Assembly: GCA_026225255.1 (NCBI GenBank)
Contig: JAMFSJ010000033.1
Location: 1-64,000, forward strand
DNA from: Methylacidimicrobium fagopyrum
GTDB taxonomy: Bacteria > Verrucomicrobiota > Verrucomicrobiia > Limisphaerales > UBA11358
DNA length: 64,000 nucleotides
Reading direction: 5' to 3'
Every line of letters starts with the position of its first letter. Position 1 is the first letter of the stretch. The notes beneath the pieces are model-generated. The model was not told where the DNA came from, ran no database searches, and worked only from the letters and a program-made list of their open reading frames with translations. Below, piece after piece: positions 1 to 64,000 of this stretch. Position numbers and translations under genes: made by a program.

Positions 1-183
1 AGTTTCAAGGTCGCCGCCAAACTCGGCGATCGTTATCTAAACGCGTTGAAAAAGCACGAAGCGATCATTGCCAAAAACGTCACGAAAAACCTGTTTGAAC
101 GGCATTTGAAACCGTTGCTATGCAGTGGAACAAAAACCGTTGCGCCGGTTAAAAAAGTCCGGCTTGAAGCGGTCGCGGCTTGA
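1..183 (+). CDS. C-terminal fragment of an unidentified protein
   Basis: The first frame is open from the window edge to a TGA at 181-183 and gives the last 60 residues of a protein whose start lies outside. The tail is basic (many Lys and Arg) and has no motif I can name. It ends 18 bases before uxaC on the same strand, so it may be the upstream member of a uronate catabolism operon (for example a reductase or aldolase), but that is only a guess from position. Confidence 0.55.
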   Translation, partial: SFKVAAKLGDRYLNALKKHEAIIAKNVTKNLFERHLKPLLCSGTKTVAPVKKVRLEAVAA

Positions 184-201
184 GCGTTAAGCTTAGAAAT
201 C

Positions 202-1611
202 ATGACCTTCATCCACGACGACTTTTTGCTGGGCACAAAAACCGCGCGCAAGCTGTATCACGAATACGCGGAGGCCGAGCCGATCTTCGATTATCATTGC
301 CACATTTCGCCGCGCGATATCGCGGCGAATCGTCAATTTAAAAACCTGTTCGAGATTTGGCTCGAAGGCGATCATTACAAATGGCGCGCGATGCGCAGCA
401 ACGGTGTCGCCGAAAAATTCTGCACGGGCGATGCTTCGCCGCGTGATAAATTTCTCGCGTGGGCCAAAACAGTGCCGCAGACCTTGCGCAATCCGCTTTA
501 TCATTGGACGCATTTGGAATTGCAACGCTATTTTGGCATCAGCGAATTGCTGAACGAAAAATCCGCGGCGGCGATTTGGGATGCCGCGAATAAAAAACTC
601 GCCACACCCGCGTTGACGACGCACGGCATCCTGAAAAAATTCAAAGTCAAAGTCGTCTGCACCACGGACGACCCGATTGATGGACTTAACGATCACCGTG
701 AATTTGCGCGAGCCGGTCATCCGACAAAAATGCTGCCGGCGTTCCGTCCGGACAAGGCGTTGACTGTAAATTCGCCGGCCAGCTTCAATCAATGGGTCGA
801 GCAACTCGCTGCCGTTTCCGGCATTGATATCAATGGTTTTGGCGCGTTCACGACCGCATTGAAAAAGCGTCATGATTTTTTCCACACGCAAGGCTGCCGT
901 TTATCCGATCATGGCATGAATCATTGTTTCGCGGATTTTTGCACGGAAAAAGTGGCGGCGGGAATTTTTGATAAGGCGCGTAAAGGCCAGCAAGTATCCC
1001 CGCTGGAACATTCGCAGTTTGCGTCGTTCATGATGCTGTTCTTCGGCCACCTCGATGCTAAACGCGGCTGGACGAAACAACTGCACCTAGGCGCGTTGCG
1101 CAGCAATAATACGCGTTTGCTCAAGCAGCTTGGGCCGGATACGGGCTTTGATTCCATTGGTGATTTTCCACAGGCGCAAACGCTCGCGGCGTATCTCGAT
1201 AAACTGGATTCCGAAAATGCGTTGCCAAAAACGATCATTTATAATTTGAATCCGGCGGACAATTACGTCTTCGCCACGATGATCGGCAATTATCAAGACG
1301 GCACGATTCCGGGTAAAATTCAATACGGTTCGGGCTGGTGGTTTCTCGACCAAAAAGAAGGTATGGAATGGCAGATCAACGCGCTGTCGAGTCTCGGACT
1401 GCTCTCGCGTTTCATCGGCATGATCACAGATTCGCGCTCGTTCATGAGTTATCCGCGTCACGAATATTTCCGTCGCACGTTGTGCAATCTGATCGGTCGC
1501 GACATGGAAAATGGTGAGATTCCGAACGACCTAAAACTCGTCGGCGCGATGGTCAAAAATATCTGTTCGGCCAACGCGAAAAACTATCTGAATTTTCCCG
1601 GGGTGGAGTGA
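202..1611 (+). CDS. uxaC: Glucuronate (uronate) isomerase UxaC
   Basis: UxaC isomerises D-glucuronate to D-fructuronate and D-galacturonate to D-tagaturonate, the first cytoplasmic step after pectin breakdown. The 469-residue length fits the family. The amidohydrolase-type metal site is seen as FDYHCHISP with His32 and His34, followed by the family segment FEIWLEGDHYKWRAMR. Further typical signatures are TTDDP near residue 155 and GSGWWFLD near residue 376. The ATG at 202 is the first in frame and lies just after the preceding gene. The next gene is a secreted polygalacturonase, which fits release of galacturonate outside the cell and its isomerisation inside. Confidence 0.96.
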   Translation: MTFIHDDFLLGTKTARKLYHEYAEAEPIFDYHCHISPRDIAANRQFKNLFEIWLEGDHYKWRAMRSNGVAEKFCTGDASPRDKFLAWAKTVPQTLRNPLYHWTHLELQRYFGISELLNEKSAAAIWDAANKKLATPALTTHGILKKFKVKVVCTTDDPIDGLNDHREFARAGHPTKMLPAFRPDKALTVNSPASFNQWVEQLAAVSGIDINGFGAFTTALKKRHDFFHTQGCRLSDHGMNHCFADFCTEKVAAGIFDKARKGQQVSPLEHSQFASFMMLFFGHLDAKRGWTKQLHLGALRSNNTRLLKQLGPDTGFDSIGDFPQAQTLAAYLDKLDSENALPKTIIYNLNPADNYVFATMIGNYQDGTIPGKIQYGSGWWFLDQKEGMEWQINALSSLGLLSRFIGMITDSRSFMSYPRHEYFRRTLCNLIGRDMENGEIPNDLKLVGAMVKNICSANAKNYLNFPGVE

Positions 1612-1700
1612 TCGAAACGTTGAACTGCACTTTTTTGCGAGTGGTTTGCCGAATTGAACGTGTTCTATTACCCGTGTTTTACCGTATCTTTTCGTGAATC

Positions 1701-3053
1701 ATGAAAATTGTCGTCACCGCTTTTGCTTTGTCGCTCGCGCTGCTGTTCACCGCCTGCCATACGGTTTCAACTTCGTCACCGCCAACCGTCGGCTGGGCGC
1801 AGGTGCCGGAAATTTTGCAACGAATTGTAGCGCCGGCGTTTCCCAACCGTAATTTTGTCATCACGGATTTCGGCGCGGTGGGCGATGGCACAACGGATTG
1901 CACGGCGGCCATTGCTAAAGCGATTAAGGCCTGTGCGGAAAGTGGGGGCGGACACATCATCATTCCGGCTGGTGATTTTTTTACCGGCGCGATTCATTTG
2001 CAAAGCAACGTGGATTTACATCTGGCGGCGACGAATTCCGTTTTAAAATTCAGCACGGATCCAACGGCCTATTTGCCGGTTGTTTTCACGCGGTTCGAAG
2101 GCACGGAACTTTACAATTATTCACCGCTGATTTACGCGCTCGGCCAAAAAAATATCGCGGTCACCGGCGACGGCACGTTGGACGGGCAGGCGGATGAATC
2201 GAATTGGCTGGCGTGGAAAAAATCTTCCGCCCGCAAGCGGCTCGTAAAAATGGCCGATGACAATGCGCCCGTCGCGCAACGGCAGTTCGGCGCGGATGGT
2301 CAATTACGCCCTGGTTTCATTGAGTTTAATCGCTGCCGCAACATCTTGATCGAGGGCGTCAAAATCCGTCGCTCGCCGATGTGGGAGATTCATCCCTTGC
2401 TCTGCACGAACGTGACGGTGCGCGGCGTGGATATTTTTTCGCACGGCGCGAACAACGACGGTTGCGATCCGGAAAGCAGTCGCGATGTGTTGATTGAAAA
2501 ATGTTTATTCGACACGGGCGACGATTGCATCGCGATCAAATCCGGCCGCAACAGCGACGGACGGCGCGTGAATGTGCCGGTGGAAAACATCATCATCCGC
2601 GATTGCACGATGCGCGACGGCCATGCGGGCACGGCGATCGGCAGTGAAATTTCCGGCAGTTGCCGCAACGTCTTTGTGGAAAATTGCGAGATGAGCAGTC
2701 CGAATCTAACCTGTGCATTGCGCTTGAAATCGAACGCGGTGCGCGGCGGCGTGTTGGAAAATATTTTCATGCGCAACGTGAATGTGGGCGTCGTGAAAGA
2801 TTCAGTTTTGCAGATTGATTTTCTTTACGAAGAAGGCGCGCTAGGCGATTTCAAACCGATTGCGCGCAATGTTGTGATGGCCAACATCCTGGTCGAGCAA
2901 ACCCCGCGGGTGTTGAATGTGAAAGGTTTTCCCGGTGCGGAAATCAGCGGGGTGCGGATTTATAATTCCACCTTCAAACAAATCAAAAAGCCGGATGTGG
3001 TGGTGGACGCGGATGTGCAGCTAATTAATTGTTCGCTGGAACCCGTGAAATAA
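1701..3053 (+). CDS. GH28 polygalacturonase, predicted lipoprotein
   Basis: A glycoside hydrolase family 28 enzyme that would hydrolyse alpha-1,4-galacturonan. The protein begins with a lipoprotein signal (hydrophobic stretch ending LLFTAC, lipidated Cys19), so it is probably anchored in a membrane facing the periplasm or outside. The beta-helix starts with FVITDFGAVGDGTTD. All catalytic blocks are present: NNDGCD (about 251), GDDCIAIKSG (about 272), GHAGTAIGSE (about 306) and RLKSN (about 341). The pattern with a long insert before the catalytic core resembles exo-acting members, but exo versus endo action cannot be decided here. It follows uxaC by 89 bases on the same strand. Confidence 0.93.
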   Translation: MKIVVTAFALSLALLFTACHTVSTSSPPTVGWAQVPEILQRIVAPAFPNRNFVITDFGAVGDGTTDCTAAIAKAIKACAESGGGHIIIPAGDFFTGAIHLQSNVDLHLAATNSVLKFSTDPTAYLPVVFTRFEGTELYNYSPLIYALGQKNIAVTGDGTLDGQADESNWLAWKKSSARKRLVKMADDNAPVAQRQFGADGQLRPGFIEFNRCRNILIEGVKIRRSPMWEIHPLLCTNVTVRGVDIFSHGANNDGCDPESSRDVLIEKCLFDTGDDCIAIKSGRNSDGRRVNVPVENIIIRDCTMRDGHAGTAIGSEISGSCRNVFVENCEMSSPNLTCALRLKSNAVRGGVLENIFMRNVNVGVVKDSVLQIDFLYEEGALGDFKPIARNVVMANILVEQTPRVLNVKGFPGAEISGVRIYNSTFKQIKKPDVVVDADVQLINCSLEPVK

Positions 3054-3081
3054 ATTTTTGCAGCCGGCGGATGCGAACCGT

Positions 3082-3684
3082 TCACATATCGTCCAGATAC
3101 AGTGCCCGGTTGCGCCAGAGATAAATAATTCCCGAAGAAGCGGTCAGCACGACCGTGATCCACAAAGCGATTTCGGTGAACATCGGCGCCCACGATACGA
3201 ATAAGTTCTTCAAGCCGATCGGCCATTCATTGCAAGCATCCACCACGAGCAACGCGATGATTGCCACGATTTGCGAAATGGTTTTGTGTTTGCCATAGCG
3301 TTCCGCCGCGAGCACGACGTTTTTGGACGCCGCGAGCAGACGCAATCCGGTGATGGCCAGTTCACGCGCGACAATGACGACGACCATCCACGCGGCCAAT
3401 TTGACCGGCGCGCCTGGGTGCAAATGCGTGCTTTCCACGAAGGCGATGAACGCCGAGCAGGTGAGGATTTTATCGGCCAGCGGATCCATCAACTTGCCGA
3501 AGTTCGTGATGAGATTGCGCGAGCGGGCGATTTTGCCATCCAGAAAATCCGTGAAACTCGCCACGCTGAACAACAGTAATGCCAGCGTGTAACGAAACGG
3601 AATTTCCCAAGGCCAGAAGAGCGCCCAGAGAAAAACGGCCGTCAACGCAAAGCGCGAAACAGTAAGTTTATTGGGCAGATTCAT
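3082..3684 (-). CDS. pgsA: CDP-diacylglycerol--glycerol-3-phosphate 3-phosphatidyltransferase
   Basis: An integral membrane enzyme that makes phosphatidylglycerol phosphate from CDP-diacylglycerol and glycerol-3-phosphate. The 200-residue protein starts MNLPNKLTVSRFALTAVF, typical of PgsA. It carries the CDP-alcohol phosphatidyltransferase motif, visible as DFLDGKIAR, then G and DPLADK, with the conserved Asp residues in place. Four or more hydrophobic segments follow. It is read from the minus strand downstream of apgM, converges on the polygalacturonase gene, and is separated from apgM by a strong hairpin. Confidence 0.93.
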   Translation of the reverse strand: MNLPNKLTVSRFALTAVFLWALFWPWEIPFRYTLALLLFSVASFTDFLDGKIARSRNLITNFGKLMDPLADKILTCSAFIAFVESTHLHPGAPVKLAAWMVVVIVARELAITGLRLLAASKNVVLAAERYGKHKTISQIVAIIALLVVDACNEWPIGLKNLFVSWAPMFTEIALWITVVLTASSGIIYLWRNRALYLDDM

Positions 3685-3710
3685 TAAATATCATCTTCCT
3701 CGTCCTCGTG

Positions 3711-3746
3711 CTCATCCTCGTCCTCGAAATTGAGGAGGAGGATGAG
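3711..3746 (-). terminator. Hairpin between apgM and pgsA
   Basis: CTCATCCTCGTCCTC (3711-3725) and GAGGAGGAGGATGAG (3732-3746) pair over 15 positions with one mismatch around a 6-base loop. The flanks continue the CCTC/GAGG repeats. No T-run follows on the minus strand, so it may be an attenuator or mRNA-stability element rather than a classic terminator. Confidence 0.35.
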
Positions 3747-3766
3747 GGTGACGAGGAGAATGATTT

Positions 3767-4990
3767 TTACGCGCCAAACTTATCAAACATCTTCGCGTTC
3801 GCCTGCATGAGGCGGATCAGGAATTTGGAATCGAATACGCTGAGCGAGCCGCTGTTCGCGCCGGTTTCGGTGAAACGTTCCAATTTATCCGAGCCGCTGC
3901 TGGTCGAGTGCAGCAACACCGGCTGCGGATGCCACGAGTGACCCTTGAGCGAGCAGGGCGTCGAATGATCGCCCGTGATGGCGATGACGTCCGGTTTCTT
4001 TTTCAGCAAGATCGGCAGCGCGGCGTCGAATTCTTCGATCGCTTTTTTCTTCGCGGCAAAATTTCCGTCTTCGCCGTATTTGTCCGTGTATTTGTAATGG
4101 ATGAAAAAGAAATCGTAGTTGTCGTATTCCTTCAGGTAACGCTCGAACTGTTCGGCGATGGTCTGCGGGCCTTCGATCTTGGCCATGCCGACGAGTTGTG
4201 CGAGACCTTTATACATGGGATAAACCGCGAGGCACGCGGGCTTGAGCAAATAGCGATCTTCGAACAACGGAATCTTCGGCTGATGCGCAATGCCGCGCAT
4301 GAGAAAACCGTTCGCCGGTTTTTCTTTCGCGAGAATCGGCAACGCCGCTTTGTAAAAATCCGCGATCAACTTCGCCATTTTCTTCTGCTTTAAATTTTTC
4401 GCATCGCGCGGCTTGACGGTCGGCACGACAAAACCTTCGCGATTCGGATCGGCATCCGTGAGCGGCCCTTCCAAACCTTTGCCGCGAAATACGACGACGA
4501 AACGGTGTTCCTTGCCGGCGCAGATGATGACTTCCGTGTCGCCGATTTTTTTAATTTTTGCAGCTAGCTTGGCGCAAAGTTTTTCGCAAACTTCCGTGGC
4601 GATACGGCCGGCACGGCGATCAGTGACAATGCCTTTGGCGTCGAGCGTCGCAAAATTAGCGCGCGCGCAGACGTCGCCCGGTTTCAATTCCACGCCGAGA
4701 CCGAGCGCTTCGATGACGCCGCGACCGACTTGAAATTCCAACGGATCATAGCCGAACAAACCAAGATGGCCGGGTCCGCTGCCGGGTGTGATGCCAGGCG
4801 CGACGGGGATCATGCGACCTTGCGCAGAATCCTTCGCGATCTTATCGAGGTTCGGCGTGTGCGCGGCTTCGAGCGGCGTGAGGTAATGTTGTTCCTTCGT
4901 GGCGATGTCGCCAAGGCCGTCCAAAACGATCAGCGCGAGCTTAGTTTTGGTCTTTAATGTCAGTTCAGAATACTGGGCGTCTAAATTCAT
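3767..4990 (-). CDS. apgM: 2,3-bisphosphoglycerate-independent phosphoglycerate mutase, archaeal type
   Basis: This enzyme interconverts 3- and 2-phosphoglycerate in glycolysis and gluconeogenesis. The 407-residue protein belongs to the alkaline-phosphatase-like ApgM group rather than the long GpmI form. It shows the N-terminal metal motif LIVLDGLGD, the segment GITPGSGPGHLGLFGYDP, and the C-terminal metal motif ITGDHSTPCSLKGHSWHP. The phosphorylated residue is expected in the N-terminal GSGPGH region by family homology. It lies on the minus strand, upstream of pgsA and divergent from the YgfZ-like gene. Confidence 0.95.
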   Translation of the reverse strand: MNLDAQYSELTLKTKTKLALIVLDGLGDIATKEQHYLTPLEAAHTPNLDKIAKDSAQGRMIPVAPGITPGSGPGHLGLFGYDPLEFQVGRGVIEALGLGVELKPGDVCARANFATLDAKGIVTDRRAGRIATEVCEKLCAKLAAKIKKIGDTEVIICAGKEHRFVVVFRGKGLEGPLTDADPNREGFVVPTVKPRDAKNLKQKKMAKLIADFYKAALPILAKEKPANGFLMRGIAHQPKIPLFEDRYLLKPACLAVYPMYKGLAQLVGMAKIEGPQTIAEQFERYLKEYDNYDFFFIHYKYTDKYGEDGNFAAKKKAIEEFDAALPILLKKKPDVIAITGDHSTPCSLKGHSWHPQPVLLHSTSSGSDKLERFTETGANSGSLSVFDSKFLIRLMQANAKMFDKFGA

Positions 4991-5073
4991 CCCGCCATTT
5001 TAGGAAAATTTCGGCGCGACGCAATTCGATTCCCGTTTGCGCGGTGACAAATCGGTGACATTATTTCTGGCGT

Positions 5074-6195
5074 ATGAATCCATTGACGTTGCACGAATTA
5101 CATCACGGCCTCCACGCGAATTTCGCTGAATTAAGCGGCGCGGAGATTGTGGCGGACTACGGCGACGCGCTCGCCGAACACGCCGCATTGGGCGCCAGCG
5201 CGGGCGTGATTGATTTGAGTTTTCGCTCGCGCCTGTGCGTCGTCGGGGCGGATCGGGCGCGCTATCTGCACGGGCAGGTGACCAATGATGTGAAAAAGCT
5301 GCGCGCCGGCGAAGGTGGTTATTCCGCGCTGACCACGGCCAAAGGCAAAATGGAAAGCGACCTGAATATTTTTTGCCTCGCGGATGAATTGCTGCTGGAT
5401 TTTGAACCGGGCCTGGCGGAAAAAGTTTCGCAACGACTGGGAAAATTCATCGTCGCGGATGACGTGCAAATCGTGGACGCTGCGCCGCATTACGGTTTGT
5501 TGAGCGTGCAAGGGCCGAAAGCTGAAGCCGTGGTCAAAGCGCTGGAACTGTTCGCTGAAATTCCCGCGAAGCCTTTTGGGTCGTTGAAAATTTCCGAAGC
5601 CACGCTCGGTGAAATTTATTTGATGAACCATCCGCGCCTTGATTCCAAAGGGTGGGGCGAGACTCCGTCGAACCCGCATATTGCCGGCTTCGATTTATTC
5701 GTGCCCAATAATTCTCTCGGCGCGGTGGCCGATAAACTGATTGCCGCCGCGAAACAAATTGGCGGTCGCGCCGTGGGCTGGAGCGCGTTTGAAATCGCGC
5801 GGATCGAAGCGGGCATTCCGCGTTTTGGCGCCGATATGGACGAGACGAATATTCCGCTCGAATGTGGCATCGAAAGCCGCGCCATCGTTTATAACAAAGG
5901 TTGCTACATCGGCCAGGAAGTCATCAACCGCATCCACAGCGTCGGCCACGTGAACCGTGAATTGCGAGGTTTGAATCTGGCCGATGATTTAAAAACGTTG
6001 CCCGCGCGCGGCGATAAATTATTTCATGCGGATAAAGAAATCGGCTTCATCACGAGCGCGGTAAAATCACCAACGCTCAACGCGAATGTTGCGCTCGGCT
6101 ACGTGCGTCGCGAAGTGAATCAAATCGGCAGCGAACTGATTTTGCGAACGGCGGCCGGCGAAAGTTGCGTGAAAGTGGTGACGTTGCCATTTTGA
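5074..6195 (+). CDS. ygfZ: Folate-binding YgfZ/GcvT-like protein
   Basis: A 373-residue protein of the GcvT/YgfZ family. Bacterial YgfZ and mitochondrial IBA57 use tetrahydrofolate to assist Fe-S cluster proteins such as MiaB. The diagnostic motif KGCYIGQE (conserved Cys) is present near residue 274, followed by the typical start of the C-terminal barrel (VNRELRGL). The first part has the GcvT fold pattern with RARYLHGQVTNDVK. It is not a true glycine-cleavage T protein, because no other gcv genes are nearby and the CYxGQE motif is the YgfZ marker. It is divergent from apgM. Confidence 0.88.
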   Translation: MNPLTLHELHHGLHANFAELSGAEIVADYGDALAEHAALGASAGVIDLSFRSRLCVVGADRARYLHGQVTNDVKKLRAGEGGYSALTTAKGKMESDLNIFCLADELLLDFEPGLAEKVSQRLGKFIVADDVQIVDAAPHYGLLSVQGPKAEAVVKALELFAEIPAKPFGSLKISEATLGEIYLMNHPRLDSKGWGETPSNPHIAGFDLFVPNNSLGAVADKLIAAAKQIGGRAVGWSAFEIARIEAGIPRFGADMDETNIPLECGIESRAIVYNKGCYIGQEVINRIHSVGHVNRELRGLNLADDLKTLPARGDKLFHADKEIGFITSAVKSPTLNANVALGYVRREVNQIGSELILRTAAGESCVKVVTLPF

Positions 6196-6257
6196 TTTAC
6201 ACCGAAATACACGAAGCACACGAAAAGATTCCACGCTAAGCCGTAAAGCGGCCAAAG

Positions 6258-6402
6258 AAATTAGCCAGCTACGCCGTGGCTGGTAGGGAATTAAAACCGT
6301 GTTTCCGTTGTGAGGCGATGCCGGCCGTGAAAAATTCCAATGTCCTTTCAGGACAAAGTTCATTTTCCAAAGCCGACCAGTCACGGCGTAGCTGGCTAAT
6401 TT
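6258..6402. repeat. 145-bp element bounded by 27-bp inverted repeats
   Basis: The 303-base gap after ygfZ has no gene. It holds a 27-base arm at 6258-6284 whose reverse complement recurs at 6376-6402 with one mismatch (26/27). Each arm also contains its own small CCAGC...GCTGG palindrome. Between the arms is a second small hairpin (TGTCC/AGGACA near 6341-6355). The layout resembles a MITE or REP-type element. No clear target-site duplication was found. Confidence 0.7.
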
Positions 6403-6498
6403 CCAGATGTCCCTGCCGGGACGAGCAAAAGGTTGATCGGCAATGCGGTCTTGTTGTGGCAGATCAGAGGCTAAGAAAAGACCAGACGGCCGACTAAA

Positions 6499-8328
6499 TT
6501 ATTGCCCGCTCGTTGACGCCGGCGTGTTCGTGAGATTGTCAGTGTCGGTGTGAACCCGATTACCCGCCGCATCAACGAGGGTGGCGGTGATAAACACCAG
6601 CGTTTTCCGATCTTGATATTTTGATTTGCTGCCGTCCGCTGCTAAATATGTCGCACTGGCTGAAATCGGATCACTGTCCAACGTGAGAAACAGGGTCTGG
6701 TTATCCAGCAAATTCACTGAATTTGTGGTTTGTTGCCCGTGAAATTGGGGTGATACCGTTGGCATATTAACTAGTTGTCCGTTAGCAGTGTTAGTCGAGG
6801 TCGTTCCCGATAAAACGGAATCTGAAAGTCCGCCAAAGGTTGGTTCATCAGTGGTATTATTAGCAGGCGTGGTATTGGCGGACGGCACGTAACCTAAAAA
6901 ATCAATCAACGAAGCGTTGAACGGTAATTCGATCGTGTAGCCGTCCGGTAAAACACGCGGTGTTACGTCGAAAATTGGCCCCGTTTCGATCGGTTCAAAT
7001 TGAGGAATAATGGCCGCGACACCGTTTGACTCTTGAAGCACAAATTTAGTCGCCACGTTGATGATCTGGGTTACATGCATGGCGGTTTGGCGTCCACTAG
7101 TTGTCACCACTTCCGGCTCGGCCAATTCTTCGACCCCATCGCGGGATGCCAATTCTTTCAAGAGATTTTGAAGGTTTTCATGGCTCAGAATGGCCGAGAA
7201 GTCACCGTTAACCGAAGTTTGGGAGCTGATCCTATTAAAGTTATAAGGTGTCCCTTTGGGTATCGCGATGAACCTCGCTTTAATATGGACTTGCGGCGTG
7301 ATCGCGTTTGTATTCGGATCAAACATCGCCGTGTTTACACTGCGCGCGGCGTGGAGTTCGCCGAGCTGCCTTCTTAACACGCCAATTTCACCGCGCAGTT
7401 TTAGTAATTCACTGAATTGCGCATCGGACAATTTCGGGGCGACCCCAATTTTTGCGAGGCGATTGGAAAGATTCTCGTTGTCGGTTTGCAGTTGCGCGAT
7501 TTGTTGCGCCAACAATTTATTTTGTTCACGCCCTTGCCCGGCTTGATGCGTTTCAAAAATTCCTACGCCAACGACGGCGATGAAGGCGGCGGTGATCAGA
7601 GCTTTTTGTAGAATCATGGTCATTTTTTTGGCGGTGGTCGTGGTGATCGCGGTGGAGGTGGAAATGGTCGTTCCCGTCAAAATGGCAGCGGCTGAAATCG
7701 TGGTGGCCAATCCGACGGGCGCGGATTGAACGGCATTCGCGGAAATTAAAACGACCAATCCGCTTGCGCCAATGGTGACGTTGCGCTTCGAGAAAAAATC
7801 GCGCAGGCGTTCGATGGCGCGGCTCACTCGTTTTTGCGCGGCATCTTCGCTCAAATTGAGCAGTTGGCCGACAGCACGGAAATCAAGATTCTTGAAATAA
7901 CGCAGCAATAAAATTTCCCGGTCGGCGTCATTCAAGCCGTCCAGCGCCTCGTCGAGCAACGGGCGAATTTTTTCCCAGTCGACACCGGATTCCGCATCCA
8001 TGAGCAATTGTTCCATAGCCTGCCTTTCGTTGGTGTGGCGACGATGTGTCTCACGCCAATGGTTCAACACAGCGAAACGCAGGGCGCGATGGAGCCAGCC
8101 GATCAAGGTCGCCTCGGCAGAGAATTTTTTGGCCAGCGAATCCGCTTTGCGTGCCAGATCAACAAAAACATTTTGCGTGAGATCGGCGGCCAGATTGGCG
8201 GAAGCCACCTGCCGCAGCGCGGCGGAATAGATTAAATCGGTGTGCCGCGCAACGATTTCCCGAAACGCCGCTTCCTGGCGATGGCCAACGTATTCGCGCA
8301 ACAATTCGATGTCCGATTTTTCGTTCAC
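6499..8328 (-). CDS. ECF sigma factor fused through a membrane helix to a secretin-like domain
   Basis: The 609-residue protein starts at GTG 8328. Residues about 1-90 are sigma-70 region 2 (DLIYSAALRQVASANLAADLTQNVF) and about 125-180 region 4 (DADREILLLRYFKNLDFRAV). A hydrophobic stretch and a predicted membrane helix follow (ALITAAFIAVVGVGIF), then a coiled coil of about 70 residues. The C-terminal third resembles the beta domain of type II/III secretins: AEPEVVTTSGRQTAMHV and GPIFDVTPRVLPDGYTIEL. By analogy with other extended ECF sigma factors the tail may act as a built-in sensor or anti-sigma element. It is tandem with a second such gene, with which it shares a near-identical linker. 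The function of the tail is inference. Confidence 0.85.
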   Translation of the reverse strand: MNEKSDIELLREYVGHRQEAAFREIVARHTDLIYSAALRQVASANLAADLTQNVFVDLARKADSLAKKFSAEATLIGWLHRALRFAVLNHWRETHRRHTNERQAMEQLLMDAESGVDWEKIRPLLDEALDGLNDADREILLLRYFKNLDFRAVGQLLNLSEDAAQKRVSRAIERLRDFFSKRNVTIGASGLVVLISANAVQSAPVGLATTISAAAILTGTTISTSTAITTTTAKKMTMILQKALITAAFIAVVGVGIFETHQAGQGREQNKLLAQQIAQLQTDNENLSNRLAKIGVAPKLSDAQFSELLKLRGEIGVLRRQLGELHAARSVNTAMFDPNTNAITPQVHIKARFIAIPKGTPYNFNRISSQTSVNGDFSAILSHENLQNLLKELASRDGVEELAEPEVVTTSGRQTAMHVTQIINVATKFVLQESNGVAAIIPQFEPIETGPIFDVTPRVLPDGYTIELPFNASLIDFLGYVPSANTTPANNTTDEPTFGGLSDSVLSGTTSTNTANGQLVNMPTVSPQFHGQQTTNSVNLLDNQTLFLTLDSDPISASATYLAADGSKSKYQDRKTLVFITATLVDAAGNRVHTDTDNLTNTPASTSGQ

Positions 8329-8481
8329 TCACTGATTAAACAGCCGCTACCCGAAAAATCCGACAAAGTATTTTCCAATTATTTTTCAGTCCGCCAACTC
8401 AGCTGCAGCCACCTTGCCTGCGAGCGAAAGCAGAATTAATTCACCGACGCACGCTTTAGCTGTGGTCATCCGATTAACCGG

Positions 8482-10161
8482 TCACTGTGAAATCGGCGCC
8501 ATCATATTTCGGTTCATCAGGAGTGCCGCTTGACTGTTTTTGATCGCGGTCGTTCTAAAATCTTGAAACTTGGCCAATTCATCCGGAGTCAGAAAGGCGG
8601 CGGCTTTCGTAGCAACCTGTCCGTAGATGCGGTCCAAAAGATTGAGGTTTTGCTGGCTTTCCTCGACCGAAGCAATGTTGGCGAGATTCAGGACGGGCAC
8701 GGTCTGATAATCAGCGGGCAATCCGTCCGCCGCCAAAGTGGATTGCGTGACTTCCTGCATGGTTTGATACAACTGATTTTTCTTGTCCGCGATGGTTGCC
8801 GTATCGCCTGTCAGAGTGCCGGCGAATTGCGCTGCCGTTAAAGTGCTGCCAAGATTTTTGGTATAATCCTGATATTGCGCCAAACCATCGGAACCCAGCA
8901 GCGTTTGTAACTGACTTTGCAAGGTGGCATTCTGGGTGGAAAACAATTGGTCAACCTCACTGCGTGTCTTATTGTCGTGCAACGCCTGCGTGATCAAGTC
9001 AATGCTGCCCATGACATCATCGGCCAGTAGATCATTAAATTGACCGGTCTGTTCGGGCGTCAGTTTTAATTTACCCGTCAATTGCGAATAAATGGCGGTC
9101 ATGCCCATCTTCTGTTGTTCGCGCAACGCTTTCCGAGCTTCCGGATCAGCGGTGATTTTGTTCAACGCACTTTTGCTGTCGGCCAGAGTTTTTTCCTGGC
9201 GCAACGCGCCGACTTCGCCGCGCAGTTTTAATACTTCGCTCGGATTCTTTTTCACCTTCGCCAGTTCGTCGGCTAAATTCGCCAGTCGGTTGGTCGCCGC
9301 CTCACGGTCGCGTTGTAATTGCGCGATTTGTGCCGTCAAGGGTGCTTGCTGTTGTTGGAGCGATTGAACTTGAGCGTTCAGTTGCGCAGCCTGATGCGCT
9401 TCATAAATGCCCGCGCCGGCGAGAACAGCGATGATGGCAGTGATCAGAGTTTTTTGCAGGGTAGTCATGGCAATAGTTTTGGTGGCAGTGATGAGGGTGG
9501 AGGTGGAAGCGGCGGTTCCGGTCAGAACCGTAACGGCGGAAATCGTGGTGGCTAATCCGACGGGCGCGGATTGAACTGCGTTCGCGGAAATCAAAACCAC
9601 CAATCCGCTCGCGCCAATCGTGACATTGCGCTTCGAAAAAAAATCACGCAGGCGTTCGACGGCGCGGCTGACGCGTTTTTGCGCGGCGTCTTCATTCGTG
9701 CCCAAGGTTTCACCGACTTCGCGCAGATTTTTATTTTCAAAATAACGCAACAAAATCGCGGTGCGGTCGGTTTCGTCGAGCGCGGACATCGCGTCGTCCA
9801 GCAACGGTTCGATTCGCATCCAGTCGTTGGCGGTCGCATTCATAGCATTCATCTCCACGGCAATTTGTTCGCGCAATTGGCGGCGCGATTCCTGCCGGAC
9901 CACATCAATCGCCGTCCGCCGGGCGACTTGATACAGCCACGCCGTCAAGACCGTGTTTGGCTTCAATTTATCGGCGTGGCGTGCGAGGTCGGCGAAGGTA
10001 GATTGCGTGATTTCCTCGGCGAGTTGCGGCGAACGGATCTGGCGCAACGCGGCGGAATAAACCAGGTTCACGTGCCGGTTCACCAGCGTGGTGAACGCGT
10101 CTTGCGAATGGTCGCGCACAAATTGCTGCAGCAGTTCAAGGTCGGTCGCTGTCATTTTCAT
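8482..10161 (-). CDS. ECF sigma factor with membrane helix, coiled coil and helical C-terminal domain
   Basis: A paralogue of the neighbouring sigma-factor fusion. Sigma region 2 (LVYSAALRQIRSPQLAEEIT) and region 4 (TDRTAILLRYFENKNLREVGE) are followed by the shared linker FFSKRNVTIGASGLVVLISA and a membrane helix (LITAIIAVLAGAGIY). A coiled coil rich in Gln and Glu comes next. The last 230 residues are helical, with an LTPEQ segment reminiscent of Spy/CpxP-like proteins, and show no secretin-like part. So the two genes keep the same front end but carry different back ends. I chose ATG 10161; TTG 10164 and ATG 10155 are also possible. Its target promoters are unknown. Confidence 0.82.
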   Translation of the reverse strand: MKMTATDLELLQQFVRDHSQDAFTTLVNRHVNLVYSAALRQIRSPQLAEEITQSTFADLARHADKLKPNTVLTAWLYQVARRTAIDVVRQESRRQLREQIAVEMNAMNATANDWMRIEPLLDDAMSALDETDRTAILLRYFENKNLREVGETLGTNEDAAQKRVSRAVERLRDFFSKRNVTIGASGLVVLISANAVQSAPVGLATTISAVTVLTGTAASTSTLITATKTIAMTTLQKTLITAIIAVLAGAGIYEAHQAAQLNAQVQSLQQQQAPLTAQIAQLQRDREAATNRLANLADELAKVKKNPSEVLKLRGEVGALRQEKTLADSKSALNKITADPEARKALREQQKMGMTAIYSQLTGKLKLTPEQTGQFNDLLADDVMGSIDLITQALHDNKTRSEVDQLFSTQNATLQSQLQTLLGSDGLAQYQDYTKNLGSTLTAAQFAGTLTGDTATIADKKNQLYQTMQEVTQSTLAADGLPADYQTVPVLNLANIASVEESQQNLNLLDRIYGQVATKAAAFLTPDELAKFQDFRTTAIKNSQAALLMNRNMMAPISQ

Positions 10162-10209
10162 CAAGCATATCGTCGCTGCTCGGCGAAATCCGACAAAAAT
10201 AAAATTAGC

Positions 10210-10280
10210 TCACACCGAGACCACAGAGTTCACAGAGGAAAAATTAAAAAAACCTCCGTGTTCTCTGTGCCTCTGTGTGA
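10210..10280. repeat. Dispersed-type inverted repeat (CACAGAG family)
   Basis: TCACAC at 10210 and GTGTGA ending at 10280 bound an imperfect inverted repeat built of CACAGAG/CTCTGTG words. The short frame across it (peptide containing HTETTEFTEEK) is a common spurious product of this kind of repeat, so it is not annotated as a gene. Confidence 0.5.
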
Positions 10281-10331
10281 AAACTCCCTCGTCTTTACTT
10301 TTGGCGTTTTCTGGCGCACTGTGATGCCCTT

Positions 10332-11045
10332 ATGACTCGCTGGCTTTTGAGTTCGTTAACGTTGATTTTCGCGGCGCAAGGTTCGTTGCGCGCGGAGTTG
10401 ATGCCGGTGAAATCCGGCGTGTTGGAAAGCAACGTCGCGTATCTGCGCGTCAACGACGCGGGTAAAGATTTGGCCACGCAAATTCAATCGGCGGAAAGTG
10501 CGTTGACGATTTCAAATCAAATAGCGGGCACGATTTTAGATCTGCGGTTCGCGACGGGCGCGGATGCGGACGCGGTCAAGGCGACGGCGGATTTATTCGC
10601 GGCCAAAAAATCTCCGCTCGCGATTTTGGTGAACGGCGAGACGCGCGGCGCGGCGGAACAATTAGCGACGGATTTGCACGCTTCCCGGGCGGGTTTGATT
10701 TTTGGCAGCGCGACGGCCAGTTTGCAACCAGACATCGCAGTGACGGTCAGCACGGTGGACGAAAAACAATTTTTCCAAAATCCGTATCTGGTGATCGCGC
10801 CGAAGTTGGTGAATTCGTTCACCAACAGCGATGGCACCGTGTCGAATAATAATTTCACGGCGATGATTGATCACACGAGCGAGGCGGATTTGGTCCGGCA
10901 AAAAATCAAGGACGGCGAAGGCGATGATGAGGACATGCCGGTGGTGCGTCCGGTTCCGGCCAAACCGGTCATTCGCGATCCGGCCTTGGCGCGGGCGTTG
11001 GACTTTTTGAAGGCGTTGGCGTTGTTGGAGCCGAAGCGTGGGTGA
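10332..11045 (+). CDS. Secreted protein resembling a degenerate S41 (C-terminal processing) protease
   Basis: A 237-residue protein with a signal peptide (LLSSLTLIFAAQGSLRA). The middle part follows the S41 protease core pattern: GTILDLRFATGADADAV, then PLAILVNGETRGAAEQLA. In active S41 proteases the latter block reads like N.xTASASE with the catalytic Ser. Here the Ser positions look replaced by Gly and Ala, so it may be a non-catalytic relative. There is no PDZ domain, and the C-terminus is acidic then proline-rich. The alignment was made by eye and the family call is tentative. It is flanked by the CACAGAG repeat upstream and another inverted repeat downstream, with no operon partner. Confidence 0.6.
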   Translation: MTRWLLSSLTLIFAAQGSLRAELMPVKSGVLESNVAYLRVNDAGKDLATQIQSAESALTISNQIAGTILDLRFATGADADAVKATADLFAAKKSPLAILVNGETRGAAEQLATDLHASRAGLIFGSATASLQPDIAVTVSTVDEKQFFQNPYLVIAPKLVNSFTNSDGTVSNNNFTAMIDHTSEADLVRQKIKDGEGDDEDMPVVRPVPAKPVIRDPALARALDFLKALALLEPKRG

Positions 11046-11050
11046 ATTCG

Positions 11051-11134
11051 TAGCGGCCCGGGCGGCTCGCCCGCGAGTTGGTTTTGGTGGCTCGATGTTT
11101 CCCAAAACTCACGGGTGAGACGCCCGTGCCGCTA
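11051..11134. repeat. Inverted repeat element between genes
   Basis: TAGCGGCCCGGGCGGCTC (11051-11068) matches the reverse complement of 11117-11134 at 16 of 18 positions. It sits before the three-domain fusion gene. The alternative start at 11078 would place the N-terminus inside this repeat, which favours the downstream ATG. Confidence 0.55.
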
Positions 11135-11188
11135 TGTTTCGGATTGACGTTTTTCCTCCGGCAAACCACCTTTCTTGTCCGCTTTTTG

Positions 11189-13366
<2,178 letters not shown>

Positions 13367-13410
13367 GCGGCGGGATGGCGGTTTGTGGGTCAACTGTATG
13401 TTAGGCCGCA

Positions 13411-14274
13411 ATGATCATGTTGCACACCACCTTGGCATACAAATATGTGATGACAATGGCTATGGTCGCATTCGTTAACCACTATGCGCCGCGATTGAAT
13501 TTACCCATTGATGTTCCGATCAAAGATCGGGACATTCATAAACTAGGATGCACGCCACCAGAATACAGCACGAACGGGACTGTTTTTTTGGGCGGATTTC
13601 AAATCGGAAAATATTCATTTGGATTTCAGGACGGATTTATAAATAGATCGAGCGGCATTTTTAAGCCCTATTTCGTGATCACTGAGTTGGAGGATGATGG
13701 GTTGGCCTCCTTTGGCATTCCTCTGTTATATCCTAGAGAATCTTCTGTTTCAGTCATGCAAAGGGCTTCGCAGATGAAATATGCGGTCAATACTAACGAT
13801 CTTTATCGAATGGCCACGAATTATCTGGTTGCGCTTGAAATAAATCAAAAGCCCTTTGAAAAAACCAGGCCGCTCACACTTTTATCAACCGTCTATCATT
13901 CACCTCGAGGATTGGTTCCTAGTCCAATTATGGCAGCTTGCTGGGGAGAATCTGCCCTTCGAGACCCCGGCAGCAATGGTTTCGCGTTTTTAATCTCCTC
14001 TGTCACTGGTGAATTATTGGAGATGAATGTAGGCAATGCTTCAACCTGTAAGGGACTGCCATTAATCAAGGGTGAAGACTTGAATAAACTTCTGGCGATA
14101 TCGGATGATGAATTCTTGAAATATTCAGATTTGGAACGGAGTAATTGTCTGGTTCGCTTCACCGGTTTACATTGTTCAGACTTGCATTGTCCTGGCGGGA
14201 TTGAGGCGCCATCTTCTCAAGCAGCCAATGCTGTTTTTAACGTGCGAACTAATGGCAACTTTGCGCCAAAGTAA
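13411..14274 (+). CDS. Hypothetical protein, 287 residues
   Basis: No family recognised. The frame is open for 287 residues, with a start at ATG 13411 and other in-frame ATGs close by (13417, 13450). There is a short hydrophobic N-terminal stretch (YKYVMTMAMVAFV) that is not a convincing signal peptide. Several Cys residues lie near the C-terminus (CSDLHCPGG). Its base and codon use looks more AT-rich than the GC-rich neighbours, which suggests recent transfer or a fast-evolving gene. It sits alone between the fusion gene and a repeat-rich gap. Confidence 0.6.
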   Translation: MIMLHTTLAYKYVMTMAMVAFVNHYAPRLNLPIDVPIKDRDIHKLGCTPPEYSTNGTVFLGGFQIGKYSFGFQDGFINRSSGIFKPYFVITELEDDGLASFGIPLLYPRESSVSVMQRASQMKYAVNTNDLYRMATNYLVALEINQKPFEKTRPLTLLSTVYHSPRGLVPSPIMAACWGESALRDPGSNGFAFLISSVTGELLEMNVGNASTCKGLPLIKGEDLNKLLAISDDEFLKYSDLERSNCLVRFTGLHCSDLHCPGGIEAPSSQAANAVFNVRTNGNFAPK

Positions 14275-14377
14275 AAACTGTGAGGGAATCCTATAAAATG
14301 CCGTTTAGTTTCAAATTTGTAGGACGACAAATGATTCGTTGAGACTACTTCTGACTTCCCCCTTGAACCGGCTGATT

Positions 14378-14792
14378 TTATTCACAAGAATCGTTTCGTG
14401 TTCGCTCGCATCGGTAAAATTTTTCGTCAGCCAGCCGCAGCGTCAGGCAGCGAAATACCTCTAGGTATTTCCGTCGTCGCACAAGCTAAAGCTTTCTTCT
14501 TTGCCTGATTTCGGCGAGTCCGAAAGCGGTGTCGCCGCTCCGCTCTGCCACCGCACTCCATGACGCAAGCAGCATGCTCGGCGCGTCATTTTGTTTGAAT
14601 CATTTGGTTGCAAGCCATGGCAGTGCGCACGGAGTGACGCGTCCTGCCAGCGCCACATTGCGGTTTGCGAGCTTGAAGTTTGAATGTTCTCTGGTGCCGG
14701 GATGTTGGACGCTTGCAGCTTCTCTCGTTGTTTGCTTGACCTTGTGAAATTATTCACAAGAATCATTTCGTGTTCGCTCGCATCGGCAAAAT
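14378..14792. repeat. 43-bp direct repeat duplicating a gene start, 372 bases apart
   Basis: Bases 14378-14420 recur at 14750-14792 with two mismatches. The second copy covers the upstream region and first codons of the gene at 14770. Between them lie a 20-base palindrome (GAAATACCT/AGGTATTTC, 14452-14471), remnant-like sequence without a credible gene, and an 8-bp hairpin CTTGTGAA/TTCACAAG (14741-14760). This accounts for the 489-base gap. Confidence 0.75.
14398..14508 (+). pseudogene. Truncated duplicate of the start of the 14770 gene
   Basis: GTG 14398 begins the same reading frame as the intact gene at GTG 14770 (FARIGKI in both). It then diverges and stops after 36 residues. It looks like a gene start cut off by an insertion or left behind by a duplication. 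Confidence 0.5.
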
Positions 14793-15078
14793 CTTAGTCA
14801 TCGTCACGCTCGTGGCGACGACGGGCGCACACTGGGCGTTGCTGCAATCCGTCGCGTGGACGACGATGCTCGCGGATAATCTGCGCACCCAGTCGGTCGC
14901 GGAAGCCGTTACGCAAACGTTTGACGGCGACCATCCGTGTCCGCTCTGCCGCGCCATCGCCGCCGGGAAAAAATCCGAATCAAAAACAGAAATCACCATC
15001 TCCGCGCAAAAATTAGAATATCCGCCGATGTCAGCGCAGGACACTTTGATCTCGCCACGATTGTTTAAAGCTTTTTAA
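14770..15078 (+). CDS. Small membrane or exported protein with CPLC motif
   Basis: A 102-residue protein starting at GTG 14770. An N-terminal hydrophobic segment (ILVIVTLVATTGAHWALL) anchors or exports it. A HPCPLCRAI motif near residue 57 gives two Cys that could bind metal or form a disulfide. It resembles small Cys-His proteins found beside copper or SCO genes, and here it lies upstream of an outer-membrane protein and two SCO proteins. A role in copper handling is plausible but unproven. The start is supported by its preservation in the duplicated copy upstream. Confidence 0.65.
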   Translation: MFARIGKILVIVTLVATTGAHWALLQSVAWTTMLADNLRTQSVAEAVTQTFDGDHPCPLCRAIAAGKKSESKTEITISAQKLEYPPMSAQDTLISPRLFKAF

Positions 15079-15182
15079 CCGGTAAACATCTTTGCCGAAT
15101 CGCTTCCGCAAAAACCGCTCTTGCCACCGCCGCGTCCGCTGTTCGTTTGATTTCTCTGTCGACTACGGATGATTTTTTCAAG

Positions 15183-15340
15183 TGGGTGGCACAGGCGTCT
15201 CGTCTGTAAACTCCGGCGTCCCGCCGGATTTCGTTGGTGGCTAACATTGTTTTTGGAACGCGCAGTTCGGAAGCCATTCATGCCATAAACGGTTTTGGGC
15301 GGCATGCCCGAAACAACCGGCCGGAGGCCTGTGCCACCCA
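15183..15340. repeat. 158-bp element with 14-bp terminal inverted repeats
   Basis: TGGGTGGCACAGGC (15183-15196) and its exact complement GCCTGTGCCACCCA (15327-15340) bound the element. It occupies most of the 347-base gap before the outer-membrane protein gene. The rest of the gap shows no gene. Confidence 0.65.
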
Positions 15341-15425
15341 GCCCATAGTGAAATCATCTCATAAAATAGTCCCTTTTATTTGAGCGTCGTCCTGTGGCGA
15401 TAGCTCACAACTTTGAATCTTGAAA

Positions 15426-16346
15426 ATGAAGAATATAAATTATTTAACTTTGTCAGTTTTGGCAGTAGTTGGTGTTCAGTCGGCGATGGCGTGCGATATT
15501 TGTTCCGTTTATTCCGCAAATGAAGCGCAAGGTGGCGGCAAAGGTTTTTTTGCCGGCACAGCGGAACAGTTCACGGAGTTCGGCACCTTGCAGGACGATG
15601 GTCACGCGGTGGCGGGGCACGGCGAATATATTCACAGTTTGGTGGCGCAGATTTTCGCCGGCTACAACTTCAACAAATACGTCGGCGTGCAATTGAACGT
15701 GCCGTTTATTTATCGCGGTTATGGTTCGGACCTGATGCACGCGAGCGTTGCTGGCATTGGCGATGCGTCGTTGGTCGGTAATTTCCGATTATTCCAAAGA
15801 TCGGCAACCGACTGGACGTTCGCCTGGAACGCGCTGGGCGGAATTAAATTGCCGACGGGCGATTCGAGCAAATTGAATACGCCCGATTCCGCATTGCCCG
15901 ACGGCATCGGCGGACACGACATCGCGTTGGGTTCCGGCTCGGTGGATGGCTTGGTCGGCACGGGTTTTTCCGCGCGCTGGAAAAAGCTTTTTCTGAACGC
16001 GCAGATGCAATACGCGATCCGTAGCGAAGGTTCGTTTCAACATCAATACGCGAACGATTGGACGTGGTCGGGCGGGCCGGGAGTTTATCTGGTTTTGAAC
16101 GATAATTACACGCTCGCGCTCCAAGCTGTGGTGTCGGGCGAGAGTAAGGGCGCCGATACTTTTGCCGGTGTGTCGGACGAAGATTCGGCGGAAACAATCG
16201 TGTATCTCGGCCCGCAAATCAGTTTTACTTGGTCGGATGAATTGAGTGCGAATCTCGGCGCGGATTTGCCCGTGAGCCGCGCCAATACCGGCGAACAAGT
16301 TGTGCCGGATTATCGGATTCATACGGCGTTTACGTGGAAATTCTAA
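15426..16346 (+). CDS. Predicted outer-membrane beta-barrel protein with CDIC motif
   Basis: A 306-residue protein with a signal peptide ending SAMA, followed at once by CDICSVYSANEAQ. The remainder is rich in alternating aromatic and Gly residues, and it ends in a C-terminal aromatic residue (HTAFTWKF), as in outer-membrane barrels. The segment GIKLPTGDSSKL is typical of transporter-like barrels. I prefer ATG 15426 over TTG 15420. It precedes the two SCO genes, so a role in metal or redox traffic across the outer membrane is possible. The exact family is not certain. Confidence 0.68.
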   Translation: MKNINYLTLSVLAVVGVQSAMACDICSVYSANEAQGGGKGFFAGTAEQFTEFGTLQDDGHAVAGHGEYIHSLVAQIFAGYNFNKYVGVQLNVPFIYRGYGSDLMHASVAGIGDASLVGNFRLFQRSATDWTFAWNALGGIKLPTGDSSKLNTPDSALPDGIGGHDIALGSGSVDGLVGTGFSARWKKLFLNAQMQYAIRSEGSFQHQYANDWTWSGGPGVYLVLNDNYTLALQAVVSGESKGADTFAGVSDEDSAETIVYLGPQISFTWSDELSANLGADLPVSRANTGEQVVPDYRIHTAFTWKF

Positions 16347-16356
16347 ACAAATTAAA

Positions 16357-17028
16357 ATGACAACCGGTTCCCAAAAATGGAGCGGCGAGCGGCTATTTTT
16401 CGCCACTGCCGTCGTGCTGGCTTTGATTTTGGGAACCGGTTTGTGCTTTCTGCTCGTGGCGGTGAACAAACACGAAGAAGGGCAGACCAAATCAACGGAC
16501 AGCGCGGACATTGTGCCGATCGCGCCCGATCACCCACGGCAGCTGATTGATTTTTCTTTGACGGATCGCACCGGTCGCACGGTTACGCGGGCGGAACTCG
16601 ATGGGAGATTTTTGGTGGTGGATTTTCTGTTCACCAGTTGCTCATTGACGTGTCCGGTGGTGAATAAACACATGGCCGAAATCCAGCAGCTCACGACGAA
16701 CCGGACCGACGTAAAACTGGTTTCGCTCACGGTGGATCCGCGCAGCGACACGGTGGAGGTGCTGGCCGAATACGGTTTGAAATTTGGTGCGGACACAAAC
16801 CGCTGGCTTTTACTGACCGGCGATAAAGCTCAGTTACACCAATTGATCGCTACGAGTTTTTTGAATGCGGATCTGGATGATCCGTTCACCTACATGCCGG
16901 GAAATTTTTCGCACACAGACCGCATCGCCGTGGTGGATGTGCAGGGCAGGGTGCAGGCTTACTTTGATGGTTTGGATGAAAATGTCGCGGCGGCGGTCGT
17001 TGCGGAAATTGCGCGTTTACGAAAATAA
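16357..17028 (+). CDS. SCO1/SenC family copper chaperone
   Basis: A thioredoxin-fold protein that delivers copper to cytochrome oxidase or handles thiol redox outside the cytoplasm. A single N-terminal membrane anchor (LFFATAVVLALILGTGLCFL) is followed by the SCO core. The copper ligands are seen as CSLTC (Cys95, Cys99) in FTSCSLTCP, with the conserved His in NFSHTDRIAVVD. LVSLTVDPRSDTVEVL is the usual second block. The start was set at ATG 16357, 10 bases after the previous gene, because the longer frame would run back into that gene. It is followed five bases later by a second SCO gene. Confidence 0.92.
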   Translation: MTTGSQKWSGERLFFATAVVLALILGTGLCFLLVAVNKHEEGQTKSTDSADIVPIAPDHPRQLIDFSLTDRTGRTVTRAELDGRFLVVDFLFTSCSLTCPVVNKHMAEIQQLTTNRTDVKLVSLTVDPRSDTVEVLAEYGLKFGADTNRWLLLTGDKAQLHQLIATSFLNADLDDPFTYMPGNFSHTDRIAVVDVQGRVQAYFDGLDENVAAAVVAEIARLRK

Positions 17029-17033
17029 TTTTT

Positions 17034-17918
17034 ATGAAATATCTGATGGGTTTTTGTGGTTTGTCATTGGCGGCGTTGCTGATTTATTTCTTTTCCGCAA
17101 CGCTAGTCACGGCGGATGACGCGACGGTAAAAATCTATTCGGCGCGCGGCATCGTTGAACAGATTGCCGCTGACCGTCATCAAGCCATCATCAAACACGA
17201 GGCGATTCCCGGTTATATGATGGGCATGACGATGGATTTTTCCGTCAAAAACACCAATGAACTCAAGGCAATCGTGCCCGACGATGAAATCACGTTCAAG
17301 CTCGTCGTCGGCGAAAAAGATAGTTGGATCGAGAGTGTTCAGTTTGTTTCGCATCATATCAATACGACGACGAATAAGACCGTAAACATTCCCGCGGCGG
17401 ACTTTGATTTGAAACCGGGCGACCTTTTGCCGGACGGCGAATTGACTTCCGAAGCGGGTAAACCAATTCGCTTCTCCGATTTTCGCGGTCGGGTGGTGGC
17501 GTTCACCTTCTTTTTTACGCGTTGTCCGCTGCCGGATTTTTGTCCGCGCATGGATCGGAATTTTTCGGATGCGCGGCAATTGCTCTTGAACAATCCCTAC
17601 GCGCCGACGAACTGGCAATTTCTTTCCATCTCGTTCGATCCCAGTTTTGACACGCCGGAAATTTTATCCAATTACGCGCAATTATATCGCAACGACAACG
17701 CGGGCCGCTGGCTGTTTGCCGCGGCCTCAACCAACGTGCTGGCGACTATCGCGCCGCGCCTCGACCTGATCGTCATGCACGAAGGCGCGAGCATTTCGCA
17801 CAATTTGCGCACGGTTGTGCTCGATCCGCAAGGCCGCATCGCACGGCAATTCGACGGCAATAATTGGACGCCGCAAGCGCTGGCCGAGGCGATGTTGCAA
17901 GCGGCGACGAAGAAATAA
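17034..17918 (+). CDS. CusF-like domain fused to SCO1/SenC domain
   Basis: A 294-residue exported protein. After the signal or anchor (residues 1-27), residues about 30-108 form a CusF-type copper-binding domain (HEAIPGYMMGMTMDFSVK, with its His and Met ligands). Residues about 125-290 are an SCO domain. The SCO cysteines are Cys164 and Cys170 in RCPLPDFCPRM, a CX5C spacing unlike the CX3C of the neighbouring SCO. A late His (EGASISHNLRTVV) is also kept. The layout suggests one protein that receives copper through CusF and passes it to SCO. It forms a tight pair with the SCO gene upstream. Confidence 0.9.
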   Translation: MKYLMGFCGLSLAALLIYFFSATLVTADDATVKIYSARGIVEQIAADRHQAIIKHEAIPGYMMGMTMDFSVKNTNELKAIVPDDEITFKLVVGEKDSWIESVQFVSHHINTTTNKTVNIPAADFDLKPGDLLPDGELTSEAGKPIRFSDFRGRVVAFTFFFTRCPLPDFCPRMDRNFSDARQLLLNNPYAPTNWQFLSISFDPSFDTPEILSNYAQLYRNDNAGRWLFAAASTNVLATIAPRLDLIVMHEGASISHNLRTVVLDPQGRIARQFDGNNWTPQALAEAMLQAATKK

Positions 17919-17996
17919 AATGCGTTTCCCAAGCGGCACCGGTTTTGACAACCGGGTGAATTCGATTAGCTTATTGGCTCGGATTTTTCCACTGCC

Positions 17997-19280
17997 ATGA
18001 ATTTGAACGAACAGATGACGCGATTGGCCAAGCAAGCCAAAGCAGCGTCGCGCGAACTCGCCAAGCTGACCACGGCGGAGAAAAATACCTGCCTGCTCGC
18101 CATGGCTGATGCGCTGGAGAAAAATGCCGTCGCGCTCAAGGAAGCCAACGCGCTCGACATGGAATTCGGCGCGGCCAGTGGCTTGTCCGCCGCGATGCTC
18201 GACCGCCTTCAGCTCGACGATAAACGCATTGCCGGCATGGCGAAAGGCCTGCGCGAAGTCGCGGCGTTGCCTGATCCCGTGGGCCGAATTTTGGACGAAC
18301 GCATCCGCCCGAACGGACTTAAACTGAAAAAAATCTCCACGCCCATCGGCGTCGTCGTCATCATTTACGAGTCGCGCCCGAACGTCACCGCCGACGCCGC
18401 GAGCCTGTGTTTCAAATCCGGCAACGCGACCATTTTACGTGGCGGCAAAGAAGCGTTGAACTCGAATCGGCTTATCGCGCAAACGATGATCGAGGCGGGC
18501 AAACGGGCGCATCAAAATTTTCCCGAGCACGCGATCCAAGTCGTGCCGGTGCCTGACCGCGAGGCGATCCCCATTTTGCTTTCGCTCACGCAATACGTGG
18601 ATCTCTGCATGCCGCGCGGTGGCGAAAGTCTCATTCGCGCGGTGGCCGATTGCAGCAAAGTGCCGGTCATCAAACATTACAAAGGTGTCTGCCACGTTTT
18701 TGTGGATGCGGCAGCTGATTTGAAAATGGCCGGTGACATCGTGATGAACGCCAAAGTCCAACGTCCCGCCGTGTGCAACGCGATGGAAACGTTGCTCGTG
18801 GATAAAGCCGTGGCCGAAACCTTTCTCCCGCCGCTGGCACAGCGGCTCGCCGAAAAACATGTCGAGTTACGGGGCGATGCGGAAAGTTTCGCCGCGATCG
18901 AAAAACTAAAGATTCAAAACTTAAAACTTAAAACTGCCGTGGAACAAGATTGGTTCACGGAATACGGTGATTACGTTTTGAATATCCGCGTCGTGGAGGG
19001 TGTGTCCGCTGCGATCGAGCACATCAATTTTTACGGTTCCGCGCACTCGGACAGCATCGTCACGAAAAACGAAACGCGCGCGAAACAATTTCTCGCCGAA
19101 GTGGATTCGGCGGCGGTTTATTGGAATGCCTCCACGCGTTTTACCGACGGTGGCGAATTCGGTATGGGCGCGGAAATCGGCATCAGCACCGACAAAATCG
19201 GCGCGCGCGGCCCGATGGGTTTGGACGAATTGACCAGCTACAAATGGCTCGGCATCGGCACTGGACAGATACGGAACTAA
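17997..19280 (+). CDS. proA: Gamma-glutamyl phosphate reductase
   Basis: ProA reduces gamma-glutamyl phosphate to glutamate-5-semialdehyde with NADPH in proline synthesis. The 427 residues are close to full length for the family. Signatures include PIGVVVIIYESRPNVTADAA, GNATILRGGKEA, and the catalytic Cys region RPAVCNAMETLLVDK. A short Lys-rich insert (about residues 305-313, KIQNLKLK) coincides with a heptanucleotide repeat in the DNA and would lie in a surface loop. proB is not in the window. It is on the same strand as the SCO genes, 78 bases downstream. Confidence 0.95.
   Translation: MNLNEQMTRLAKQAKAASRELAKLTTAEKNTCLLAMADALEKNAVALKEANALDMEFGAASGLSAAMLDRLQLDDKRIAGMAKGLREVAALPDPVGRILDERIRPNGLKLKKISTPIGVVVIIYESRPNVTADAASLCFKSGNATILRGGKEALNSNRLIAQTMIEAGKRAHQNFPEHAIQVVPVPDREAIPILLSLTQYVDLCMPRGGESLIRAVADCSKVPVIKHYKGVCHVFVDAAADLKMAGDIVMNAKVQRPAVCNAMETLLVDKAVAETFLPPLAQRLAEKHVELRGDAESFAAIEKLKIQNLKLKTAVEQDWFTEYGDYVLNIRVVEGVSAAIEHINFYGSAHSDSIVTKNETRAKQFLAEVDSAAVYWNASTRFTDGGEFGMGAEIGISTDKIGARGPMGLDELTSYKWLGIGTGQIRN
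18909..18936. repeat. Heptanucleotide repeat inside proA
   Basis: Four consecutive 7-base units read AAGATTC, AAAACTT, AAAACTT, AAAACTG. They encode the KIQNLKLK insert and keep the reading frame. Confidence 0.6.
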
Positions 19281-19304
19281 AATGGCCCTGGATGAAACCC
19301 GAAT

Positions 19305-19430
19305 TGAACCCAGATAAGATTGTCCGCACATTTCACAGATTAGCGCAGATTTTGGCTTCTTCTGCGAAAATCGGCGACATCTGCGGGCAAATAAAATCCG
19401 TGTTTCATCCGTGTTCAATCCGTGGCTAAA
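19305..19430. repeat. Dispersed intergenic repeat-like sequence
   Basis: The gap between proA and the next gene contains CACAGATTAGCGCAGATT and ATCCGTGTTCAATCCGTGGC words. This type of phrase recurs between genes in many bacterial genomes. I cannot confirm other copies from this window. Confidence 0.4.
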
Positions 19431-19434
19431 AATT

Positions 19435-20766
19435 ATGACTCCCGCTGAATCAGCAAAATTCATCCGCGAACAACTTCCGGCAAATGGACTCTTTGCCGGC
19501 CTCGATTGGCGCACGTCGCCGACGCCGTTTCCATTGGGCGAACCGTTGGCGAAAGAGATCGAATCGCTCGGGCGCGTGCTATTGCAATTTTATCGCGCGG
19601 TTAATTTGCTGTATCGCAAGAGCATCGAAGGCAAGCAGCCGGAATGGGTTGCGCGCTGGCTTGATCTTGGCAAACCGGCGGAGTTGATCGAACTGCAACG
19701 CTCGCTCGCCTTCAAAAACGAAGTGCCGCGCGTGATCCGCCCCGATATTTTGGTGACGGAAAATGGCATCAGCATCACGGAATTGGATTCCGTCCCCGGC
19801 GGCATCGGCCTGACGGCGTGGTTGGGGAAAACGTATTCCGAAGCCAGCATCCAGAATCCAGCAACAAAAGTGATCGGCGGCGCGGATGGCATGATTCGCG
19901 GGTTTGAATCTATTTTCGGCGATGCGAAAAATATTCACATCGTCGTTTCGGAAGAAGCTGCGACTTATAAGCCGGAAATGGCGTGGCTGGCAGAACAGTT
20001 AAATCAAAAGGGCGGCGCGACCTTCAACCTTCAACCTTCAACCTTCAACCAATTTGCCGACGGTGACGCCGTTTATCGCTTCTTTGAATTGTTTGATCTT
20101 AAAAACGTTGCGAATTCCAAACGGATTTTTGAACTCGCGGCGGAAAAGAAAATCCGTTTGACGCCGCCGCCGAAACCGATTTTTGAGGAGAAGATGTTGT
20201 TTGCGCTGTTTTGGAATCGCAATCTGCAACCGTTCTGGCGGCAGGAACTGGGCGAAGGTTTTTTGGCGCGGTTGAAAAAAGTGATTCCTTACACCTGGCT
20301 GGTGGATCCGACGCCGCTGCCGCCGCACGCGGCGATTCCGGAATTGAATCTGACCGACTGGCGACAGCTCAAAGCGATGTCGCAAAAAGAGCGCGATTTG
20401 ATTTTGAAAGTTTCTGGCTTTTCGGAAAACGCGTGGGGCGCGCGCGGCGTATTTCTCGGCAGCGATTTGCCGTTGGAAGAGTGGAGCCCGGCGGTGGATG
20501 CGGCGCTCGCCAATTTTGAAACGTCGCCGAGCGTGCTGCAGCGTTTTCATAAACCGACGTTGGTGGACGCGCCATGGTTTGATTTTGCGAAGAACGAACT
20601 GGTGCCGATGAAAGGGCGGGCGCGGTTGTGTCCGTATTATTTTGTGGCGGGCGAGAATGACGCGGCGCGGCCGACGCTCGGCGGCGTGCTGGCGACGATT
20701 GTGCCGGCGGATAAAAAAATCGTCCACGGCATGAGCGATGCGGTGATCGCGCCATGTTCCGTGTGA
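19435..20766 (+). CDS. Conserved-looking protein of unknown function, 443 residues
   Basis: No family recognised with confidence. The sequence has no signal peptide and looks cytosolic. Features are DSVPGGIGLTAWLG near residue 119, a middle part that could be a nucleotide-binding fold (NIHIVVSEEAATYKPEMAWL), and KGRARLCPYYFVAGEN near the end. The general pattern recalls circularly permuted ATP-grasp proteins such as glutathionylspermidine-synthase-like enzymes, but I cannot confirm ligand residues. ATG 19435 is preferred, because the longer frame begins in repeat-like DNA. A tandem 7-base repeat inside it encodes FNLQPSTFN. It ends 20 bases before the tRNA gene on the opposite strand. Confidence 0.65.
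   Translation: MTPAESAKFIREQLPANGLFAGLDWRTSPTPFPLGEPLAKEIESLGRVLLQFYRAVNLLYRKSIEGKQPEWVARWLDLGKPAELIELQRSLAFKNEVPRVIRPDILVTENGISITELDSVPGGIGLTAWLGKTYSEASIQNPATKVIGGADGMIRGFESIFGDAKNIHIVVSEEAATYKPEMAWLAEQLNQKGGATFNLQPSTFNQFADGDAVYRFFELFDLKNVANSKRIFELAAEKKIRLTPPPKPIFEEKMLFALFWNRNLQPFWRQELGEGFLARLKKVIPYTWLVDPTPLPPHAAIPELNLTDWRQLKAMSQKERDLILKVSGFSENAWGARGVFLGSDLPLEEWSPAVDAALANFETSPSVLQRFHKPTLVDAPWFDFAKNELVPMKGRARLCPYYFVAGENDAARPTLGGVLATIVPADKKIVHGMSDAVIAPCSV
20021..20048. repeat. Four copies of CCTTCAA inside a coding region
   Basis: Exact tandem copies lie at 20021-20027, 20028-20034, 20035-20041 and 20042-20048. They encode TFNLQPSTFN without breaking the frame of the surrounding gene. Confidence 0.9.
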
Positions 20767-20785
20767 GATTTTGCGGAAGGAAAAG

Positions 20786-20860
20786 TGGAGCCAGCTGCCA
20801 GGATTGAACTGGCGACCGACGGTTTACAAAACCGTTGCTCTACCGCTGAGCTAAGCTGGC
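20786..20860 (-). tRNA. tRNA-Thr (anticodon TGT)
   Basis: A 75-base cloverleaf on the minus strand: acceptor GCCAGCT/AGCTGGC, D arm GCTC/GAGC, anticodon stem ACGGT/ACCGT with loop TTTGTAA, five-base variable region, T arm GCCAG/CTGGC with TTCAATC, discriminator T and encoded CCA. Anticodon TGT reads ACA (threonine). Confidence 0.96.
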
Positions 20861-21065
20861 AAAATTCTAAATTTAACGCGGCGCAGAGGATGCCCCACGC
20901 GAGGAGCGTTGGCAATCGGTAAAAAATGGCAGCTCGGATCCTTTTGCGCGGGCCAGGGGCGAGTGGGGATAGTGCGCGGCGTCATCTGCGCCGGGTTGAT
21001 GGCGTCCGCTTATTTTTTGAAAATAAATTGGACAACGACCACAGCGGCGAGGATTTTCTAAATCC

Positions 21066-22208
21066 ATGCGCAAAAAATATCCTCAAGTTCTGCTGGCTCT
21101 CGGCTGGTATGATTATCGGTTGCATAAGGGGATTGAAAATTACGCGCAGGAGCATGGCTGGCATTTATCAACCGATTTGGCCCGGGAAAAAGTGATTCCT
21201 TGGGGCTGGGATGGCGACGGAATTCTGGCTTGGCTGGGCGCGGGCGATGATTTAGCGGACTTCGTGGTGCAAGCGCACAAGCCGACGGTGGATTTCAGTT
21301 TTCGCCGGCCGCAATTAAAATTTACCCGCGTGCTGGAAGACACTACCGCGGCGGCGCAATTGGTGGCGAATCACTTTAGCTCGCGCGGCTTTCGAAATTT
21401 TTCTTTTTACAGTGATATCGAAAATTGGATTTACCTCGAACGCGGTCGCGCGTTTTCGAAAATTCTCAAGGTCGCCGGTCATGCCAGCGGTTGGTTGAAT
21501 TGGCAAACCTCGCGGGCGTATCGCATGGATCGCCAGGCGTGGAAACGCAAGCGCGAGTGGTTGGCGGCGGAATTAAAACGTCTGCCCAAACCGGTGGGGA
21601 TTTTTGCGGCGAGCGATAGTTTGGCGTTGGAATTACTGGAGACATGTGCCGCTTCCGGCATGGTCGTGCCCGACGAAGTGGCGATCGTGGGGGCGGGAAA
21701 TTCGCTGTTGGCGGTGGAGGCGATGCACACGCCGATTTCCAGCGTCGATACGAATCTCGAAGCCTTGGGTTATCGTGGCGCGGAAGAATTGGATCGCTTG
21801 ATGCGGCGGAAAGTGATCCGGCCCGACCCGGTCCGGATCGCCCCAGCGCGTTTGATTGTGCGTAAAAGCAGCGATTTGATCGCCGTGAATCATCCGGGCG
21901 TGGCGCGCGGGTTGCGCTTCATGTGGGATCATTGTCACGAGTCGATTGGCGTGGATGATCTGGCGAACGCGGCCGCGATGTCGCGGCGCAGTTTTCATCA
22001 GGCGTTCACCGAGCAGCTTGGCCGCACGCCCGGAGCGGAACTGCAACATGTCCGGCTGGAACGGGCAAAACGGCTGTTGACCGAGACCGATGAAAAAATT
22101 GAGCTGATTGCCCGGCAGTGCGGCTATCAAAGTTCCAATACATTTTGGATCGCCTTCCGGCATGTCACCGGCCTGACGCCAAAAAAATTCCGGCTGCAAG
22201 CCGCCTGA
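21066..22208 (+). CDS. XylR-like AraC-family transcriptional regulator
   Basis: A 380-residue cytosolic regulator. The first 260 residues are a LacI/periplasmic-binding-like sensor (FAASDSLALELLETC, VPDEVAIVGAGNSLL, TPISSVDTNLEALGYRGAEEL), as in XylR. The last 105 residues are an AraC-type double helix-turn-helix (IGVDDLANAAAMSRRSFHQ and IELIARQCGYQSSNTFWIAF). It probably binds a sugar released from pectin and activates the genes that follow. A close paralogue is at 26768 and a DNA-binding-only relative at 36682. It opens the pectin island; the pectate-lyase-like gene starts about 60 bases downstream. Confidence 0.92.
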   Translation: MRKKYPQVLLALGWYDYRLHKGIENYAQEHGWHLSTDLAREKVIPWGWDGDGILAWLGAGDDLADFVVQAHKPTVDFSFRRPQLKFTRVLEDTTAAAQLVANHFSSRGFRNFSFYSDIENWIYLERGRAFSKILKVAGHASGWLNWQTSRAYRMDRQAWKRKREWLAAELKRLPKPVGIFAASDSLALELLETCAASGMVVPDEVAIVGAGNSLLAVEAMHTPISSVDTNLEALGYRGAEELDRLMRRKVIRPDPVRIAPARLIVRKSSDLIAVNHPGVARGLRFMWDHCHESIGVDDLANAAAMSRRSFHQAFTEQLGRTPGAELQHVRLERAKRLLTETDEKIELIARQCGYQSSNTFWIAFRHVTGLTPKKFRLQAA

Positions 22209-22227
22209 GCGGTCCGATTTTCCGCCC

Positions 22228-22255
22228 GCCTAAACTTCAATCTTTTTTGCCTAAA
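22228..22255 (+). promoter_or_regulatory. Possible AraC/XylR operator half-sites
   Basis: GCCTAAA occurs at 22228-22234 and again at 22249-22255, exactly 21 bases apart in direct orientation, just before the lyase gene. AraC-family activators usually bind two direct half-sites about 21 bases apart. Assignment to the adjacent XylR-like regulator is inference. Confidence 0.35.
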
Positions 22256-22267
22256 GTAGAGAGGCGC

Positions 22268-25200
22268 ATGAAATCTGTCTGTCATAAGATTGATTCAATT
22301 CTCATGTGTAAAAAATTGTGTGCCGCGGGCGTTTGGCTGTTCATTTTGGCCAGTGTGAAATTTGCCTCCGCGCAATTATTGAGTGTAGACATCAATAAAA
22401 GCCAATCGCCACGGCCCGATGATACGGCTCCGGGATTTGTCGGCTGGTATGATATCGGCAGCGGTCAGTCGGCGACGCATACCTTCACAAATTTAAGTTA
22501 CACGTTGGATCCGGACACCGGTCTGGCCACCGCGACTAATATCAGTAGTGTCATTACCTGCACCTTGGCCCAAACGGTTCCGGCCACCGGCAGCTCCGGT
22601 TCCAGCTTGCAGGCGAACTGGTTGAATAAAAACGGCAACACCACCAGCACGGATCCCAACGCGGGTTATCGGTTGTCGGGCGACGGGGTTTGGGTGGTGA
22701 ATACCGTCACGGGTCAACCTTACACCAACGGTAGCGCTCTGAGCCTGACGCTTTCCGGCGTGTCCGCCGGGGTGCACACGATCACGACCTATCACAACGA
22801 TATTTGGGGCACTAACTCGGGGCAAACGTGGATCAATCCGGCCAATCCCATCATGAGCCGTTGCATCATCAGCGCCAACGGCCTGCCGCTGTTCACCAAC
22901 TTGCCGACGTATGCGGTGACCAATGATAATCAATGCGGTTTTGCGTTTTTCACGGTCACCAACAGTTATGACGGACAGCCGATCGTGTTGAATTTTAATC
23001 CGGATCACAGCAGCTATTTGGATTTTGTGATTCTCAATGGCTTTGAAATTGATCGCCCCAGCGCGCCCGGCACTACGGCCATCGCGCTTTCGCCCGCGCC
23101 GAGTGATGAGCATGTTTTTGCCAGCAACGATGTGCCGTTACCGGGCATGACCAACGCGGGTTATCTCGCCTTGCAATGGCAGCCCGCCGGCTTTGCGATT
23201 TCCAATTACGTTTATTTCGGCACAAGTAGTAATGCCGTGTGGAATGCCACCTCGACGGCCGCTGAATTCAAAACGAATAACGCGGTGATCGCCAATACGA
23301 CTAATTCATTTTTCGTAACTAACTTGAACAGCGCCCTGACGTATTTCTGGCGGGTGGATCAATTAGACACCGCCAACGGCGTCACCCATCTGGCCAAAGG
23401 ACCAGTCTGGGAATTTCGCACGCGCCATCTGGCGTTTCCGGGCGCGGAAGGTTATGGCCGCTGGTCGCGCGGCGGTCGCGGCGGCGTGGTCATGGAGGTG
23501 ACCAACTTAAATGACAGCGGGCCGGGCAGTTATCGCGCGGCGATTTCTGCGAGTGGCCCGCGCACCGTAGTGTTCCAAGTATCGGGCCTGATTCGCCTGC
23601 AATCACAGTGTATTATCGGCAATGGCTATTTGACAATTGCCGGTCAGACCGCGCCGGGCGATGGCATTTGCATCGCCAATTGGCGCGCGGGCATGAGCGG
23701 GCCGAACGACGTTATCCTGCGTTTCATGCGGTTCCGCGTGGGCGACCTCGCGCAACAATCCATGGACGCCATGAGCCCGGGCAGCGCGACGCATACGATT
23801 ATCGATCATTGTTCGTCGAGCTGGTCGTTGGATGTCGCGTGCAATTCTTTGCAGAGTGGCGCCGTGGGCAGTCAGTCCGCGATGACCAGTTATCAACGCA
23901 ATATTATTTCCGAGCCGCTACGCTTTTCCTATCACTACAATGACACCGAACGCGCGGCGAATGGTTGCACCAACTGTTATCAACCCCACGCCTTTGCCGC
24001 TTCCATCAGCGGCGAAATCGGCAGCTATCATCACAACCTCATCGCGCATTCCACGGATCGAAATTGGTCGCTGGCGGGCGGCTTGGATCAAAGCAGTCAC
24101 TACGCCGGCTCGCTCGATATCCGAAACAATGTGGTTTTCAACTGGACGGCGCGCACGACCGATGGCGGTGTGGAACGTTGTAACTACGTGAATAATTACT
24201 ACAAACCGTATCTCGCCAATAACCCGGTGAAATGGCTGCTAAAGCTGGACTCGATCAATACCAATTGGGGAACGGAAGTGTATTACATGACCGGCAATGT
24301 CATGCAAAGCACCGCTTACTTTACAAATAACTGGATGACGGGCTCGTTTAATAATGGACTACCGTTGACCGGTTTAATCGTAACGAATGCGGAAATTTTT
24401 CCGTCCTATGTCACGACGCAAACGGCCAGCAATGCTTATAAAATGGTGCTCTCCGATGTCGGCTGTAATCTGCCGGTAGCGGATTTGATTGATCGTCGCG
24501 TCATCGGCGAGACGCTGGATGGCACCACGCATTACGAGGGCACCAATGGCCCGACTTATACGATCAATGGTTTCTTGCAGGACTCGGCGGGTTCGGATTA
24601 TCCCGGCATGATTGATTCCCAAACCGATGTTCACGATTACTCGCCGATCCTGGGTGCGGCCAATTACTCGCCGAATTACCCTTGGTCCGCCTACGCCACT
24701 TATAATGCAACCATCGATTCGGATCACGACGGTTTGCCTGATTGGTGGGAACTATTGCAGGGCACGAATCCCAATTCTGCGCCGGGTGATTTTTCGGACA
24801 GCAATGCCGATCCCGACGGCGATGGTTATTCAAACCTCGAAACTTATTTGAACTGGCTGGCGAACCTCCACGTTGACTGCAATCGCAACTCGCAGGTGGA
24901 TGTGGATTTGACGCCGTTCACGCGAGGCTTCACGAATCTCGCGCCCGTCTATGCGGTTTCAAATCCAACCAATGGCACGGTCGCATTACTGTCCGGCGGC
25001 CGGATCGCGCGGTTCACGCCGACCGCGAGTTTTTATGGACTCGGCGGATTTCAATTCAAAGTGACGGATAACTCGGGATTCGCTTACACGAATACGATTG
25101 GCATCCACGTTCGCGCTTATCCACAATCGCAATTGGCATTTTCAGTTTCCGGTGGCGTGCCGCAATTGCAGGTGGGCGGTGAAAGTGGCTTTTACTTCCT

Positions 25201-25336
25201 GCTGCAATCCTCGGTCGACTTGGTGAACTGGACGACTTGGACCAATACCACCACGGCGGCGTTACCAAAAAATTTCACGCCGCCGGGATTTTCGAATGCG
25301 TCCGCTCGGTTCTATCGCGCGGTTTCGGTGCAATAA
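22268..25336 (+). CDS. Secreted multidomain pectate-lyase-like protein
   Basis: A 1022-residue exported protein. A signal peptide ends KFASA. An N-terminal beta-rich domain (about 35-270) is followed by a fibronectin-III-like segment (about 275-385). A right-handed beta-helix of the pectate lyase type begins FPGAEGYGRWSRGGRGG and contains LTIAGQTAPGDGI. Then come a calcium-binding type segment (DSDHDGLPDWWELLQGTNP ... DPDGDGYSN), an Ig/cadherin-like module, and a C-terminal tail ending ARFYRAVSVQ. It would cleave pectate by beta-elimination; the exact CAZy family needs a search. ATG 22268 has an upstream GAGAGG, and ATG 22304 is an alternative that gives a shorter signal peptide. It follows the XylR-like gene and may be under its control. 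Confidence 0.87.
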   Translation: MKSVCHKIDSILMCKKLCAAGVWLFILASVKFASAQLLSVDINKSQSPRPDDTAPGFVGWYDIGSGQSATHTFTNLSYTLDPDTGLATATNISSVITCTLAQTVPATGSSGSSLQANWLNKNGNTTSTDPNAGYRLSGDGVWVVNTVTGQPYTNGSALSLTLSGVSAGVHTITTYHNDIWGTNSGQTWINPANPIMSRCIISANGLPLFTNLPTYAVTNDNQCGFAFFTVTNSYDGQPIVLNFNPDHSSYLDFVILNGFEIDRPSAPGTTAIALSPAPSDEHVFASNDVPLPGMTNAGYLALQWQPAGFAISNYVYFGTSSNAVWNATSTAAEFKTNNAVIANTTNSFFVTNLNSALTYFWRVDQLDTANGVTHLAKGPVWEFRTRHLAFPGAEGYGRWSRGGRGGVVMEVTNLNDSGPGSYRAAISASGPRTVVFQVSGLIRLQSQCIIGNGYLTIAGQTAPGDGICIANWRAGMSGPNDVILRFMRFRVGDLAQQSMDAMSPGSATHTIIDHCSSSWSLDVACNSLQSGAVGSQSAMTSYQRNIISEPLRFSYHYNDTERAANGCTNCYQPHAFAASISGEIGSYHHNLIAHSTDRNWSLAGGLDQSSHYAGSLDIRNNVVFNWTARTTDGGVERCNYVNNYYKPYLANNPVKWLLKLDSINTNWGTEVYYMTGNVMQSTAYFTNNWMTGSFNNGLPLTGLIVTNAEIFPSYVTTQTASNAYKMVLSDVGCNLPVADLIDRRVIGETLDGTTHYEGTNGPTYTINGFLQDSAGSDYPGMIDSQTDVHDYSPILGAANYSPNYPWSAYATYNATIDSDHDGLPDWWELLQGTNPNSAPGDFSDSNADPDGDGYSNLETYLNWLANLHVDCNRNSQVDVDLTPFTRGFTNLAPVYAVSNPTNGTVALLSGGRIARFTPTASFYGLGGFQFKVTDNSGFAYTNTIGIHVRAYPQSQLAFSVSGGVPQLQVGGESGFYFLLQSSVDLVNWTTWTNTTTAALPKNFTPPGFSNASARFYRAVSVQ

Positions 25337-25350
25337 ATAACTTTTTTGAT

Positions 25351-26673
25351 ATGAATAAAAAAACTATCTCCGCTGCCCGCCGACACCTTTTCCTGACCGC
25401 TGTTTTTACCCTCGCGGTGCTGTCCGGTTCCTTCGTCCGTGCGCAATCGTGGATCGCGCCCGCATTGCCAAAAATCCCGGATGGAATTTTCAACATCACC
25501 AATTACGGCGCGATTGGCGACGGCGTGGCGACCAACACTTCGGCCATTCAAGCTGCGATCGCGGCCGCGAGTCAGGCGGGCGGTGGCACAGTGGAAGTTC
25601 CGGCGGGGATTTATTTGAGCGGACCTTTGCGCCTGGCCAGCCGCATCAATTTGCGCGTGAACGGCACGTTGCGCATGTTGCCGTTGGCGCAATATCCGGG
25701 CGGCACCATCGCGCCGGCTAATTTCATCGGCGGCTCTAGCCTGCACGATGTAGCCATCAGCGGCACCGGCACGATTGATGGCCAAGGCAGTCCATGGTGG
25801 CCTTACGCCAAAACGCCGGGCGCAAAACGTCCGCGAATGATTGCCCTTTCGGGTTGTGAACGCGTTTTGGTGGAAAATGTTTTGCTGACGAATTCGCCGA
25901 TGTTTCATATCGCCATCAATGGCAAGGCGACCGATGTGACGGTGCGCGGCGTCACTATTCGCGCCAATGCGTCGACCGATCACGTGAATCCCAGCCACAA
26001 CACCGATGCGTGCGATGTCAGTGGCCACCGCATTTTGATCCAGGACTGCGATGTCAGTGTGGGCGATGATAATTTTACCTGTGGCGGCAACACGTCGGAT
26101 GTGCTCATCACCAACTGCACTTATGGCTTTGGCCACGGCGTTTCCATCGGCAGTCCGACATCTGGCGGCGTCTCAAATTTCACCGTCGTGAATTGCACGT
26201 TCAACCAGACCGAGTCCGGCATCCGTATCAAATCTGACCGCGACCGCGGCGGCTTTTTGCACAACATTTCTTACCTCAATCTCCACATGACCAACGTCGG
26301 TTGTCCGATTTTGATCTACGCTTCCTACATGACCACGGAGCGGAAATTTCGTTCACTCAACGAACTGACGCCCGCGATTGCCGCAACGTATCCCAGCAAC
26401 GAGATCACCGGCAAAACGCCGATTTATCGCGACCTTACCTTCAGCAACATTACCGCGACCGTGTCCGCCGGGCGGCGGGCGGGATTGATATGGGGTTTGC
26501 CCGAAATGAACGTCAGCAATGTTCTCTTGCAGCAAATCCATATCACCGCCGATAAACCATTCGGCATTTATGACGCGCAAAACGTCCGTTTAGTGAATTC
26601 AAAAATCATCACGCCCGCGGGCGTGGAGAATTTATCCAGCACCAATGCATCGATTGAAATCGTTAATCCGTGA
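25351..26673 (+). CDS. Secreted GH28 polygalacturonase
   Basis: A 440-residue exported family 28 hydrolase acting on galacturonan or rhamnogalacturonan backbones. The signal peptide ends SFVRA. The mature part starts with IFNITNYGAIGDGVATN. Catalytic blocks are HNTDACD, VGDDNFTCGG, GHGVSIGSP and RIKSDRDRGG. In the first block the sequence around the Asp pair (NTDACD, then GDDN) matches active GH28 enzymes. It starts 14 bases after the lyase gene, so the two are likely co-transcribed. The start ATG 25351 was chosen because the upstream frame overlaps the preceding gene. Confidence 0.93.
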   Translation: MNKKTISAARRHLFLTAVFTLAVLSGSFVRAQSWIAPALPKIPDGIFNITNYGAIGDGVATNTSAIQAAIAAASQAGGGTVEVPAGIYLSGPLRLASRINLRVNGTLRMLPLAQYPGGTIAPANFIGGSSLHDVAISGTGTIDGQGSPWWPYAKTPGAKRPRMIALSGCERVLVENVLLTNSPMFHIAINGKATDVTVRGVTIRANASTDHVNPSHNTDACDVSGHRILIQDCDVSVGDDNFTCGGNTSDVLITNCTYGFGHGVSIGSPTSGGVSNFTVVNCTFNQTESGIRIKSDRDRGGFLHNISYLNLHMTNVGCPILIYASYMTTERKFRSLNELTPAIAATYPSNEITGKTPIYRDLTFSNITATVSAGRRAGLIWGLPEMNVSNVLLQQIHITADKPFGIYDAQNVRLVNSKIITPAGVENLSSTNASIEIVNP

Positions 26674-26767
26674 CTCACGGCTTCGCCCACGGACGGAACA
26701 AGATTAAAAATAATCTACCCCCTCAAAAATTGCTTGTCGGAGCCAGCGGAACACAGCAAGGTTGGTC

Positions 26768-27913
26768 ATGCCCAAAAAACATCCCCGCGTGCTCCTGGCT
26801 TTAGGCTGGTATGAACCACGTTTGCACATGGGGATTGCCAAGTTTGCCTTGGAGGCCGGCTGGCATTTGTGCGCGGATGTGACCAAGGAAAAAGTGATTC
26901 CGTGGGGCTGGGAAGGGGACGGCATTCTGGCCTGGCTGGGCGCCAATGAAGAGCTGGCGCGCTTCGTGGTGGAAGCTAAATTGCCGACGGTGGATTTTAG
27001 TCGGCGGCGGCCCGAACTGCCGTTTCCCCGCGTATTGATTGATGATTCGGCGGCTGGCCAATTGGTCACGGAACATTTTCTGGTGCACGGCTTTCGTCAT
27101 TTCATGTATTACAGCGCGCAGGATAATTGGGCGTTTGAGCGGCGCGGCGAGATGTTTACGGAAACGCTGAAAAAGGCCGGACATGACTGCACTTGGATTC
27201 GTTGGCATCAATCATCGGCGTATTCCACCGGTCACCTGCAGTGGAGCGACAAGCGCCGCTGGCTGGCTCACGAGTTAAAGAAAGCGCCGAAACCGCTGGC
27301 CGTTTTCGCCGCCACCGACGATCACGCGCTCGAAGTCGTGGAAGTCTGCGAAACCATCAAACTTTCCGTGCCCGAACAAGTCGGCGTGGTCGGCGTGGAC
27401 AATTCCCTGATGGCGGTGGATGCGATGGCCACCCCGATTTCCAGCATTGATCAAAATTTTTCCGCCCTCGGTTATCGTGGGGCCGAGTTGTTGAACCAAC
27501 TGATGCGGGGTAAATCGCGGGCCCTGAAAACGATTCTTATACCGCCCACCGGATTGATTCCCCGTAAGAGTAGTGACTTGTTGGCCATCAACCATGACGG
27601 CCTGGCGCGCTGCTTGCGCCATATTTGGGAGAACTATCAAAAGCCGATTGGCATTGACGATTTGGCGAAAATTGCCGCCTTGTCGCGCGCCGGTTTGTTT
27701 AAAGCCTTTGTCAAAAAAATCGGTCGCACACCCGGCAATGAACTACTGCGGGTGCGCATGGAAAATGCCAAGCGGCTGCTCGCCCAACCGCAAATGAAAA
27801 TGGCTGAGATCGCCGAATTATGCGGCTACCAAAACCCGAACAGTTTTTGGATTGCGTTCAAGCAAGCCACCGGCCGGTCGCCGCGGCAGTATCAAAAGCA
27901 GTTCTGCATCTAG
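26768..27913 (+). CDS. XylR-like AraC-family transcriptional regulator (second copy)
   Basis: A 381-residue paralogue of the regulator at 21066, with the same start pattern (PRVLLALGWYEPRLHMGIAK). The sensor part (FAATDDHALEVVEVC, PEQVGVVGVDNSLMAV, TPISSIDQNFSALGYRGAEL) precedes the AraC DNA-binding domain (IGIDDLAKIAALSRAGLFK, MAEIAELCGYQNPNSFWIAF). ATG 26768 has AAGG six bases upstream and gives the family N-terminus; the TTG at 26762 is less likely. A small palindrome AGATTAAAAATAATCT (26701-26716) lies in its upstream gap. It probably controls the genes that follow, including the beta-strand-repeat protein and the GH28 at 32629. Confidence 0.92.
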   Translation: MPKKHPRVLLALGWYEPRLHMGIAKFALEAGWHLCADVTKEKVIPWGWEGDGILAWLGANEELARFVVEAKLPTVDFSRRRPELPFPRVLIDDSAAGQLVTEHFLVHGFRHFMYYSAQDNWAFERRGEMFTETLKKAGHDCTWIRWHQSSAYSTGHLQWSDKRRWLAHELKKAPKPLAVFAATDDHALEVVEVCETIKLSVPEQVGVVGVDNSLMAVDAMATPISSIDQNFSALGYRGAELLNQLMRGKSRALKTILIPPTGLIPRKSSDLLAINHDGLARCLRHIWENYQKPIGIDDLAKIAALSRAGLFKAFVKKIGRTPGNELLRVRMENAKRLLAQPQMKMAEIAELCGYQNPNSFWIAFKQATGRSPRQYQKQFCI

Positions 27914-28030
27914 GCGGATGGCGGGGTTTAGGCCGATTTCGAAAGGTAGACTATTTTCATAAAACAATAGACTCTGGCCGGATGTTTTCTTCAAAGGGGC
28001 GTGATAAAGTTTGGCGATCCCAAAAATTGA

Positions 28031-28912
28031 ATGAAGACTTTTATCACTTCTCGTCCCCCCAGGAATTCTTCCGCCAGCCCGTTGGGGTTCACCCTGATCG
28101 AATTGCTGGTCGTCATCGCCATCATTGCCATTCTGGCGGCGATGTTGTTACCCGCTTTAGCCAAGGCCAAAACGAAAGCGCAAACCATCGGTTGCGTTAG
28201 CAATTTAAAGCAGCTTGGTTTGGCGGAAATACTTTATGCGGGTGATTTTCAGGATTTTTTCGCCCCGAACCCGGATGGCGCGGGCGGCCCCGCGGCCTAC
28301 GGAACCACGACGGCGTATGCGTGCTGGACGGCGGGTAACATGTCGAGTTCGACGGATAGCACGAATACGGCTTTGATGGTTGATCCGGCTTACGCCGGGT
28401 TTGGTTCGCTGGGGCCCTTTACAAAAAATGCCGGGATTTATCATTGTCCGGCTGATAAAACCGTCAATGCCGCTGGGTTACCGAAAGTCCGTTCATATTC
28501 CTGCAATGCTTATATCGCCCCGCACACGATTAATGATGCTAACGGCAGTATTAGCTATGGCATCAGTCAAAATGGTTTTGAGAACTATCCCAAGACCACC
28601 AGTTTTAAAAAGCTCTCCCCCTCGGATGGCATTGTTTTCACTGAAGAACGTTTGGTTCCGGTAGCGAGTGATCCTTATTCTTCCTGCCTTAATGACGGCT
28701 GGTTTTGGGCTTCGACGCCGGGTTCGACGACGATTCTCGATTTGCCGCAGATTGCCCATGGCGGTTTCGTAACGGTGAATTCCTTCGGTGATGGTCATGC
28801 GGAAACTCACAAATGGCTGACGACTTACTTTAAAACGTGCGCCCAAAAATCCAGCTCCCTCGGAAATGCCGGCAAAGACATCCTCTGGGTCAATAGCCAT
28901 TGCTCACAGTAG
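28031..28912 (+). CDS. Prepilin-type protein of the DUF1559-like group
   Basis: A 293-residue protein with a type III prepilin signal (basic leader, then [21 protein letters not shown]). After the helix comes a globular domain containing [15 protein letters not shown] and [10 protein letters not shown]. This layout resembles the large pseudopilin-like proteins common in Planctomycetes and Verrucomicrobia, which lie outside classic T2SS operons. It is located within the pectin island between a regulator and a surface protein, so it may be a surface adhesin or pseudopilin used on pectin. Processing would need a prepilin peptidase, which is not in this window. Confidence 0.85.
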
Positions 28913-28986
28913 TAACGAGAAAATCCACCCGCCGTTTAATCCGTTAAAGACCTGAATTATTTCGACTCGGACAACCCCAAAACAAA

Positions 28987-31900
28987 ATGAAAACGAACGT
29001 GAAAAATATATCGGCCCTGCGCCGCGCAAGGTTCTTGATCCACCGCCTGTTAATCTGTGCGCCGCTGGCATTAGTTGCCCCGTTGACGGCCAGTGCGCAG
29101 CAATCGGTGTTCAATGATACTTTTAGCAGCAGCACGGTCAGCAAAATCAGCACGCCCGGCGGCACGCCCACGGCTTCCTTTACGAGCTATGACTTTGGCG
29201 CCCCCAAAGCCATTTCGACTTTGGCTTCGGTGGGGACGGTGATCACCCCCGGACGATTGGCCTTGGGAATGTTAGCCACTTCGTCCGCTTATATCGAAGG
29301 GCAGGCGATCTTCACGGCGCATCCGGTTACTTTGGCTATTCCGGGAGATACCATTGAGGTTCAATCTATTTTCACGGCGACAACTAATTTATTTACCGGC
29401 GTAGCTTCCGACACGATGACGCTGGGTTTGTTTAACTCCGGCGGATCCGTTCCCTACACCAATCTTTTTAACAACGGCTTTGTTTCAACGACCACCACCG
29501 CCGCCTTAGGGGGCGTTCAGAACTGGCTCGGTTACCGGAGCGATCTGGCCTACGGCGGCTCGACCGCGGGCGCTGGTATTTCGGCCAATTCTTCCACCTT
29601 CAGCCGCCCCGCGCAAAATCAGGGCAACAACCTGAATCAAGTGTTGATTCAGACGGGTAGCGGTGGCTCGCTTAACGGGGTTAATCTCGGCCAGAATGCC
29701 AATACCATCGCCCCCCTGACGATTGGCAGCCAATACACGTTGGATTTCAAGATTGCTTTGCAAACGAATGGCAGTCTGGCCATCACGCACACCCTTTACG
29801 TTGGCGTGGGAACCGGTGGCACGGTTTTGGCGACCAATAACGCCACCGCCGCGGGCGCGAATATCCTGACCACTAATTTTGATGCGCTCTGTCTCGGCGG
29901 CAAGCGCACGGGAAGTGTCGTCACGACCAACTACATCAACCAAATCCTGGTCACCTTCACCAGTTCGAATCAAGCCGGCCCTTATTTTAATGTGCTTTCC
30001 AGCGGCGATCCTTGTGCCGGTGGCGTGGACATTACTTTGAACGGATCGGTGACGACCAACGCTTATTTGCTTTATACTAACGGCGTTTACAATGGGCAGT
30101 CTTTGGCGGGCACCGGAGCGGCCCTTGATTTCGGCACCCAGACTTCCCCGGCGATCTACACCGTAATCGCTAGTAATACGGTCACCGCCAGCACGGGGCC
30201 GATGTATGACAGTGCCAGTGTTTTCGCGCCCGGGGTAACGATCGCGCTCCAGCCCAACCCAGCCACTGTAGTTAGCAATCTACCGACTTCGTTTTCAGTG
30301 ACCGCCATCGGCGCCAGCTTGAGTTATCAATGGTATAAAAATGGAGTGCCGCTGACGAACAGCGCTAATATTTCCGGGGCGCAAACGGCGAACTTGAAAT
30401 TTGCGGCGGCCGGGGCGGGCGACGCGGCGACTTCGCTTACTGGCTATACGGTGGTAGCGCAAACTCCTTGCGGCAACTTAGTCACTTCGACACCGCCGGT
30501 GTCGTTGACTTTGACGGCACCGCGCAATCTGATCTGGGCTGGTGGCAATCCGATCACCGACTGGAACTACACCGATCAGGAATTTACGCTCGCCGGTTCG
30601 CCGACGGCTTTTGCGCCGGGCGACAATACAACTTTCAACGATACTTCGTCTTACCAATCCGTGACGATCTCCAACGATCTCACCTCGTCCTTGGTTTCAG
30701 TAGTGGGCACCAGGAGTTACACTTTTAGCGGACCCAATAAGCTCGCCGGGGTTTCCAGCGTGGCAGTGGGCGGTTCGGCCACCCTGACCCTCCTTAACAA
30801 TAATAGTTATACTGGCGGCACGATTGTTAGCAATGGTGCGACGCTGGCGATCGGTGATGGCTCTTCGATTAAAGGTTCACTGACGGGCACCGTAACGGTT
30901 AACTCGGGTGGGAATCTTAATTATAGTTCTACGTCGGCTTTGATAACCGGCACTTTAAATATCTTGAACGGTTTTGCTGGCAGCGGAACGGTTAATTTCA
31001 ATGATGCCGCCGGGGCTACTTATGCCACCGCCGCAAGTATTGTGATCAATAGTAACTTTAACGGCACGATCAATATTAACGGCTTCACCGCGCTGCATGC
31101 CAGCAGTGGCAATGCCGGTTATGCGCTCGGCAATGGCAGCACGATTAATGCGCTGGGCGACAACGGTAACTCTACCGCCCCGCAGATCTGGCTGGATCCA
31201 TCGGCCACCGCTTATAATAACACCTTTAATATTGCGGGCACGGGGTGGGAAGGCGCCTCGCCTTATACCGGTGCCTTACGCGTGTTCAACTGCACCGTCA
31301 ACGGCCCGATCAACCTGCTGGCGAATGCTCGCATTGGCGGGACCATTAATGGGGCGACCATTCAGAGTGTTATCGCTGGTCCTTATCAGCTTGAGGTCTG
31401 GGGCAATACTAACTCGTTTGTGTTGATCACGGGGCCGACGAATGGCTTGCCCCAAGCCTATGCTTCAACCTTGATCACTGCCGGTTCGATCCAAGCGGCC
31501 AATAGCAACGCAATCAGCACCGGCCCATTGACTTTAGACTCCGGTGGCGATCTGCGCCTCTTTGGCAATAATCTTACGGTGGCAAATCTAGCGAGCATCA
31601 ATTCGGGCCAGATTCTATTGATTGAAGGTCCGCGGGTTCGCAATCTGAATACGACCAACGCGGCCACGTTGACGGTTGGGACGGATAACAGCAGCACGAC
31701 GTTCGCGGGCACCTTCTCGGATGGCGCGGCGGCGGCGTTCGGATTGACCAAAGTCGGTAGCGGCACGCTGACGCTGACGGGAATCAGCACGAACACGGGC
31801 GCGATAACGGTTAATGGCGGCATCTTGGCACTGTCCGGCTCAGCTTCCTTTGGCAAGGCCACTCAAATCATTGCCAACAGCGGCGGGTTCTATGATGTCA

Positions 31901-32562
31901 CCGGCGCGGGCGGCACGTTGACCCTCAATAGTGGTCAAACCCTTCGGGGCAACGGCGGCATGGTTAGCGGCGCTCTCGTTGCGGCCAGCGGTTCAACGGT
32001 GGCTCCGGGACTCCCCCTGGGAACCCTGACCGTTTCTGGCAACGCCACGGTCAACGGTATTTACCGCGTAAATCTGAATCGCACTAATGCGCCAAGTAAC
32101 TGTAGTCAGTTGACCTCCGCGGGTGGTTCCATCACCTACAGCGGTGCGACGTTGAGCGTGACCAATCTCGGTCCGAAGTTGCAGGCGGGGGACTTCTTCC
32201 AATTATTCCCCAGCGCGACGGCCGGGTTCAGTGCCGTGACCTTGCCGACCAATGATGTGCCAAACAATGCCGTGTATAACTGGAATAACACCGTTTCAGT
32301 GGATGGCCGGATCACGATAGCCAGTGTGTCGTTCATTGTTAATACCGCTCCGACCAATCTTGTGACCAGCGTTACCAATGGATCACTGACGTTGAGCTGG
32401 CCGGTTGATCATACGGGTTGGACCCTTCAGTCCCAGACGAATTCACTTAGCAAAGGCCTGGGCACCAATTGGACCGATGTCGTCGGCAGCGCGGCCACAA
32501 ATCGGGTGATCATTCCCATTGTTTCCACTAACGGCAGCGTGTTTTTCCGGATGAAATATTGA
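28987..32562 (+). CDS. Large secreted autotransporter-associated beta-strand repeat protein
   Basis: A 1191-residue exported protein. The signal peptide ends LTASA. Residues about 30-330 form a beta-rich domain and about 420-510 an Ig-like module (LSYQWYKNGVPLTNSA). From about 580 there are repeated beta-strand units of the autotransporter-associated type (LTKVGSGTLTLTGISTNTG near 917). The last 70 residues match the tail of the next gene: LSWPVDHTGWTLQSQTN ... GLGTNWTDV ... FFRMKY. No catalytic motif was found, so it is more likely a structural or binding surface protein. It lies between the prepilin and a GH28 gene. Confidence 0.78.
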   Translation: MKTNVKNISALRRARFLIHRLLICAPLALVAPLTASAQQSVFNDTFSSSTVSKISTPGGTPTASFTSYDFGAPKAISTLASVGTVITPGRLALGMLATSSAYIEGQAIFTAHPVTLAIPGDTIEVQSIFTATTNLFTGVASDTMTLGLFNSGGSVPYTNLFNNGFVSTTTTAALGGVQNWLGYRSDLAYGGSTAGAGISANSSTFSRPAQNQGNNLNQVLIQTGSGGSLNGVNLGQNANTIAPLTIGSQYTLDFKIALQTNGSLAITHTLYVGVGTGGTVLATNNATAAGANILTTNFDALCLGGKRTGSVVTTNYINQILVTFTSSNQAGPYFNVLSSGDPCAGGVDITLNGSVTTNAYLLYTNGVYNGQSLAGTGAALDFGTQTSPAIYTVIASNTVTASTGPMYDSASVFAPGVTIALQPNPATVVSNLPTSFSVTAIGASLSYQWYKNGVPLTNSANISGAQTANLKFAAAGAGDAATSLTGYTVVAQTPCGNLVTSTPPVSLTLTAPRNLIWAGGNPITDWNYTDQEFTLAGSPTAFAPGDNTTFNDTSSYQSVTISNDLTSSLVSVVGTRSYTFSGPNKLAGVSSVAVGGSATLTLLNNNSYTGGTIVSNGATLAIGDGSSIKGSLTGTVTVNSGGNLNYSSTSALITGTLNILNGFAGSGTVNFNDAAGATYATAASIVINSNFNGTININGFTALHASSGNAGYALGNGSTINALGDNGNSTAPQIWLDPSATAYNNTFNIAGTGWEGASPYTGALRVFNCTVNGPINLLANARIGGTINGATIQSVIAGPYQLEVWGNTNSFVLITGPTNGLPQAYASTLITAGSIQAANSNAISTGPLTLDSGGDLRLFGNNLTVANLASINSGQILLIEGPRVRNLNTTNAATLTVGTDNSSTTFAGTFSDGAAAAFGLTKVGSGTLTLTGISTNTGAITVNGGILALSGSASFGKATQIIANSGGFYDVTGAGGTLTLNSGQTLRGNGGMVSGALVAASGSTVAPGLPLGTLTVSGNATVNGIYRVNLNRTNAPSNCSQLTSAGGSITYSGATLSVTNLGPKLQAGDFFQLFPSATAGFSAVTLPTNDVPNNAVYNWNNTVSVDGRITIASVSFIVNTAPTNLVTSVTNGSLTLSWPVDHTGWTLQSQTNSLSKGLGTNWTDVVGSAATNRVIIPIVSTNGSVFFRMKY

Positions 32563-32582
32563 GGGTTCAATCGTTAGACCGT

Positions 32583-32616
32583 GGCGGGCAACCAGTGATG
32601 GTTGCCCGCCCTGTTT
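32583..32616 (+). terminator. Rho-independent-like hairpin
   Basis: GGCGGGCAACCA (32583-32594) and TGGTTGCCCGCC (32599-32610) form a perfect 12-bp stem with a GTGA loop, followed by CTGTTTT. The T-run is short. It separates the surface protein gene from the next GH28 gene. Confidence 0.7.
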
Positions 32617-32628
32617 TAAGAGGTATTT

Positions 32629-34923
32629 GTGACGTTTGTCTCCCAGCACATTAGCCAGCGCGAAAAATATTCGTCTGGGACGTTCTATTCATTGATTCGT
32701 TCGATGCTGCTGGGTTGGGTCGCGGTCGCCGCTTTTTTGCCGTCTACAGGCCGGGCTTTGACTTCGTGGACGCTTTCTATCAACACGAATAATATCATCG
32801 TAGTCACTAACTCCCTCTACGGCGCGTTGGGGGATGGGATTTTTACGAACACGGTTGCCTTTCAAGCCGCCATCAATGCGGCGGCCAGCGGCGGCAGCAC
32901 GAACGGACTGCGGGGCGGCTTGGTGGAAATTCCGGCGGGAACATTTCTTTGCGGTCCGCTCACGCTGAAAAGCAATGTCCGGTTGCAACTAGACCAAGGT
33001 GCGATTGTTCGTTTGTTGAATTACAATTCCTATCCGGGTGCGCCGACCAATGTGACATCCTTTATCACCGCTACTAGTTTGACCAACCTCGCCGTCACCG
33101 GCTTGGGCATGTTTGACGGTCAAGGTTCGCCGTGGTGGCCCGGCTACGCAACCAATAGTCGTCCGGTAATTCTCTATTTTTCCAGTTGCTCCAAAGTGTG
33201 GTTGCAAGATTTTACCAGCAGCAATCCGCCGGTGGCGCATATTGCGATCAAAGGTGCTAACGCGGGAAACATCAATGTTATCGGTATCAAATTATTTGCC
33301 CCCGATTCTGCTGATGCGGTGAATCCTTCACATAATACCGACGGCGTGGATTTCGCCGAGACGAACGCGCTGTTTCAAGACTGCGTCATCAGCACCGGCG
33401 ACGACAATATTGCCATCGGCAGCAGCGGCTCGGTTTCCAAAGATATAGTCGTGACCAATTGTTTCTTTGGTTATGGCCACGGACTTAGTATCGGTAGTTA
33501 CACGTCCGGCGGCGTTTCTAATTTGACCGCGATCAACTGCACGTTCAGTAACACGGGTAACGGGATCAAGATCAAGTCCCAGCGTAATCGCGGCGGCGTG
33601 GTTCAGAATCTGAACTATTACAACCTCACGATGACTAATGTCGGTTGGCCGATCCAGTTTTATTCCTATTACGAATTTGGCTTGGGCACGTTGACAACGG
33701 TGACGCCGGGATTTGCGGCCATCACGGCTTTTACCAACGCAAATCCGATGCCTTACAGCCCGCCGATTTATCGCAACATCATCATCAGCAACCTGACCGC
33801 CAACGTGCTGAACGGTCGTCCGCCGTTGATGATCTGGGGCTTGCCCGATTATCCGATTTCCAATGTCGTGTTCCAAGCGGTCAAGCTCATCTCCAGTTCC
33901 ACCAGCCCATCGGGAATTTACAACGCGACTAACATCCAATTCGTTGATTGCTCGCTGCCCGTGCCCGCTGGGAAGAAGACAGTTCAAGTGTGGAATGCTG
34001 ACCTCACCTTCACCAACAGCGCAGCGTCGACTAATCTCTATATGCTCGATGGCCTGACGACGAACGGCATCGGCAACACGTTGCAGTTCGCCAATGCCAC
34101 GGCCACCGTGGCGAACACCAACGCCATCGCCGGTGGCGCCATAACCTTGGTAAATAGCACGTTCACCGTGAGTAATAATTTAACCCTGACTCTGACCACG
34201 CCGTTGAATTTTATACTCGGAACCAATCCGGCGACGTTGGTGATCAAAGGTAATTTAGCGTCCGGTGGCAGCGTGAACCTCGCGGCCGGTGCTGGGTTTA
34301 CGAATGGCAGTTATACCTTGATAACTTACACGGGAAGTTTCAGTGGCAGCTTGCCCGCTTTGGGGATAACGCCGGTCGGCTACAACTATTCGCTCAACGC
34401 GAATACGCCCGGCCAGATTCAACTTGCGGTGACCTTATTGGCACCCACCAATCTGGTAGCGACCGCGAGTAACCTACTCATCAATCTGAAATGGAATTCG
34501 GTCAACGGTGCGACGAGTTATAATCTGAAGCGCGGTCCGGCGAGTGGAAATTATCCGACGACCTTCAGCGGTTTAGTGGCGACCAATTTCAGCGATGCCA
34601 ACGTGACGAATGCGATGAGTTATTTCTATGTCGTCACCGCCACGGGCGCAGGCGGCGAAAGTTCCAATTCGGCGACTGCGACTGCGCTTCCGTTGCCGTC
34701 TAATCAGCCGGCGACTATTACCGCGCAAATCTCCGGCGGTCAGTTGCAGCTGGCGTGGCCGCAAGATCATCTCGGCTGGCGTTTGCAAACCCAAACCAAT
34801 CAGCTTACGGCTGGCCTCGGCACTAATTGGGTTACCGTGCCGGGTTCAACCAACTCCATGTTCGCGAGTTTTTTTATCAGCCCAATAAATGCTTCGACTT
34901 TTTTTCGGCTCGTCTATCCTTAA
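32629..34923 (+). CDS. GH28 polygalacturonase with FN3-like module and shared C-terminal tail
   Basis: A 764-residue exported enzyme. GTG 32629 has AAGAGG at a good distance; ATG 32704 is an alternative. Residues about 50-460 are GH28, with HNTDGVDFAE, STGDDNIAIGS, GHGLSIGSYTSGG and KIKSQRNRGG. A beta-strand-rich stretch follows, then an FN3-like module (about 603-690, LAPTNLVATASNLLINLKWN), and a tail LQLAWPQDHLGWRLQTQTN ... GLGTNWVTV ... FFRLVYP. The tail is nearly the same as in the preceding gene, which suggests a common export or surface-anchoring route. Substrate is likely galacturonan; modules may bind the cell wall or link to the surface. Confidence 0.9.
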   Translation: MTFVSQHISQREKYSSGTFYSLIRSMLLGWVAVAAFLPSTGRALTSWTLSINTNNIIVVTNSLYGALGDGIFTNTVAFQAAINAAASGGSTNGLRGGLVEIPAGTFLCGPLTLKSNVRLQLDQGAIVRLLNYNSYPGAPTNVTSFITATSLTNLAVTGLGMFDGQGSPWWPGYATNSRPVILYFSSCSKVWLQDFTSSNPPVAHIAIKGANAGNINVIGIKLFAPDSADAVNPSHNTDGVDFAETNALFQDCVISTGDDNIAIGSSGSVSKDIVVTNCFFGYGHGLSIGSYTSGGVSNLTAINCTFSNTGNGIKIKSQRNRGGVVQNLNYYNLTMTNVGWPIQFYSYYEFGLGTLTTVTPGFAAITAFTNANPMPYSPPIYRNIIISNLTANVLNGRPPLMIWGLPDYPISNVVFQAVKLISSSTSPSGIYNATNIQFVDCSLPVPAGKKTVQVWNADLTFTNSAASTNLYMLDGLTTNGIGNTLQFANATATVANTNAIAGGAITLVNSTFTVSNNLTLTLTTPLNFILGTNPATLVIKGNLASGGSVNLAAGAGFTNGSYTLITYTGSFSGSLPALGITPVGYNYSLNANTPGQIQLAVTLLAPTNLVATASNLLINLKWNSVNGATSYNLKRGPASGNYPTTFSGLVATNFSDANVTNAMSYFYVVTATGAGGESSNSATATALPLPSNQPATITAQISGGQLQLAWPQDHLGWRLQTQTNQLTAGLGTNWVTVPGSTNSMFASFFISPINASTFFRLVYP

Positions 34924-34950
34924 AATAATTACCACGCACCCAATCTTTTT

Positions 34951-36672
34951 ATGAAACGCTCATTACTAAATTATTTTTCCGCGAGCATCATCACGTTGCT
35001 TGCCAGCGTCGGCGGACAACTTCACGCCGCTGATGTTGCGCCCAGCTCGGATTATAAAATTAAAATCGTTCTCATCGGCGACTCCACGATGACCGATAGC
35101 GCGGGTTGGGGACTGGGGTTTAAACAATTTCTTGATCCCGACAAAGTTGAGTTGATCAATGCTTCGCAAGGCGGACGCAGCTCGCTGAGTTTTATGCGCG
35201 AAGGGCGTTGGACGAATGCGCTGGCGCTCAAGGCGGATTATTATTTGATTCAATTTGGGCATAACAATCAGCCCGGAAAACCGGGGCGATCCACGGATAT
35301 GCCGACGTTCATTGCCAACATGAAACAATACGTGGATGACGCGCGGGCGATTGGCGCGACGCCGATTTTGGTCACGCCTTTGACACGGCGGCAGTGGGAT
35401 AAGGAAAATCCGGGCAAAATTAAATCCACGCTGGAACCGTATGCCCAGGATGTCCGCGACATCGCGGTGGAGAAAAATGTTTTGCTGGTGGATTTGCACG
35501 CTCGGAGCATTGCGTTGTGCGAATCATTGGGACCGAAAAAATGTTTGGAATTTAGCCCGACCAAAAAGGACACGAATGGCGTCGTCGTTTTTGACGGCAC
35601 GCATCTGAATTCGAAAGGCCATGTGTTGATGGCGCGCTTGGTGGTCGAAGAATTACGGAAAGTCGTGCCCGCCCTCGCCCCTGTTTTGCTCGCCGAGCCG
35701 ATCAACGCCAATCCGGTCGCGCGCGAAGCCCGTTTCGATGCCGTGGTTTCCGCCGATGGTTCCGGCACGCACACGACGATTCAAGCCGCCCTCGCCGCCG
35801 CGCCGGACAACGGCACCAACTGGTTCAACATTCTCGTCAAGCCCGGCGTGTATCAAGGCCAGTTCATGATTCCGAAATCAAAGACCCATGTGCGGATCGT
35901 GGGCGAAGAAATGGCGAACACGATTTTGACCTGGCCGTTCAATGTCAACGAACCGCAGCCGGGATTGACGTATCAATTTAATCCGGGAATGGTCGTGGCC
36001 GCCGATGATTTTAGCGCCGAAAATTTGACCATTCAAAACACGTCGGGCGATCACGGTCAAGCGCTCGCCTTGCGCGTGGACGCCGACCGCGCGGTGTTCA
36101 CGCATTGCCGTCTGCTCGGCTGGCAAGACACGTTGCTGGTCAATAATGGCCGGCAGTATTTCACCAATTGTTACATCGAAGGTCGCGTGGATTTTATTTA
36201 CGGTTCCGGCACGGCGGTGTTTGATCACTGCGAAATTCACAGCAAAAATGGCGGCCACATCACCGCGGCCAGCACGCCGCCCGATCATCCGTTCGGCTTT
36301 ATCTTTTCGAACTGCAAACTGACGGGCGACTCAACCCCGTGGGTTAATCCAACCAATACGACCGCTTCCACGTCGTCAAAGAATGGTCTGGCCGACCTCG
36401 GACGTCCTTGGCGTCCCTACGCCAGCGTGGCGTATCTCAACTGCTGGATGGACGACCACATCAAACCGGCCGGCTGGAATAATTGGGGTAAAGTCACTAA
36501 TGAGATGACCGCGCGTTATTCGGAATATGCCAGCACCGGCCCGGGCGCGAATCCCTCCGCGCGCGTGAAATGGGCACACCAATTGACTGATACTGAAGCG
36601 TCCGCCTTGACGGTTGAAAATATTTTACGCGGTTCGGATAACTGGCAACCCGCGGCTGGCCCAGCGAATTGA
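34951..36672 (+). CDS. Bifunctional CE12 acetylesterase and CE8 pectin methylesterase
   Basis: A 573-residue exported protein (signal ending QLHA). Residues about 30-240 are an SGNH esterase of the CE12 rhamnogalacturonan acetylesterase type: LIGDSTMTD with Ser45, FGHNNQPG, and FDGTHLNSKGH with the Asp and His. Residues about 260-570 are CE8 pectin methylesterase: GWQDTLLVNNGR and GRVDFIYGSGTAVFD with the two Asp, and LGRPWRPYA with Arg. One protein could thus remove acetyl and methyl groups before depolymerases act. It starts 27 bases after the GH28 gene and ends 9 bases before the small AraC gene. Confidence 0.94.
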   Translation: MKRSLLNYFSASIITLLASVGGQLHAADVAPSSDYKIKIVLIGDSTMTDSAGWGLGFKQFLDPDKVELINASQGGRSSLSFMREGRWTNALALKADYYLIQFGHNNQPGKPGRSTDMPTFIANMKQYVDDARAIGATPILVTPLTRRQWDKENPGKIKSTLEPYAQDVRDIAVEKNVLLVDLHARSIALCESLGPKKCLEFSPTKKDTNGVVVFDGTHLNSKGHVLMARLVVEELRKVVPALAPVLLAEPINANPVAREARFDAVVSADGSGTHTTIQAALAAAPDNGTNWFNILVKPGVYQGQFMIPKSKTHVRIVGEEMANTILTWPFNVNEPQPGLTYQFNPGMVVAADDFSAENLTIQNTSGDHGQALALRVDADRAVFTHCRLLGWQDTLLVNNGRQYFTNCYIEGRVDFIYGSGTAVFDHCEIHSKNGGHITAASTPPDHPFGFIFSNCKLTGDSTPWVNPTNTTASTSSKNGLADLGRPWRPYASVAYLNCWMDDHIKPAGWNNWGKVTNEMTARYSEYASTGPGANPSARVKWAHQLTDTEASALTVENILRGSDNWQPAAGPAN

Positions 36673-36681
36673 GGCAACGCA

Positions 36682-37185
36682 ATGAAGGCGAAAGCACATC
36701 AGGTAGTTGAATTCAAACGGCACTTATCACCGCGCCGGTTCAAAGGACTTGAACTGGGCGCGGTTGCGGTCACGGCGGATCATGCCGGGATTTCCCGCAG
36801 TCTCCAGTTCGTGGCGCAAAATTTTAGACAGCCGATTCAGATCAGCGATCTCGTGACGGTTTCCGGCCTGTCGGTGCGCGGATTCACCAAAGCCTTCAGC
36901 CAGCATATCGGCGATACGCCGGGCGCTTACCTGCAACGCACCCGCATCGAACACGCCCAGCGGTTGTTGACGGAGCAGGATTTGAACTTGAAGCAAGTGG
37001 CCCAACAATGCGGCTATCGCAGCGAAAATACGTTCTGTGTCGCTTTTCAACGCGCGACGAAAACGTCGCCGAAGAAATTTCAAAGGCAATACTTGCTCGC
37101 GCTGTTTCAGCACCACCGAAAAGTTAAAAATCCGACGGACATTCGCGGCTGGTCTAGCCGACGTTTGAAAGTTCGGTGGGGCTGA
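36682..37185 (+). CDS. AraC-type DNA-binding protein lacking a sensor domain
   Basis: A 167-residue protein consisting almost only of the AraC-type double HTH (IQISDLVTVSGLSVRGFTKA and LKQVAQQCGYRSENTFCVAF). It aligns by eye with the C-termini of the two XylR-like regulators in this island but has no periplasmic-binding-like sensor. It may be a remnant of a third regulator, or a partner that competes for the same sites. The C-terminal extension is basic (RRLKVRWG). It lies between the CE12-CE8 gene and the large lyase gene, on the same strand. Confidence 0.85.
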   Translation: MKAKAHQVVEFKRHLSPRRFKGLELGAVAVTADHAGISRSLQFVAQNFRQPIQISDLVTVSGLSVRGFTKAFSQHIGDTPGAYLQRTRIEHAQRLLTEQDLNLKQVAQQCGYRSENTFCVAFQRATKTSPKKFQRQYLLALFQHHRKVKNPTDIRGWSSRRLKVRWG

Positions 37186-37213
37186 GTGGTTAAATTTATT
37201 TGTTATAAGTTGT

Positions 37214-40200
37214 ATGTTTCTACGTTTTAAAAAAATGGGATGGCCGGGAAAATCTATTTTTACCGGCGCGATTATGTTGGGCGCACTCAGTTCTGGTTTT
37301 TCGCAAACCCCGGCGTTTCCCGGTGCCGTTGGTTTTGGCGCGAACGCCACCGGCGGACGAAACGGCACGATTTATCACGTCACGACTTTGGCGGATAGCG
37401 GCACGGGATCGTTTCGCGATGCGGTCAGTCACAGCGGGCGTATCATCGTCTTTGATGTCGGCGGCATGGTGACGCTCAACAGCGCCGTCAGTTGTTCCAG
37501 TGGCTTGACCATTGCCGGGCAGACCGCGCCCGGCGGTATCTGTTTTAACGCTGGCGAAATCGCTTTTGCCGGTCGCAACAATGACATCTGCCGTTACATT
37601 CGCATCCGTCCCGGCAGTGCCACCTCCAGCACGAGTGACGATTGCCTCAGCTTGTATCAAGCGACGAATTGTATTCTCGACCACTGTTCCATTGCGTTTG
37701 GTCCGTGGAACAATATTGATGCCGTGACCGCCAATAATATTTCCATCCAAAACTGTATTGATGCGAATCCGATTGGCCAGCAGTTCGGCGCGCATACGGA
37801 AAACGTCGGCGCATTTTATGCGTGGACTTATAATATCTTCGCCAATTCGCACAATCGCAATCCGCTCGCCAAGATCAACACCGTCTTCATCAATAACGTG
37901 GATTACAATTGTTCGGCCGGTTACACCACCCACACCAGCACGCCGTTCAAGCATGACATTGTGAATAATTATTTTGTCGGCGGACCGGCCTATTCCAGCA
38001 GTAGCGATTTTCCGTGGTATCAGGTGGATAAGAACCAGAGCATTTATTACTCGGGCAATTATTCGGACGTGAACGAAAATAGCACGCTCGATGGCAGTGC
38101 TACCACCCCGTATTGGTATCAGGGAACCGGCACGGTTTTGAGCACGCCCTGGTCGTCGTGGACAACGGTCATTCCCACTGTGAGTGCCGCGCTCGCGTGG
38201 CGTTACGATGTTTCCGCGGCCGGTGCCTTTCCGCGCGACGACGTGGATTCGCTCCTCATCAGCCAGGTCAAAACGTTGGGCAGCGGCACCACCGGCACGG
38301 GCGCGGGCACGGCGGGGCCGGCGGGTGGACTTTACACGAGCCAAACGCAAACCGGTTTGAGCAACAATGGCTACGGCACGACCGTGGGGGGCACCGCACC
38401 GCCGAATTTCAGCGGCGACGGCATCGCGGATTATTGGAAGCTTGCGAACGGTTTAAATACGAACACCGCGTATCCGCTGACCAACACCCTCAACGGTTAT
38501 TCGTTACTGGAAAATTATCTTAACTATCTTGCGGCGCCGCATTCGGTCACGCAAACGAACACGCCGGTCGACCTCAACCTGACGCCATTCACCACCGGTT
38601 TTTCGGCAAGCGCAACCTTCAGTTTGAGCAATGCCACCAACGGCACGATTAGCTTAATCAACAGCACCAACGCCCATTTTGTGCCGACGGCGAACTTCAC
38701 CGGCACGGGCGGATTTTCCTTCACCGTCACCGAAGGCACTTATGCCTTGAGCGCGGTCGTGACCGTGTGTGTTACGCCCGTGGCGCCGCCGACGAGCGCG
38801 GTGGTTTTCAACGGCGCGATGGTCGTCGTGACGACCAATGCCACCGCGATTCCGATCATCCCGCCGTCCAATCTCACGTGGCAAGGCGACGGCACGGTGA
38901 ATGCCTGGAACACCACCGCCTCCAACTGGCTGAACGGGGCGGGCCTCGCCACGTTTAAAACCGGCGATGTCGTGACGTTCGATGACACGGGCTCGCTTTC
39001 GCCGGCCGTCAACTTGACGACTTCGGTTTCGCCCGGCGCGATTTTATTCAACGATAATCAAAACTACACGTTGGCTGGCAGCGGGGCGTTGAGCGGTTCC
39101 GGCACGTTCAGCAAAACCGGTTCCGGCACGGTGAACATCACCACGACGAACAGCGGTTTCTCCGGACCGATCAACCTGGGCGGCGGCACGGTGAATCTTG
39201 GTTCCGGCACCACCATCGGTTCCGGGCCCGTTAATTTAAGCGGCGGCGCGACTTTGAGTTTGGCTGCCAGCAGTGTGGCGATCATCATTTCGGGAACCGT
39301 CACCGTTCCCGCTGGCAACAATGTGAACCTCACTTCCGGCTATGTCGCGAACGGTGGTTACGGCAACTTCATCAGCGGCGATACGACCAGTGTGCTTAAT
39401 TTTAACGGCAGTCAAAGCTTCGGCAGTTTGAGCAGCAGCCAGTTCGATAGTTTTAATGGCACGCTCAACCTCGTCTCCGGCTTCATCCGTTTTTCCGCCA
39501 ATAGCAGCGGCAATACTTACGGCTCGTTGCATCCCAACTTCATCATCAACGGCACGCTCCAACCGCGCAATGCCGGGAACACCGTCGTCCTCGGTGGCTT
39601 GAATGGCTCCGGCCAGCTCGCCGGACCGCAATCTAACTCGGGCACGGGCAGCACGGTTTATAACGTCGGCGGCAAAAATTTGGATTCGATTTACAACGGC
39701 GTCATCACCAGCAACTCGGCGGTGGCGGGCAGTTTGGTTTGCTTGAATAAAGTCGGCACGGGCGCGCAAACCTTGAATGGCAATAATACCTTCACGGGCA
39801 CGAACGCGGTCATCGCCGGATCGCTGTTTCTCAACGGCACGAATACCCCGTCGCTCGTTACGGTTTTTTCGGGCGCAACGCTCGGCGGCACGGGCGTTAT
39901 TACCGGACCGGTCAACGTCCGCAGCGGGGGCGCTTTATCACCCGGCGCGGCCGGCAGCGGCAGTTTTGGCACGCTGACATTGGGCAGCCATCTGACCAAC
40001 GCTTCGCCGATCCTTAACTTTAATTTATCTGGTTCGCCGGCGGGCGCCAACGACCTCATCAACGTATTCGGCACGCTCGCGTTATCCGGCATGCAGACGT
40101 TTAATTTTAATCTGACGCAAAATATTCTCGGCGCGGGCACTTACAGTTTGATCGAAGGCGCCACGAATTCCACGCAGGCGAGCGTGTCGTTCGCCAGCAA

Positions 40201-41911
40201 TTTGCCCGGCAACACGCGCCAAAATATTTCGCTCCTCAGCGCGACGCCTGGTAGTAATCCGTCGTATGTGCGCCTCGCCGTCACTGGCACGGCCGCGAGT
40301 CTTGTCTGGCGCGGCACCAACGGCGTGAACTGGGATACGGGCACGGTTAATTGGGCCAACGGTGCCACGCCCGATGTCTATTACAACCTGGACACCGTGC
40401 TCTTCGACGATACCGGTTCCAATCCTAGTGGCGTGACCTTGAGCACCGCGCTGACGCCCGCGGCCATCACGGTGAATGCCGCGCAGAATTACGCGTTCGG
40501 GGGCGCGGGTGCGCTCGCGGGCGGCGGACCTTTGCTCAAACTCGGCTCCGGCACGTTGACCCTTAACACGATGAATACCAATTACACTGGCAATATCCTA
40601 GTCGCGGGCGGCACGCTGGCGGCGAACGTGGCTTCGAGTTTGGGTGGCGGCACGTTGACTATCAGTAATGCGGCCACCGTTTCCATTACCGCCAATGGCA
40701 CACTGTTCTACGGCGGCACCGTGACGATTCCCGCGAACACCACCGGCACGATCGCTTCCAGCGGGCTCGGCAACGGCTTCTCGGGAAATCTCTTTTCCGG
40801 CAACGCTAGCAGCATGTTGAATCTCCTAAGCGGCGTGAGTTTCAGCGGCACGAGTTCGGCGCAGTTCGATAATTTTATCGGCACCCTTAACTTGTCGGCC
40901 AATGCGACGCTGCGTTACTCCGCCAACAGCAGCGGCAATACTTACGGTTCGCCCAATTCAATTCTCGTTCTCAACGGCACGTTGCAACCGCGCAATGCCG
41001 GCAACACCATTCAGCTCGGCGCTTTCACCGGCTCCGGCACGCTGGCCGGACCGCAGGCGAACGCGGGCGCGGGCGACACGCTTTATGTCATCGGCGGCAA
41101 TAATACTTCGGCCACTTTTAGCGGCGTGATCAGCAGTAATTCCACCGTGGCCGACAGCGATGTGATCGTGAATAAAATCGGCACCGGCACTTTGACGTTG
41201 ACCGGCAACAGCACTTACGCCGGCGGCACGACGGTCAGCGCGGGCACGCTGTGCGTTAATAATTCCACGGGCAGCGGCACGGGTTCCGGCGCGCTGGAAG
41301 TTTTCGCCGGCGCGACGTTGAGCGGGCAGGGGATCATCGGCAGCGCGACCACGATTGATAACGGCGCGACGTTGGCGCCCGGCAATCCGGGCGGCCGGTT
41401 GACCATCACGAACAGCTTGACGTTGAATGACAGTTCGCTGCTGCCCTTTGGTCTCGGCACCAACAGTGACAGCGTGGCTGTCAGCGGTGATCTCGCATTG
41501 ACCGGACAGTTGAGTGTGACCAATTCCGGCGGCTTCGGCGTCGGGGTTTACCCGTTGTTTACATATGGTGGGAATCTCTCTTGGGGCAATCTCGTGCTCA
41601 CGACCGCGCCCGCCGGTTACAACTACAGTTTCAACACCAACACGCCCAACGTGGTGCAACTCGTAGTCGCGCCCACCACGCCGCCGAGTTTCGGTCGCAC
41701 GCTGGCGAGCGGCGCCAATTTAATTTTCAGTGGCAACAACGGCACGCCGTTGGGAAATTATTTTGTGCTGATGACCACCAATCTGACTTTGCCCTTAGCC
41801 AGTTGGACGAGCCTGGCGACCAATCAATTTGATGCCGCGGGTAATTTCAGTTTCACCAATGTCGTTGACGCAAATTCAACGTCGATTTTTTATCGGCTGC
41901 AAACGCCCTGA
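37214..41911 (+). CDS. Giant secreted pectate-lyase-like protein with duplicated beta-strand repeat unit
   Basis: A 1565-residue exported protein. A signal peptide ending GFSQT precedes FPGAVGFGANATGGRNG, the start of a pectate-lyase-like beta-helix that contains LTIAGQTAPGG. Next come a dockerin-like or calcium-type segment, an Ig-like module and a long autotransporter-associated beta-strand region. That region holds a unit duplicated with a period of about 1424 bases (NSSGNTYGS and NGTLQPRNAGNT in both copies, near 39495 and 40919). The tail (LASWTSLATNQFDAAGNF ... IFYRLQTP) is a second variant of the C-terminal motif. It probably cuts and binds pectate at the surface. It begins a run of four genes ending at 46319. 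Confidence 0.87.
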   Translation: MFLRFKKMGWPGKSIFTGAIMLGALSSGFSQTPAFPGAVGFGANATGGRNGTIYHVTTLADSGTGSFRDAVSHSGRIIVFDVGGMVTLNSAVSCSSGLTIAGQTAPGGICFNAGEIAFAGRNNDICRYIRIRPGSATSSTSDDCLSLYQATNCILDHCSIAFGPWNNIDAVTANNISIQNCIDANPIGQQFGAHTENVGAFYAWTYNIFANSHNRNPLAKINTVFINNVDYNCSAGYTTHTSTPFKHDIVNNYFVGGPAYSSSSDFPWYQVDKNQSIYYSGNYSDVNENSTLDGSATTPYWYQGTGTVLSTPWSSWTTVIPTVSAALAWRYDVSAAGAFPRDDVDSLLISQVKTLGSGTTGTGAGTAGPAGGLYTSQTQTGLSNNGYGTTVGGTAPPNFSGDGIADYWKLANGLNTNTAYPLTNTLNGYSLLENYLNYLAAPHSVTQTNTPVDLNLTPFTTGFSASATFSLSNATNGTISLINSTNAHFVPTANFTGTGGFSFTVTEGTYALSAVVTVCVTPVAPPTSAVVFNGAMVVVTTNATAIPIIPPSNLTWQGDGTVNAWNTTASNWLNGAGLATFKTGDVVTFDDTGSLSPAVNLTTSVSPGAILFNDNQNYTLAGSGALSGSGTFSKTGSGTVNITTTNSGFSGPINLGGGTVNLGSGTTIGSGPVNLSGGATLSLAASSVAIIISGTVTVPAGNNVNLTSGYVANGGYGNFISGDTTSVLNFNGSQSFGSLSSSQFDSFNGTLNLVSGFIRFSANSSGNTYGSLHPNFIINGTLQPRNAGNTVVLGGLNGSGQLAGPQSNSGTGSTVYNVGGKNLDSIYNGVITSNSAVAGSLVCLNKVGTGAQTLNGNNTFTGTNAVIAGSLFLNGTNTPSLVTVFSGATLGGTGVITGPVNVRSGGALSPGAAGSGSFGTLTLGSHLTNASPILNFNLSGSPAGANDLINVFGTLALSGMQTFNFNLTQNILGAGTYSLIEGATNSTQASVSFASNLPGNTRQNISLLSATPGSNPSYVRLAVTGTAASLVWRGTNGVNWDTGTVNWANGATPDVYYNLDTVLFDDTGSNPSGVTLSTALTPAAITVNAAQNYAFGGAGALAGGGPLLKLGSGTLTLNTMNTNYTGNILVAGGTLAANVASSLGGGTLTISNAATVSITANGTLFYGGTVTIPANTTGTIASSGLGNGFSGNLFSGNASSMLNLLSGVSFSGTSSAQFDNFIGTLNLSANATLRYSANSSGNTYGSPNSILVLNGTLQPRNAGNTIQLGAFTGSGTLAGPQANAGAGDTLYVIGGNNTSATFSGVISSNSTVADSDVIVNKIGTGTLTLTGNSTYAGGTTVSAGTLCVNNSTGSGTGSGALEVFAGATLSGQGIIGSATTIDNGATLAPGNPGGRLTITNSLTLNDSSLLPFGLGTNSDSVAVSGDLALTGQLSVTNSGGFGVGVYPLFTYGGNLSWGNLVLTTAPAGYNYSFNTNTPNVVQLVVAPTTPPSFGRTLASGANLIFSGNNGTPLGNYFVLMTTNLTLPLASWTSLATNQFDAAGNFSFTNVVDANSTSIFYRLQTP

Positions 41912-41926
41912 TTTGATTTTAATAAC

Positions 41927-43435
41927 ATGATTCTGATCCCGCAATTTTCTGGCCGCACGCGCTTGGTGGGTATTTTTATCGCCTTCACCGTCGCCGTTTC
42001 CAGCGCGTGCGCGGAGGCTTTGCCCGTCGTGGCCACACCGGTCATTCCGACGAATACGCTGAGTCTGGCTGACTTTGGTCGCGGCGATGGTAAAACGTTG
42101 AACACGGTGGCATTTGCGCAAGCGTTCGCGGCGCTGACCGCCCACGGCGGCGGCAAACTCATCGTGCCGCCGGGCATTTGGTTGACCGGTCCGATTCGCT
42201 TGCGCAGCAATATTGAACTTCACGTTGAGCGCGGTGCGTTGATTCAATTTTCGCGCGATTACGAATTGTATCCGCTCACGGTGACGGATTTGAAAGGCGA
42301 AAAAGAAGTGAACAGCACGTCGCCGATCTCCGGTCAGGATTTGGCGAACATCGCGATCACGGGCGGCGGCATCATTGACGGTGGCGGCGATGCTTGGCGG
42401 ATGATTAAAAAAGACAAATTGTCCGACAACGATTGGAAAGCGTTGCTCAAATCCGGCGGCATGTTGAATGAAAAAGGCGACACTTGGTATCCGACTCGTG
42501 AAATCATGACGGGCGGAAAAGCCTTGGAATCATTGCGGAAAAGCGGTTCGCTCAACGTGGCCGACTACGAACCCGTGCATCAAACGTTGCGTCCGAAAAT
42601 GCTGCGCTTGATCGGCTGTAAAAAAGTTTTGCTCGCGGACGTAACGTTTCAGAATCCGCCGAACTGGACGATGAATCCCGTGTTGTGCGAAGACGTTTCC
42701 ATTCTCAACGTGCAAGTGCGCAACTCGCCCGCCGCGCAAAACAGCGATGCGTTGGATTTGGAATCCTGCCGCCGCGCAGTCATTCGCGGTTGCATTTTTG
42801 ACACGGGCGACGACGGCATTTGTCTTAAATCCGGCATGGACGCGGTTGGTCGTCGCATCGGCGCGCCCACGGAGGATGTGCTGATTGAAAAGTGCGTGGT
42901 CTATCACGCGCACGGCGGTTTCACCATCGGCAGCGAAATGTCCGGCGGCGTGCGCAACGTCTGGATTCGCGATTGTTTATTCCTCGGCACCGACATTGGT
43001 TTGCGTTTCAAAAGCACGCGCGGTCGCGGCGGCGTGGTTGAAAAAATTTACGTTTCCAATATCAACATGATTAACATTCCCGGCGACGCGATTAATTTCA
43101 ATTTGTATTACGGCGGCAAATCGCCGCTCGACGAGACCGCGGGTGAAAGCAAAAATAATCTCCCGCCCGTGACGGAAGCGACGCCGCAATTCCGCGACAT
43201 TCACCTCGAAAATATTCTTTGTCGCGGCGCACAAAATGCCATTGTGTTGCAAGGCTTGCCCGAAATGCCGCTCCACAACATCACGCTGAAAAACGTTGCC
43301 ATCACGTCGCAGCGCGGTGTTTTCGTGACGGACGCGGACGGCATTCGATTTGAAAATGTGTCGGTGGAAAATAAAACCGGCAACGCGCTCACCCAAGTGC
43401 GCGTGAAAAATTCCTCGCTGAATCTACGCCCATGA
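41927..43435 (+). CDS. GH28 polygalacturonase or rhamnogalacturonase
   Basis: A 502-residue exported family 28 enzyme (signal ending SACA or nearby). It begins SLADFGRGDGKTLNTVAFAQ and has the catalytic blocks NSDALDLESC, TGDDGICLKSG, HAHGGFTIGSE and RFKSTRGRGG. The insert VNSTSPISGQDLANIAITGG precedes an extended region typical of enzymes that act from chain ends or on branched substrates, but this cannot be settled here. It follows the giant lyase by 15 bases and overlaps the transporter gene by ATGA, which indicates translational coupling. Confidence 0.93.
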   Translation: MILIPQFSGRTRLVGIFIAFTVAVSSACAEALPVVATPVIPTNTLSLADFGRGDGKTLNTVAFAQAFAALTAHGGGKLIVPPGIWLTGPIRLRSNIELHVERGALIQFSRDYELYPLTVTDLKGEKEVNSTSPISGQDLANIAITGGGIIDGGGDAWRMIKKDKLSDNDWKALLKSGGMLNEKGDTWYPTREIMTGGKALESLRKSGSLNVADYEPVHQTLRPKMLRLIGCKKVLLADVTFQNPPNWTMNPVLCEDVSILNVQVRNSPAAQNSDALDLESCRRAVIRGCIFDTGDDGICLKSGMDAVGRRIGAPTEDVLIEKCVVYHAHGGFTIGSEMSGGVRNVWIRDCLFLGTDIGLRFKSTRGRGGVVEKIYVSNINMINIPGDAINFNLYYGGKSPLDETAGESKNNLPPVTEATPQFRDIHLENILCRGAQNAIVLQGLPEMPLHNITLKNVAITSQRGVFVTDADGIRFENVSVENKTGNALTQVRVKNSSLNLRP

Positions 43436-44784
43436 AAGCCCCCGGCAATTTTCGATGGGTCGTCTGCGCGTTGATTTTTTTCTCCGTCGCGATCAATTAC
43501 ATCGACCGCCTGATCATTGGCATTCTCAAAGGTCCGTTGAGCGCGCAGCTGGGCTGGAGCGATCGCGATTACGGCTACATCGCCGCCGCTTTTTCGTTTG
43601 CCTACGCGTTCGGCTATTTGATTGGCGGACGAACCATTGATCGTTTGGGCGTCAAACGCGGCCTGCCGATTTTTGTGTTGTGTTGGAGCGTGGCCGCACT
43701 GGCGCATGGCTTGTGCGGTTGGATCGGCGTGACGACGCAATTTCGCCTGCACTATCCGTGGTTTTCTGGGGCCGAACACGGAATCATTTGGACGACGCTC
43801 GCCTTGCCCATGACGGCGGCCGGTTTTATTTTGGCCCGCATCGGTTTGGGTTTGGCGGAAGGTGGAAATTTTCCGGGCGCGATCAAAACGGTGACCGAAT
43901 GGTTTCCGGTCAAAGAACGCGCGCTGGCCAACGGCTGGTTCAATACCGGTTCCACCGTAGGCGCCATTCTGTGCCCGATTGGCGTGCCGTGGGTTTTTAA
44001 TCATTTCGGCTGGCAAATGACTTTTTATCTAACCGGCGCGCTGGGATTTATCTGGCTGGCGGCGTGGCTTTATATTTACGAATCGCCGGAAAAACAAAAG
44101 CGACTTTCGCCCGGCGAACTGGCTTACATTCAAAACGGTCAGCCGGCGGAACTGGCGAAAAAAGTCCAGGTGCCGTGGCTGGCGTTACTCCGGTATCGCG
44201 CGGTTTGGGCATATCTGGCGGCGAGCATTCTGGCCGCACCCGCTTGGGGATTTTATCAATTCTTCGTGCCTGATTTTCTTTCAAAAAGTTTTCATCTGGA
44301 ACTGCAAGCCATCGGCTGGTGGACCGCCGCTTTTTTCGCCCTCACGGCCGTCGGTGGCGTGCTGGGCGGCTGGCTGGCGGAAAAGTTTTTAGATCACGGT
44401 TACAGTTTGAATGCGGCGCGCAAAGGTTCGCTTTTAATTTGTGCGCTGGCCGTGGTGCCGGTTTTTTGCGCGCCCCTGGTGAGCCACGTTTGGCTGGCCG
44501 TGATGATCGTCGGCCTCGCCGGGGCCGCCCATCAAGGTTGGTCGTCCAATCTTTATTGCGTCATCTCCGATACGATGCCGAAGGAAACCATCGGCTCCGT
44601 CATCGGTCTCGGTGGTTTTGTTTGTTATTTTACCGGCGGCTTCGTCAACGGGCTGACCGGACATATTTTAGAAAAAACCGGTAATTATATTTCGGTTTTC
44701 GCTTACTTCTCCGGCATGTATATTCTCTCGTTAATTTTAATTCAGGTGCTCGTTCCCAAAATCCAATCGGAACCAACTGCATGA
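43432..44784 (+). CDS. MFS transporter of the hexuronate/anion:cation symporter type
   Basis: A 450-residue inner-membrane protein with about 12 hydrophobic segments. It shows the ACS-family signature NYIDRLIIGILKGPL and GRTIDRLGVKRGLP, followed by LARIGLGLAEGGNFPGAIK and FNTGSTVGAILCP, as in ExuT-like carriers. It would import galacturonate or glucuronate released outside, feeding UxaC. Translational coupling with the GH28 gene before it and the GH43 gene after it (4-base ATGA overlaps on both sides) supports a common function. Substrate is inferred from context. Confidence 0.92.
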   Translation: MKAPGNFRWVVCALIFFSVAINYIDRLIIGILKGPLSAQLGWSDRDYGYIAAAFSFAYAFGYLIGGRTIDRLGVKRGLPIFVLCWSVAALAHGLCGWIGVTTQFRLHYPWFSGAEHGIIWTTLALPMTAAGFILARIGLGLAEGGNFPGAIKTVTEWFPVKERALANGWFNTGSTVGAILCPIGVPWVFNHFGWQMTFYLTGALGFIWLAAWLYIYESPEKQKRLSPGELAYIQNGQPAELAKKVQVPWLALLRYRAVWAYLAASILAAPAWGFYQFFVPDFLSKSFHLELQAIGWWTAAFFALTAVGGVLGGWLAEKFLDHGYSLNAARKGSLLICALAVVPVFCAPLVSHVWLAVMIVGLAGAAHQGWSSNLYCVISDTMPKETIGSVIGLGGFVCYFTGGFVNGLTGHILEKTGNYISVFAYFSGMYILSLILIQVLVPKIQSEPTA

Positions 44785-46319
44785 ATAATACCCTAGCCAT
44801 CGCGCCCGACCGACCGCCCAAACCGGCGTTGAATTACGCCCATCCGTGGTTGCCGGATCAGGGCGATGGGACGTATGCGAACCCCATTTTTTACGCGGAT
44901 TATTCGGACCCGGATGTGGTCCGGGTCGGCGAAGATTTTTACCTGACGGCGTCCAGTTTCAACTGCACCCCCGGACTGCCCATTTTGCATTCCAAGGATC
45001 TGGTTAATTGGACCATCATCGGTCACGCGCTGAAAAATTTGCCGCATCCGCGCTACGAAAAAGTTCAGCCCGGCTGCGGCGTCTGGGCTCCGTCCCTGCG
45101 TTTTCACGCCGGCAAATACTGGATTTTTTATCCCACGCCGGACGAGGGGATTTTCGTCATCACCGCTGATCATCCGGTGGGACCGTGGTCGGAACCGCAT
45201 TGCATGCAGGCGGGCAAAGGCTTGATTGATCCGTGTCCGCTGTGGGATGACGATGGCCAAGCCTATCTCGTCCACGCCTACGCCGGTTCACGCGCGGGTA
45301 TAAAACATCAGTTGCGCGTTTGCCCGATGTCACCTGACGGGTCGAAATTGCTCGGCGCGGGCAAAATTATTTTTCATCAACCGGCAGAACATCCGACGGT
45401 TGAAGGTCCGAAATTTTTGAAGAAGGACGGTTGGTATTACATCCTTGCGCCCGCGGGTGGCGTCGAAACGGGTTGGCAGTTGGCCCTGCGCTCCAAAAAT
45501 ATTTACGGCCCTTATGAAGGAAAAATCGTCCTCGCGCAGGGCGACACTGATATCAATGGCCCGCATCAAGGTGCGTTGGTGGATACCCCGAATGGCGACT
45601 GGTGGTTTTTGCATTTTCAAGACGCTGGATTTTACGGACGCATTGTCCATCTGCAGCCGGTGCGCTGGCAGGATGGCTGGCCCATGATGGGGAAAAATGG
45701 CGAGCCCGTGTCGCGTCACGCCAAACCAATTTCTATCCGTGGGCAAAAACCATTGGGGCCGCCCACGAGTGAAGAATTTGCCGGCGACCAACTTGGCCGA
45801 CAATGGCAATGGCATGCGAATCATCGGGACATTTGGTATGCGCGCTCCCCCGGCCGGCTGCGCCTATATCCGCAGTTGAGCGCGAACAAAAACCTGCAAC
45901 AATCACCCAATTTGCTGTTGCAAAAAATTCCCGCGCGCGCTTTTACCGTTGAAACATTAATGAAATTCGCTCCGCTCCACGTTGGCGAGCAAGCCGGACT
46001 GATTATTGTGGGTGAAACGTTTGCGGCCCTATCATTATACCGGACCGAAAGGGGCAACCGATTGGCCTTTAATCTGAATGGAGTTCAAGAATTTCTTGAG
46101 GGTGAGGTGTCGGACGTTATTAAATTGCGGCTGACTTTAAACGATGATGGCCTTTGCGTTTTTAGTTTTGGTATGACCGACGATTTTACCACGATTGCTA
46201 AAACATTTGTGGCGCAAAAGGGTAAATGGATCGGCGCCAAAATAGGGTTATATAGCTTGAAGAATTCTGAAGCGGCACCGAGCGGCCATGTGGACTTCGA
46301 TTATTTTCGGTTCCTATAA
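44781..46319 (+). CDS. GH43 glycoside hydrolase (beta-xylosidase/alpha-L-arabinofuranosidase type)
   Basis: A 512-residue protein without an obvious signal peptide. The five-blade propeller domain carries the GH43 acidic triad: YADYSDPDVVRVG (Asp), DPCPLWDDDGQAYLVHAY (Asp) and VEGPKFLKKD (Glu). The C-terminal 190 residues form a beta-sandwich (DQLGRQWQWHANHRDIWYA) as in members with an attached concanavalin-like domain. It would remove arabinose or xylose from pectin side chains or oligosaccharides, possibly in the cytoplasm after uptake. It is the last gene of the coupled operon. Confidence 0.92.
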   Translation: MNNTLAIAPDRPPKPALNYAHPWLPDQGDGTYANPIFYADYSDPDVVRVGEDFYLTASSFNCTPGLPILHSKDLVNWTIIGHALKNLPHPRYEKVQPGCGVWAPSLRFHAGKYWIFYPTPDEGIFVITADHPVGPWSEPHCMQAGKGLIDPCPLWDDDGQAYLVHAYAGSRAGIKHQLRVCPMSPDGSKLLGAGKIIFHQPAEHPTVEGPKFLKKDGWYYILAPAGGVETGWQLALRSKNIYGPYEGKIVLAQGDTDINGPHQGALVDTPNGDWWFLHFQDAGFYGRIVHLQPVRWQDGWPMMGKNGEPVSRHAKPISIRGQKPLGPPTSEEFAGDQLGRQWQWHANHRDIWYARSPGRLRLYPQLSANKNLQQSPNLLLQKIPARAFTVETLMKFAPLHVGEQAGLIIVGETFAALSLYRTERGNRLAFNLNGVQEFLEGEVSDVIKLRLTLNDDGLCVFSFGMTDDFTTIAKTFVAQKGKWIGAKIGLYSLKNSEAAPSGHVDFDYFRFL

Positions 46320-46342
46320 TATAGGTGGGAGAATCCCGGATG

Positions 46343-46356
46343 CCCCATTTATGGGG
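46343..46356 (+). terminator. Possible weak hairpin after the GH43 gene
   Basis: CCCCAT and ATGGGG form a 6-bp stem with a two-base loop, followed by TTATTT. It is short and only suggestive. The rest of the AT-richer gap from 46320 to 46560 shows no gene. Confidence 0.25.
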
Positions 46357-46562
46357 TTATTTGGGACGGTTCCATATTATTTAGAAGTCGTTGTCGTCTA
46401 AAATGTTATATTTGTAAAATGTGCTCTGTTTTTATACAAGAAATGAATGGGTGTCCCGTTTTTTGCTTTTGAATTTTGCGGTCGAAATCAAAAGGTAAAT
46501 ATTGAAGGGGGAAAATTGCTTTGAAACTTTCGGCGGGGAGCGGTTTTGATAGTTTGGGACGT

Positions 46563-46578
46563 TGGCATCATAGCTGCT
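46563..46578 (+). promoter_or_regulatory. Sigma-54-like promoter for pilin gene 1
   Basis: TGGCATCATAGCTGCT has GG and GC ten bases apart, as in the -24/-12 consensus (TGGCAC-N5-TTGCW), with the TGGCA and TGCT ends kept. The GC is 112 bases before the pilin ATG. Type IV pilin genes are often sigma-54 dependent. Together with its leader this covers most of the 369-base gap after the GH43 gene. Confidence 0.6.
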
Positions 46579-46688
46579 AAAGTCATTCCATAGCGGGTGC
46601 AGCCGGCAATCAAGTGAACAAAAATGTAATTATATCAACCAGCTTGCTGCTTTGTTCTACCGCGAATAAAAAAAGAAAGTTAAAAAAA

Positions 46689-47075
46689 ATGAAAGCAAAT
46701 AAAAACATCCGTAAGGCAGCTGGCTTCACCTTGGTAGAAATCATGATCGTCGTGGCGATTATCGGTCTGTTGGCCGCGATCGCGATCCCGAACTTCGTGC
46801 GCGCTCGTCAAACCTCGCAAACGAATGCTTGCATCAACAACCTCCGCATCATTGACGCGGCGACGCAGCAATGGGCTTTGGAATCCGGCCAGCAGAGCAC
46901 GGCGCCGGTCACGTCCGCGAACATCGTGGCGTATCTCGGCCGCTCCGGCAGTGTCATGCCGACCTGCCCGCTCGGTAACTCGGCTTACACGCTCACGGTT
47001 GTTAGCCAATCGCCGACCTGTCAGAATGCCTCTCCGACTTCGGCGGGCACGCATTACGCGGTTTTGGCGCAATAA
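46689..47075 (+). CDS. Type IV pilin-like protein (copy 1)
   Basis: A 128-residue prepilin: leader MKANKNIRKAAG, then FTLVEIMIVVAIIGLLAAIAI with Glu5 of the mature chain. The helix continues to NFVRARQTSQTNACINNLR, and the C-terminal domain is short with two Cys (PTCPLG, PTCQNA) that could form a disulfide loop. This fits a GspG/PilA-type major pilin. ATG 46689 was chosen because it gives the leader; the open frame from 46614 would add a non-signal N-terminus. It is followed by a strong terminator and a near-copy gene. Confidence 0.93.
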   Translation: MKANKNIRKAAGFTLVEIMIVVAIIGLLAAIAIPNFVRARQTSQTNACINNLRIIDAATQQWALESGQQSTAPVTSANIVAYLGRSGSVMPTCPLGNSAYTLTVVSQSPTCQNASPTSAGTHYAVLAQ

Positions 47076-47097
47076 TCTAAGTTTGTCACCCATCAAG

Positions 47098-47123
47098 AGC
47101 CTGGAGCAATCCAGGCTTTTTTT
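47098..47123 (+). terminator. Rho-independent terminator after pilin 1
   Basis: AGCCTGGA, loop GCAA, TCCAGGCT, then TTTTTT. A perfect 8-bp stem with a T-run directly after it. Confidence 0.92.
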
Positions 47124-47156
47124 CTTTGTTCTCAGGCAATTCACGGGGTTTATTTT

Positions 47157-47172
47157 TGGCATGAGTGATGCT
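47157..47172 (+). promoter_or_regulatory. Sigma-54-like promoter for pilin gene 2
   Basis: TGGCATGAGTGATGCT again has GG-N10-GC spacing, and TGGCAT at the same place as in copy 1. The GC lies 110 bases before ATG 47281. Downstream, GTGAACAAAAACGTAATTAT nearly repeats the leader of copy 1 (GTGAACAAAAATGTAATTAT). Confidence 0.6.
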
Positions 47173-47280
47173 GTTAAAAGAGATTGCGGTTGCAGACGGC
47201 AATCTCGTGAACAAAAACGTAATTATATTAAATCCGCCGCCTGCTTTGTTCCGCCGCATCCAGTAAGAAAGGCAAAAAAT

Positions 47281-47652
47281 ATGAAACATATTAGAGAACA
47301 TCCGAGGGCAGGGTTCACGTTGGTGGAAATCATGATTGTGGTGGCCATCATTGGGTTGTTGGCGGCCATCGGGATTCCGAACTTTGTGCGGGCGCGACAA
47401 ACGTCGCAGACGAATGCATGCATCAATAATCTTCGGGTCATTGATCAAGCCAAGCAGCAATGGGCGCTGGAAACCGGGCAGTTGTCGACCGCCGTGCCGA
47501 CCTCTACGGATGTCACCCCTTACTTCGGCCGGTCGGGCATGACCATGCCTTCGGAACCAGTGGGGGGCGCTTATAATATTCTGGCGGTCAATACGCCGCC
47601 GACGTGCAGCAAGGTGGATACTAATATGCACAACGCGTTTTTACCGTTTTAA
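47281..47652 (+). CDS. Type IV pilin-like protein (copy 2)
   Basis: A 123-residue prepilin nearly identical to copy 1 through the signal and first helix (FTLVEIMIVVAIIGLLAAIG, then RARQTSQTNACINNLR). It diverges towards the C-terminus, where only one late Cys remains (PTCSKVD) and the second Cys of the possible disulfide is missing. The ATG at 47281 gives a basic leader (MKHIREHPRAG). It has its own promoter-like site and terminator, so the pair may be expressed separately, for example as alternative major pilins. Confidence 0.92.
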   Translation: MKHIREHPRAGFTLVEIMIVVAIIGLLAAIGIPNFVRARQTSQTNACINNLRVIDQAKQQWALETGQLSTAVPTSTDVTPYFGRSGMTMPSEPVGGAYNILAVNTPPTCSKVDTNMHNAFLPF

Positions 47653-47681
47653 ACGGGCCTGGCGCATCGCCGACAGATTCA

Positions 47682-47723
47682 AGCCAGAAGCCCGGGATGA
47701 AAATTTCGGGCTTCTGGCTTTTT
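47682..47723 (+). terminator. Rho-independent terminator after pilin 2
   Basis: AGCCAGAAGCCCG and CGGGCTTCTGGCT form a perfect 13-bp stem with a 12-base loop, followed by TTTTT. It overlaps the upstream part of the open frame of the next gene, which supports the later start at 47754. Confidence 0.93.
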
Positions 47724-47753
47724 ATTTGCGGGCAAACCCTTTATAAACCCGTC

Positions 47754-49790
47754 ATGTTTCGTCCTCGTTCTCTGGGCTTGTTGCTGGCGTTGGTCACGTT
47801 GGTGATCTATTTGCCGGCGACGTCCTATCACTTCATCAACTTCGACGATCCGGATTATGTCAGCAACAATAACGTCGTCCAAAGCGGCTTGACGTGGTGG
47901 GGAATCAAATGGGCGTTTACCGGCTCACACGCGAGCAACTGGCATCCGCTGACGTGGATGTCGCACATGCTCGACTGTAATTTGTTTCAGCTCAATCCGG
48001 CCGGTCCGCATCTGGTCAACATTTTGTTTCACTCAGCGAATGCGGCATTGCTGTTTTTGTTGGTGTTCCGCTTGACGAAAAAACTCTGGCCAGCGGCCTT
48101 CATCGCCGCGCTGTTTGCGTGGCATCCATTACATGTGGAATCAGTGGCATGGGTTTCCGAGCGCAAGGATGTGTTGAGCACTTTTTTTACGCTGCTGACG
48201 TTGCTGGCGTATGCGCGTTTTGCGTCCGGACGGGAAGCGGCTCAAGGCTCGCGGCTAGCGGCTGAAAAGGCGTCCGGTAGCATCCCTCAGCCCGCTTCCA
48301 CCGGCACCAGCTACACGCTCGCTTTGATTTTTTTCACATTGGCGCTGTTAGCCAAGCCGATGCCCGTGACGTTGCCGTTGGTGATGTTACTTTTAGATTA
48401 CTGGCCCTTGCGACGGGTGACGGCGGACACTTGGAGTGTGGCTAAAATCTTTCGGTTAGTCCTGGAGAAATGGCCTTTCTTCGCGCTCGCGGCCGCGTCG
48501 TGCGTCGTCACGTGTCTGGCGCAACACAACGCGTTGAACCCGCTGGCCAATGTGCCGGTCAGTCTTCGATTGGAGAATGCGCTGACAACTTATGGCGCTT
48601 ATTTGTGGAAAATGATCTGGCCGACGCAACTGGCTGCCTATTACCAATTGCGCGCACCGATCGCACGGGCGCCGATGGCTGAGTCCGCCGTTCTTTTGAT
48701 CGGTGTTTCCGTGCTCGCGTGGCGGGAACGCAAAAGTGGTCCTTGGCTCGCCGTCGGTTGGCTTTGGTATTTGATCACGCTCTTACCGGTCATCGGCCTC
48801 GTGCAAGTCGGTGGCCAGGCGATGGCCGACCGTTATACTTATTTCCCGTTGATCGGTATTTTTATCGCCCTCACCTTTTCCTTTTCGGCTTTAGCGGAAG
48901 CTTTCGTTTTTTTGAAAAAATGGCTGGCTGCGGTGGCGGTTATAATTCTCGTTGCGTGCGTGTGCCTGACGGAAAAGCAAATGAGTTACTGGCATGATTC
49001 GGAAACGCTTTTCAGCCATTCGATTGAGGTGACGCCGAGTGAGCCGGCCTATCTCTGTGTGGGAAATACATTGACGGATCAGGGAAAAACCCAGGAAGCC
49101 CTGACGGAATTGATCATGGCTTGGCGGTTGAACCCCGATTCCGCAATGGCCAACGGCACCATTGCTTACCTTCTGAACGCCCAGGGTAAGACGGCGGCCG
49201 CAGCGAAGTATTATGACAAGTCGGTGCATGCCGCCGCCCCGGTGCCGTCCATATTTAAGAACTACGGTATCGTGCTGGTCCTGCTGGGACATTACGACCA
49301 AGCGATGGACCAATTTTTGGCGGCGGCAAAGCTGGATCCGTCCTCGGCGGATCCGCATGTGCTGATGGCCAGTCTTTTGCTCCAAACCGGACGCGACGCG
49401 GAAGCTATGACGCAACTGCGCCTCGTCTTGCAATTGGATCCGCTAGATTTGCAGACGGCGATTTTCACGGCCAATTTACTCGCGGCGGATGAGTCGCCGC
49501 AAGGTCGCAACGGAGCCGAAGCGCTGGCGCTCGCCCAAAAGATTGTCAGCCAAACTGGGAGTCAACAACCCGTCGCGCTCGATGCGTTGGCGATGGCCAA
49601 TGCGGAACTGGGCCGGTTTGACGAAGCCGTCCGGCTGGAACAAAACGCCATCCAACTCGCCGGCACCAACAGCGCGGCGGATGATTTGATCGTGATGCAA
49701 AAGCGTTTGGCCGCGTATCAAAAAAATCAACCATGGCGGGAATCGTTCAAAAGGGCGATGCCAACGCCGCAAAAGCTATCACCCAACTGA
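47754..49790 (+). CDS. TMTC-like membrane glycosyltransferase with TPR repeats
   Basis: A 678-residue membrane protein. The N-terminal half has about 10 hydrophobic segments. Its first loop has INFDDPDYVSNNN and NWHPLTWMSHMLDC, and then HPLHVESVAWVSERKDVLS, the signature of the TMTC/PMT-like group with acidic residues expected at the catalytic site. From about residue 430 to the end come tetratricopeptide repeats (YLCVGNTLTDQGKTQEALTE; NYGIVLVLLGHYDQAMDQFL; ALAMANAELGRFDEAVRLEQ). It probably transfers a sugar from a lipid carrier to an exported protein. Its place right after two pilin genes suggests pilin glycosylation, but this is inferred. ATG 47754 was chosen over 47697. Confidence 0.8.
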   Translation: MFRPRSLGLLLALVTLVIYLPATSYHFINFDDPDYVSNNNVVQSGLTWWGIKWAFTGSHASNWHPLTWMSHMLDCNLFQLNPAGPHLVNILFHSANAALLFLLVFRLTKKLWPAAFIAALFAWHPLHVESVAWVSERKDVLSTFFTLLTLLAYARFASGREAAQGSRLAAEKASGSIPQPASTGTSYTLALIFFTLALLAKPMPVTLPLVMLLLDYWPLRRVTADTWSVAKIFRLVLEKWPFFALAAASCVVTCLAQHNALNPLANVPVSLRLENALTTYGAYLWKMIWPTQLAAYYQLRAPIARAPMAESAVLLIGVSVLAWRERKSGPWLAVGWLWYLITLLPVIGLVQVGGQAMADRYTYFPLIGIFIALTFSFSALAEAFVFLKKWLAAVAVIILVACVCLTEKQMSYWHDSETLFSHSIEVTPSEPAYLCVGNTLTDQGKTQEALTELIMAWRLNPDSAMANGTIAYLLNAQGKTAAAAKYYDKSVHAAAPVPSIFKNYGIVLVLLGHYDQAMDQFLAAAKLDPSSADPHVLMASLLLQTGRDAEAMTQLRLVLQLDPLDLQTAIFTANLLAADESPQGRNGAEALALAQKIVSQTGSQQPVALDALAMANAELGRFDEAVRLEQNAIQLAGTNSAADDLIVMQKRLAAYQKNQPWRESFKRAMPTPQKLSPN

Positions 49791-49910
49791 CGCACTGGTA
49801 AAACTTTCAGAAAAATTAAAGTTGCGCGCCTGGATGGTTCCGTTTTTGCTTCAACTAAAGTGAAGTTTTGACTAGCTTGCAGGGCAGGGGCTATCACTCA
49901 GGGATACGAC

Positions 49911-50675
49911 ATGGGCACTATTTTAAAAACCGACAAGCTGCGCGTCGAATATCGCAGCCGTGAAATGCGTCAGGCAACGAAAATTGCGCTGGCCGGTCTC
50001 GACCTTGAAGTTCACGCCGGCGAAGTCTTCGGTTTTCTCGGACCCAATGGCGCTGGCAAAACCACCACGATGAACGTCCTGCTCGGTTTCGTTCAGCCGA
50101 CCAGCGGCGTCGCCAGCTTGTTTGGGATTGATGTCCGCCAACCTATCGCGCGCCAACGCATCGGCTATCTGCCGGAGCTGACTTACTATTATAAATTTCT
50201 TACGGCGGAAGAATTACTCCGGTTCTACGCAAAAATTTTCGGTCTCACGCGCTCCGAAACCGATCAGCGGATTGATCAATTGATGAAGCTCGTCGAACTC
50301 GAGCACGCGCGCAAACGTCCGATTCGTTCTTACTCGAAAGGCATGCAACAACGCGTCGGCCTCGCGCAGGCGCTCATCAATAATCCTGATCTGCTCGTGC
50401 TCGACGAACCGACCAGCGGGCTTGATCCGGTGGGCCGCATGAAAGTCCGCGAGATCATCCAGCGTTTGAAGGACGAAGGTAAAACCGTTTTCTTTTCGTC
50501 GCACGAACTGGGCGAAGTCGAAACCGTTTGCGACCGCGTCGCCATTATCAACCAAGGCGAACTCAAAGCGATTGGCCGCGTGAACGAAATTAAAAAACCG
50601 CACCACGCCAATCTCGAACAAGCCTTTCTCGAAATCATCGGCTTTCAAAATTCTTCAACCCAACCCGCGCCATGA
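49911..50675 (+). CDS. ABC transporter ATP-binding protein
   Basis: A 254-residue ATPase of the CcmA/ABC-2 type. Walker A is FLGPNGAGKTTTMN, the signature YSKGMQQRVGLAQAL, Walker B LLVLDEPTSGLDP, and the H-loop SSHELGEVE. It drives the membrane partner encoded by the next gene, which overlaps by four bases. A region before it (TTGACT, then TATCAC after 18 bases) could be a promoter, but the match is weak. Substrate unknown. Confidence 0.95.
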   Translation: MGTILKTDKLRVEYRSREMRQATKIALAGLDLEVHAGEVFGFLGPNGAGKTTTMNVLLGFVQPTSGVASLFGIDVRQPIARQRIGYLPELTYYYKFLTAEELLRFYAKIFGLTRSETDQRIDQLMKLVELEHARKRPIRSYSKGMQQRVGLAQALINNPDLLVLDEPTSGLDPVGRMKVREIIQRLKDEGKTVFFSSHELGEVETVCDRVAIINQGELKAIGRVNEIKKPHHANLEQAFLEIIGFQNSSTQPAP

Positions 50676-51448
50676 AAAATATTATTGCCGTCGCCGGCGT
50701 GGTCATCAAAGAACTGTATCGCCGCAAAGATTTTTACGTCCTGTTCATCGTCACCATTTTGATCTGCCTCGTGATGGCCTCGGTCAATATTTTCCACGAC
50801 GATAAAATTGTCCGCTACTTGAAAGAACTGTGTTTGTTGCTCGTCTGGATTTCGTCGCTGGTCATCGCCGTCACCACGACGGCGCGGCAAATTCCGGCGG
50901 AACGCGAAAACCGCACCTTGCTCCCGCTGCTCGCCAAACCGTTGACGCGCACGCAACTCGTCCTCGGAAAATTTCTCGGCTGCTGGGTGGCGTGCGGTCT
51001 CACGTTGCTGTGCTTTTACCTTTTCTTTGGCCTGCTGGCGGGCACGCGCGAACATATGTGGCCGGTGCTGAATTATTTTCAGGCGATCATGCTGCATTGG
51101 TTCATGCTCGGCATCGTCGTGGCGTTGACGCTGCTCGGCTCGCTGGTTTTTGCCGCGCCGTCATCCAACTCCACGATTTGCTTTGTGATCATTGGCGGTA
51201 TTTTGCTGGTCGGACGGCATCTGGATCACGTCGCGCTCACCCTGCCGGAACCGACGCGCGCCATTTCGCAGGCCATTTATTTTGCGATTCCGCACCTGGA
51301 ATTTTTTGACACGCGCGATTTGATCGTCCACAACTGGCCGCTGATCCACTGGGAATTTTGGGGGCTGGCCATTGTTTACGCCCTCGCTTACATCGGGGCT
51401 TTTCTGACTGGCGCATGTCTGGTTTTCCGGCGCAAAGCGGTGAACTGA
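50672..51448 (+). CDS. ABC-2 type permease
   Basis: A 258-residue inner-membrane protein with about six hydrophobic segments (FYVLFIVTILICLVMASVN, CGLTLLCFYLFFGLLAG, WGLAIVYALAYIGAFLTGAC). The segment ENRTLLPLLAKPLTRTQLVLG is typical of ABC-2 permeases. It overlaps the ATPase gene by ATGA and is followed three bases later by a 305-residue protein, so the three genes form an operon. The transported compound is unknown. Confidence 0.9.
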   Translation: MKNIIAVAGVVIKELYRRKDFYVLFIVTILICLVMASVNIFHDDKIVRYLKELCLLLVWISSLVIAVTTTARQIPAERENRTLLPLLAKPLTRTQLVLGKFLGCWVACGLTLLCFYLFFGLLAGTREHMWPVLNYFQAIMLHWFMLGIVVALTLLGSLVFAAPSSNSTICFVIIGGILLVGRHLDHVALTLPEPTRAISQAIYFAIPHLEFFDTRDLIVHNWPLIHWEFWGLAIVYALAYIGAFLTGACLVFRRKAVN

Positions 51449-51451
51449 AAA

Positions 51452-52369
51452 ATGAAATCGTCGCGCACATACCTTTTGCTGGTCGTCGCGTTTTTGGTTT
51501 TGAGCTTCGGGCTGGCGGCGGATTTGCAACCGCAATTTCGCGAGCTGCGCTGGAGTCGCGCGGACGGTGATGTTTTTGCCGTGCTGCTCGGTGATAGCCG
51601 CAAGCTTTTCGCCAACGAATTTTATACGAAGGCGGACGCTTATTATCACAGCGGATTTTACCCGACCATTTTCGACAATAACACCGCGTTCAAAACCGCG
51701 CATATGGCGGAGGATACCGGTGCGGTTCACAGTAATAATCATGGCGAGGAAGAAAGTTTCATGGGGCCGCCGATTGATTGGCTGGAAAAGTTCGGACGTA
51801 ATTTTTTCCCCGACCGCCACACCCATTTGGACGAAGGTGGCCCGGCCGATGATTTGAGCGGCAGCGACAATGTCCGCGAAATTTTGCCGTGGCTGAAATT
51901 ATCCACCGATCTCGATCCGCAAAATGTGCAGAACTATACCGTGACGGCCTATTGGCTACGCCAACGGATGCATAAAACCGACGAGGCGTATCAGGTTTTA
52001 TTGGAAGGTTTGCACGCGAATCCCGGCAGTTGCGATATTCTGTTCGAACTCGGCCGACTCTACGCCGAAAGTTATCACGACACCAATCGCGCCGAAAATG
52101 TCTGGGCCGCCGCCGCGCGCAATTGGAAACCGATCAAAGGCGATGACGATACCGCCGCCGCCAATAATTTCATCTACGAAAAAATCGCCACGCAACTGGG
52201 TGAGGCCGAACGCACCGCTGACCATCGGCAATCGGCCATTGATTGGTTTGAAAAAGCGCAAAGTGTTTCACGCACGCCGGCAGCGTTGCAGGCGCAGATT
52301 GACGATTTGAAACGGAAATTGGCGGGCGCGGCGGAAAGCGCTCCGCCTCCCGGCCTCAAGTCTCAATAA
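51452..52369 (+). CDS. Exported TPR-containing protein, third gene of the ABC operon
   Basis: A 305-residue protein with an N-terminal hydrophobic segment (TYLLLVVAFLVLSFGLAA), so anchored or exported. From about residue 140 there are tetratricopeptide-like helices (LKLSTDLDPQNVQNYTVTAY, YQVLLEGLHANPGSCDILFE, AIDWFEKAQSVSRTPAALQ). The middle part has several His (HSGFY, HMAED, HSNNHGEEE, RHTHLDEGG), which might bind metal. It starts 3 bases after the permease gene and probably works with it, perhaps as a periplasmic partner. The family is not known to me. Confidence 0.72.
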   Translation: MKSSRTYLLLVVAFLVLSFGLAADLQPQFRELRWSRADGDVFAVLLGDSRKLFANEFYTKADAYYHSGFYPTIFDNNTAFKTAHMAEDTGAVHSNNHGEEESFMGPPIDWLEKFGRNFFPDRHTHLDEGGPADDLSGSDNVREILPWLKLSTDLDPQNVQNYTVTAYWLRQRMHKTDEAYQVLLEGLHANPGSCDILFELGRLYAESYHDTNRAENVWAAAARNWKPIKGDDDTAAANNFIYEKIATQLGEAERTADHRQSAIDWFEKAQSVSRTPAALQAQIDDLKRKLAGAAESAPPPGLKSQ

Positions 52370-52477
52370 TTTCTCCGGGCGCAAATCTTCTTCCGCAGAT
52401 TTCGCGGTTGAAAAATAAAATCCCGGTCCGCACTGGATGTTTTGATTTTCAATTCGCCGTTTGCTTTAATCTGCGTG

Positions 52478-53140
52478 ATGAAATCGCGTCAGTCCAAAAT
52501 CAAACGTCACACGCTGGAAACTAAAATTTCCATCGCGTTGAATCTCGACGGCAAAGGGAAATCCAAAATCAATACCGGCATTCCGTTTTTTGATCACATG
52601 CTCACCCTGTTCGCCAAACACGCGACGGTGGATTTGGAGCTGCACTGCGACGGCGATCTGGCGGTGGACGCGCATCATACGGTGGAAGATTGCGGCATCG
52701 CGCTCGGTCAGGCGTTCGTGCAGGCGTTGGGTGATAAGCGCGGTATCCGCCGCTACGGCCATGGTTTTGATCCGCGCAATCCGTTCACGGGCGAAGCCTA
52801 TGTGCCGATGGACGAATGCCTCGCGCGTTGCGTCGTGGATTTCAGCGGCCGTCCCCATTTGGTTTGGCGCGGGCTGAATCAATTTTCGCAGAAGAAAATT
52901 TCCGACGCCGAAAAAAAACAAGACATGTCGAGCGTGTTTCGTTTTGGTTTGGCGCGCGAATTTTTCCAAGGCTTTACGAACGAAGCACGTTGCAACTTGC
53001 ATCTGGAATTGCTTTACGGCGACGAACCGCATCACATCGTTGAGGCGTTGTTCAAGGCGTTCGCGCGGGCGGTGGACACGGCGCGGCAACACGACCCGCG
53101 CATCGCCGGGCAATTACCGAGCACGAAGGGGAAACTTTAG
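52478..53140 (+). CDS. hisB: Imidazoleglycerol-phosphate dehydratase
   Basis: HisB removes water from imidazole glycerol phosphate in histidine synthesis. The 220-residue protein has the manganese-binding motifs FFDHMLTLFAKHA and DAHHTVEDCGIALGQ in the first half, and the second repeat with ARCVVDFSGRPHLVW, LELLYGDEPHHIVEALFKA. It is a monofunctional form without the phosphatase domain found in some bacteria. ATG 52478 was chosen because the longer frame adds non-homologous residues. It is convergent with the PAS protein. Confidence 0.96.
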   Translation: MKSRQSKIKRHTLETKISIALNLDGKGKSKINTGIPFFDHMLTLFAKHATVDLELHCDGDLAVDAHHTVEDCGIALGQAFVQALGDKRGIRRYGHGFDPRNPFTGEAYVPMDECLARCVVDFSGRPHLVWRGLNQFSQKKISDAEKKQDMSSVFRFGLAREFFQGFTNEARCNLHLELLYGDEPHHIVEALFKAFARAVDTARQHDPRIAGQLPSTKGKL

Positions 53141-53171
53141 AAAGTAATCCGGAATTCCACGACGCGGGCGT

Positions 53172-53774
53172 TCAGGTTTCCTGAAGGAATTTGCCGTAAT
53201 GTTTTTCTTTGCAATGCGGGCAGATGCCGTGGGTGAAGGTCGCTTCGGAATGGCAGCTGACGTATTGTTCTAATTGTTGCCATTGATCGTGGTCATCGCG
53301 AATGGATTTGCAGAAGCCGCAAATCGGCAGCAGGCCGCGCAAAATCCGCAGTTCGGTCTGCGCCGATTCCCAACCGCGAATGGCTTTTTCCAAGGCGGCT
53401 TCGCGTTCGCGCAAGGCGGTGACATCCGCCCCGTGGGTGGTGAAGCCCCAGACGCCGCTATCAATGACATCGGGTGTGTAAGTGAAAATAACTTCCCGGG
53501 TGACGCCTTGAAAATCCAGCAATCGCCGTTCAAAAGTTTGTTTCTCGCCTTTCAACGCGCTAAGAATATACGGGAGATTTTTTTCATATAACTCCGCCCC
53601 GAGCAATTCGAGGATGGTCATGCCGCGCATCTGTTCCGGGGTTTTACCAAACCATTGCCGGTAAGCATCGTTGGAAAAAACGCAAGTTTGGTTGATATCC
53701 CAATAAGCCACCATCGCGGAAATATGATTTACCGCCCGAAAGGCAACTTGAGTCGCTTCTGTATTGATCATCAT
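53172..53774 (-). CDS. PAS-domain protein with C-terminal Cys motif
   Basis: A 200-residue cytosolic protein. Residues about 15-130 are a PAS sensory domain (MVAYWDINQTCVFSNDAYRQ, WFGKTPEQMRGMTILELLG, GVWGFTTHGADVTALREREA). A coiled coil follows. The C-terminus has ICGFCKSIRDDHDQW, then HGICPHCKEKHYGK, a zinc-ribbon-like tail seen at the end of many PAS or response-regulator proteins. No kinase or cyclase domain is present. It is divergent from the pilus operon, so a role in pilus or surface signalling is only a possibility. Confidence 0.88.
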   Translation of the reverse strand: MMINTEATQVAFRAVNHISAMVAYWDINQTCVFSNDAYRQWFGKTPEQMRGMTILELLGAELYEKNLPYILSALKGEKQTFERRLLDFQGVTREVIFTYTPDVIDSGVWGFTTHGADVTALREREAALEKAIRGWESAQTELRILRGLLPICGFCKSIRDDHDQWQQLEQYVSCHSEATFTHGICPHCKEKHYGKFLQET

Positions 53775-54028
53775 GATTGGCTACAATATATCGGTTTATG
53801 GGCTAAATGCTTGCAGCATTTGCAACATAAACGTGTTCTCCCGATGTAAGACCGGGGGTTCGTTTTTTGGATAGGAGGCGGGCGTTCCGATCGTCAGGGA
53901 CGTTGCCCGCGCAGAGTTTTTCGCCTTTGAAAAGGAAGCCGCGGCGTCAGGTTGCTGGTGGCCGACGCGGTGTGAAACACGGGCGACGTGAAAATTTTAT
54001 CGGTCAGCGTTGACTTTTCGCGCGGCAA

Positions 54029-55798
54029 GTGAAACCTTTTCGCAGCGCGCATTCCCTGAATCAAGAGAGCAGGGCAGCCGCCATCAATCTCGTGGCAGAA
54101 AAAGACGATTATTTATTGGACCTTTTGGTTGACCTCGGTTTTACCAACGCCGAAGTCGTGGCCAAAGCTCGCGAGGAAGCCAACGCCGCTGGCGTAGGCA
54201 TCGTGGACTTATTGGTAGCAAACAAAGTCATCCGTCCCGCTGACGTGACGCAGGCAAAGGCCGCGCAATTCGGCGCGGAAGTGGTGAACCTCGCCAACCT
54301 GAAAATCGAGGACGACGTCATTTCGCTCGTGCCGCGTGACGTGGCAAAAAAATATCGCGTCATCCCCGTTTACCAATCGGATGGCAAAATCTCCATCGCC
54401 ATCGCCGATCCTTCCGACCTGAACACCATTGATTCGCTGACGCATTTGTTGCACGCGGAAATTGATCCGAAGGTCGCGTCGGAACCGGACATCGAGCAGG
54501 CGCTGAATAAATATTACGGCGGTGAAAAAAAGGCGATGGTGGACGGCAAGTTCAAGGACGTCATCCAAGAACTCACGGAAGACAATGTCGAGATCGCGGA
54601 TGTAACCGCGATTGCCGATGTCGATTCCGACGCGCCGCTGATTCGCCTGGTGAATCAGATCATCGTGGACGCGTTCAAAATCCGCGCTTCTGATATTCAC
54701 CTCGAACCGCTCGAGAAAAGATTTCGTCTGCGCTATCGCATTGACGGCATGATGCAAGAGATGAAGTCGCCGCCGAAGCAGTTGCAGGCGTCGATCATCG
54801 CGCGTCTGAAAATTCAGGCGGGCATGGTCATCTCCGAACATCGCATTCCGCAGGACGGACGCATCCAATCCAAAGTGGGCAGCAAGCTGATTGACTTGCG
54901 CGTTTCCTGCCTCCCGACGAATCACGGCGAAAGTATCGTGATGCGTATCTTAGATAAAGAAGGTCTGAAACTCGGTTTGCCCGAACTCGGATTTCTCGCG
55001 GATGATCAGGCGACGTTCGAACGCATCATCGCTTTGCCGGACGGAATTTTGCTCGTGACCGGCCCGACGGGTTCCGGCAAAACGACGACGCTCTATTCCT
55101 GTTTGAATTTCATCAATCGGCCTGACCGCAAAATCATCACGGTCGAAGATCCGGTGGAATATGTTTTGGCCGGTATCAATCAGGTGCAGGTGCACGATCT
55201 GGTCGGTTTTACTTTTTCGACCGCTTTGCGCGCGATTCTGCGTCAGGCCCCGAACATCGTGATGATCGGGGAAATTCGTGATATCGAAACGGCTTCCATC
55301 GCCATCAACGCCTCGCTCACCGGGCATTTGGTATTCTCCACGTTGCACACGAATGACGCGCCCGGTGCCGTCACGCGTTTGGCGGATATCGGCGTGAAAC
55401 CGTTTTTGATCGCCTCCTCGACGCGCTGTCTGATGGCGCAACGGCTCGTGCGTAAGATTTGCAAAAAGTGCGCCGCGCCGTATGAGATGGACGATTCTGA
55501 ATTACGCGCGCTTGGTCTCAAGCGTGAAGATGTGAAAAACGCGAACGTGCAAAAAGGGCGCGGTTGTAATAATTGCAACGGCTCGGGCAACCGCGGACGT
55601 TTCGGCATCTTTGAAATTTTCGTGGTGGATGACGAAGGTCGCAAATTGATTTACGATCGCGTGCCGACGAATGTGCTCCGCGCCCGTGCCCGCGAAATGG
55701 GCATGCGCACGTTGCGCGAAGACGGCATCCGCAAAGTGCTCGCTGGTTTGACGACGGCGGAAGAAGTCATCCGCGCCACAGTCGGTGATGAAGCGTAA
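54029..55798 (+). CDS. pilB: GspE/PilB-type secretion ATPase (first copy)
   Basis: A 589-residue ATPase that powers pilus or pseudopilus assembly. The N-terminal GspEN domain (DLLVDLGFTNAEVVAKAREE, then VARVIPVYQSDGKISIAIADP-like region) precedes the motor: RLRYRIDGMMQEM, Walker [29 protein letters not shown], and IGEIRDIETASIAINAS. The zinc site is CKKCAAPYEM with GCNNCNGSGNRG. The GTG start at 54029 is uncertain, and GTG 54092 is possible. It is followed by pilT, a second PilB-type gene and pilC on the same strand. Confidence 0.94.
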   Translation: MKPFRSAHSLNQESRAAAINLVAEKDDYLLDLLVDLGFTNAEVVAKAREEANAAGVGIVDLLVANKVIRPADVTQAKAAQFGAEVVNLANLKIEDDVISLVPRDVAKKYRVIPVYQSDGKISIAIADPSDLNTIDSLTHLLHAEIDPKVASEPDIEQALNKYYGGEKKAMVDGKFKDVIQELTEDNVEIADVTAIADVDSDAPLIRLVNQIIVDAFKIRASDIHLEPLEKRFRLRYRIDGMMQEMKSPPKQLQASIIARLKIQAGMVISEHRIPQDGRIQSKVGSKLIDLRVSCLPTNHGESIVMRILDKEGLKLGLPELGFLADDQATFERIIALPDGILLVTGPTGSGKTTTLYSCLNFINRPDRKIITVEDPVEYVLAGINQVQVHDLVGFTFSTALRAILRQAPNIVMIGEIRDIETASIAINASLTGHLVFSTLHTNDAPGAVTRLADIGVKPFLIASSTRCLMAQRLVRKICKKCAAPYEMDDSELRALGLKREDVKNANVQKGRGCNNCNGSGNRGRFGIFEIFVVDDEGRKLIYDRVPTNVLRARAREMGMRTLREDGIRKVLAGLTTAEEVIRATVGDEA

Positions 55799-55805
55799 AA
55801 AATAT

Positions 55806-55887
55806 CGAATGACGAATCCCGAATTTGATATGCTGAACCTAAACCAAATTTTCGCGGATGAAACTCGTCATCCGTCATTCGTCTTTT
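55806..55887 (+). terminator. Inverted repeat with T-run between pilB and pilT
   Basis: CGAATGACGAAT (55806-55817) pairs with ATCCGTCATTCG (55870-55881) at 11 of 12 positions and is followed by TCTTTTTT. Each arm extends as 7-base words (CGAATGA CGAATCC; TCGTCAT CCGTCAT). It may reduce read-through between the two genes. Confidence 0.45.
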
Positions 55888-55903
55888 TTAATTTATAATT
55901 CTT

Positions 55904-57010
55904 ATGTCCTACTCGATGTCAGATTTGTTGCAGTTGATGGTGTCCGAAGGCGCGTCCGATTTGCATACGCGCGTCGGCACGGCGCCGACGATTCGTGTGC
56001 ACGGTATTTTGCACCGCGTCGAAGGCCCCGCCCTCACCCCGGAATCGTCGGAAGAATTGATGCGCAGCATCACATCCGAAGAACACATCCAGGCAGTGCG
56101 CGAACGCGGCGGCGCGGATTTCGCCTTCGCGTTCGGTGAAGCGGCACGATTCCGCGTCAGCGTGATGAAAGAAAAGGGGAACTTCGGCATGGTGCTCCGC
56201 CAGATTCCCAGCAAGATGCTCACGTTCGAGCAGATCGGTTTGCCGGAATCGGTGAAGGACTTGTTGCACAAGCCGCGCGGTTTGATTCTCGTCACCGGCC
56301 CGACGGGTTCCGGTAAATCCACGACGCTCGCGTCGCTGTTGAACATCGTCAATGAAACGCGCGATGAAGTGCATTTGATCACGATTGAAGATCCGATCGA
56401 ATATTATCACAAGCACAAGAAAGCGCTGGTGACACAGCGCGAAGTCCACGTGGACGTGCCGAATTTTGCGGAAGCCTTGCGCCGCGCCTTGCGCCAGGAT
56501 CCGGACATGATTCTCGTCGGTGAAATGCGCGATTTGGAAACGATTGAGTCGGCGATTACGGCGGCGGAAACCGGTCACTTAGTTTTCGGCACATTGCATA
56601 CGACCGGCGCGGCGAAGACCATTGATCGGCTCGTGAACGCGTTCCCGACGCAGCAGCAGGAAATGGTGCGTATCCAGCTTTCAACCGTGTTGCAAGCGGT
56701 CATCTCGCAGTTGCTCATTCCGCGTGCGGACAAACCGGGCCGCGTCGCCGCGTTTGAAATCATGATCAACACGCCGTCCATCGCGGCGTTGATTCGCGAT
56801 AATAAAACGTTCCGTATCCAATCCGATATTCAAACCGGTATGAAGTTCGGCATGGTGACGTTGGATTCCTGGTTGATTGATAAATATGTGAAGGGTTTGA
56901 TTGCCCGCGAGGAAGTCATCAACAAATCTCAAGATCCGACGACGATCATGGCCAAGTTGCAAGAATTGGATTTGGCAGCGGCAGTGGAACAAGGTCGTCA
57001 AAAGAAATAA
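55904..57010 (+). CDS. pilT: Twitching motility ATPase PilT
   Basis: A 368-residue retraction ATPase for type IV pili. The motor motifs are [15 protein letters not shown] (Walker A), [17 protein letters not shown] (Asp box), [15 protein letters not shown] (Walker B) and [19 protein letters not shown] (His box). AIRDNK-like and [17 protein letters not shown] segments match PilT. Presence of a retraction ATPase argues for a true type IV pilus rather than a pure type II secretion system. It starts 105 bases after pilB and 6 bases before the second PilB gene. Confidence 0.96.
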
Positions 57011-57016
57011 TTTCCC

Positions 57017-58720
57017 ATGTCTGACGAAATTAATAGCCCGTTGTTGTCGCTCATCCGTGAGCAGGGGATGGTGGACGATTTGCAATACGAAGACATCGTT
57101 GCCGAGTCTAAGCGTAACTCGACGCCCGTGATTCAGATTTTGCAGGACATGGGCATCATGAAGCTCGATGATATTTTGCAGATCGAAGCCCATGCGTTGG
57201 GCACGATTGTCGTTCAATTGAACGATCTGAAAATTTCACCGGAATTGCTCAAGCGCGTTCCGGTCAAACTCGCGCAGACGTATAAATGTCTGCCGGTCGG
57301 CATGGATAACGGGGCGTTGCAGATTGCGATGTCAGAGCCGCTCAATCCGGGGCAGGCGGATGAAATTCAATTTGCGGTCAAAGGCGATGTGCAGGTGGTC
57401 GTGGCGGATCCGGCGGAAATCGCCAAAGCAATCGAACGGCTTTATGGCCAGGAAGATAGCGGCGAAGGTTTTGCCGACATCTTAAAAGACATTGATCCGG
57501 AAAAACTCGCGCGCGAAGTCGAAGACGCCACTGATAATACCAAGGCGGCGGAAGCGTTGGCCAACGAAGTGCCGATCGTGCGTTTCGTGAATCTGGTTTT
57601 GCAACAAGCGGTGACGGATCGGGCGAGCGATATTCACTTTGAACCGTTTGAAACGGAATTTCGTATCCGTTATCGCGTGGACGGTGCGCTCTACGAAATG
57701 GCGCCGCCGCCCAAAAATCTCGCGTTGCCGGTGACCTCGCGTATCAAGGTCATGGCAAACTTGAACATTTCCGAAAAACGTTTGCCGCAGGACGGACGTA
57801 TCAGTTTGAACTTGAACGGCAAACAGATTGATTTGCGCGTGAGCACCTTGCCGACCGCGTTCGGCGAGTCGGTCGTGTTGCGCGTGTTGGATCGTTCGTC
57901 CGTGAATCTGGAAATCGAGTCGCTCGGTTTTCCGCGCTACATCCACGAATTTGTGACGGACGTGATCAACCGGCCCAACGGCATTTTCGTCGTGACCGGC
58001 CCTACTGGTTCCGGCAAAACGACGACGCTGTATTCCTGTTTGCGCCGCGTGAATACGATTGATTCCAAATTGCTCACGGCGGAAGACCCGGTGGAATTTG
58101 ACATCGAAGGCATCATGCAGGTCGCCATTAACGATGCGGCGGGCATGACGTTCGCCAAAGCGTTGAAATCCTTTTTGCGGCAAGATCCCGATATCATCAT
58201 GGTGGGTGAAATGCGCGATTTGGAAACGGCGCAGATTTCCATTCAAGCGTCGCTGACCGGTCACTTGGTTTTGAGCACGCTGCACACGAACGATGCGCCC
58301 GGCGCGGTGACGCGTTTGATGGATATGGGCGTGGAACCGTTTTTGATTTCCTCGACGATGATGGGTGTGCTCGCACAACGGCTCGTCCGCACGTGTTGCA
58401 AAAATTGCCGCACGCCGTTTGAACCGACGGAAGAACAGTTGTCCATGCTCAACCTTTCGCCGCACGATTTGGGTGATAAAGTTTTCCATTACGGCCGCGG
58501 CTGTTCCGTTTGCAATGACACCGGTTACAAAGGTCGTAAAGGGATTTACGAACTATTAGTGGTCAACGATGCCATCCGCACCTTGATCAATGAACGCGCC
58601 CCGACGGTGGTGTTGCGTCAGAAAGCGGTGGAACTCGGCATGGTGACGTTGCGCGAAGATGGCTTGCGTGGTATTTTCGATGGTGATACAACCATTGAAG
58701 AAGTCGTCAAATATACTTGA
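57017..58720 (+). CDS. GspE/PilB-type secretion ATPase (second copy)
   Basis: A 567-residue paralogue of the ATPase at 54029. N-terminal GspEN (residues 1-150), then [19 protein letters not shown], Walker [51 protein letters not shown] and [15 protein letters not shown]. The zinc cluster is [11 protein letters not shown] plus [12 protein letters not shown]. Two PilB ATPases flanking PilT suggests two assembly systems or a shared platform, for example one for pili and one for a pseudopilus. It is followed by pilC. Confidence 0.95.
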
Positions 58721-58744
58721 TTGAACCCTTAACTCTTATTCGTT

Positions 58745-60067
58745 ATGGCTAAATATTCTTACGTCGCATTAGACGCCCGTGGCAACGAAACCAAAGGCAG
58801 CATCGAGGCCGCCAGCCAGAACGAAGCCATCGGGCGCGTGAAGGACATGCAATTGTTCCCCACGAAAGTAGCCGAGGCGGGTGCGGAAAAATCTTCCGGC
58901 AAAAAAGATAAGGCCACCGGCAAAACCGCCAAGCCCAAAGCCAAGGGCAAGAAAAAGGGCGGCGCGGGGAATATCGAGATCAAGATTCCGTTTTTGAGCG
59001 GACGGGTGAAACCGAAAGTGTTGACGACTTTTACGCGGCAATTAGCCACGCTCGTGGATGCCGGTCTGCCGCTCTTGCGCGGTCTGCGCGTGTTGGAAAA
59101 ACAGGAACGTAACGTCACGCTCAAGAATATCATCGGCGACCTCGCGGTTTCCATCGAAGGCGGTAGCACGTTCTCCGAAGCCCTCGCGCAACATCCCAAA
59201 GTTTTCAACCGTTTGTTCGTGAACATGGTGAAGGCCGGCGAACTCGGCGGTGTGCTTGAAGTCGTGTTGAAACGTCTCGCGGAATTTTCCGAAAAAGCCC
59301 AGAAAATCAAAGGCAAAGTCAAAGCCGCGATGTTTTATCCCGTCGCCGTTTTGATCGTGGCCGTTGGCATCATGATTTTGCTGATGTGCTTCGTGGTGCC
59401 AAAATTTAAGGACGTTTTTGCGGGCATGGGTTTCACGCTGCCTTGGTTTACGCGGTTTGTCATGGGCATCAGTGACATGATCAAGAATAACATTTTAGGC
59501 ACGATGGGCATTGTGGCGCTGTTTGTGATCGCCTTTTTACTCTTCATCAAAACCAAGTTCGGTCTGCATCTTTGGGATAAATTCAAACTGAAAATGCCCG
59601 TGCTCGGCCCGGTCGTCAGCAAGGTATCCATCTCGCGTTTCGCGCGCACGTTGGGCACGTTGGTCAGCAGCGGTGTGCCGATTTTGCAGGCGCTCATCAT
59701 TGTGCGGGAAACCGCGGGTAACGTTATCGTTGCCAACGCGGTCAACAAGATTCATGAAAGCGTGAAAGAAGGCGAAACCATCACTGCGTCGTTGGAAGGT
59801 TCCGGCGTCTTCCCGCCGATGGTCGTCAGCATGGTGGACGTCGGCGAACAAACCGGTGCTTTGCCGGAAATGCTCTTGCGTATCGCGGATGACTATGACG
59901 AACAGGTGGATAACGCCGTGTCCGCGATGACTTCCTTGCTGGAACCGATCATGATTGTTTTTCTGGCCGTGATCGTCGGCAGTATCGTGATCGCGATGTT
60001 CCTGCCCTTGATCCAAATGATCACCAACATGAGCGGTGACGGTGATGGCGGTGGTAGCAAAGAATAA
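58745..60067 (+). CDS. pilC: Pilus assembly platform protein PilC/GspF
   Basis: A 440-residue inner-membrane platform protein with two GspF domains. The first begins FTRQLATLVDAGLPLLRGL and the second FARTLGTLVSSGVPILQAL. Typical membrane helices are seen (VAVLIVAVGIMILLMCFVV near 200; IVFLAVIVGSIVIAMFLPL at the end). An unusual Lys-rich linker (about residues 48-75, with GKKDKATGKTAKPK) lies before the first domain. It is the last of the four motor genes; a toxin-antitoxin pair follows. Confidence 0.95.
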   Translation: MAKYSYVALDARGNETKGSIEAASQNEAIGRVKDMQLFPTKVAEAGAEKSSGKKDKATGKTAKPKAKGKKKGGAGNIEIKIPFLSGRVKPKVLTTFTRQLATLVDAGLPLLRGLRVLEKQERNVTLKNIIGDLAVSIEGGSTFSEALAQHPKVFNRLFVNMVKAGELGGVLEVVLKRLAEFSEKAQKIKGKVKAAMFYPVAVLIVAVGIMILLMCFVVPKFKDVFAGMGFTLPWFTRFVMGISDMIKNNILGTMGIVALFVIAFLLFIKTKFGLHLWDKFKLKMPVLGPVVSKVSISRFARTLGTLVSSGVPILQALIIVRETAGNVIVANAVNKIHESVKEGETITASLEGSGVFPPMVVSMVDVGEQTGALPEMLLRIADDYDEQVDNAVSAMTSLLEPIMIVFLAVIVGSIVIAMFLPLIQMITNMSGDGDGGGSKE

Positions 60068-60107
60068 GTCTTTTAACTGCAATTCCGGCGGAAATCCAGA
60101 AGCACCA

Positions 60108-60155
60108 TTGACAATTATGCGATTCTGTTGTAAATACATTGTAGTTACATTGCAA
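60108..60155 (+). promoter_or_regulatory. Promoter with overlapping 11-bp-phased operator repeats
   Basis: TTGACA (60108-60113), a 17-base spacer, then TAAATA (60131-60136) give a good sigma-70 promoter. Over and after the -10 lie TTGTAAATACA (60128-60138), TTGTAGTTACA (60139-60149) and the start of a third copy, TTGCAA (60150-60155), each with TGTA/TACA arms. An antitoxin-bound operator is the likely role. Transcription would start near 60143. Confidence 0.7.
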
Positions 60156-60182
60156 TGGCAAATTATTCACGGCTGAACCCTT

Positions 60183-60464
60183 ATGGAGTTCGATTGGAAT
60201 AATGCGCCGTTTGAGTTTGGCTCTTTGACGCATCAGGAAATCGAGGAATCGTTCGAGGATGCTTTTGCCGTGCGGTTGCTACCGGATTCACCAAGATTTG
60301 GCGTGCAGACGCGTTTTTTTAATCTTGGCATGTCGGCTGGCAGCCTCGGAATTTTCAGCGTCTATCGCACGAATGGCAAGCAAGTGCGGGTGCTGTTGGC
60401 GCGGCCATTCGAGCCGGAAGAACGGTTCTTCTACCAAAAGAAAATGGATCAGACGTTGGGGTGA
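60183..60464 (+). CDS. brnT: BrnT-like toxin
   Basis: A 93-residue protein resembling BrnT, a RelE-fold ribonuclease that inhibits translation. It starts MEFDWNNAPFEF, has FEDAFAVRLLPDSPRFGVQTR in the middle, and ends in the family tail VRVLLARPFEPEERFFYQ, with Arg and Glu residues where the BrnT family has them. It is followed after 59 bases by a small ribbon-helix-helix-like gene, the usual toxin-first order. The promoter just upstream has operator repeats. It is located inside the pilus cluster. Confidence 0.78.
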   Translation: MEFDWNNAPFEFGSLTHQEIEESFEDAFAVRLLPDSPRFGVQTRFFNLGMSAGSLGIFSVYRTNGKQVRVLLARPFEPEERFFYQKKMDQTLG

Positions 60465-60523
60465 AAAATAAGTCCTATGGGTCTGATCGGATTTATCAAA
60501 TCAGCGGGGGAAAACAATAAACG

Positions 60524-60799
60524 ATGCGCACTTTTGCCAATTGGGAAGACGTGCCGCTTTTCGATAGCGAAGAAGCTGAGGTGGAGTTTTGGAACGAGAA
60601 CCGCCCGGATTTGCGCTTGATGGAAGCGGCCACGGCGGGGAGTGCCGAATCGTCGGAGTCGGTGACAGTGACACTGCGGTTCGATCCGCGGATGTTGGCG
60701 CGGATCAAGCGGCTGGCGCGGTCGCGGTATTTGAATTACCAGAGCATGGTCAAACAATGGTTGAGCGAACGGATGGAAGAAGAATTGCGCGATAAATAA
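60524..60799 (+). CDS. CopG/BrnA-like antitoxin
   Basis: A 91-residue protein. The second half, VTVTLRFDPRMLARIKRLA with NYQSMVKQWLSERMEE, resembles the ribbon-helix-helix region of CopG/BrnA-type antitoxins, which bind DNA and neutralise the toxin. The acidic N-terminus (DSEEAEVEFWNENRPD) may cover the toxin. It ends five bases before the first pseudopilin gene, so repression at the operator could affect pseudopilin expression too. Confidence 0.75.
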   Translation: MRTFANWEDVPLFDSEEAEVEFWNENRPDLRLMEAATAGSAESSESVTVTLRFDPRMLARIKRLARSRYLNYQSMVKQWLSERMEEELRDK

Positions 60800-60804
60800 A
60801 ACCC

Positions 60805-61509
60805 ATGAAAATTAAATTTGCAAAGCAAGTCAGTCAACGCCGTCGTGCGTTCACACTGATTGAACTCTTGGTCGTCATTTCCATCATCGCGGTGCTGTCG
60901 GCCATCACGATGCCGGTGATGAAGAGTGTTTTCAAAGCCAAGAAGATCAACACTGCCAGGATCGAATTGCAAATGGTCGAATCTGCGCTGGAAAGTTATA
61001 AAGCTAAATACGGCGTCTATCCGCCGGGTAATCCTGCTAACACGGTGGTGAATCAGCTTTTCTATGAATTATCCGGCGTCACCAATACTTTCCAAAATAG
61101 TATTGCTGGTTATCAAACACTGGATGGTATTAATTTTGTTTCAGCGAACAGTTTTAGCAGCACTTTTGGCGGAGTTGGCGGCATTTTGAATTGTTCCAAA
61201 GGCAACGGCGAAGACGTTGTATTAGCCAAGAATTTCCTACCCGGTTTGAAATCTACGCAGGTGACCTCGGCGACCAACGCCGGTTATCCCATTAGTTATC
61301 TGGCTACCTCTGTCGGCGGACCCGATGCGAACTACCATCCCGCTTACGCCTTGGGTTTTGGTTTTGAAGGTAACCCGTTTCGTTACGCTTACCCGGGCAC
61401 AAACAATCCCAATGGGTATGATATATGGGTTCAGCTGGTAATTAATTCCAAAACGAATCTTGTCTGCAACTGGAGTTCGGCAGCGCAAATTAACAGCCCA
61501 TTACCTTGA
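60805..61509 (+). CDS. GspG-like pseudopilin
   Basis: A 234-residue prepilin-type protein with the signal [21 protein letters not shown]. The long N-terminal helix continues with KKINTARIELQMVESALESY and KYGVYPPGN, the GspG pattern. The C-terminal part is larger than that of standard GspG. It starts five bases after the antitoxin gene, so it may be transcribed from the toxin-antitoxin promoter or by read-through from pilC. It is the first of four pseudopilins in a row. Confidence 0.9.
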   Translation: MKIKFAKQVSQRRRAFTLIELLVVISIIAVLSAITMPVMKSVFKAKKINTARIELQMVESALESYKAKYGVYPPGNPANTVVNQLFYELSGVTNTFQNSIAGYQTLDGINFVSANSFSSTFGGVGGILNCSKGNGEDVVLAKNFLPGLKSTQVTSATNAGYPISYLATSVGGPDANYHPAYALGFGFEGNPFRYAYPGTNNPNGYDIWVQLVINSKTNLVCNWSSAAQINSPLP

Positions 61510-61704
61510 TTTATGCGGCCAGAAAATACATCTGACTTAGATCATAGCGAGCATTCCTTGCCGGTGGAATGGCACGATTGCACCTGGCAGCCGCCCATCA
61601 AATTGTGTCAAGTGGCCGTTCCGCTGCGGTTGACGCTCATAAAACCATTGCCCATGCCGGCCTTTTTACCCCATCCTGCGCGCCGCAAAAACCTATTCAA
61701 ACTT

Positions 61705-62550
61705 ATGAAAAACAAATCTGCCAGTCCGCGTCGCTTTGAAGCTACGGGCTTTACGCTCATTGAGTTGCTCGTCGTTATTGCCATCATTGGTATCTTGGCC
61801 GCGATGATCTTAGCGGTCGTGCCTCAAGTAACCAAAGCGGCTAAGAAAGCCAAGGCGAAGATTGAAGTCTCCGACCTCGTGAACGCCATCCAATCTTATG
61901 ATGCGGCTTATGGACGTTTTCCAGTTTCAACTAATGCCCAATTCGCCGCAGAAAATCCTGCCGTGAGTCCGGGCGGTGATTTTACCTATGGCGGCACTTT
62001 TCAAAATGCAAGCGCCGCTGCAACTTTGGGAAATCCCCTCTACGGGTCAGCGTCGGTGAGCAATGATGAAGTCATCGCCGTTTTGATGGATTACACTAAT
62101 TATCCCAGTGGCGGTCCCACCATCAATGCGAATTATCAAAAAAATCCCCAGAAGACAGCCTTTCTGAATGCCAAATTGTCGGGTTGGATTCCGGGAACGT
62201 CCGGCACACCTTTGCCTGGTGTGGGCAACGATCTGGTTTATCGCGATCCGTGGGGTAATCCTTACCTCATCACGATGGATTTAAATTACGACGACCAATG
62301 CGGCGATGTTTATTATTCAAAACAATCGGTTTCGCAAAGCCCGCCAATCAATGGAACTCCTCCTTATTCCCAGATCGGTTTCAATGGTTTGTCCAATCCT
62401 AATTCCACGGCTTCTGACAATTTTCTATTTCACGGTAAAGTCATGGTCTGGTCAATGGGGCCGGATGGGAAATTTGATGCGCCTTCTCCGACCATTGCGA
62501 CTCCGGCCAATGCGGGTTTCAACAAAGATAACATCCTGAGCTGGCAGTGA
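61705..62550 (+). CDS. Pseudopilin (GspG-like, second)
   Basis: A 281-residue prepilin-type protein. Leader MKNKSASPRRFEATG, then [39 protein letters not shown] and VYRDPWGNPYLITM-like segments follow the GspG layout (LVYRDPWGNPYLI is typical). ATG 61705 is chosen because the longer frame from 61513 would put 64 unrelated residues before the leader. The 195-base gap before it has no gene. It is 21 bases from the next pseudopilin gene. Confidence 0.9.
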   Translation: MKNKSASPRRFEATGFTLIELLVVIAIIGILAAMILAVVPQVTKAAKKAKAKIEVSDLVNAIQSYDAAYGRFPVSTNAQFAAENPAVSPGGDFTYGGTFQNASAAATLGNPLYGSASVSNDEVIAVLMDYTNYPSGGPTINANYQKNPQKTAFLNAKLSGWIPGTSGTPLPGVGNDLVYRDPWGNPYLITMDLNYDDQCGDVYYSKQSVSQSPPINGTPPYSQIGFNGLSNPNSTASDNFLFHGKVMVWSMGPDGKFDAPSPTIATPANAGFNKDNILSWQ

Positions 62551-62571
62551 TTTGATGTCGGCGGTATTTTT

Positions 62572-63386
62572 ATGAAAACCATTCGTCGTCCCTCTGCGTT
62601 CACTTTGATTGAGTTGCTCGTAGTCATCTCGATCATCGCCATTTTGGCGGCGTTGACCGTGCCGGCATTGAAAAATATTGGCAAGTCAAATTCCCAGACG
62701 AGTGCCGCGCGGCAATTGATGGATGACATCGGCCGCGCGCGCCAATACGCCATCAATAACCATTCATCGGTTTATATGGTGTTTGTGCCGACGAATTTTG
62801 CCAATACAACTTTTATCAATGGGCTCAATACCATTCCTAATGCCAATGACCGGCAGCTTGCCTTGACCACGGCTACTAATTTGGTAGCCGGCCAGTTGAC
62901 CGCCTATACTTTTGTATCGCTCGGTAAATTGGGTGACCAGCCGGGACGCCACACTTTCCATTATATTGATTCGTGGAAATATCTCCCGGACGGCACCATG
63001 ATTTATCCGGTAAAGTTCCAGACCTTGATAAAAGGTCCGACGCTATGGATCCAAAATTATAATCCTGTCGGCACTACCATTTTCAATTTTTCCGTCACCG
63101 CCATCCCATTTCCAACCGAGGCTTCACCGGCCATCAGCATGCCTTCCATTCAATTTAATTATCTCGGTCAGGCGATTAACAACAATGTTCCGCGTGATGA
63201 ATACATCATGCTCGATCAAGGCTACGTCAATTACCCGATTAATCCGGCCAAGATACCCATTCTGAGCGCTTCTTCTACCAGCACCGTCGTGGAAGTTCCG
63301 CCGGGCAACGCCACGAATACATCTTATAACATCATTCATATCACGGGATTAACCGGACGAGTCGGACTGGAGTCTTTCTTGTTCAA

Positions 63387-63390
<4 letters not shown>
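62572..63390 (+). CDS. Pseudopilin (GspH-like)
   Basis: A 272-residue prepilin-type protein with [20 protein letters not shown] at the N-terminus and the helix SNSQTSAARQLMDDIGRARQ, as in GspH/FimT-like minor pseudopilins. The C-terminal part is long and beta-rich (VEVPPGNATNTSYNIIHITG, then LTGRVGLESFLFK). It overlaps the next gene by ATGA, so the two are translationally coupled. It may be a minor tip protein of the pseudopilus. Confidence 0.88.

Positions 63391-64000
<610 letters not shown>

Follow-up and report, generated by a model that had tools for sequence, protein, structure and literature searches.

A predicted membrane-tethered ECF sigma factor with a reduced secretin-like tail, from a family found mainly in Limisphaerales

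Known membrane-linked sigma factors and the P0001 locus

Sigma factors with membrane-anchored C-terminal extensions have been described in ECF48, ECF52 (SCO4117) and ECF53, and release by proteolysis has been proposed for SCO4117 (PMC8999054). In IutY of Pseudomonas putida (ECF243), the sigma and the anti-sigma parts reside in one chain, which is cut by Prc and RseP (PMC8999054). Here we analyzed P0001, a protein encoded in a 64,000-nt stretch of Methylacidimicrobium fagopyrum DNA (the whole stretch is called the window hereafter). Like ECF48, ECF52 and ECF53, P0001 has sigma regions 2 and 4 followed by a C-terminal extension. In those proteins the extension contains an outer domain and one or two membrane helices; in P0001 a membrane helix is predicted and an outer position of the domain behind it is proposed. 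However, those proteins are actinobacterial and carry a zinc-type anti-sigma segment, whereas P0001 lacks cysteine altogether and has the hydrophobic linker AVQxAPxGL in place of such a segment, and its putative outer domain is secretin-like. P0001 resembles IutY in being one polypeptide with a sigma part that is predicted to be tethered to the membrane, but IutY serves iron-starvation cell-surface signalling and its extension is an anti-sigma part, not a secretin-like one. None of the ECF factors described in PMC8999054 has a secretin-like domain. Our literature search returned no description of the family of P0001; the main ECF reclassification lay outside this search, so the family may already have been named.

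On balance, we favor the reading that P0001 is a membrane-tethered ECF sigma factor with its own envelope-facing sensor module, belonging to a lineage-specific family with exchangeable tails. In this model, the sigma part would stay in the cytoplasm, tethered by the helix, with the coiled coil and the secretin-like domain in the periplasm, where the latter would bind to or assemble with an envelope component, possibly parts of a secretion or pilus system. An event at the tail would lead to proteolysis or rearrangement that frees or activates the sigma part, which would then transcribe chiefly its own gene, as positive feedback, and further targets.

Architecture of P0001 and its secretin-like tail

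P0001 is encoded by a single intact ORF at the position first reported for it (Table 1). Sigma-70 regions 2 and 4, which the initial annotation had assigned, both score above the Pfam cut-offs, and the protein reaches 74 bits against NCBIfam TIGR02937 (sigma70-ECF; cut-off 43). Region 3 is absent, as in ECF sigma factors, and the M56 protease domain PF05569 is absent from P0001 as well (Pfam). In fold comparisons, the AlphaFold model of full-length P0001 matched both secretins and ECF sigma factors, the fold matches of the sigma part being SigE, SigW and SigK.

Table 1 Features of the P0001 locus (positions in the window)
Feature	Position	Strand	Basis or remark
Gene P0001, sigma-linker-membrane helix-coiled coil-secretin-like protein	6499..8328	-	609 aa, GTG start
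Sigma-70 region 2, residues 26-96	8041..8253	-	Pfam PF04542, E 1.1e-5, above cut-off
Sigma-70 region 4, residues 125-176	7801..7956	-	Pfam PF04545/PF08281, E 3e-9, above cut-off
P0001/P0002 high-identity tract, residues ~163-225	7654..7842	-	DNA ~80-92% identical, flanks mostly 45-65%
Hydrophobic linker motif GLVVLISANAVQSAPVGLA, residues 190-208	7705..7761	-	alignment, hydropathy; in nearly all of 30 further members
Predicted transmembrane helix, residues ~239-259	7552..7614	-	hydropathy 2.07 over 19 residues
Coiled coil, residues 261-336	7321..7548	-	AlphaFold helices 261-295 and 302-336; alignment
Reduced secretin-like domain, residues 346-596	6541..7293	-	profile, solved-structure sequences, fold
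P0001 promoter-like element TTGTCGGATT-N14-TGTTTAAT	8335..8366	-	ends 6 nt before GTG start
Adjacent paralogue P0002, same chassis, helical LTxxQ-like (CpxP/Spy-like) tail	8482..10161	-	
P0002 promoter-like element TTGTCGGATT-N14-CGATATGCT	10164..10196	-	

The tail of P0001 is homologous to secretins. The whole protein scores just under the cut-off of Pfam Secretin (24.2 bits against 27.5), while the tail alone exceeds it (30.5 bits, E 3.2e-7). Each of ten tail relatives hits the same family (best 3e-14), and a profile of the tail matches solved secretins by sequence (f1 pIV, 1.1e-4; BfpB, 5e-4; GspD, 7e-4). AlphaFold models the tail confidently as a beta-rich domain. Every one of the 16 Foldseek matches of this model at E <= 0.001 is a secretin, and the best 28 rows in VIA are secretins (Z 8.0-12.1), followed by unrelated folds at Z 7.3. 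Thus, the profile search and the structure prediction that the initial annotation had proposed as a check both returned the secretin-like domain that it had read in the tail.

The tail shares the fold and sequence of the secretin core with GspD, PilQ and f1 pIV, but P0001 differs from these proteins as follows: First, it has neither a signal peptide nor the N0-N3/NolW domains, and the sigma part, the linker, the helix (a predicted inner-membrane tether) and the coiled coil precede the secretin core instead. Second, compared with GspD-type secretins, some 55-65 residues that would follow the first strand, among them the LGFDW strand, are absent from the sigma-borne tails. Third, the VPxxGDxPxxGxLF loop and the full barrel strands were found in none of the five sigma-borne tails, in contrast to eight of eight GspD-type secretins in the same search. 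Because P0001 has no N-domains, no signature loop and one barrel strand too few, we rejected the reading as a pore-forming secretin and regard the tail as a reduced secretin domain. By these comparisons it is unlikely to form a standard outer-membrane pore, and perhaps works as a binding or assembly module.

The same type of tail forms the C-terminus of an M56/BlaR1-type protein in the own genome (contig C19), which has PF05569 and a BlaI-type gene directly upstream. Among 61 tail loci in public genomes, nearly all from Verrucomicrobia, M56-borne tails outnumber sigma-borne ones, and BlaI is adjacent to most of the former. The tail tree contains M56/BlaR1-type proteins from the own-genome locus and 19 others, mostly with BlaI directly upstream, and the sigma-borne tails are nested near the M56 tails. 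The BlaR1/MecR1-type M56 receptors of the own genome and its relatives therefore have the same secretin-like C-terminal module as P0001, but in place of a sigma factor they have an M56 protease, partnered by BlaI, as output. Two different output modules are thus combined with one input module.

We saw no anti-sigma domain in P0001 that would hold the sigma part, and this counts against a tether-and-release model. The zinc-type anti-sigma segment (HxxxCxxC) was sought and not found, with no cysteine among the 609 residues, and there is no room for an anti-sigma segment between region 4 and the linker. ToxR and CadC bind DNA while membrane-anchored, and the sigma part of P0001 might likewise work uncut at the membrane, with the tail tuning it by oligomerizing or by binding a ligand. 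The long coiled coil suits oligomer-based signalling, and secretin relatives form rings. Nevertheless, proteolysis is the proposed route of activation for the ECF proteins with membrane extensions that have been described (PMC8999054), and we consider activity without cleavage doubtful, though a serious contender.

Several further observations were made on secretins and on the window. In mostly Limisphaerales genomes, a genuine GspD-type secretin is split over two consecutive ORFs of ~770 and 220 aa (L094, L096, L100-L102, L104, L107-L110, L113-L118, L122, L123, L125, L127, L128), and in those read the second ORF encodes the latter half of the secretin domain together with a separate signal peptide. 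GspD-type secretin is one ORF in other genomes. A secretin made in two pieces would be unusual. Within the window, one ORF (11078-13366, plus strand) combines a low-molecular-weight tyrosine phosphatase, ribose-5-phosphate isomerase B and serine hydroxymethyltransferase (Pfam). By ORF reading, positions 20000-47000 hold an apparent pectin-utilisation region with several polygalacturonase-like and pectinesterase-like proteins, two XylR-like AraC-type regulators and an MFS transporter, and positions 54029-60067 (plus strand) hold a type IV pilus/type II secretion-like motor cluster with two PilB/GspE-like, one PilT-like and one PilC/GspF-like genes, followed by pseudopilin-like genes.

The sigma family and its promoter-like elements

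Judging from profile matches, P0001 is not a one-off but belongs to a large family of putative tethered sigma factors, mainly from Limisphaerales (Verrucomicrobiota), in which it represents one type of tail. Of the 168 genomes of the order, 165 contain matches to a family profile comprising region 4, the linker and the helix (E down to 1e-70). Single genomes reach at least 23 matches, the weakest of which may be plain ECF factors. The own genome has seven members at E <= 1e-20, while among 114 other genomes, sampled evenly across the phylum, only 7 have any match at this level. The thirty loci that we read completely have the helix, the coiled coil and, with few exceptions, the ANAVQxAPxGL linker motif in common and differ in their tails, which by eye are LTxxQ-like, TPR-like, HEAT-like, short secretin-like, and pseudopilin- or NTF2-like; in addition, one own-genome member carries carboxypeptidase-regulatory domains (Pfam). 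The short secretin-like tails, read by eye in two sigma-chassis proteins, of L142 and L152 (the latter with TVTTVNGRQAQV...STGPILDFYPTVAADGQSV), apparently fall outside the P0001 tail clade. Sigma-chassis genes also stand in tandem arrays of three to six per contig (G030:C221, G042:C12, G022:C35).

The adjacent gene P0002 encodes such a paralogue, probably starting at ATG 10161 or 10155 rather than at TTG 10164. Its tail is read as LTxxQ-like on the basis of an LTPEQ motif, no family exceeding the cut-off for this tail. Since the identity between P0001 and P0002 is high only around the linker (Table 1), gene conversion or recombination there is likely. Furthermore, the five secretin-like tails on sigma factors form one clade (support 99/98) while the sigma domains that bear them do not (AU p 1.4e-6 without the long-branch member, 1.0e-7 with it), indicating that tails were swapped between sigma backbones. 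In one relative, the sigma-secretin gene is immediately preceded by a decayed remnant of a P0002-type tail, so this order of genes is shared. We found no conserved neighbor gene of the five fusions; carbohydrate-active genes lie near them, but such genes are common in these genomes.

Upstream of the family genes, the k-mer TGTCGGAT is present in 30 of 49 regions (shuffled maximum, 4), and most genes that we read have a box pair consisting of TGTCGGAT, a constant 15 nt and a clade-specific second box. The second box is mostly located ~6-11 nt before the start codon, suggesting leaderless transcripts, and its class changes five times on the sigma tree (minimum 4, shuffled mean 22), so the classes follow the sigma clades. 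The exact P0001-type element has 13 copies in 79 genomes and the exact P0002-type element nine in 146 genomes, all of them at family gene starts (13/13 and 9/9), a few of these genes being broken or cut by a contig end; neither element occurs in the reversed control. A search of 14 genomes that allowed up to two mismatches gave the same association with family genes, except for a few sites before non-family ORFs. Autoregulated ECF factors typically show such an association. Because a sigma gene and its promoter are inherited together, some agreement between them would arise even without a function, but shared descent does not account for the fixed spacing or for the conservation across genera. 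The exact copies, standing only before family genes, thus predict autoregulation, perhaps of little more than the own gene, and the element seems to be reserved for this family.

This pattern could also mean that the tail is the product that matters, with the sigma part mainly switching on its own gene so that the envelope protein is made when needed, as a one-gene regulon. Besides the confinement of the exact copies to family genes, a genome usually has one copy of a class, a P0002-type site with up to two mismatches occurs in the own genome only at P0002, and tails such as LTxxQ are effector-like. A search of the own genome for a wider regulon with up to three mismatches gave 18 sites against seven in the reversed control, none convincingly before a non-sigma gene. 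However, strict patterns miss weaker sites, the genome is only ~86% complete, and most studied ECF factors have wider regulons, and we therefore consider a role limited to self-supply of the tail rather unlikely. Somewhat more plausible, though tentative, is a one-gene circuit in which the sigma factor is fused to the envelope protein whose gene it transcribes from a private promoter class. In this reading, many rounds of copying within a single bacterial order would have equipped the chassis with different, exchangeable tails that act as sensors or effectors, some of which also occur in BlaR1-type receptors.

Topology and biological meaning

The favored tethered sensor depends on an outer tail. 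The membrane helix and the coiled coil of the initial annotation were both recovered, the former by hydropathy and the latter, with a conserved LLKLRGE(I/V)G motif, by AlphaFold and alignment. We infer that the sigma part is cytoplasmic and that the helix places the coiled coil and the secretin-like domain in the periplasm. Four observations favor this position: the M56/BlaR1-type proteins end in the P0001-type tail, and the C-termini of BlaR1 are extracytoplasmic; the charge is net positive before the helix, with lysines, and near zero after it; stand-alone proteins with the tail type of P0002 begin with a signal anchor at the N-terminus, as would be expected if that module is exported in an N-in/C-out orientation; and known secretins are exported.

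Ahead of the helix, residues 185-213 form a second, weaker hydrophobic stretch that the initial annotation did not contain. On a crude membrane-insertion scale, this stretch and the helix are comparable and both only marginally hydrophobic, and the estimate could not separate one span from two. Both might then cross the membrane, leaving a cytoplasmic, protein-binding tail, in line with the TPR- or HEAT-like tails of some family members; against this stand the tail in common with BlaR1-type receptors, the signal-anchored relatives of the P0002 tail and the lysines before the helix, which make two spans unlikely. A relic or chance fusion without function is very improbable: sigma-borne P0001-type tails are rare (5 of ~196 genomes scanned) and some family loci are frameshifted or truncated, but the ORF, the domain order and the promoter are maintained in five diverged genomes with tails 40-51% identical to that of P0001. 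The original proposal of a sigma factor anchored to a secretin-like domain that faces the envelope stands in outline, on the fold, the helix, the M56-shared tail, the signal anchors and the charge, with a putative signal and release step, and is amended to a reduced domain that is unlikely to be a standard pore.

Large groups of bacteria that we know chiefly through metagenomes may control their genes by means absent from model organisms. If the tethered-sensor reading is true, a single order employs numerous membrane sigma factors made in one piece, exchanges the sensors among them, and shares one of these with another receptor class. The promoter pairs would make the likely specificity of each sigma factor readable from sequence, so that its regulon can be tested, and would constitute a natural set of matched sigma-promoter pairs.
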